DNA from: an uncultured Gemmatimonadota bacterium
GTDB lineage: Bacteria > Gemmatimonadota > Gemmatimonadetes > Gemmatimonadales > GWC2-71-9
Reading direction: 5' to 3'
Length of the DNA stretch: 32,127 nucleotides
NCBI GenBank assembly: GCA_937871775.1
Contig: CALMOP010000269.1
Location: forward strand, 1-32,127
A model generated the notes under the pieces. It was given only the letters and a program-made list of their open reading frames with translations. It was not told where the DNA came from and searched no databases. The first letter of the stretch is position 1. Each line of letters begins with the position of its first letter. The position numbers and the translations under genes are program-made. Positions 1 to 32,127 of the stretch are shown piece by piece.

Positions 1-1
1 C

Positions 2-319
2 CACGACGTCGACTTCCACGAGCTGGTGTACCACCTCGGCAGTCGGCCCCGACTGAAGGAACTGATCGCGGGTCTGTTGCGTCGAGTGGACCGGTACTGG
101 CTGATGCACGGCCTGATGCTGACCCATCGGCTGGAGTTCGAGGCCGAGCACCGGGCGCTCCTGGCGGCATTGCGAGCCCGGGACCCGGAGGCGGCGGCCG
201 GGCTGCTGGAGGCGCACCTGGCAGGTGCTTGCCGCCATCTGATTGCCGAGCTGACTCGACACGACTCCGGGGCCGGGGCCAGCGTGACCCCGGACCTCCC
301 CCCGGCGCCCGCCCGATAG
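2..319 (+). CDS. GntR-family transcriptional regulator, C-terminal FCD domain (5' truncated by window edge)
   Basis: Open frame from the window start, HDVDFHELVYHLGSRPRLKELI...EHRALLAALRARDPEAAAGLLEAHL, matches the FCD ligand-binding domain pattern (D..FH, EH..ll.Al...D...A). Ends TAG at 319. Confidence 0.8.
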   Translation, partial: HDVDFHELVYHLGSRPRLKELIAGLLRRVDRYWLMHGLMLTHRLEFEAEHRALLAALRARDPEAAAGLLEAHLAGACRHLIAELTRHDSGAGASVTPDLPPAPAR

Positions 320-354
320 CGGCGCCTTTCCGGCCCTGACCGCCAGCGGACCGC

Positions 355-1260
355 ATGCACTCCAAAGTCACCTCGATGCGCGAAGCCATCGCCGCCCACG
401 TCCATGATGGGGACACGGTGGTCATCGAAGGCTTCACCCATCTCATCTGCTTCGCCGCCGGGCACGAGATCATCCGGCAGCGGCGCCGCGACCTCACCAT
501 CGCCCGGCTGACGCCGGACCTGATCTACGACCAGATGATCGCCGCCGGCTGCGCCCGGAAGCTGGTCTTCTCCTGGGCCGGCAATCCCGGCGCCGGTTCG
601 CTGGGGGCCTTCCGGCGGGCGGTGGAGAAAGAGACCCCGCCCCTCGAGATCGAGGAGTACAGCCACTTCGGCATGGTGGCCCGGATGTCGGCCGGCGCCG
701 CGCGGCTGCCGTTCTGGACCATGCGGAACTACATGGGCACCGACCTTCCCAAGGCCAATCCGCTGATCCGCACCGTGACCTGCCCCTATACCGGCGAGGT
801 GCTGGCCACCGTGCCTGCGCTCAACCCCGATGTGACCATCATCCACGCCCAGCGGGCGGACCAGTTTGGGAACGCCCAGGTCTGGGGCCTGCTCGGCGTC
901 CAGAAGGAAGCGGCCTTCGCGTCGAAGCGGGTGATCGTGGTGGTGGAGGAGCTGGTGGACCAGTCGGTGATCCGGGCCGATCCCAATCGCACCCTGATTC
1001 CGGGCATGATCGTCGCTGCGGTGGTGGTGGAGCCGTGGGGCTGCCACCCCAGCTACGCCCAGGGCTACTACGATCGCGACAACGACTTCTACGTCGCCTG
1101 GGAGGACATCTCCCGCAACCCCGCCCGGCTGGAGGCCTACCTGCAGGAATTCGTCTACGGTGTGACGGACCGCGCGGCATACCTCAGGAAGCAACCGGAA
1201 TTGCGGGATCGACTCGCGGCCAAGGACCTGATCTGCGCGGGGGTGAACTATGGCTTCTAA
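355..1260 (+). CDS. CoA-transferase subunit A (glutaconate/3-oxoacid CoA-transferase family I, alpha)
   Basis: 301 aa; N-terminus MREAIAAHVHDGDTVVIEGFTHLICFAAGHEIIRQ and IIHAQRADQFGNAQVWG are typical of family I CoA-transferase alpha subunits. Followed by the beta subunit with an 11-nt overlap. Confidence 0.9.
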   Translation: MHSKVTSMREAIAAHVHDGDTVVIEGFTHLICFAAGHEIIRQRRRDLTIARLTPDLIYDQMIAAGCARKLVFSWAGNPGAGSLGAFRRAVEKETPPLEIEEYSHFGMVARMSAGAARLPFWTMRNYMGTDLPKANPLIRTVTCPYTGEVLATVPALNPDVTIIHAQRADQFGNAQVWGLLGVQKEAAFASKRVIVVVEELVDQSVIRADPNRTLIPGMIVAAVVVEPWGCHPSYAQGYYDRDNDFYVAWEDISRNPARLEAYLQEFVYGVTDRAAYLRKQPELRDRLAAKDLICAGVNYGF

Positions 1261-2050
1261 GGCGGCGCCCGCCGCGGACCAGGCCGCGGCTGCCTACTCG
1301 CCTGCCGAGATGATGGCCGCGGTGGCGGCCCGGGAGCTGGCCAACGGCGAGGTGGTCTTTGTCGGCATCGGGCTGCCCAACCTCGCCTGCAATCTGGCCC
1401 GGGCGCTGCAGGCGCCGGACCTGGTCCTGATCTACGAATCCGGCGCGGTGGGCGCGGTGCCCGAGCGGCTGCCGGTCTCGATCGGGGACCCCTCGCTGGT
1501 GACCGGGTCGCTGATGGTCTGTTCCATGGCCGATGTGTTCCAGCTGTTCCTGCAGAATGGCAAGATCGAGGTCGGGTTCCTGGGCGGGGCCCAGGTCGAT
1601 CGCTGGGGGAACATCAACACCACGGTGATCGGGAGCTACGACCGGCCCAAGGTCCGGCTCCCCGGTTCCGGCGGGGCCGCGGAGATCGCGATCCATGCCC
1701 GGCGGGTGGTCATCATCAGCCGGCTCAACGCTCGCGCTTTTCCGGCGGAGGTCGACTTCCTGACCAGCCCCGGTCAGCGCTGCCGAGGCCGGACCCGCAC
1801 GGAGCTGGGGATGCCCGGGGCGGGCCCGATCAAGGTGATCACCGACAAGGGCATCCTGGAGAATGATCCGGAGTCCGGAGAGATGGTCCTGACGGCGCTG
1901 TACCCCGGGGTTGCCGTGGCTGAGGTGAAAGCGAACATCGGCTGGCCGCTCCAGGTCCGGCCCCAGCTCGGGCTGGTTGCTCCGCCGACTGGGGAGGAGC
2001 TGCGACAGCTCCGAGAGGTGCTGGATCCGAAGAAACTGTTCCTGGGTTAG
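1250..2050 (+). CDS. CoA-transferase subunit B (family I, beta)
   Basis: 266 aa; VFVGIGLPNLACNLA...LIYESGAVGA contains the family I catalytic Glu context (ESG). Overlaps subunit A. Confidence 0.9.
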   Translation: MASKAAPAADQAAAAYSPAEMMAAVAARELANGEVVFVGIGLPNLACNLARALQAPDLVLIYESGAVGAVPERLPVSIGDPSLVTGSLMVCSMADVFQLFLQNGKIEVGFLGGAQVDRWGNINTTVIGSYDRPKVRLPGSGGAAEIAIHARRVVIISRLNARAFPAEVDFLTSPGQRCRGRTRTELGMPGAGPIKVITDKGILENDPESGEMVLTALYPGVAVAEVKANIGWPLQVRPQLGLVAPPTGEELRQLREVLDPKKLFLG

Positions 2051-2063
2051 GCAAGGGGTGCGC

Positions 2064-2092
2064 GTAGGGGCGACCCGTTGGGGTGCCCCTAC
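2064..2092. repeat. Imperfect palindromic intergenic element GTAGGGGCGACCC-GTTG-GGGTGCCCCTAC (copy 1)
   Basis: Read directly; the right arm lacks one C relative to a perfect complement. 14 nt downstream of the CoA-transferase B stop. Confidence 0.7.
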
Positions 2093-2116
2093 GGCTCCCG
2101 CTGAGGCGGAATGATC

Positions 2117-2668
2117 TCAGTGCAGGGTGAAGCTCGCCCCCAGCTGGATGACGTTCTGCTCGATATCGTCGACCACCTTCGACCAGCGGAAGGTCGCGGT
2201 GGGCGAGATCGAGACCTTCTTGCCGACGGGGATATCGTAGCCCAGGCCGGCTATGAACCCGAGGCCGCTCTCAGTGTCGGAGCTTCCTCCCGCCGATGCG
2301 GTCCACCCACCAACGCCGACGCCGCCCTTCAGGAACAGCCCACCAGCCGGCACCGGGTAGTAATAGGCGACGCCGGAGAGGTTCCAGGAGTTGAGGGTCA
2401 CCCCGCTCTCGTCCTTGCTCCAGCCGTCCGACTCGACCCCGAGCAGCAGCGAGTGGCCGACCGTGCCGCCCAGTGCGAAGTTGCCGGCCACCGCGCTCTC
2501 GCGCGTGGTGGAGCCGCAGTAGCTGCACCTCACGCCCAGCGATCCCCAGCCGAGTCCGGCGTTGAGCCAGAAGCCCTGCCGCCGGTCGGCGGCGCCCTGG
2601 GCGTGAACCGACTGGGTGGTGGCCGCGGCTAGAATCAACACCACCCCGGCCGTGAACATGCGTCGCAT
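2117..2668 (-). CDS. Outer-membrane beta-barrel protein
   Basis: 183 aa; signal peptide MRRMFTAGVVLILAAATTQSVHAQ, alternating-residue Gly/aromatic-rich strands, C-terminal ...QLGASFTLH. Confidence 0.75.
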   Translation of the reverse strand: MRRMFTAGVVLILAAATTQSVHAQGAADRRQGFWLNAGLGWGSLGVRCSYCGSTTRESAVAGNFALGGTVGHSLLLGVESDGWSKDESGVTLNSWNLSGVAYYYPVPAGGLFLKGGVGVGGWTASAGGSSDTESGLGFIAGLGYDIPVGKKVSISPTATFRWSKVVDDIEQNVIQLGASFTLH

Positions 2669-2783
2669 GGTGATTCCTCCTCGTCCGGGATGGATGTGGC
2701 CTGGACGCCCCGGACTTCCCGTCGCAGGCAGAGGCAGTCTCGGCCGGCGCGGTCAAGGGAGAGTCAAGTCGGGTGGGAGGCCG

Positions 2784-2810
2784 CAGGGACGACCCGGCGG
2801 GTCGCCCCTG
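2784..2810. repeat. Palindromic intergenic element CAGGGACGACCC-GGC-GGGTCGCCCCTG (copy 2); possible terminator
   Basis: 12-bp arms with one mismatch and a 3-nt loop, directly 3' of the M28 peptidase stop (2814). Confidence 0.7.
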
Positions 2811-2813
2811 TGG

Positions 2814-4202
2814 CTATCGTGGCAGCGGCTCCGGCAGGTCCGCCACGACATAGGCCATCACCGCGAACACCGCCACGCAGCGGGCGAAGTCAGCCGGGTC
2901 GAGCTTGTCGATTGTGTCGCCGTCGGTGTGGTGGAACCAGAAGTAGCGTTCCGCCTGGGTCAGCAGCCCCATGCCGGGAACCCCCCGTTCCATCAGGGGG
3001 CCGATGTCAGCCTCGCCGCCGCCCCGGCTGATCGAGTCGGCCTCGAGCGGCTCCAGCAGGTGGGATGCCTGGCGGATGATCTCGAAGGCCGCATCGCTGC
3101 CATTGAAGCTGAATCCAGCTGGCCGGAAGGCGCCCCCGTCCGATTCCATGGCCAGGACATGCTGCGCCATCTGCTCGGCGGTGCGACTGTCGCGATAGGC
3201 CCGACCGCCCCGGAGTCCGTTCTCCTCGTTGGTCCAGCCGACCGCCCGGATGCTGCGGCGCGGCCGCAGTCCCAGGCGCTGGAGCAGATGAACGGCCTCC
3301 CACGCGGCGACCATGCCGCCGCCGTCGTCCATGGCGCCCTGGCCCACGTCCCAGGAATCGATGTGCCCACCCAGCACGATGACTTCCTCGGGGGACTCGC
3401 GCCCGGTCAACTGGCCCATCACATTTCGGCTGGGTGCGTCCGGCAGGAGCCGGGCGCCCATGGTCAGATGCACCACGATCGCCTCGTCGCGATTCTGCAT
3501 CCGGTGCAGCATCATGGCGTCTTCCACCGTGATGGCGGCCGCAGGGATCTTCGCCAGGCTGTCGGAGCGCATGGAGCCGGTGTGAGGGCTGCGGATGCTG
3601 TAGGGAGTCACGCTCCGCACCAGCACCGCGACAGCACCATACTGTTCCGCCATCAGGGCCCCCACGCCGCGGTAGCGGACCGTGGCCCCGTAGTTGGTGA
3701 AGGGCACGTCATAGAGGACGATCTTGCCTTTCACCTCCGCGGCGCGTTCCTTGAGTTCGTCAAAGCTGGAGACCACCAGGACCGGGGCGGTCACCCCCTT
3801 CCTGGAAGTCCCGGCGCTCAGGCCCAGGCCCAGCATCGGCAGCCGGGCCCGACGGGGCGAGATCAGTTCAGCGGATTCCTCGCCGCGGACCCAGTGGGGG
3901 ACCATGACCGGCTCGGTCCAGGCACTGTCCAGGCCATCGCGCCGCATCGCGGCCAGGATCCAGTCCAGGGCACGTTCCAGGCTCTCGCTGCCGCTCAGGC
4001 GATGGCCGAAGCCATCGACCAGCCGAGCCAGCCGGTCGTAGGCGCTGCTGTCCGCGGTGGCGGCCTGGATGATCCGGGTGGCAACGTCGCGATACTGCGC
4101 CGGGATGCTGTCGGCCGTCACCTGGGCGTGGAGGGGCAGGGAGGCCGAACTGGCCAGCAGCACCATGGCAGCACAAACTGGGGGGCGGAGGGCTTTGAGC
4201 AT
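2814..4202 (-). CDS. M28-family metallopeptidase (carboxypeptidase Q-like), secreted
   Basis: Signal peptide MLKALRPPVCAAMVLLASSASLPLHAQ; zinc-ligand motifs GGHIDSWDVGQGAMDDGGG, NEENG, ESDGG, HHTDGDT. Start placed at ATG 4202 rather than the ORF-track start 4358. Confidence 0.9.
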   Translation of the reverse strand: MLKALRPPVCAAMVLLASSASLPLHAQVTADSIPAQYRDVATRIIQAATADSSAYDRLARLVDGFGHRLSGSESLERALDWILAAMRRDGLDSAWTEPVMVPHWVRGEESAELISPRRARLPMLGLGLSAGTSRKGVTAPVLVVSSFDELKERAAEVKGKIVLYDVPFTNYGATVRYRGVGALMAEQYGAVAVLVRSVTPYSIRSPHTGSMRSDSLAKIPAAAITVEDAMMLHRMQNRDEAIVVHLTMGARLLPDAPSRNVMGQLTGRESPEEVIVLGGHIDSWDVGQGAMDDGGGMVAAWEAVHLLQRLGLRPRRSIRAVGWTNEENGLRGGRAYRDSRTAEQMAQHVLAMESDGGAFRPAGFSFNGSDAAFEIIRQASHLLEPLEADSISRGGGEADIGPLMERGVPGMGLLTQAERYFWFHHTDGDTIDKLDPADFARCVAVFAVMAYVVADLPEPLPR

Positions 4203-6810
4203 GGTGGAAGGTCTGTCGAAGGTCGAGGAGAGGCAAGCACCCCCGGGGTCCCGGCGCGGCTGCCGGGCCGCGCTCTGGGCGGTGCTCTGCTGCGGCCTGC
4301 CGCAGGCGGCGCTGGCCCAGCGTGAACCGGTCCTCAAGCAGGTCAAGCTCCCCCACAATTACTACTACCGGGAGATGTACCTCCCCCAGGTGACCAGCGG
4401 GCCCTCGGCCGCCACCTGGTCCCCGGATGGCACCACGCTGATCTATTCGATGCAGGGGAGCCTGTGGCGCCAGGTTGTCGGGGACTCGGTGGCGGAACAG
4501 CTGACCACCGGCCCGGGCTACGACTACCAGCCGGACTGGTCCCCGGATGGATCCACCGTGGTTTACGCATCCTATCACGATGACGCGGTGGAGCTGCGGT
4601 TGCTTGACGTGACCACGCTGGTCTCGGCGCCGCTGCTCGCGGACGGAGCGGTCAATGTGGAGCCGCGCTGGTCGCCCATCGGAGGCCGGATCGGCTTCGT
4701 CTCGACCGCCTACCAAGGCCGCTTTCACATCTTCGTGCTGCCACTGAGTCGGGTAGCCGGAGCCGGGCCACGATATCGGGCCGCGGGGCCCGCGGAGCGC
4801 CTCACCGAGGACGTCGACTCGGGCCTGCCGCGCTACTACTACAGCCGCTACGACCACTACCTGTCACCGGCATGGTCCCCCGATGGCCGCGAGATCCTGC
4901 TGGTCAGCAACCGGGGCCGGACCTGGGGCACCGGCGGGTTGTGGCGGATGGAGGCGGTGCCCGGCGCGACCCTGCATCAGGTGCAGGAGGAGGAGTCCAC
5001 CTGGAGGATGCGTCCCGACTGGGCCCCGGACGGGCGCCGAATCGCCTATGCCAGCTATCTCGGCCGGCAGTGGCACCAGCTCTGGCTCACCAGTGTCGAT
5101 GGAGCGAGGGCCGGCGATCCGCTCCAGCTCACCTACGGCGAGTTCGACGCGACCGAGCCGCGCTGGTCACCCGACGGGCGGCACATTGCCTACATCAGCA
5201 ATGAGGGGGGCAATACCAGGCTGATGCTGGTGTCGGTGCCGGGCGGTGAGCGGCAGCCGGTGCTCCCGCTTCGTCGGGTCTTCCGGGAGCCGGTGGGCCG
5301 GCTGCGGATCACCGTGACCGACTCGGCCACTGGCCGGCCGCTCCCGGTCCGGATCTCGGTGACCCTGGCGGACGGCCGGAGCGCGGCCCCCGACGACGCC
5401 TGGCGGCACGCAGACGACGGTTTCGATCGGGCCCAACGCCGCTTTGAGGTCGGCTACTTCCACAGTGCCGGCGAGAGCACCCTCACCGCACCGGTGGGAT
5501 GGGTACGGGTGGAGGTGACTCATGGCCCGGAGTACCGGGTCTTCCGGGACAGCGTTCGGGTCACCAGCGGGGCCGTGACCAATCTGCGGCCGCGCATGAG
5601 ACGGCTGACCAGCCTGCCCGGATGGACCTCGGGAGACCTGCACGTCCACATGAACTACGGTGGCCACTATCGCGCGACCCCGGCAACCCTGGCCCGGCAG
5701 GCCCGCGCCGAGGGGCTCAACCTGGTGGAGAACCTGATTGTGAACAAGGAGGATCGGATGCCGGACATCGGCTACTTTACCGGGCGGCCGGATCCGGTCT
5801 CGTCGGCGAACCTGCTGCTGCTCCACGACCAGGAGTATCACACCAGCTGGTGGGGTCACACCGGCGCGCTCGGGCTCACCGACCACATCCTGTTGCCGGG
5901 CTATGCCGGCTACGCCGGTACTCCGGCCTGGAGCCTCTTTCCAGACAACGCCACCGTCGCGGAGCTGACCCACCGCCAGGGTGGGCTGTACGGGTACGTC
6001 CACCCGTTCGATACCGACCCCGATCCCGCGGACACCATCACCGCGCTCACCAACGCGCTGCCGGTCGACGTCGCCCTCGGCCAGGTGGACTACCTCGAGG
6101 TGGTGGGGTTCAGCGACCATCTGGCGACTTCGCGGGTCTGGTACCGGCTGCTCAACTGCGGCTTCCGGCTGCCAGCGGGTGCGGGCACCGACGCGATGAC
6201 CAACTTCGCCTCGCTGCGGGGGCCGGTGGGGACCGACCGGGTCTACGTGCAGTCGCCGGTGCCGCTTGATCGCCAGCGGTGGTACGCGGCACTCCGGGCC
6301 GGCAAGAGCTTCGCGACCAACGGCCCCCTGCTCCAGTTCGAGGCCGGTGGGGTCGGCATCGGAGGTGAAGTCCAGTTGCCCGCAGCGGGTGGTCAGGTCC
6401 GCCTGCATCTGGTCCTCAACTCCATCGTCCCGATCGATCACCTGGAGCTTGTCGGGAACGGTGAAGTCGTGGCCACGATCCCGCTTCACGGGGACCGTAC
6501 CCACGCGGACACCAGCGTGACCCTGACAGTTCACCGCAGTGGCTGGTATCTGCTTCGGGCCTGGAGCGAGCAGGCTCGGGAGCCGATTCTGGATATCTAC
6601 CCGTTTGGCAGCACCAGCCCGATCTATGTCTCAGTCGGGGGCGCCCCGGTCCGGAACGGCGTGGACGCTGCATATTTCCTGGCGTGGATCAACCGCCTGG
6701 AGGCTGCGGTGGAGGCCCATTCCGGCTGGAATGCCAGCGCCGAGCGGCGGGAGGTGCTGGGCCGGATCCAGGCGGCACGCGCGGAATTCGAACGGCGGCG
6801 GCCGTCGTAG
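4201..6810 (+). CDS. TolB/PD40 beta-propeller fused to a CehA/McbA-type PHP-like metallohydrolase domain, secreted
   Basis: Repeated WSPDG motifs (ATWSPDGTTL, PDWSPDGSTV, PAWSPDGREI, PDWAPDGRRI, PRWSPDGRHI), then GDLHVHMNYGGHY, GLNLVENLIVNKED and YGYVHPFD typical of CehA/McbA. Signal-like region LWAVLCCGLPQAALAQ. The exact start is uncertain. Confidence 0.8.
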   Translation: MVEGLSKVEERQAPPGSRRGCRAALWAVLCCGLPQAALAQREPVLKQVKLPHNYYYREMYLPQVTSGPSAATWSPDGTTLIYSMQGSLWRQVVGDSVAEQLTTGPGYDYQPDWSPDGSTVVYASYHDDAVELRLLDVTTLVSAPLLADGAVNVEPRWSPIGGRIGFVSTAYQGRFHIFVLPLSRVAGAGPRYRAAGPAERLTEDVDSGLPRYYYSRYDHYLSPAWSPDGREILLVSNRGRTWGTGGLWRMEAVPGATLHQVQEEESTWRMRPDWAPDGRRIAYASYLGRQWHQLWLTSVDGARAGDPLQLTYGEFDATEPRWSPDGRHIAYISNEGGNTRLMLVSVPGGERQPVLPLRRVFREPVGRLRITVTDSATGRPLPVRISVTLADGRSAAPDDAWRHADDGFDRAQRRFEVGYFHSAGESTLTAPVGWVRVEVTHGPEYRVFRDSVRVTSGAVTNLRPRMRRLTSLPGWTSGDLHVHMNYGGHYRATPATLARQARAEGLNLVENLIVNKEDRMPDIGYFTGRPDPVSSANLLLLHDQEYHTSWWGHTGALGLTDHILLPGYAGYAGTPAWSLFPDNATVAELTHRQGGLYGYVHPFDTDPDPADTITALTNALPVDVALGQVDYLEVVGFSDHLATSRVWYRLLNCGFRLPAGAGTDAMTNFASLRGPVGTDRVYVQSPVPLDRQRWYAALRAGKSFATNGPLLQFEAGGVGIGGEVQLPAAGGQVRLHLVLNSIVPIDHLELVGNGEVVATIPLHGDRTHADTSVTLTVHRSGWYLLRAWSEQAREPILDIYPFGSTSPIYVSVGGAPVRNGVDAAYFLAWINRLEAAVEAHSGWNASAERREVLGRIQAARAEFERRRPS

Positions 6811-6835
6811 GGGCGACCCTACGGGTCGCCCCTAC
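6807..6835. repeat. Perfect palindromic element GTAGGGGCGACCC-TAC-GGGTCGCCCCTAC (copy 3); contains the stop codon of the upstream gene
   Basis: 13-bp perfect arms with a 3-nt loop; TAG stop of the 4201-6810 CDS lies at 6808-6810 inside the left arm. Confidence 0.85.
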
Positions 6836-6881
6836 CGCCCCCCCCACGCCCGCCGCCATCACCCAACCTGAACGGACAACG

Positions 6882-8186
6882 ATGATGACCATCCGCTGGA
6901 TCTTCGCAATCACCGCGGCCGCTGCAACATCCCTCGGTGCCCAGGACCTCACTGTGATCCGGGCGGGCCGGTTGGTGGATGTTGAGCAGGGGAGCGTCCT
7001 CACCAACCAGGTCATCGTGGTCCGGGGGGAGCGGATCGAGTCGGTTGCGCCGGCTGGTGCCGCCCTGCCCAAGGGCGCCCGGGTGATCGACCTGACCGGG
7101 TACACGGTGCTGCCGGGCCTGATCGATTGTCACACTCATCTGGTGGGCCTTCTCCAGACCGCCAGCGTGGGCGACTTCCTGACCCGCTCGGCGGCCCAGG
7201 ACGTTCTGGACGGGGTCCGTCACGCCGGAGAAACGCTGCGCGCCGGGTTCACCAGCGTGCGCGACGTCGGAGTGTACCGGGCCTTCACCGATGTGGCCCT
7301 GCGGGGCGCCATCAACGACGGCACCGTCGAGGGACCCCGGATGCTGGTGGCCGGCGCCTACGTGACGGTGTCCAGTGGCGGTGGAGAGCTGACCGGCATG
7401 GCTCCGGATGTCGTCCTTCCGTCCGAGATGCGGCGCGGGGTGGCCAACTCGGTGCCGGAAGTGCGCCAGCGGGTGCGGGAGCTGCTCAACGGCGGGGCCG
7501 ACTTCATCAAGGTCATCGCCACTGGCGCGGTGCTCACACTGGGAACCGAACCCGGGACCCCGGAGTTCACCGAGGAGGAGATTCACGCCGCGGTAACCGA
7601 GGCGGCCAACTACGGCACCTTCGTGGCCGCCCATGCCCACGGCGCCGAGGGGATCAAGCGGGCGGTGCGGGCGGGGGTGCGGTCCATTGAGCACGGATCC
7701 CTGGCCGATGACGAGGCGTTGGCCCTCATGAAGGAGCACGGCACCTGGCTGGTGGCGGATATCTGGAACGGAGACTACATCGATTCCGTCGGGACCCGGG
7801 ATGGCTGGCCGGAGGAGACCCTCCGCAAGAACCGGGAGACTACCGAAACCCAGCGGGTCGCCTTCCGGAAGGCGGTAAAGCTGGGGCTGCACCTCGCCTA
7901 TGGCACCGACAGCGGGGTCTATCCCCATGGGCTCAACGCGGCCCAGCTGCCCTACATGGTAAAGTACGGCATGACGTCGATGCAGGCCGTTCAGTCGGCA
8001 ACGATCGATGCCGCCAGGCTGCTGCGTTGGGAGGATCGGGTCGGTTCGGTGAGCGCCGGGAAGTTCGCCGATCTCATCGCCGTGAAGGGAGATGCCCTGG
8101 CGGACCTGAACAGTCTGATGACCGTCGCCTGGGTACTAAAAGGGGGACGGGTGGTCGTTGGGACCGGAGGGCAGAGTATCCGGTAA
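6882..8186 (+). CDS. Amidohydrolase family protein (secreted, Xaa-Pro dipeptidase/imidazolonepropionase-like)
   Basis: Signal peptide MMTIRWIFAITAAAATSLGAQ; GLIDCHTHLVG, KVIATGAV, HAHG, SIEHGS, YGTDSG motifs. Start placed at ATG 6882. Confidence 0.9.
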   Translation: MMTIRWIFAITAAAATSLGAQDLTVIRAGRLVDVEQGSVLTNQVIVVRGERIESVAPAGAALPKGARVIDLTGYTVLPGLIDCHTHLVGLLQTASVGDFLTRSAAQDVLDGVRHAGETLRAGFTSVRDVGVYRAFTDVALRGAINDGTVEGPRMLVAGAYVTVSSGGGELTGMAPDVVLPSEMRRGVANSVPEVRQRVRELLNGGADFIKVIATGAVLTLGTEPGTPEFTEEEIHAAVTEAANYGTFVAAHAHGAEGIKRAVRAGVRSIEHGSLADDEALALMKEHGTWLVADIWNGDYIDSVGTRDGWPEETLRKNRETTETQRVAFRKAVKLGLHLAYGTDSGVYPHGLNAAQLPYMVKYGMTSMQAVQSATIDAARLLRWEDRVGSVSAGKFADLIAVKGDALADLNSLMTVAWVLKGGRVVVGTGGQSIR

Positions 8187-8282
8187 GGCCGGGTATCGAC
8201 ATGGATCCTGACCCCGGGTCCGCGCCGGTCGCAGGCCGCGATGTATTGAGCGGACATCCGCCACGATGGGGTCATCGAGCGA

Positions 8283-8486
8283 GTGGGCATGGTTACCGCG
8301 GCGAGCCCCAAGTCGTTCGTGCTGCCGCTGTGGCGCTTCGGTCCGGCCGGAACCTGCCAACTGGGAGTGACCCAGGTCGGAGGTCCGGAGGCGAACCTGA
8401 CGGAGACGCCGGTGGTCCGGGCCAACGATCGGATCAGCCACACCCTGGAAAGTGATCTCGACCGGTCCAGCGTGATGATCCAGTAG
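8283..8486 (+). CDS. Hypothetical short ORF in an otherwise unexplained gap
   Basis: 67-aa frame with high GC3 and plausible composition, but no recognised family and a poor start. Could be a gene remnant. Confidence 0.2.
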   Translation: MGMVTAASPKSFVLPLWRFGPAGTCQLGVTQVGGPEANLTETPVVRANDRISHTLESDLDRSSVMIQ

Positions 8487-8528
8487 GTCTGTGGACGGCC
8501 GGGGTCGTCGTGCGGCAGGCTGCGCCCC

Positions 8529-8588
8529 CTCGCGATGACTGGCTTCGGTCTAGCCGCGCCCGCCCCGAAGCCCGGCAGTCATTGCGAG
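8529..8588. repeat. Long imperfect inverted repeat (REP/MITE-like; may act as terminator of the GNAT gene)
   Basis: CTCGCGATGACTGGCTTCGG (8529-8548) pairs with CCGAAGC-ccgg-CAGTCATTGCGAG (8565-8588), with one G-T pair and a 4-nt bulge. Confidence 0.7.
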
Positions 8589-8603
8589 CGTCGCCTGGCG
8601 GGC

Positions 8604-9167
8604 TCAGGGGGAGCGCGGCGGATTCGATTGGGGCGGAAACACCTTGGTGAAGATCACCTGATCGTCACCGGGGGCGTAGAAGTCCGGCACCCGTGCCACG
8701 GCCTGGTAGCCGAGCGCGGCGTAGAATCCGCGGGTGGCGGTGTAGTCCGGGCGGCCAGAGGTATCGATCGTCACCAGGCGCGCCTTGCCCCGGAGGCGGC
8801 GCTCCATCTCGTCGACCAGGGCCCGGGCCACGCCCCCGCGGTGCGTGGCCGGGTCCACCGCCAGCCAGTAGAGGTCCCAGGTCCCCTCAGTGCAGGGAGT
8901 GCGGCCCCAGCAGACCCACCCGGAAAGGATGCCGTCGACATCGGCGCCGAGGCCGTAGTAGGGCCGTTCGATCGGCCAGCCGGTCGGATCCACCAGGGCC
9001 GGGACGCCGCCACTGGGCCCGGCGGCCTCGACGCAGTCGTGCAGCACTTCGTCGGCAATGGCCAGTTCTTCCTCGCGGAACACGCCGGTGGCCCGGGTGA
9101 GCTCGAGGATCCGGTCCGCATCGGCACTCGTCAGATCGCGGAGACGAGGCGCGATGCGGGGCTTCAT
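8604..9167 (-). CDS. GNAT-family N-acetyltransferase
   Basis: 187 aa; LYWLAVDPATHRGGVARALVDEMERRL (acetyl-CoA binding motif A) and ATRGFYAALGYQAVARVPDFYAPGDDQVIFTK. 4-nt overlap with the upstream ATP-grasp gene. Confidence 0.9.
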   Translation of the reverse strand: MKPRIAPRLRDLTSADADRILELTRATGVFREEELAIADEVLHDCVEAAGPSGGVPALVDPTGWPIERPYYGLGADVDGILSGWVCWGRTPCTEGTWDLYWLAVDPATHRGGVARALVDEMERRLRGKARLVTIDTSGRPDYTATRGFYAALGYQAVARVPDFYAPGDDQVIFTKVFPPQSNPPRSP

Positions 9168-10186
9168 GTGGTCGCGGTGGTCGGGCTTCCGGTGGTGAGG
9201 GCGACGGCGGCCAGGCGGGAGGAGGACCGGGACAGCGACTCTTCCACGATCCGGCAGATGAGGTCTTCGTACTCCCAGCCCTGGGCCTTGGCCATGCGGG
9301 AAAGGCCGGCGGCGTCAGAGATGTCGGGGTTGGGATTGACTTCGAGCACGAACGGCTGGCCGGAGGCGTCCACCCGCAGGTCGACCCGACCGTAGCCCTC
9401 CGCCCCGCACAACGCCTCCCATGCCTCCCGGGCGACCGCCACGATCCGCTTCTGGGTCTCGGCGGGGAGATCAACCGGGCAGATCGGGGTCGAGCCGAGA
9501 TCTTCCGGGCTGCCGACGTCCCACTTGGCGGCGTAGGTCAGGATCGGCCAGCTGCCCTCGGGCATGTTGTCGAAACAGAGTTCGGCGATCGGCAGGACCA
9601 GTTCGCCCACGAACCCGACGTTGAACTCCCGCCCGGCCACATACTCCTGGACCAGGACCTCTTCCCACTGCTCAACCATCTCGGCCAACCGCTTCTTCAG
9701 CGCCTTCCGGGTGGTGCAGACCGACCCTGCGTCGATGCCTACGCTGGCGTCTTCCGTCGCCGGCTTGACGATCACGGGCAGGGTGAGTTCGGCGGGAAGC
9801 TTGTTGCCGCTCGACAGGACGAACCGCGGGATCGGCGTCCCGGCCCGCGCCAGAAGGGTGTTGGCGACGTGCTTCCGGTGCGCCACGGTGACCGCCCACG
9901 GCTTGCAGCCGGTGTAGGGCACCCCGGTCAACTCGAGGGTCGCCACCACGAAGTCCTCGTACCGGGCCTGCCCCGCGATCCCCTCGCACAGATTGAAGAC
10001 CGCATCCGACCGGCGGACCCGGGGGAGCCAGCTGAAGTCGTTGGGCGCCCGCACCGGGATGCTGGTGGTCTCGTAGCCGCGGCTGCGGAGGGCGGCCTGG
10101 ACCTCCTTGACGCTCTCCCAGACCGAGGCCACGTCCTTGGCGTCCCAGGTATCCCACCCGCCGTCATAGAGTACAGCCACCTTCAT
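9164..10186 (-). CDS. ATP-grasp ligase, D-alanine-D-alanine ligase-like (copy 1 of tandem pair)
   Basis: MKVAVLYDGGWDTW...VFNLCEGIAG...VIVKPATEDASVGIDAGSV...VLVQEYVAGREFNVGFVG...GYGRVDLRVDASGQPFVLEVNPNPDIS. Start set at ATG 10186. Confidence 0.9.
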   Translation of the reverse strand: MKVAVLYDGGWDTWDAKDVASVWESVKEVQAALRSRGYETTSIPVRAPNDFSWLPRVRRSDAVFNLCEGIAGQARYEDFVVATLELTGVPYTGCKPWAVTVAHRKHVANTLLARAGTPIPRFVLSSGNKLPAELTLPVIVKPATEDASVGIDAGSVCTTRKALKKRLAEMVEQWEEVLVQEYVAGREFNVGFVGELVLPIAELCFDNMPEGSWPILTYAAKWDVGSPEDLGSTPICPVDLPAETQKRIVAVAREAWEALCGAEGYGRVDLRVDASGQPFVLEVNPNPDISDAAGLSRMAKAQGWEYEDLICRIVEESLSRSSSRLAAVALTTGSPTTATT

Positions 10187-11283
10187 GCCGCCACCTCCGC
10201 GAGAAGTGAGCGGCCGCTGATGCGCCGCCATGCGATGTCCGCCACACTCCGAATCAGCTCTTCGTAGCTCATCCCGGCCGCGCGGGCCGCCTTCGGGAAA
10301 CAGGAATTGTCCCGCGGGTCCGGCAGGATTCCCGGCAGCGGGTTCAGCTCCACGACGTTGGGGATGCCGTCACCGTCGCAGCGAATGTCCACCCGACACC
10401 AGTCCCGGCAATCCAGCGCCTGGTACGCCCCCAGCGCAACGGTCCGGATCTGCGAGGCCACCCGGGCCGGGACCCGGGCCGGGCATTCGAAGATCTCCAG
10501 CGGATCGTCGGGACGGTCCCAGATCCACTTGGCCTCGTAGCCGTAGATCGGAGGCGCCCCTTCCGGCAACTCGTCGAACCGCATGCCGACGATCGGCAGG
10601 CAGTGGGCCTCCTTGCCGTTCCCCATGATGGCCACGGTGAACTCGGCGCCGGGGAGGTAGGTCTCCACCAGGACCGGCTCCCGGTAGGTGCTGAGCAGGT
10701 AGTCTGCCTGCTTGACCAGCTCCCGCCGGTTGGTGCAGAGGCTCCGAGTGCTCACACCCTTGCCCGATCCCTCGAACGCCGGCTTGGCAAAGAGCGGGAA
10801 AGGCAGGGTGCAGCCTCTGGCGTCCGCCAGGCTTCGGGCCAGCAGGAAGGGCGCCGTCGGTACCCCCCGGAGCTGGAGGATCTCCTTGGCGCGCCCCTTG
10901 TGGAGCGCCAGGGAGAGGGCCAGCGGATCGGAGGCGGAATACGGCACCCCGAGGAACTCGCAGATGGCCGGAACGTGGCCCTCCCGGTTCGCGCCGTAGA
11001 GCCCCTCCGCGATGTTGAAGACGAAATCTGGACGGACCTGGGCCAGCCGGGTCGGGAAGTCGTCGACCGCCTCGAGCCGGATCACCTTGCCAAGCGGCCG
11101 CAGGGCGCGTTCGACGGCGGTGATGGTCTCAGGCTCGTCCCATTCGGCGTAGAGGTCTGGCTGGGGAAGGTCGTAACGGAGATCGCGGGAGGATCCGGAA
11201 CGTGGAGGGGCGACAGTTGCCCCGGCGGGCTTGGCCGGCGCTTCCGGTCTCAGGTTGAAGGCAAGTCCTATGCGAACTGCCAA
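10183..11283 (-). CDS. ATP-grasp ligase, D-alanine-D-alanine ligase-like (copy 2 of tandem pair)
   Basis: FVFNIAEGLYGANREGHVPAICEFLGVPYSASDPLALSLALHKGRAKEIL...LFAKPAFEGSGKGV...VLVETYLPGAEFTVAIMG...WCRVDIRCDGDGIPNVVELNPLPGI. TTG start at 11283 preceded by an AGAGGAT Shine-Dalgarno-like sequence; 4-nt overlap with copy 1. Confidence 0.9.
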   Translation of the reverse strand: MAVRIGLAFNLRPEAPAKPAGATVAPPRSGSSRDLRYDLPQPDLYAEWDEPETITAVERALRPLGKVIRLEAVDDFPTRLAQVRPDFVFNIAEGLYGANREGHVPAICEFLGVPYSASDPLALSLALHKGRAKEILQLRGVPTAPFLLARSLADARGCTLPFPLFAKPAFEGSGKGVSTRSLCTNRRELVKQADYLLSTYREPVLVETYLPGAEFTVAIMGNGKEAHCLPIVGMRFDELPEGAPPIYGYEAKWIWDRPDDPLEIFECPARVPARVASQIRTVALGAYQALDCRDWCRVDIRCDGDGIPNVVELNPLPGILPDPRDNSCFPKAARAAGMSYEELIRSVADIAWRRISGRSLLAEVAA

Positions 11284-11512
11284 ACGGATCCTCTGAGTGA
11301 CTGGTCACCGCTGGTGGTCCGGGCGGTCGCTGCGATCAGCGATCCGGGGCGGTGTGCTGCATTCCTCAATCAAAAGTAAGAAAGAGATCCCGATCGCACA
11401 ATAGTTTTTTGGGGAGTTTGTGCGCCGAGGTGACGATCCCGCCCCGCCAGCCGCCTCCGCTGATGGGGGACCAGGGTCGGGCTGCGGCGGCGGGACACGC
11501 CGGAGAGACCGC

Positions 11513-12265
11513 TCAGACCTTGTGAAATCCCACCCGGCCGGCTTCGGAGCCGTCCACCGTCGGGTAGACCTCGAAGTCGGCGAAGAACGCGGCGGCCTCC
11601 GCCTTCAGCACCGTGAGGCAACTCAGCGCCATGCGCCGGATCTCCAGCTCGGCACCCTCGCCCAGCCGCAGCTCCAGCATGGTGCGCCAGGCCCGGATGT
11701 TGGCGCTGACCACGATCTTCACCTCGGTGGCGTTGGGCAACACGCTGCGGGCCGCCTCGCGCGCCATCTTGCGACGGTGCACCCGGTCCTCCACCCAGCT
11801 GTACTTCTCCATGAGCCGCCCCACCGCCTGGACATAGGCTCCCTGGGCGGCCTCCATCTGTCGAGTCCACTCGGCCTCGAGGGTCAGGTCACCGAGGATG
11901 GCCGGGGGCATCACGAAGGCCGCCTGCGACTCATCCACGTACCGCTGCGACAGTTGGGAATACCCGAAGCCAGCCCGGTGGCGAACCAGCTCGTGGCTGC
12001 AGGACCGGCTGATCCCCTCGATCAGCAGCACGTAGACCGCGTGCTCGAACACGGAGCCGTGGCCTTGCTGCAGGATGTTGCCCAGGTACTCGGCGGTGCT
12101 CCGCCCAGCCGGGTTCGCCTGACTCATGTAACAGATCCGGCCGGCGAACTCCGCCAGCCGCTCCCCGGCGGAGGCCGGCCCCTTCCATTGTACCGGCAGG
12201 TGGGCGGGCTCCAGAAACTCGGGGCGGGCGATCAGGGTCACCCGGGGGGCTTTGAGGATGTCCAT
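11513..12265 (-). CDS. thyX: Flavin-dependent thymidylate synthase ThyX
   Basis: HGSVFEHAVYVLLIEGISRSCSHELVRHRAGFGYSQLSQRYV and AREAARSVLPNATEVKIVVSANIRAWR are ThyX hallmarks. Start set at ATG 12265. Confidence 0.95.
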   Translation of the reverse strand: MDILKAPRVTLIARPEFLEPAHLPVQWKGPASAGERLAEFAGRICYMSQANPAGRSTAEYLGNILQQGHGSVFEHAVYVLLIEGISRSCSHELVRHRAGFGYSQLSQRYVDESQAAFVMPPAILGDLTLEAEWTRQMEAAQGAYVQAVGRLMEKYSWVEDRVHRRKMAREAARSVLPNATEVKIVVSANIRAWRTMLELRLGEGAELEIRRMALSCLTVLKAEAAAFFADFEVYPTVDGSEAGRVGFHKV

Positions 12266-12347
12266 GCGGTTGCGGTCGGGCTGGAGGTGATGGTCGGGGG
12301 AACAGGGAACAGGAACCAGCCGCCAGCCCGCCGGTCCGACAGCCGGC

Positions 12348-14003
12348 TCAGGTGCTGGCCAACTCGGACCGACTCCGGGCGTAGCCTCCGGTCCGCTCGA
12401 TCTCCCGCAACCGGTCGGCAATATCGTCCGGGATGGGGGCGGCGGCCGGCCCCAGCTTCAAGTCCGCGAGCGCCGGCCGGTCGCCGGCCAGTTTGACGCC
12501 GGGGTTGAAGATACCATCGGGGTCGAACGCCGTCTTGACCAGCTGGAACAGCGCCATGATTTCCTGGCCATACAGGGATGGCAGCAGGCCGGCGCGGAGC
12601 CGACCGTCTCCGTGCTCCCCGCTGACTGTGCCTCCCAGTCGGATGGCGGCGTGGTTGACCTCCTCATACAGGCCCTGTACCTGGGCCATCCAGTCGGGAC
12701 GGCCTACGTCGGGGATCAGGTTCACGTGCACGTTGCCATCCCCGGCGTGTCCGAAGATCACCACCATGACCCCCCGGGCTGCCGCCGCCTCCCTGATGGC
12801 CCGGATGTACGCCCCCAAGCCGGCCAGGGGCACGCAACCGTCCTCGATGACCTGGAGCGAGCGGTAGCTCCCGGGCAGGCTGGCCAGGATGGGGCTGGCC
12901 GCGTGCCGCAACGCCCACAGCTGGTGCTCCTGCTCTGTAGTGAGGGCGGTCAGCACGTCGAGCGCCAGCGATCGCACGGCACCGACCGCGTCCGCTGCGG
13001 CCCCCTGGGCCGCGGTCAGGCTCTCCCGCTCGAATTCGAGCAGCAGCACCGCCTCGGTGCCGTCCGGCAGGTCGGGGCGCTCAACGCCGCGTCCTGCCAG
13101 GGTGATGAGGTCCAGAAAGGTCCGGTCCAGCAGCTCGAGGGCCGAGGGGTCCGATTGGAGAACGGCCCGGACCGCCTCCTCGAGGTCGTCCAGAGACCGC
13201 AGCGCCACCCGGACGGCGGTGTGTGCTGGCGCCACCGGCGCCAGGCGCCAGCGAATCGTCGTCAGCAGGCCCAGGGTTCCCTCCGCGCCGATCAGCAGAT
13301 CCAGGTCGTCACCGGAGTCGAGCCAGCGATCCAGGGCGTAACCGGCCGTGTTCTTCCGCACCTTGGGGAACCGCTGCGCGATCAGATCCACCGCCGCCCG
13401 AATGGCCGGGGCCGCCCGGGCGTGGAACCGGGTGATCGCGGTCGGCAGACTCCGGCTGATGGCGTCCTGCCGCAGCAGCGGCCTGATGGTCTCCCCCCGG
13501 TTCAGCCACCCGAGCTCCGCGTCCCCGGTCACGACCTCCATGCCCATGACCCACGGTCGCACCGGCCCGTGCCGGACCGATCGAGCCCCGGCGGCATTGG
13601 TGGACACCATGCCGCCGAGGGTCGCCCAGGCGCTGCTGGAGGGGTCCGGTGGGAGCCGGAGCTGGTAGCCCCGCGCGGCGTGATTCAATTCGGCATGGGT
13701 GATATTGCCGCTGGTCACCGCGGTAGCGCTGGCGGGATCGATCTCGAGGATCCGGGGCATCCGGTCCCGCAGGTCGACGATGACACCCGCGCCGACCGCA
13801 CTGCCGGGGATGCCACTCCCCGCACCCCGCGCTGTGAGCGAAGTCCCGGTTTCCCGGGCCCAGCTCACCAGCGCCTGCAACTCGGCGACACTCGAGGGCC
13901 GGGCCACGCCCGCCGGCAGGATGCGGTAGATACCCGCTGCCTCGGCGTAGGCGGCCCGAAGCCGTGGGTCGCGCGAGACCTGGTCTGAGGTGGCGCTGGT
14001 CAT
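12348..14003 (-). CDS. FAD-binding oxidoreductase (GlcD / D-lactate dehydrogenase-like)
   Basis: PSSVAELQALVSWARETGTSLTARGAGSGIPGSAVGAGVIVDL, LGGMVSTNAAGARSVRHG, LIGAEGTLGLLT, IFGHAGDGNVHVNLI, SGEHGDGRLRAGLL, FDPDGIFNPGVKL. Start set at ATG 14003. Confidence 0.9.
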   Translation of the reverse strand: MTSATSDQVSRDPRLRAAYAEAAGIYRILPAGVARPSSVAELQALVSWARETGTSLTARGAGSGIPGSAVGAGVIVDLRDRMPRILEIDPASATAVTSGNITHAELNHAARGYQLRLPPDPSSSAWATLGGMVSTNAAGARSVRHGPVRPWVMGMEVVTGDAELGWLNRGETIRPLLRQDAISRSLPTAITRFHARAAPAIRAAVDLIAQRFPKVRKNTAGYALDRWLDSGDDLDLLIGAEGTLGLLTTIRWRLAPVAPAHTAVRVALRSLDDLEEAVRAVLQSDPSALELLDRTFLDLITLAGRGVERPDLPDGTEAVLLLEFERESLTAAQGAAADAVGAVRSLALDVLTALTTEQEHQLWALRHAASPILASLPGSYRSLQVIEDGCVPLAGLGAYIRAIREAAAARGVMVVIFGHAGDGNVHVNLIPDVGRPDWMAQVQGLYEEVNHAAIRLGGTVSGEHGDGRLRAGLLPSLYGQEIMALFQLVKTAFDPDGIFNPGVKLAGDRPALADLKLGPAAAPIPDDIADRLREIERTGGYARSRSELAST

Positions 14004-15091
14004 CGGGTCGTGGCAGGCAGGGTGTTCCTGCCGCTGACCACCCGCGCAAACAGCCAGGACGACAGGGAGTTGAACGGAGCCACCAGCGCCGACGCCAGCA
14101 GCAGCAGGTACACCTCGTGCCGGGACATCTTCAGCCGTCGGCCCACCGACCAGTCGGCCCGCTGCCGCCAGACCAGGCCCAGCGTGCGGCGGGCGAAGAT
14201 CATCGAACTCAGGCAGAACAGCCGGACTCGGAAGGCCCGGCGCGGTAGCAGGCGGCAATACTCCAGTGCGGTGCGGAGATGCCGGTCCGCCTCCAGCACC
14301 AGCATTTCCAGCACCGCGACGGCTTGCGTCTGATAGGGTGGCTGGAACACCAGCTCCGGGGTCAGCCGCGCCTGATTCCAGATGGCATCCGGCACCAGGA
14401 TGCGCCCGTCGGCGTGATCCTCCGGCAGGTCGCGGATCACGTTGGTGAGCTGCAGTCCCAGGCCGAACCCGGTGGCCCGCGAACTGAGCTCGGCGTGGCG
14501 GGCCACGGTGATCCCCGGACAATGGCGCTGGAACAGGCCGGTCAGCAGGTGGCCGACCGTCCCGGCCACGTAATAGCAATACCGCTCCAGGTCCGCCAGC
14601 GCGGCGAAGCGGAGGCCCGGCTGCCCCGACACCGGCAGGCTCCGGCTCATCCCTGCGATCATCTCCTCGACTCGGGGTACGATGCACGCCCGGTCGCCCG
14701 GGGGCAGCCGGCGAAACGCCGCCAGCACCCAGTCCGCCGACCTCACCAGCAGGTCCTGCGGGCCGGTGCCGCTTGCGGCCGCGGCCAGGTCGGCCAGGCT
14801 GACCGTCGGATCGGTCAGGGCTTGCTGCAGCACCGCCAGCAGCTCCTGACGCCGGCTGATAGGAAGCCCGGCACCGTCCTCAACCGTGTCGGCGATGCGG
14901 CACAGCAGGTAGGAGAGGGTGATGGGGCGGGACAGCTCTCGGGGCAGCAGGGCGATGCCCAGCGCGAAGGTGCGCGACACCTGCGGCAGCATGCCGCGGC
15001 AGAAGGACCAGTCGGCCTCAGGGGTCGGGTTCCGCTGTGCCGGGACGGCGACGGGGCGACCAGGTCCGGGCCCCGTGCCGGGAACGATCAT
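14000..15091 (-). CDS. Squalene/phytoene synthase family (squalene synthase-like)
   Basis: VSRTFALGIALLP, LLCRIADTVEDG (first Asp-rich motif), RYCYYVAGTVGHLLTGLF, GLGLQLTNVIRDLPEDHADGR (second Asp-rich motif). ATGA overlap with the FAD enzyme. Confidence 0.88.
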   Translation of the reverse strand: MIVPGTGPGPGRPVAVPAQRNPTPEADWSFCRGMLPQVSRTFALGIALLPRELSRPITLSYLLCRIADTVEDGAGLPISRRQELLAVLQQALTDPTVSLADLAAAASGTGPQDLLVRSADWVLAAFRRLPPGDRACIVPRVEEMIAGMSRSLPVSGQPGLRFAALADLERYCYYVAGTVGHLLTGLFQRHCPGITVARHAELSSRATGFGLGLQLTNVIRDLPEDHADGRILVPDAIWNQARLTPELVFQPPYQTQAVAVLEMLVLEADRHLRTALEYCRLLPRRAFRVRLFCLSSMIFARRTLGLVWRQRADWSVGRRLKMSRHEVYLLLLASALVAPFNSLSSWLFARVVSGRNTLPATTR

Positions 15092-15119
15092 CGCGGTCCC
15101 CGCCGGCAGACTGGGCGGA

Positions 15120-15608
15120 TCATGGGCGAGGCGCCGCCGGCTGGGGCTCGCTGGAGTAGAGCCTCACCAGCTCGTGAACCACTTCCTCCATGCGCTTGCC
15201 GATCGGATGATCCGGCGGCACCTGCTGGTCGAGGTCGCGGACGGCCAGGCTCGGATCGGCCAGGGGCCGATACACGGTTTCGATGGTGATGCGGCTGTAG
15301 CCGTGCCGGGAGGGATCGACCCAGGCCCGCACCTGCACCACGTCCGGACCCAGCCGGCGGGCGGATGTGGGCAACCGGGTTTGGGCGTCGAACCAGGCGG
15401 ATTCGATATAGCCATCCCGCGGCGCCACCATGCCGAGCGGCAGCGAGTCGGACTGGAGCACCGCGGCGACTTCGGCGGTGGCGCTCCGTGGTTCCAGCTC
15501 GATCTCTCCCTGAGCCGCTCCGGTAACGGGGGGGAAGAACGGCCGCACGCTGTTGGGCTGGCAGGCCAGGGCCAGCAGCAGCACCCCGATGATCGGGGCC
15601 CTGGTCAC
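15120..15608 (-). CDS. Hypothetical lipoprotein
   Basis: GTG start; MTRAPIIGVLLLALACQ has a lipobox (LALAC). 4-nt overlap with the stop of the upstream dehydrogenase gene. Confidence 0.65.
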   Translation of the reverse strand: MTRAPIIGVLLLALACQPNSVRPFFPPVTGAAQGEIELEPRSATAEVAAVLQSDSLPLGMVAPRDGYIESAWFDAQTRLPTSARRLGPDVVQVRAWVDPSRHGYSRITIETVYRPLADPSLAVRDLDQQVPPDHPIGKRMEEVVHELVRLYSSEPQPAAPRP

Positions 15609-16492
15609 AGGCCCAGCTCCATCGGGGTCGGTGGGTCCCGGCGGTAGTCATAGAAGCCCTGACCCGACTTGCGGCCGAACAGGCCCGCGGTAACCATCCG
15701 CTTGAGCAGCGGCGGTGCCGCGTAGCGGGCCTCCCGGTACTCCTCGACCATGATGTCGCCGATCCGGGCGAGGGTATCGAGTCCGACGAAGTCCGCCAGG
15801 GTCAGCGGCCCCATCGGGTGGCCGGCGCCGAGCCGCATGCCGGTATCGATGTCCGCGATCGAGGCGACCCCCTGCTCCAGCGCCCGGATGGCGTCGAGGA
15901 TATAAGGCACCAGCAGCAGGTTGACGACGAACCCCGAGCGGTCCCGGGCCACGATCGGTTCCTTGCCCAGCTGCCGCACCACGGCGAACGCGGCGTCGAC
16001 CGTCGCCTGGCTGGTCCGCACCGTACGCACCACTTCGACCAGGGGCATCAGGGGAACCGGATTGAAGAAGTGCAGCCCCACGAACCGGTCGGCCCGGTTG
16101 GTGGCGGCGGCCATGGCGATGATGCTCAAACTGGAGGTATTGGAGGCGAAGATGGTGGCCGGCCCGGTGCAGTCGTCCAGGGTTTGCCACACCCGGTTCT
16201 TGAGGGCCAGGTCTTCCGTGATGGCCTCGATCACGAACCCGCAGCCACTCATTCCGGCCAGGTCTCCGGTGAAGCTGAGCCGGCCCAGCGCGGCCGCCTC
16301 ATCCGCCGGGGTCAGCTTCCCCTTCTCCACGAATTTGGCGAGCGACTTCCGGATCCCGGCGGCGCCCCGCTCCAGGGCGGCCGGCAGGGTGTCCTGCACG
16401 ATGGTGCGGAAGCCGGCGACGGCGCACACCTGGGCAATGCCGCTGCCCATGAGGCCCGCACCCACCACCCCGATGGTCGGCTGGTCGGTCAT
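15605..16492 (-). CDS. 3-hydroxybutyryl-CoA / 3-hydroxyacyl-CoA dehydrogenase
   Basis: IGVVGAGLMGSGIAQVCAVAGFRT (Rossmann), FASNTSSLSI, GLHFFNPVPLMPLVEV, GFVVNLLLVPY, GPLTLADFVGLDT. Start set at ATG 16492. Confidence 0.95.
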   Translation of the reverse strand: MTDQPTIGVVGAGLMGSGIAQVCAVAGFRTIVQDTLPAALERGAAGIRKSLAKFVEKGKLTPADEAAALGRLSFTGDLAGMSGCGFVIEAITEDLALKNRVWQTLDDCTGPATIFASNTSSLSIIAMAAATNRADRFVGLHFFNPVPLMPLVEVVRTVRTSQATVDAAFAVVRQLGKEPIVARDRSGFVVNLLLVPYILDAIRALEQGVASIADIDTGMRLGAGHPMGPLTLADFVGLDTLARIGDIMVEEYREARYAAPPLLKRMVTAGLFGRKSGQGFYDYRRDPPTPMELGL

Positions 16493-17316
16493 GGCGACGG
16501 GTTCAACGCCTTTCTCACTTCGTTGAGGACCGTGCCCAGCAGCCCGCCCTCGCCGGGTGGAATGGCGTGGGCGGGCTTGACCGCCCCACGCTCCAGGTGG
16601 TCCAGAGCCCGCTCCAGGCCGAGCAGTGCCCGCGCGCTGACCGGGCGGAAGCTGCGGCCGGTGAGGGCAGCGAGTCCGGCACCGACCGCGAGCGGCAACG
16701 CTGCCACGATCAGGAAGGGCGACATCAGGGCCACCGCTCCTGTCCCCAGCACCCCACTCGCGAGCAGTACCATCGCGCCGCTCAGCGACCTGCCCCGAGC
16801 CTGGTGCAGGTCGGCGGCGAGCGACACATGGCAGTAGCCCGGCTCGAGTGGGGTGAAGATTGCCGTGACGGTCGTGGCGCGTGCCAGCATGCATTGGGTC
16901 CGGCTGGTAAAGGCCCGCTTGAGAGTGGCCTGCAGGCTCTGGTCAGGCTCCCAACTGATGCGTCCCGCCTGTTGCCGCTGCACCGCGAGCAGCTCGTGGT
17001 TGTCCATCCACCGGAGCAATGCCTGCTCCAGCACGTCCGGCTCCCCCCGTACCACCCGGGCTGCCTGGACTCCGGCCTGGCCCAGGCTCCAGTCGATGAG
17101 CCCCGCGGGTGCCGGTAGGCTGGTGCGGCCCTGTTCCTCCAGCAGCGCCTGCCGCAGGTAGCGTTCCGGGATGCCGACCTCCCGTCCGAGAGAGACTACC
17201 TCGTCGGGGGTCAGCGCGTCACCAATGTCCCGTTCGCCGGTCTGCAGTTCGGCGGCGCGCTGGATCACCCGCTCAATGGCGGCCCGGTCGATCCGGGTTG
17301 GCAGCTTCTCAGCCAT
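16489..17316 (-). CDS. Hypothetical membrane protein
   Basis: 275 aa; hydrophobic pair GAMVLLASGVLGTGAVALMSPFLIVAALPLAVGAGLAAL. ATGA overlap with the dehydrogenase gene. No recognised family. Confidence 0.7.
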   Translation of the reverse strand: MAEKLPTRIDRAAIERVIQRAAELQTGERDIGDALTPDEVVSLGREVGIPERYLRQALLEEQGRTSLPAPAGLIDWSLGQAGVQAARVVRGEPDVLEQALLRWMDNHELLAVQRQQAGRISWEPDQSLQATLKRAFTSRTQCMLARATTVTAIFTPLEPGYCHVSLAADLHQARGRSLSGAMVLLASGVLGTGAVALMSPFLIVAALPLAVGAGLAALTGRSFRPVSARALLGLERALDHLERGAVKPAHAIPPGEGGLLGTVLNEVRKALNPSP

Positions 17317-17367
17317 CCTTCAGCCCGCATTCTCCCGGGGACCTGGATCGGCCCCCTCGCCCTCTGA

Positions 17368-18576
17368 TCACCCGAGCGCCTCCACGATCACCGCCTCTCC
17401 CTGGCCACCGCCGATACAGGCACTGGCCAACCCACGGCGCTGGCCGCGGGCCCGGAGCGCATGCAGCAGGTGCAGGGTCAGCCGGGCTCCGGTCGCGGCC
17501 AGCGGATGCCCGATCGCAATCGCCCCGCCGTCGGCGTTGGTCCGGGCCCGGTCCAGCCCCAGTTCGCGTTCGACCGCCAGATACTGGGCGGCGAAGGCCT
17601 CGTTGACCTCGATCAGGTCCATCTGGTCCAGCGTGAGCGAGGCACGGGCCAGCGCCTTGCGCGCCGCCGGCGCGGGACCGATGCCCATGAGCCCCGGTTC
17701 GACCCCCGTCACCGCCCATGCCACCAGGCGGCCGATCGGCTTCCATCCCCGGGCCGCCGCGGTCTCGGCGTCCGTCAAGACCAGGGCCGCGGCGCCGTCA
17801 CAGATGCCCGAGGCGTTGCCGGCGGTGACCACGCCATCCTTGCGGAAGTAGGGTGGCAGTTTCCCCAGACCCTCGGCGCTGGTGTCGGGGCGGAGATGTT
17901 CGTCGCTAGCCCAGGGTTCGTCGGCCTTGGTCTTGCGATTCCGGATCGGGACCGGCACCACCTCCTCGCGGAATCGTCCCGCGGCCCAGGCCGCGGCTGC
18001 CCGCTGCTGGCTGGCCAGCGCCACCGCGTCCACTTCGCTCCGTGAGAGCTGGTAGCGTTCGGCCAGCGCCTCGGCGGTTTCCGCCATCGACAGCCCGCAC
18101 TGTGGGTCCCGCAGCGCTTCCCACAGGGCGTCTTCCAGCGGAGGTGGGGGACCGAGCCGCAGCCCCCAGCGGGCTCCCCGGAGAACATGCGGCGCCTGGC
18201 TCATCGATTCCGCGCCGCCCACCAGCACCAATCGCGATTCCCCCAGCAGGATCTGCTGTGCCCCCTGAACGATCGCCTCGAACCCGGAGCCGCACAGCCG
18301 GTTCACGGTGACTGCCGGGGTCTCGACCGCACAGCCGCTCCGCAACGCGACGTGGCGTGCCAGGTAGATCGCATCGGCACTGGTCTGCAGCGCATTGCCG
18401 AAGACCACATGCTCGATCTCCATGGGGGCCACCCCCGAACGCTCCAGCGCCGCCCGTCCGGCGATCACACCCAGATCGGTGGCGGAGTGATCCTTGAGGC
18501 TGCCCCCGAAGGTTCCGAATCCGGTGCGGACTCCGGAGAGAATCACTACATCCCGGCTGTGGCCCTGGGTGGCCAT
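17368..18576 (-). CDS. Acetyl-CoA acetyltransferase (thiolase)
   Basis: VNRLCGSGFEAIVQGAQQILLGE (nucleophilic Cys), NASGICDGAAALVL, EVNEAFAAQYLAVERELGLD, NADGGAIAIGHPLAATGAR, ASACIGGGQGEAVIVEAL. Confidence 0.95.
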   Translation of the reverse strand: MATQGHSRDVVILSGVRTGFGTFGGSLKDHSATDLGVIAGRAALERSGVAPMEIEHVVFGNALQTSADAIYLARHVALRSGCAVETPAVTVNRLCGSGFEAIVQGAQQILLGESRLVLVGGAESMSQAPHVLRGARWGLRLGPPPPLEDALWEALRDPQCGLSMAETAEALAERYQLSRSEVDAVALASQQRAAAAWAAGRFREEVVPVPIRNRKTKADEPWASDEHLRPDTSAEGLGKLPPYFRKDGVVTAGNASGICDGAAALVLTDAETAAARGWKPIGRLVAWAVTGVEPGLMGIGPAPAARKALARASLTLDQMDLIEVNEAFAAQYLAVERELGLDRARTNADGGAIAIGHPLAATGARLTLHLLHALRARGQRRGLASACIGGGQGEAVIVEALG

Positions 18577-18666
18577 CGTGGACTCCCTATATAAGGAAGG
18601 GACCGCTCAGAACCCGAAATATCGCCCCCCCAGAGGGGCAAGTCGAGCGAGGGCTAAATAATTGGC

Positions 18667-18681
18667 TGCAACGAGGTTGCA
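18667..18681. promoter_or_regulatory. Short perfect inverted repeat TGCAAC-GAG-GTTGCA upstream of the thiolase gene
   Basis: Read directly; lies in the AT-richer gap between the thiolase start and the zinc-ribbon gene. Operator role is speculative. Confidence 0.3.
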
Positions 18682-18739
18682 TGGGAAAAGAGGGGCCCCG
18701 CCAACCGGGGTGCTCGAGGGCCGGGCTCGCCGGGGGGAC

Positions 18740-19480
18740 TCACGTCTCTTCGACCAGGTGACCGCAGCTGATGCAGTGGCGCCAGCCCAGCTCCAGCTCT
18801 GCCTGGCACTCGGGACATCGGGTATAGGACTGATTCTCACCACAGTGGGGACAGAAGTTCACGGCGCGGCCGGCCGGCAGACGACCGCCGCAGTACCCGC
18901 AACGGACTCCGGAATCGCGGTACAACCGCGGGCCCACCGGATCCGGCTCCGCAGTGATACGCGGCGGTGCCGGTCCGATCGGGGGTAGAGGTGGTGCCGG
19001 CTCGGCGCTGAAGGAGGCACGCCGAGCCGGTTCGGCGCCGGCTGGCCGCAGGTCGGTGGGTGAGCGTGGTTCTGTGAGGGAGCGATCCGGAGGGTCGAAG
19101 TCTTCCTCGGGCGGCGCGTAAGCTTCCTCCGGTCCCGGTCCGAGGGCATGGGCCAGGGGCTCGGTGCCCAGCAGCAGCTCCTCGCCGGCGTAGCCCCTGA
19201 GCAGACCGAGGTCGGGATTGGGAGAGGCCAACTGCTCCCGGAAGATGGCGGCCATCTCCTCCGAGACCATGCGCACCAGGCCGCCTTCTCCCGCGCACAG
19301 CCGGAGCAGCAGCAGATCGTAGTCTTCCGCGGAGTCGATGCCGAGGGACCGGCGATTGGTGCGGTAGGGGATGACCGACTCGATCAAGTCACCGAGCGCG
19401 AGAGGCCGGTGCAACCGGGCCGGATCAATCGCGATCAGGTTGTCCACCAGCCGCCGAAAGAGCCGCTCGAGGTCGGTCAT
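18740..19480 (-). CDS. Zinc-ribbon domain protein (double zinc ribbon at C-terminus)
   Basis: RCGYCGGRLPAGRAVNFCPHCGENQSYTRCPECQAELELGWRHCISCGHLVEET. Start placed at ATG 19480. Confidence 0.75.
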   Translation of the reverse strand: MTDLERLFRRLVDNLIAIDPARLHRPLALGDLIESVIPYRTNRRSLGIDSAEDYDLLLLRLCAGEGGLVRMVSEEMAAIFREQLASPNPDLGLLRGYAGEELLLGTEPLAHALGPGPEEAYAPPEEDFDPPDRSLTEPRSPTDLRPAGAEPARRASFSAEPAPPLPPIGPAPPRITAEPDPVGPRLYRDSGVRCGYCGGRLPAGRAVNFCPHCGENQSYTRCPECQAELELGWRHCISCGHLVEET

Positions 19481-19536
19481 CGCTGTGGCAGAGTAGGCGA
19501 GGGCCCGGAGGGTGTCAAGCAATCCGGGAGGGCACC

Positions 19537-20169
19537 CTACTCCTGGAGCGCCAGCGGGATCGGTTCCGCCGCCGCCACCCGGGCGGCCAGCCGCTGGAAG
19601 GCCTGGTCGGGATCATAGCCGGCAAACTGGCCCCGGGCGCGGCGCTGCTCCAGCCACGGGCCGAATCCGGACTCCACCGCACCCTGGGATGTGACCTGAT
19701 CGGTCGCGGCCCGTACCGCGAGGTCGTTGGCGTACTCGTTCTTGGGGTGGCCCCGGTGGCCGCGAACCCAGGCCCACTGGACCTCATGGCGGTGGGCCGA
19801 GTCTACCAGCACCCGCCACAGCTCGAGGTTCTCGATTTCCCCGCCCTTCCGCTTCCACCCCCGGGCGACCCATCCGGGGACCCATTCCCGCATGCCCTTC
19901 ACGAGGTACTCGGAATCGGACACCAGCAGCGCGCGCAATCGCTGGCCCTTGCCCGCGAGCAGCTGCAGCGCGGCGATGGCCCCGGCCAGGGCCATGCGGT
20001 TGTTGGTGGTATCGGGGGCATGAATGAAGAAGTCCCGACGCTGAAGCCGCCCGCCGGCCTGCACCTCGATCAGGCCGCCGGCGCCACCAGGGGTCGGGCG
20101 GTCCCGGCCGTTGCCGAGACAGCTCTCGTCAAGATGCAAAACGGCGATGGGAACCGGTAACGCGGGCAC
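19537..20169 (-). CDS. Ribonuclease HI-like protein, divergent catalytic motif
   Basis: LHLDESCLGN...PGGAGG, TTNNRMALAGAIAALQLL, LLVSDSEYLVKGMREWVPGWVARGWKRKGGEIENLELWRVL, WAWVRGHRGHPKNEYANDLA. Overlaps the USP stop by 41 nt, so the start could be internal. Confidence 0.88.
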   Translation of the reverse strand: MPALPVPIAVLHLDESCLGNGRDRPTPGGAGGLIEVQAGGRLQRRDFFIHAPDTTNNRMALAGAIAALQLLAGKGQRLRALLVSDSEYLVKGMREWVPGWVARGWKRKGGEIENLELWRVLVDSAHRHEVQWAWVRGHRGHPKNEYANDLAVRAATDQVTSQGAVESGFGPWLEQRRARGQFAGYDPDQAFQRLAARVAAAEPIPLALQE

Positions 20170-21013
20170 CAGGGGGGGCGGCTTGCATGTGGACCAGCAC
20201 GGGAATCTCGGTCGCCCTCAGGATGCTTTCGGTATGGGACGGTACCTCCCACCCGGAGCCTTCGTTGTGGGCCCCGGCGAAGAGGGCGTTGATGCGGAGC
20301 CGGCTCACCGTTTCGGCCACCACGCTTTCCAGATCGCCCGAGGCCAGGTGCATCTCGAAATCCAGTGGGGTGAGCGACAGGGCCCCCGAGGCGCGGGCCA
20401 TGGTGCGGCGGCCGGCTTCCTGGTCGTCGGCGACGTGCAGCACGTCGAGATGGGCCCCGGTAATCCCGGCGAACCGCGAGGCGAACGCCAGGGCGCCCTC
20501 GCTGGCGGACCCCCCACCGTAAGCCACCAGTACCCGGTCCATCTCGGTGGGGGCGGACCCACACACCAGCACCGGACGGGGACAGCGGCGGATCAGGTCG
20601 CGGGTGTCGGGCCCCAGCGGGTCATCGCCGGCCCGGGCCCGCGTGCCGCGGAGACCGATCCGGCCCACCAGAATCACGCCAACCTCCTGGGCCAGCTCCC
20701 GGAGCACGTCACCGACGTGACCCTCGCGCATGACGGTCTCCACCTCGAGTCCGACCCGGCGCACCGCCCCCGCCGCGTCCCGCAGCATGGCCTGCGCCGC
20801 TTCTTCATGCTCCCGGCGAGAGGTGGGCGCACTGCCGGGAGTCCACTCCATCCAGGGCGCCCCCAGCGACATCTCCGCGGTTCGGCCCGGCGGCGGCGAA
20901 ACGTGCGCCATGACCACCCGGGAGCGGAAGCGCTGCCCGATCAGGATCGCCTGCGCCAGCGCGACTTGGGCCTGGGTCGACCCGTCGAGGCCCACCAGCA
21001 GGGAGGTCCACAT
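20129..21013 (-). CDS. Universal stress protein, two UspA domains
   Basis: MWTSLLVGLDGSTQAQVALAQAILIGQRF...HVSPP; second domain DRVLVAYGGGSASEGALAFASRFAG...IPVLVHMQ. Confidence 0.85.
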   Translation of the reverse strand: MWTSLLVGLDGSTQAQVALAQAILIGQRFRSRVVMAHVSPPPGRTAEMSLGAPWMEWTPGSAPTSRREHEEAAQAMLRDAAGAVRRVGLEVETVMREGHVGDVLRELAQEVGVILVGRIGLRGTRARAGDDPLGPDTRDLIRRCPRPVLVCGSAPTEMDRVLVAYGGGSASEGALAFASRFAGITGAHLDVLHVADDQEAGRRTMARASGALSLTPLDFEMHLASGDLESVVAETVSRLRINALFAGAHNEGSGWEVPSHTESILRATEIPVLVHMQAAPPGARVTGSHRRFAS

Positions 21014-21058
21014 GGGTTGAGGGTGGGGCTTGTGACAAGGCGTGTCAAGGGGAAAACG

Positions 21059-21271
21059 TCACAGCACCTGAAAGGCGTCCAGCTCCTCCAGGGCGAACAC
21101 CAGCTCCTCGCCGGTCATGGGCAGCCGGCCGACAAACGCCTCACGGGCGGCCCGGGTAACCAATGCCACCGCCACCACGATGTGCTCGTTGCCGCGACGT
21201 CGGACCGCGACCCGGCGCCCATCGCGGATAGCGCGCTCCAGCTGGTCCAGCCGCTCCGGCGACCACCGCAT
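21059..21271 (-). CDS. Small hypothetical protein abutting selD
   Basis: 70 aa; its ATG directly follows the selD stop (0-nt spacing), same strand. Confidence 0.5.
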   Translation of the reverse strand: MRWSPERLDQLERAIRDGRRVAVRRRGNEHIVVAVALVTRAAREAFVGRLPMTGEELVFALEELDAFQVL

Positions 21272-22342
21272 CTAGGCGCTCCGTTCGACCCGGATCCGGC
21301 CGGGTTCCGCGGTCACCTCGCCGATCCGGGCCCGGGCCGGCGTTGCCTCCCGGGCCAGCGCCGTCAACAGCGCTGCTTCCTGCGCCGGTGGAACGGCTAG
21401 CAGCAGGCCGCCGGAGGTCTGGGCATCCACCAGCAGCAACCGGTCCAGCGGGTCGACCTCCGGAGCCCAGGTCACATCGCCCCCCAGGTCTGCGAGATTG
21501 CGTTCGGTCCCGCCCGGGACCGCTCCGGCGCGGGCCAGCTCTCTGACGCCCGGGAAGATGGGCACCTGATCCGCCCCGATACGCGCGCCCACGCCACTGC
21601 CCTGGACCAGGTTCCGCAGGTGACCCAGCAAGCCGTATCCGGTGACATCGGTGGCAGCGCGCACCCCGTGGGCCAGGGCGGCACGCATGGCCCCGAGGTT
21701 CAGGGTCAGCATCGACTGAATCGCCTCGACCAGACGGTCCTCCACGACCAGGCCGCGCTTCAGCGCGGTGGTGAGGATGCCGGTACCCAGCGGCTTGGTG
21801 AGGATCAGCGCGTCGCCGGGCCGGGCTCCCCGGTTGGTCAGCAGCCGGTCGGGATGGGCCTCTCCGATGGCGACCATGCCAAGATGCGGCTCGAGGGCAT
21901 CCACCGAGTGTCCCCCGACGACCGGGCACCCCGCCTGTGCCGCGACCTCGCCTAGGCCCGCGAGCGCCTCACCGAGCAGTTCCATGGGGACCCCGGTCCG
22001 GGGCCAACCGACCAGACTCAGCCCAAATCGGGGGGTGGCCCCCATCGCATACAGGTCGCTCAGCGCGTTGGCGGCGGCGATCCGGCCCCAGGTTGCGGCA
22101 TCATCCACCACCGGGGTGAAGAAATCCACCGTGGCCACCAGAGCACGCTCCGCGTCCAGGCGGTAGACGGCGGCGTCGTCCCGGGTGGCCTGGTCCACGA
22201 GGATCCGGGGATCCTCGGCACGGGGCAGATGGCGCAGCACCTGCGCCAACTCGGCGATGCCGAGCTTGCAGGCTCAACCGGCACCGTGTGACAGGGTCGA
22301 AAGCCGGATCCGGGGACGCTGATCGCCGGGCTGATCGGGCAT
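21272..22342 (-). CDS. selD: Selenophosphate synthase SelD with in-frame UGA (Sec) at 22276-22274
   Basis: Extending the tracked ORF (21272-22249) upstream gives MPDQPGDQRPRIRLSTLSHGAG-U-ACKLGIAELAQVLRHLP. GAG-U/C-xCK is the SelD active-site motif, and the body matches SelD throughout (GGHSVDALEPHLGMVAIG, TDVTGYGLLGHL, DAQTSGGLLLAV). ATG at 22342. Confidence 0.93.
22240..22272 (-). promoter_or_regulatory. Candidate bacterial SECIS hairpin immediately downstream of the selD UGA
   Basis: On the minus strand CCTGC-AAG-CTCGGC-ATC-GCCGAG-TTGGC-GCAGG: 6-bp apical stem plus 5-bp lower stem, starting just after the UGA. Confidence 0.6.
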
Positions 22343-22451
22343 GGAGCCTCCGGACTGTGTGGATTGAAGGGGGCGGCGAGCGCAACCGGCCTGACGACGC
22401 ACCGAACGAGTCGATCAGCGCAGGCCTGGCCGCTGGAGCGGCCTTACGCGG

Positions 22452-22805
22452 TCAGGACATGACCTGGCCGAGCAGCGGGCCGGCCAGCACCAGTCGCAGC
22501 ACCTCCGGGGCGACCTCGCGCCAGTCGACGGTTCCCTGGTGCCGCAGCCGCCACGGCAGTTCCATCAGGCCGCCCAGGAGCAGGAACAGCAGCGCGGAGC
22601 CACCCGAGCCAAGGCTCCCGAACCACAGGGCGCCCAGCAGGGTCAGCAGCACGCTCTCCGAAACCAGGCTTCGCCAGCCCTCCCGGAGCGGCGCCGACCA
22701 GGGTCCCGCGCCGGCCCCACGCCTCACGCGGTATGCCACCGCCCGCCAGGCGGTGGAGTATCCCAGCAGCAGCAGAAACCCCAGCAGCACCGGGGTGAGG
22801 GCCAT
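22452..22805 (-). CDS. Small hypothetical membrane protein
   Basis: 117 aa; hydrophobic segments LTPVLLGFLLLLGYS and VLLTLLGALWFGSLGSGGSALLFLLLGGL. Confidence 0.55.
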   Translation of the reverse strand: MALTPVLLGFLLLLGYSTAWRAVAYRVRRGAGAGPWSAPLREGWRSLVSESVLLTLLGALWFGSLGSGGSALLFLLLGGLMELPWRLRHQGTVDWREVAPEVLRLVLAGPLLGQVMS

Positions 22806-22808
22806 GGG

Positions 22809-24191
22809 CTACTGCGCGGCGATGAGGGAGTCGGCGAGGTACAGCAGGCCCCGCACCATCACCCGGTCGACCGTGCGGGTGTTGCGAATATCGACCAGCG
22901 GGTTCTCCCGCAGGATCACCAGGTCCGCCACCCGTCCCGGTGCGATGAGCCCCAGCGAATCTCCCCCGAGCAGCACGGCCGGGTTGATCGTGGCGGTCGC
23001 GATGGCGTCGACCGGAGTAAGCCCCGCCTGGACCAGCAGTTCCAGTTCCCGGTGCAGGCTCAGTCCGGGCACCAGCAGCTGATTGCTGGCGTCGGTCCCG
23101 GCAATGATTCTCCCCCCTGCCGCCCGGAACTCCCTGATGAACAGGTCCTGATTGGCCCGGGAGGCACGGAAGCTGGGGAAGTCCGCTGCGATCCAGCCGG
23201 CCCGGGCTACCATGCCGGGGAGATCCCAGCGCCGGATGATGGAATCCGGGAGTGAGCGCACGTCGGGGTTGTTGATCGCCGCCGAATCATCCAGCCGACT
23301 GTAGGTGTCGTGCAGGACCAGGGTCGGGACGACGGCCACGTGGGCGTTCGCCAGGGTCACCGCCACCCGGTTCAGGGCGACACTGTCCAGCTTGGCCCAG
23401 CCCTTCTCGAAGTAGGTCCAGCCGCGCCAGAACGACGCCCGGTGTTCGGCGAAGAACCGGTCCGGACTTCCGGCGGCCTCCGGAACGCCGCTCATGTGTT
23501 CGATGGAGGATACCCCGAGGCGGGCCGCGGTAATCGCGTCGGTAAGTCCCAGATGGGCTGTCACCCGCAGGTTGAAGCTGCCGGCCTCGTCCATCAGCGG
23601 CCGCAGCAGGTCCGGGGTGATCCGGGTGTAGATCTTGATGTAGTCGACGCCGGCGACCGCACGGGAATCCACCGCCCGGCGGGCCTCGGTGGCGTTGGCG
23701 ACTTCGGTAGCGTTTGAGAAGGTGGCCGGCGAGCCGTCGATCATCGCTCCGGCGCTGAAGATGCGTGGCGAGGCGAGGCCGCCGCGCCCGATCTGTTCCC
23801 GAAGGTCGAGGATCGAGTCCTGCTCGCCATGCACGTCCCGCACCGCGGTGACGCCGGCGGCCAGGTAGCGGCCGAGGGCCCAGCGTTCGACGTGAACGTG
23901 GCCATCGATGAGGCCGGGAATGATCCAGCGGCCGGTGACGTCGACGACGTCGGCGGTCCGTGGGATGACAAAGCCTTCCCGAGGTACGAGCTGCTCGATC
24001 TTGCCCTGCCGAACGATGATCACGGCGTCCTGCAGCACCCGGTTGTCGGGTGTCAACACATTGCCGCCGACCAGGGCAATGCTGTCCTTCTGGATCGTGG
24101 TGCAGCCGGCGAGCAGCGCGCCCAGCAGCAGCACCACTCTGCGGTCCAGGCGCGCTGCCCCGCTGAAGTCAATCGTTCGAGGTGTGATCAT
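22809..24191 (-). CDS. Amidohydrolase family lipoprotein
   Basis: Lipobox LLLGALLAGC; GGNVLTPDNRVLQDAVIIVRQGKIE, GLIDGHVHVERWALG, TAVRDVHGEQD, YIKIYTRI, HLGLTDA, SIEHMSG, GTDASNQ. Start set at ATG 24191. Confidence 0.88.
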   Translation of the reverse strand: MITPRTIDFSGAARLDRRVVLLLGALLAGCTTIQKDSIALVGGNVLTPDNRVLQDAVIIVRQGKIEQLVPREGFVIPRTADVVDVTGRWIIPGLIDGHVHVERWALGRYLAAGVTAVRDVHGEQDSILDLREQIGRGGLASPRIFSAGAMIDGSPATFSNATEVANATEARRAVDSRAVAGVDYIKIYTRITPDLLRPLMDEAGSFNLRVTAHLGLTDAITAARLGVSSIEHMSGVPEAAGSPDRFFAEHRASFWRGWTYFEKGWAKLDSVALNRVAVTLANAHVAVVPTLVLHDTYSRLDDSAAINNPDVRSLPDSIIRRWDLPGMVARAGWIAADFPSFRASRANQDLFIREFRAAGGRIIAGTDASNQLLVPGLSLHRELELLVQAGLTPVDAIATATINPAVLLGGDSLGLIAPGRVADLVILRENPLVDIRNTRTVDRVMVRGLLYLADSLIAAQ

Positions 24192-24380
24192 GGATATTCT
24201 TCCGCTGGACCGGCCTTCACGCAGGACCGCCGGCGCCGGGGACCGGCACAGGCGGTGGCCCTTGGGCGGAAAGGGCAGGTGGCGCATCGGGTACCGGGCC
24301 ATGGAGTCTGAAACGTGCCGGGTCCCCCCCGATCGGCGCAAGTCGTTCTGGCGCAACCGGCTGCCGGCCTGCGCGGGGCT

Positions 24381-25361
24381 CTATTCCAGGTGCAGACTGT
24401 CGCGGCTGGCCATCCGGACCGCCAGGCTGTCCACCGCCGCCTGCAGTCGCTCCACCCGCTTGAAGAAGGTGGCCGGTGATTCGGTTGGAATCCAGCGCGC
24501 GCCGACCGGTTTGAGCGGGGTCTCCCGGGCCTGATCCGAGAATTCGGCGTCGCCATCATCGTCGGACAGGGCCACCATCGCCCCCAGCACGCCGACGATG
24601 GCCGCACTCCACAGCCACTTTCTCAGCCGGGTCATGACGGAGACCCGGGAGAGGTGGGCCGCCAAGGCAGCCACCAGCACCGTCAGGCCAACCAGGCTGA
24701 CCCCGAGCTCCCAATCAACCCGGCCGGGCCACAGGAACTTGAGGTAGTCGCCCAGGGTGTCGCTGGCCAGCAGTACCACCAGGGCCGCCGCGGGGATCAG
24801 GAAGTGTTCTCGAAACCGGAAGCGGTGCTGAGTGATCCGGCCCACCAGGGCCCAGCCGCCGGCCCAGGCCGCGACCGCCACCAGGATGCCCAGGGTGCCG
24901 CCGACCAGGTTTGTCAGGGTCTCCCGCCCGGTGGCGGTGGTGTACTGGTTGAACAGCAGCACCCCCACGCTGGCCACGGCGAGGGCCAGGTCCCGGGGGG
25001 TGGACCGGCCGATCGCCAGTCGGGGACCGTGGTCCTCCCGCAGCGCCGGTGCCACCGGCTGCCCCGGGTCGATGAACCTGAGCACCGTGCGTCCCAGCCG
25101 GACCACGGTCCCGGAATGAAGCGTCACCCGCCCCACTCGGCCGCCCCCGGATGGCTCGAGGATCCCGTTGGCGCTGCCCAGGTCGGTGAGCACCATTCCC
25201 CCGTGGTCGTCCCGCTCCAGGCGGGCGTGGGTCGGGTCGACGTAGCGGTCATCGAGCACCAGGTCGCTGCGATAGTCGCGACCCAGGGTGGCGGGGAAGG
25301 CCCGGAGCCAGACCCGCCGCCGCACCGCACCACGGCGATCGAGCACCTCCACCACGATCAT
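24381..25361 (-). CDS. FHA-domain membrane protein
   Basis: LGRDYRSDLVLDDRYVDPTHARLERDDHGGMVLTDLGSANGILEPSGG...GTVVRLGRTVLRF is an FHA domain; followed by multiple TM helices. ATGA overlap with the protease gene. Confidence 0.88.
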   Translation of the reverse strand: MIVVEVLDRRGAVRRRVWLRAFPATLGRDYRSDLVLDDRYVDPTHARLERDDHGGMVLTDLGSANGILEPSGGGRVGRVTLHSGTVVRLGRTVLRFIDPGQPVAPALREDHGPRLAIGRSTPRDLALAVASVGVLLFNQYTTATGRETLTNLVGGTLGILVAVAAWAGGWALVGRITQHRFRFREHFLIPAAALVVLLASDTLGDYLKFLWPGRVDWELGVSLVGLTVLVAALAAHLSRVSVMTRLRKWLWSAAIVGVLGAMVALSDDDGDAEFSDQARETPLKPVGARWIPTESPATFFKRVERLQAAVDSLAVRMASRDSLHLE

Positions 25362-26668
25362 GGGGCCGCCCGCGCGATGCTGGCGAGGTAGCGTTCGGCC
25401 AGCCGCCGGGCGTTGGCGAAGGTGACCCCGCTCAGCGTCAAGGTGGTGACCAGGCCGGTGTCCGGGGTCCCCAGCGCCGCAACCCGAAGGAATGCGTCAT
25501 ACAGACCGGGGAGGCGCCGGTAGCCTCGGGTACAGAAGACCGTCTTCAGCACCAGGCCCTGCTGTCGGACGTTTCCCACTTTGCACCGAGTCGAGGTCAC
25601 CACCTCGTCGCTCAGCGCGGCGAACTCGTGGCCGGAGAACTGACCGCTGTAGATCGCGTAGAATCGGAGCGGTCCCAGCTCCCGGGTGCTGAGCAGGGTA
25701 TGGGTCAACTCGAGCACGCCGGACCACTGGTCTTCGGAAATGAAGATGTAGTCATCGGTCGAGCACTGGTGGCGGACCAGCTGATAGGGGAGGGAGGCCC
25801 CGTGGGTGGCGTCACCCCAGCACTTGAAGAACGGGGCCGGCCGAGTGGGAACCCGGAAGCCGCCCAGGGTAATGGTTTCGGCGGAGTCGGTGAACAGGGC
25901 TGCCAGATAACTCTCCTGGTACTGCAGCAGCTGCTGGTCCACCGCCTGGAGCAGCGAGTCCGGTCGCTGGTACCCCGGCTGGGAGGCGAGCCGAAGCAGC
26001 GCCATGACCCGGTCCACCGGGACCAGGAAGCTGACCTGCTCGCCGGCGGTGGACACGTTCACCCCGACCACTTCGCCTCCGGCCATCACCGTCGGGCCTC
26101 CGCTCATTCCCGGGTTGAGCGAACCGGTGAAGTGAATCCGGGGGTACAGGGTGTGTTCCAGCAGTCCGTTGAAAGTGCCCTCGACGATGCTCAGCCCCAG
26201 GTCCAGCGGGTGCCCGAGGGAAAAGAGCCGGGCCCCCCGGTCAGGTGCCGCGGGGGCAAGGGCGAACCAGGGATCGCCTCCCGGTTCGGTACGCAGCAGG
26301 GCCAGGTCGTGCACCACATCGATCGCCAGAATCCGGACCGGTCGAACCCGATCCCTGAGATCGATGAGCTCGGCCCGGTAACGGTCGGGCCGCGCGACGA
26401 GGTCGGAGATCACGTGATAGTTGGTGATCAGGTGGCCCCGGGGCGAGACAAAGAATCCCGACCCGATGGTCGCCTTGGCGCCGGAACTGGTCTCGATGCA
26501 CTGGACCTTCACCACCCGCGACGCGAGCCGGCGGTAGACTGCCGCGGCATCGGGGCTCCCTGCCTGGGCAGCGAGGCCGGCGGCAAGCCAACCGAAAAAC
26601 AAAGCGAGCGCCCCCGACAGCCGGAGCGCTCGCTGGAAACTGTCCTTCCCGCGGGGGGAGCAGGTCAC
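25358..26668 (-). CDS. Trypsin-like serine protease (DegP/S1C-like), secreted
   Basis: GSGFFVSPRGHLITNYHVISD (His), VVHDLALLRTE (Asp), GSLNPGMSGGPTVMAGGEVVGVNV (Ser). GTG start at 26668. Confidence 0.88.
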   Translation of the reverse strand: MTCSPRGKDSFQRALRLSGALALFFGWLAAGLAAQAGSPDAAAVYRRLASRVVKVQCIETSSGAKATIGSGFFVSPRGHLITNYHVISDLVARPDRYRAELIDLRDRVRPVRILAIDVVHDLALLRTEPGGDPWFALAPAAPDRGARLFSLGHPLDLGLSIVEGTFNGLLEHTLYPRIHFTGSLNPGMSGGPTVMAGGEVVGVNVSTAGEQVSFLVPVDRVMALLRLASQPGYQRPDSLLQAVDQQLLQYQESYLAALFTDSAETITLGGFRVPTRPAPFFKCWGDATHGASLPYQLVRHQCSTDDYIFISEDQWSGVLELTHTLLSTRELGPLRFYAIYSGQFSGHEFAALSDEVVTSTRCKVGNVRQQGLVLKTVFCTRGYRRLPGLYDAFLRVAALGTPDTGLVTTLTLSGVTFANARRLAERYLASIARAAP

Positions 26669-26985
26669 CGCTTCTTCTTACCACCCTTCCGCTTGGCCGG
26701 GCGCTTGGCGGCCTTCTTCTTCGCCGCCTTTTTCTTCGCCGGCTTCTTCTTGGCGGCCTTGCGGGCTGGTTTGCGGGCGGCCTTCTTCTTCGCCTTCTTC
26801 GCCTTCTTCGCCGCCTTCTTCTTCGCCGGCTTCCGCGCGGCCGGCTTGCGGGGCGCGGACCGGGCGGCCAGCGGCTCCACCGCCATGGGTGAGGGCGCGG
26901 GCGCAGGTGTGGGCGGCACCATGGGAGTCGGTGCAGGGTCCATCCACCCGGAATCGCTCCAGCTCAAGTCGTGCAGGTCCGCCAT
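26665..26985 (-). CDS. Histone H1-like lysine/alanine-rich DNA-binding protein
   Basis: N-terminal MADLHDLSWSDSGWMDPAPTPMVPPTPAPAPSPM then RKPAARKPAKKKAAKKAKKAKKKAARKPARKAAKKKPAKKKAAKKKAAKRPAKRKGGKKKR. GGAGGAAG Shine-Dalgarno upstream of ATG 26985. Confidence 0.85.
   Translation of the reverse strand: MADLHDLSWSDSGWMDPAPTPMVPPTPAPAPSPMAVEPLAARSAPRKPAARKPAKKKAAKKAKKAKKKAARKPARKAAKKKPAKKKAAKKKAAKRPAKRKGGKKKR
26670..26855. repeat. Low-complexity (K/A/R codon) tandem repeats within the histone H1-like gene
   Basis: Repeated ttcttcgccgcctt / cttcttggcggcctt-type units on the + strand. Confidence 0.7.
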
Positions 26986-27225
26986 GGGAGCTTCCTCCAG
27001 AGACTGCCGCGGCATTTCCGCCGCTGGGTGACGCGGGTCAACGCGCCCGCTGTGGGTGATCCACGACTTAAGATGCACTTCTTCTCTCCATGTGCAAGCG
27101 GGGGCGAACTCATCTCTGCGCCGCGGCAGCATCCTGTCGGATCGAGCGCATACTGCTCAACGCGGCGCCGTGGTGGCCCCATCATGGGCGACGGGTGGAG
27201 CTCAGTTAGCAACACCTAAGCCACT

Positions 27226-27252
27226 ATTATACAACATGTTACATGGTGTCTA
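27226..27252 (-). promoter_or_regulatory. Candidate sigma70-like promoter for the histone H1-like/protease/FHA cluster
   Basis: Minus strand TAGACA (27252-27247), 15-nt spacer, TATAAT (27231-27226), inside an AT-rich island in a GC-rich region. About 240 nt upstream of ATG 26985. Spacer is short. Confidence 0.45.
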
Positions 27253-27594
27253 CAGGGCCAGCACCCAAGCCCGCGCCCGGGACCGCGTCGCCCCGCTGCA
27301 GCAGCCCGCGGTGGTGACGCTGGTGCTGGCCCACGCCGCAGCCGCGCAGCGGTCGCCGGGTCTTGGCTCGCCCGCGTCGCGGATTCCGGCGCGGATTGCT
27401 TCCAACTCAGCGCCAGACCCCGCTCGTCGAGCAGCCCATCGGGGCGGGACTTGGTGCGGCGGGTGGGGGTCACCCAGTCGGGCCCGGTCCTGAGCTACAT
27501 CCGCCCTGCCATCACGGCTCGGCAGCCCAAATTCGCGATGCTGCGGGACAGCCCTCTGAGCCCATTGCCTCACGTCACCGACCCACGCCGCCAG

Positions 27595-27614
27595 CCAGGG
27601 TGGCGCCACCCTGG
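27595..27614. repeat. 20-bp perfect palindrome CCAGGGTGGCGCCACCCTGG
   Basis: Read directly in the apparently non-coding 27253-27844 gap. Confidence 0.8.
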
Positions 27615-27844
27615 GTTGCTCTGCCCGACACTCGGGTGATGGGGAGCACATCGCCAGCCTGGCCGTCGATCGGCCCGCCTCCCATGCCGGGGGCGCGCCG
27701 GGCAGTCCGCCCGGAGTTCATGCAAACCCGGGGTGTAGGAAGCTCCGATGGATCTTCCAACCGATTGTTTGGTAATGGGTTGGCGAGTCTCTTCAGATGG
27801 TCTGACGCTTGCTCCCAATGACCCTGCTCTGGGAGCCCTGACCA

Positions 27845-29800
27845 ATGATCCTCAAGCGACCTGTCCTGCCTTGCCTCAGTCTGGCCCTGCTCCTGGCGGC
27901 TCCGCTGCCGGGGCAGCAGGTCACCGAACTGTATGTCTTCCCTGATACCATGCGGCTCGATCCCGGCGGTCGGGGCGGGCTGACGGTCCAGGCGTTCGAC
28001 CAGTCCGGCAATGCAGTCCTCGCGGTCCGCTATCGGGTCCTCGACACCCTGGTGGCGCGGGTGGCCTCGACCGGGGTGGTGACGGGCGGCAACCGTGGAT
28101 CGACCCGAGTAGTGGTGGAGGCCGGCAGCCGGACCCGCGCGGTGACCGTGGTGGTCGCACCGCCGAGTGATGTTCCCGTCACTTCCGCCAGCGCCCCGGA
28201 GCCGGGCAGCGGCTCGACCGGCCCTATTCCCGCCGCGGTGGGTCTCAACCGGCGTCGATTGTCACTCTCCCCCGGCAACCGCGACACCCTGGTGCTGGTG
28301 GCACTCGAGGAAAGCAACCGGCGCCTGGCCCCGGGTCTCGCGGTCTGGAGCTCCACGGATGGCCAGGTGGTGGAGGTGGATGCCGCCGGTGCGGTCAGTG
28401 CACTGGCGGTGGGTCGCGCCGAGGTGGTGGTCGGGGTTGGCACCACCCAACTGCGCGTCCCGGTCAGCGTGCATCAGCCGGTGGCATGGTTCGGGGTTTC
28501 CCCGGCGCTCGACGACACGGTGCAGATTCCCCTGGGCACCAGCCGGGAGTTCACGGTGCTGCCGCACACGGCCGATTCCCTTCCGATCGAGGGGGTTTCG
28601 CTGCAATGGTCGGTGGGCGACACCACGGTAGCCAGGCTCGATCCGGCGACCGGACAGCTCACCGGCCTCAGCCCCGGGCGGACCACTCTGGCCTTCCAGG
28701 CCCAGGGTTTCCTCGCCAAGCGGTGGAACATCAAGGTGCTGTCCGGAAAGATCGCGATCGCCGTGGGGCGGGTAACCCTCTCCCCCGGGGGCCGGGATAC
28801 CCTGCGGGCGGAACATGTCGACGACGCGGGCCGCCGGATGGGCCGAGCCGCGGTAGTGTGGAGCAGCAGTGACGCCGCGGTAGCACGGGTCTCTCCCGCC
28901 GGCGTGCTGGAGGCAGTGGGACCGGGTCGCGGACAGGTAACTGCACGCACCTTGTCGGGGGCGGCGGCGACCGCCACAGTCGTGGTTACCGGAGACCTGT
29001 TGGTCGCCTTCAACCGGGGGGGTCGCTTCGCCCTCTACGCCCTGGTGGCGGACCGGGCCGAGCACCCTGCTCCCGTGGTGGCGGACAGTTTCGCGAACGC
29101 ACTCGACGGGCGTTACTCGCCGGACCGGACCAGGCTGGCGTTCAGCTCCGACCGCTTCGGGGCGGGCAACTACGACCTGTTCCTGGCCGACGCCGATGGG
29201 CACAATCCGGTGCGGCTCACCACCGACCCGGCGGTCGACGCCTCGGCGGTGTGGGTCCCGGACGGCCGGCGTCTGGTTTACGTCTCCCGGCATGGCGCGA
29301 TCCGCCAATTGTATGTGGTGGAAACGGACGGCAGTGGGATCCGGCAGCTCACCTCGCTGCCCGGCGGGGCCTTCGACCCGGCGATCTCACCGGATGGCGT
29401 CACGGTGGTCTTCGCCGGGCTCTCTGCCGGGCCCGACGGGCGGCCGGATCTTTACACCGTTCCATTGGCTGGGGGCGATCCGGTGCCGGCGACGCAGACG
29501 CCCGGGGTCAGCGAGACCCACCCCGCCTATCTGGCTGACGGGACCCTGGTCTGGCTGGAGACAAGTGGAGACGCGTCGACCCGGGTGGTCCGCGGGGGCG
29601 CTGCGGGGTCGCTGCTGGTGCCGCCGCAGTTCGTGGTCGATCTGGCGGTTTCACCGCGGGGTGAGCTGGCGTGGGTGGAGCGGGTCATGCCGGGTGAGGG
29701 TCGGGAGGCAGCCGCGGTTACATTGCACTGGCAGACTCCCGGTGGCGAAGTGACTGTGAAAGCCAATCCCGGTGAACGCATCGTGAGCCCCGCCTTTTGA
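27845..29800 (+). CDS. Secreted protein with bacterial Ig-like (Big2-type) repeats and a C-terminal TolB/PD40 propeller
   Basis: Repeats such as VWSSTDGQVVEVDAAGAVSALAVGRAEVVV, LQWSVGDTTVARLDPATGQLTGLSPGRTTLAF and VVWSSSDAAVARVSPAGVLEAVGPGRGQVTA; then DGRYSPDRTRLAFSSDRFGAGNYDLFLADADGHNPVRLTTDP. Confidence 0.85.
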   Translation: MILKRPVLPCLSLALLLAAPLPGQQVTELYVFPDTMRLDPGGRGGLTVQAFDQSGNAVLAVRYRVLDTLVARVASTGVVTGGNRGSTRVVVEAGSRTRAVTVVVAPPSDVPVTSASAPEPGSGSTGPIPAAVGLNRRRLSLSPGNRDTLVLVALEESNRRLAPGLAVWSSTDGQVVEVDAAGAVSALAVGRAEVVVGVGTTQLRVPVSVHQPVAWFGVSPALDDTVQIPLGTSREFTVLPHTADSLPIEGVSLQWSVGDTTVARLDPATGQLTGLSPGRTTLAFQAQGFLAKRWNIKVLSGKIAIAVGRVTLSPGGRDTLRAEHVDDAGRRMGRAAVVWSSSDAAVARVSPAGVLEAVGPGRGQVTARTLSGAAATATVVVTGDLLVAFNRGGRFALYALVADRAEHPAPVVADSFANALDGRYSPDRTRLAFSSDRFGAGNYDLFLADADGHNPVRLTTDPAVDASAVWVPDGRRLVYVSRHGAIRQLYVVETDGSGIRQLTSLPGGAFDPAISPDGVTVVFAGLSAGPDGRPDLYTVPLAGGDPVPATQTPGVSETHPAYLADGTLVWLETSGDASTRVVRGGAAGSLLVPPQFVVDLAVSPRGELAWVERVMPGEGREAAAVTLHWQTPGGEVTVKANPGERIVSPAF

Positions 29801-30834
29801 AAGCACTGACCCTGACCGCCATCGGCGGCCTGGACCAGCTCCGCATTCAGGACCTTCCCCGCCCTACCCTGTCCAACCCGGACGACGTGCTGGTGCGGCT
29901 GCACGCCGCGGCCCTGAACCGTCTCGATCTCTGGGTCATCGGGGGATTGCCCGGTCTCCGCTATACCTTCCCCCACATCCCGGGAGCGGACGGGGCAGGC
30001 GTGGTGGAGGCCACCGGACCGGCAGTGCAGGGGCTCGCGGTCGGCGAGCGGGTGCTCCTCAACCCTGGCCGTTCCTGCGGCCACTGCGAATGGTGCCTCG
30101 CCGGGGAGCAGCCGCTGTGTCCGGGGTTCGGAGTGCTGGGCGAACACCACCCGGGCACCCTGGCCCAATACCTGGTGGTCCCGGCCCGCAACCTGGCCCG
30201 GGTGCCGGAGCGGATGTCGTGGGCTGCGGCCGCCGGGTTCACGCTGGCCACGCTCACCGCTTGGCGGATGCTGATCACCCGGGCCCGGCTCGCTCCGGGC
30301 GAGCTGGTGCTGATCTGGGGCATTGGCGGGGGGGTGTCCCAGGCGGCGCTCCGAATCGCCCGGCATGCCGGGGCACGGGTGGTGGTCACCAGCGGCGCCG
30401 AAGCCAAGCTGGCGCACGCCCGGGAGCTGGGCGCGGAGCATGGCATCAATCACTCGACCAGTGATGTGGTCGCCGTGGTGAAAGCGCTGACTGGCCGGCG
30501 CGGGGTGGATGTGGTCGTGGACAGTGTCGGGGAACGGACCTGGGAGCAGTCCCTGCGCTGCCTGGCGCGGGGGGGCCGGCTGGTCACCTGCGGGGCCACC
30601 ACCGGCCCGATGGTCACCACCGACGTGCGCAAGCTGTTCTGGTATCAGTGGAGTCTGCTGGGATCGACCATGGGGAGCGACGCCGAGTTCCGGGCCATCA
30701 TGCGGCTGGCTGCCGCCGGAGAGCTCTGGCCCGAGGTCGACACCGTGGTTCCGCTGGATCAGGCGGTAGCGGGATTCCGGCGTCTCGAGGCCGGGGTGCA
30801 GCTCGGCAAGGTCGTCGTCGATCTGAGCGGCTGA
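29797..30834 (+). CDS. Zinc-binding medium-chain alcohol dehydrogenase family protein
   Basis: FPHIPGADGAGVVEATG, CGHCEWCLAGEQPLC (structural zinc), GIGGGVSQAALRIARHAGARVVVTSGAEAKLAHARELGAEHGIN. TTG start overlaps the preceding TGA stop. Confidence 0.9.
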   Translation: MKALTLTAIGGLDQLRIQDLPRPTLSNPDDVLVRLHAAALNRLDLWVIGGLPGLRYTFPHIPGADGAGVVEATGPAVQGLAVGERVLLNPGRSCGHCEWCLAGEQPLCPGFGVLGEHHPGTLAQYLVVPARNLARVPERMSWAAAAGFTLATLTAWRMLITRARLAPGELVLIWGIGGGVSQAALRIARHAGARVVVTSGAEAKLAHARELGAEHGINHSTSDVVAVVKALTGRRGVDVVVDSVGERTWEQSLRCLARGGRLVTCGATTGPMVTTDVRKLFWYQWSLLGSTMGSDAEFRAIMRLAAAGELWPEVDTVVPLDQAVAGFRRLEAGVQLGKVVVDLSG

Positions 30835-30851
30835 CCCGCACCCCACTCCGG

Positions 30852-31991
30852 TTATCGCCGGGCCGCGTCCTCAGGCAGGGCATATCTCGCCACCTGCTGC
30901 CAGCCGCCTTCCTCCCGCAGAATCAGATAGAGCCGTCCTGCCGCCCCGAAGCCGCCGATCGTCGCGCCTTTGGGCAACTGCACTGCACGGCGATCGCGGC
31001 CGTCGCGTCCCACGACGTCCCAGATCGGCACCGAGTCCGGGAACGGGCGCGGCCGCTGCAGCCAGACTTCGCCACCGACCTGGTTGGTCACTCCGGCGAC
31101 AAACGGGCCCTTCTGGTCTGCGAACGGGTAGGACAATTCGATGCCCGCCGGAGCCCCCATGAGCGCCATCTGCTGCCTTAACCGCTCCAGGAAGTAGTCC
31201 CGCTCCGCCTGGGTCACCGTCACCGGCTGGTAACTGCGCCCGGGACCGCGCCGCCAGGTCCCGTCGGGGGCGCGCCAGTCGACCGCGTTATTGGAGGCCC
31301 GGGCGACCCACAGCGCCCCGTCCGGGAGCACCCCGAAGAGGTCGCGACCGGCGAAGATGGTCGAGACGATCTTGGTCTGCTCGCCGAACTGGCCTCGGCC
31401 CCAGGGGGGAAGCTTGAGCTTGGCCACGGTGTCGGCCACCGTGTCGCCCCGACTCTGGCGAAGCACGCTGAGGCTGTCGAACGACAGCTCCTGGCCCGGC
31501 TCCAGACCGCCAAGCACCGTGCGGACGTCTTCCTTATAGGCGTTGCCCAGGTTGTCGAAGGCGGCCGCCTGGTTGCTCCCGCCCACCCCACGCCCGCCCA
31601 GTACCGCCAGGTACTCTCCCCGCTCGTTCCAGAGAGTGGTGCGTTCCGCGGCGAAATCCACGAGGGCCAGGGTGTCGCCGGCAAGGTGGACCACGAAGCC
31701 CGGCAGCTTGTGCTTGCCGGGCGCGGGGTCGTTGGGCCGGATGGTATCGGCGTGCTCCCCGATCAGAGTGACCGCGTCGGTGCCGAAGTCGGCGATCAGG
31801 AAGGTCTTGTCCTTGATCTCCGCCAGCGCTACTCGGCCATCCGTCAGCTCCACCACATTGCTGACCTGCTGAAAGTGCCGGCTGAGGACCGTGTCGCGGT
31901 GGTCCAGCACCAGGAGCGAGGAGCGGGCCTCGCGGCAGGCCGCGGTGAGGACCGCGCCCAGCAGGAGCAGGTCGAGACGCCGACCGGACAT
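30852..31991 (-). CDS. Beta-propeller lipoprotein (6-bladed propeller-like)
   Basis: Lipobox LLLLGAVLTAAC; VVELTDGRVALAEIKDKTFLIADFGTDAVTLIG and LAGDTLALVDFAAERTTLWNERGEYLAVLGG resemble NHL/6-bladed propeller repeats. Confidence 0.65.
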   Translation of the reverse strand: MSGRRLDLLLLGAVLTAACREARSSLLVLDHRDTVLSRHFQQVSNVVELTDGRVALAEIKDKTFLIADFGTDAVTLIGEHADTIRPNDPAPGKHKLPGFVVHLAGDTLALVDFAAERTTLWNERGEYLAVLGGRGVGGSNQAAAFDNLGNAYKEDVRTVLGGLEPGQELSFDSLSVLRQSRGDTVADTVAKLKLPPWGRGQFGEQTKIVSTIFAGRDLFGVLPDGALWVARASNNAVDWRAPDGTWRRGPGRSYQPVTVTQAERDYFLERLRQQMALMGAPAGIELSYPFADQKGPFVAGVTNQVGGEVWLQRPRPFPDSVPIWDVVGRDGRDRRAVQLPKGATIGGFGAAGRLYLILREEGGWQQVARYALPEDAARR

Positions 31992-32017
31992 GGAAACCTT
32001 TCTACCCGCTTCGCGGG

Positions 32018-32127
32018 TCAGGCTCCGGGGGGAGCCTCGAGCTGAAAGAGCAGGAGGCGGACGCCTCCCGCGAAGGGTTCGCCGACCAGGGCATACCCGC
32101 CACCCAGGGCCAGCAGCCTGCCTAACC
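32018..32127 (-). CDS. C-terminal end of a further minus-strand gene (truncated by window edge)
   Basis: Open frame from the window end, ...LGRLLALGGGYALVGEPFAGGVRLLLFQLEAPPGA*, with the stop at 32020-32018. Product unknown. Confidence 0.4.
   Translation of the reverse strand, partial: LGRLLALGGGYALVGEPFAGGVRLLLFQLEAPPGA

Follow-up and report, generated by a model that had tools for sequence, protein, structure and literature searches.

Organization of the Locus

The window analysed here is a stretch of 32,127 nt, contig C269 of the genome of an uncultured Gemmatimonadota bacterium (G000; 3.06 Mb in 360 contigs). Its minus strand carries three ORFs that encode two ATP-grasp ligases related to D-Ala-D-Ala ligase (Ddl), here called A and B, and a GNAT N-acetyltransferase (Table 1). 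Direct reading of the coordinates bears out the initial annotation, which had described three consecutive genes with a 4-nt overlap at each junction; both overlaps read ATGA. Translation is assigned to start at a TTG codon for A (position 11283) and at ATG codons for B (10186) and GNAT (9167). The TTG codon is preceded by the sequence AGAGGA, and a TTG-type start is also present in close homologues of A. GC content at third codon positions is 0.84–0.90 across the three genes, and the cut-off of PF07478, the Ddl C-terminal family to which both ligases are assigned, is 24 bits. Promoter and terminator scans of the locus found neither element.

Table 1. Features of the A-B-GNAT locus and its surroundings in the window
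Feature	Position	Strand	Basis or remark
Gene A, Ddl-like ATP-grasp ligase, 366 aa	10183..11283	-	PF07478, 111 bits; first in operon
Gene B, second Ddl-like ATP-grasp ligase, 340 aa	9164..10186	-	PF07478, 100 bits
Gene G, GNAT N-acetyltransferase, 187 aa	8604..9167	-	PF00583/PF13508
ATGA overlap, A stop/B start	10183..10186	-	direct reading
ATGA overlap, B stop/GNAT start	9164..9167	-	direct reading
Site of KamA in relatives, no KamA remnant	8187..8603	.	KamA query against the window
Amidohydrolase, convergent with GNAT	6684-8186	+	beyond the GNAT end
GntR/FCD regulator, 3' part, gene cut by the contig end	2..319	+	FCD domain; outside the operon

Upstream of the operon (11513-15091, minus strand) are genes for ThyX, an FAD-linked oxidase (GlcD-like), and a squalene/phytoene-synthase-like protein. 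ThyX, the FAD oxidase, and often the squalene/phytoene-synthase-like gene precede the operon in families f1 and f2; the flanks in other families hold different genes, 3-dehydroquinate synthase in several. We considered these three genes as members of the pathway and rejected them, as they are missing in the other families and in the operon of a Desulfuromonadaceae metagenome-assembled genome (MAG; L038), and we treat them as lineage neighbours that lie outside the core. Elsewhere in the window are a pair of CoA-transferase-like subunit genes (355-1260 and 1250-2050, plus strand) and a beta-ketothiolase-like gene (17368-18576, minus strand).

A and B Are Distinct from the Housekeeping Ddl

The genome encodes a canonical Ddl elsewhere, on contig C246 (L001:1036-2055). 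This 339-aa protein scores 168 bits against PF07478 and carries the motifs GGxSAE, YECKY, and EANTLPGMT. Both A and B fall well below the cut-offs of the models that define Ddl, A with 130 of 246 bits for TIGR01205 and 163 of 243 bits for PRK01372, and B with 123 and 147 bits, respectively. The earlier statements that no Ddl lies near the cassette and that neither ligase looks like the housekeeping enzyme are both correct.

When residues are mapped onto the numbering of Escherichia coli DdlB, Lys97, Lys144, Glu187, Lys215, Arg255, Asp257, and Asn272 are invariant in A and B, and the position of Glu270 is occupied by Glu or Asp. The Glu15-Ser150-Tyr216 triad is incomplete in both ligases: each of the 32 A and B sequences examined has Trp in place of Tyr216, the N-terminal SxE motif that contains Glu15 is absent from both by alignment, and Ser150 is lost only in B. 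Ligase A retains Ser150, Gly276, and Ser281 together with Lys215, whereas B has Ala or Gly at position 150, Asp at 276, and Ala at 281. In structures of Ddl, an enzyme that makes a free dipeptide, Lys215 and Ser281 hold the carboxylate of the acceptor. As these acceptor-carboxylate residues are kept in A and not in B, the acceptors of the two ligases may differ; the residue pattern suggests that the acceptor of A may resemble an alpha-amino acid and that B would take another, perhaps one with a cationic group near Asp276.

An AlphaFold2 model of B (pLDDT 91.9, pTM 0.90) finds only Ddl enzymes as its best matches in the PDB (19–28% identity, TM ~0.75). Ddl is the nearest relative of A and B by sequence and, for B, also by fold.

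The same genome encodes a third Ddl-like ATP-grasp protein of 402 aa (L004 on contig C100, 1108-2316, minus strand), in which Tyr216 is likewise replaced by Trp. Adjoining it (111-1121, minus strand) is the gene for a 336-aa metallopeptidase-like protein with a cysteine motif and, as judged by eye, an HExxH-type motif. Elsewhere, a Sinorhizobium medicae plasmid (L092) has an ATP-grasp gene near one for a zinc-ribbon protein, and an Acidobacteriota MAG (L041) has one near a gene for a Peptidase_Mx protein.

Conservation and Linkage

Conservation was assessed in 200 genomes of the phylum Gemmatimonadota, with B counted as present above 200 bits; the B query carried four extra N-terminal residues, its start having been taken as 10198 and not as the true start, 10186. 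A occurs in 65 of these genomes, B in 64, GNAT in 64, and KamA, a radical-SAM protein described below, in 56. A and B occur together in 64 of the 200, with a single exception (Fisher p ~4e-52, a value that, like all co-occurrence p-values here, ignores relatedness). B and GNAT are common to 62 genomes, with two that have only B and two that have only GNAT; B and KamA are common to 55, with nine that have only B and one that has only KamA. At the A-B junction, an NTGA overlap is present in 27 of 43 homologous loci. From this overlap and the co-occurrence of A and B, their linkage is not a matter of chance. Ligase and GNAT are physically linked, as in ATP-grasp/GNAT amide clusters: of the 64 genomes with B, 62 have the GNAT, whose gene usually overlaps that of B.

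The gene order is A-B-GNAT-KamA, in which neighbours mostly overlap or sit within tens of bases of each other, and this contiguity spans the organism's own family, its own order, and further families of the class. The same order is found in a Gemmatimonadetes MAG (L037), whose B is 52% identical to that of the window and whose KamA is 79% identical to that of a genome of the organism's own family, and the complete operon is present in the Desulfuromonadaceae MAG. B and GNAT form a single polypeptide in two genomes (L074 and L079). For some members of family f2, GNAT is located elsewhere in the genome, and in G124 and G157 A and B stand alone. The spread observed outside the phylum is a lower bound, as the contig scan used B, the less conserved ligase. 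ATP-grasp relatives on rhizobial plasmids (three records, 33–36% identity) occur without the cassette, and a scan of viral contigs returned one relative, at 25% identity. No transporter or regulator was seen to be consistently linked to the operon in the homologous loci.

Two deltaproteobacterial MAGs (L039 and L040, ~4568-7011) carry a GNAT of the same subfamily followed by a single B-like ATP-grasp gene, with neither A nor KamA; in L039 a Fic-domain gene precedes the GNAT. This pair may be a related system of shorter form.

Synteny across several families, co-occurrence, the B-GNAT fusions, and the separate Ddl strongly support the membership of A, B, and GNAT in one pathway. The shared pathway first proposed from the overlaps is thereby strengthened, and the triad is indeed syntenic in other genomes.

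A Predicted KamA-Family Aminomutase Completes the Ancestral Operon

In most relatives, the gene directly 3' of GNAT encodes a radical-SAM protein of the KamA family, which is present in 55 of the 64 genomes with B. The ancestral operon is A-B-GNAT-KamA. The initial annotation had missed this fourth gene and with it the best clue to the substrate, which points to lysine or beta-lysine.

The best NCBIfam match of KamA is the lysine 2,3-aminomutase AblA at 437 bits, and the AblA cut-off of 525 bits is not reached by the proteins of the phylum (437 and 431 bits) or by that of the Desulfuromonadaceae MAG (479 bits). Its single PDB match is the lysine 2,3-aminomutase of Clostridium subterminale (2a5h; 2e-110). 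Across 19 KamA sequences, the three cysteines of the radical-SAM cluster and the residues that correspond to Arg134, Asp293, Asp330, and Lys337 of 2a5h do not vary. Asp293 and Asp330 hold the epsilon-amine of lysine and differ in the glutamate enzyme, and from these invariant lysine-specific residues KamA is predicted to convert L-lysine to beta-lysine.

We also considered beta-lysylation of EF-P by EpmA and EpmB. No EpmA above the TIGR00462 cut-off was found in the nine genomes tested (best ~250 of 287 bits), and these best matches lie in reading frames of ~500–680 aa, the size of lysyl-tRNA synthetase. EF-P modification was rejected on these grounds, and beta-lysine is thus not obviously made for EF-P.

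Loss of KamA and a Divergent KamA2

The genus of the window has lost the operon KamA. A KamA query finds no match in the window, and its congener G088 (L042) has the same junction, in which GNAT is followed by the convergent amidohydrolase without KamA. The sole KamA-family gene of the organism's genome encodes a divergent 472-aa protein, KamA2, on contig C340. KamA2 scores 172 bits against TIGR00238, just under the cut-off, and retains the cysteines, Arg134, Asp293, and Asp330. It is found in exactly four of the 200 genomes of the phylum (G000, G088, G041, and G132), and of the 31 genomes with A and B in the organism's own family, the operon KamA is truly missing from these and no others; an apparent absence in G194 was discounted because the contig ends within the gene. 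The chance of such a match is 1 in 31,465 (four chosen of 31), a figure to be read in light of the fact that only two genera, and so few independent events, are involved.

In the congener G088, a single contig carries both KamA2 and GNAT, ~8 kb apart. In the organism's own genome, contig C340 and the window both end inside a GntR/FCD regulator gene, and the partial regulator of the window matches those next to KamA2 in L085, L086, and L087, which suggests that KamA2 probably sits just beyond the left edge of the window. At the KamA2 loci (L082/L088 on C340, L085, L086, and L087) the regulator gene is divergent from KamA2, and in the congener the CoA-transferase pair adjoins this regulator.

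A class-III aminotransferase gene follows KamA2, and together with the GntR/FCD regulator the two possibly form a unit for the catabolism of lysine or beta-lysine. With these neighbours KamA2 looks catabolic and may be unrelated to A, B, and GNAT. If such a role, which is equally possible, is the true one, loss of the operon KamA might be explained by a supply of beta-lysine that was already in place. Beyond the four KamA2 carriers, two genomes with A and B have only weak KamA-family matches (G157 and G183) and two have no KamA-family match at all (G102 and G124). The last two are genuine evidence that beta-lysine may not be needed everywhere.

The GNAT Subfamily

A profile of the GNAT family matches PDB entry 2r7h at 2e-49, with far weaker matches to every other GNAT of solved structure. 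The entry is titled "putative D-alanine N-acetyltransferase of GNAT family", a name that is the depositor's annotation, and no paper on its function was found in the literature searched. Searches with 19 members of the GNAT subfamily hit 17 NCBIfam families in total, none of which is AblB, and assignment of the GNAT as AblB was accordingly rejected. The model TIGR03103 ("trio_acet_GNAT") is matched weakly (8.5e-4) by one of the 19.

Proposed Pathway and Alternatives

The reading that we prefer, and to which we give about an even chance, is that the operon builds an N-acetylated amide containing beta-lysine by the action of KamA, two ligases, and the GNAT. KamA, or in this genus probably the divergent KamA2 encoded elsewhere, would convert L-lysine to beta-lysine by moving its 2-amino group to C3. 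A and B would each use ATP to activate a carboxylate as an acyl-phosphate and then join it to an amine in the manner of Ddl, and the two ligation steps would give a short amide-linked compound around beta-lysine. The GNAT would acetylate an amine that is still free, with acetyl-CoA as donor, by which charge would be removed or breakdown blocked. The product would probably be a soluble intracellular N-acetylated beta-lysine di- or tripeptide, perhaps a compatible solute or protectant. Support for the involvement of beta-lysine comes from the lysine-specific residues of KamA, the occurrence of KamA2 only where the operon KamA was lost, and the lack of an EpmA above cut-off in the nine genomes tested. 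Two ligations followed by N-acylation, as first suggested from the three genes, fit the enzyme classes; the chemistry itself, with the substrates, step order, acetyl as acyl group, product, and physiological role, we infer.

Four other explanations were weighed. If KamA is an optional addition that alters one building block in most lineages, ordinary alpha-amino acids could be the precursors from which A, B, and GNAT build an N-acetylated di- or tripeptide, and the organism of the window would make this alpha version. Consistent with this notion, A-B, with or without GNAT, occurs in G102 and G124 without any KamA, A and B stand alone in G124 and G157, and ligase A retains the alpha-amino-acid acceptor residues of Ddl. 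We nevertheless judge it unlikely, as 55 of the 64 cassettes include KamA, and KamA2 is found in each of the four members of the organism's family that lost it. The ligases could instead attach beta-lysine, lysine, or another amino acid to protein or peptidoglycan, with no free metabolite. Some ATP-grasp enzymes, of the RimK/LysX type, modify proteins, which is what speaks for such a role; no carrier protein was seen in the operon, no EpmA exceeds its cut-off, and both ligases are nearest to Ddl, which makes attachment to a macromolecule quite improbable. That one ligase is the housekeeping Ddl, or that the pair is a Van-type system for a variant cell wall, would accord with the placement of both in PF07478. 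This explanation is left with next to no probability, and we rejected it: the genome has its canonical Ddl on C246, the scores of A and B are far under the Ddl and Van cut-offs, Trp216 is present in 32 of 32 sequences, the SxE motif is absent, and no VanH/VanX-like gene was seen adjoining.

Like AblA and AblB, KamA and the GNAT could also produce N-epsilon-acetyl-beta-lysine, with the ligases extending this compound or acting separately. The AblA model gives KamA its highest score, and in methanogens the ablA-ablB operon makes this osmolyte (PMC1224877). We hold this version to be improbable, because the KamA score of 437 bits is short of the 525 required, the AblB model is matched by none of the 19 GNATs, the fusion partner of the GNAT is ligase B and not KamA, and the GNAT stays where KamA has been lost.

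Returning to the beta-lysine amide, we tentatively suggest, with less than even confidence, that the operon represents an undescribed bacterial pathway in which an acetylated beta-lysine peptide is assembled by Ddl-derived ligases in place of nonribosomal peptide synthetases, and in which KamA has been swapped for KamA2 at another locus in some lineages, including the organism of the window. No description of an A-B-GNAT-KamA operon was found in the literature searched, of which coverage was partial, so that an earlier mention is possible. If this suggestion is correct, a pathway dedicated to a beta-amino-acid amide is present in about one-third of the genomes sampled from a phylum that is widespread and poorly cultured, and Desulfuromonadaceae share it. 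It would show how Ddl was turned to the making of beta-peptides, and the product may prove to be a new compatible solute or signal. With only four genes, the set could be expressed in E. coli, so that the idea is open to direct test.

Comparison with Known Systems

With Ddl (PF07478, TIGR01205), A and B share the fold, the ATP-grasp core, and, by family, amide-bond formation through an acyl-phosphate. They differ in the absence of SxE, in Trp216, and in scores well under the cut-offs, and B differs further in Ala150, Asp276, and Ala281. The abl operon for the osmolyte N-epsilon-acetyl-beta-lysine likewise combines a KamA-family aminomutase bearing the lysine-specific residues with a GNAT in the same operon. 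Here, however, two Ddl-like ligases are added, the GNAT is of another subfamily, KamA is under the AblA cut-off, and the aminomutase gene is missing from the operon of the window. For the GNAT, 2r7h is the only strong relative in the structural database. N-acetylglutaminylglutamine synthetase (TIGR03103) and other ATP-grasp/GNAT amide systems resemble the cassette in that linked or fused domains combine ligation with acetylation, and their product is a small acetylated dipeptide. Unlike systems of the TIGR03103 type, the cassette described here has two separate Ddl-like ligases and a KamA.
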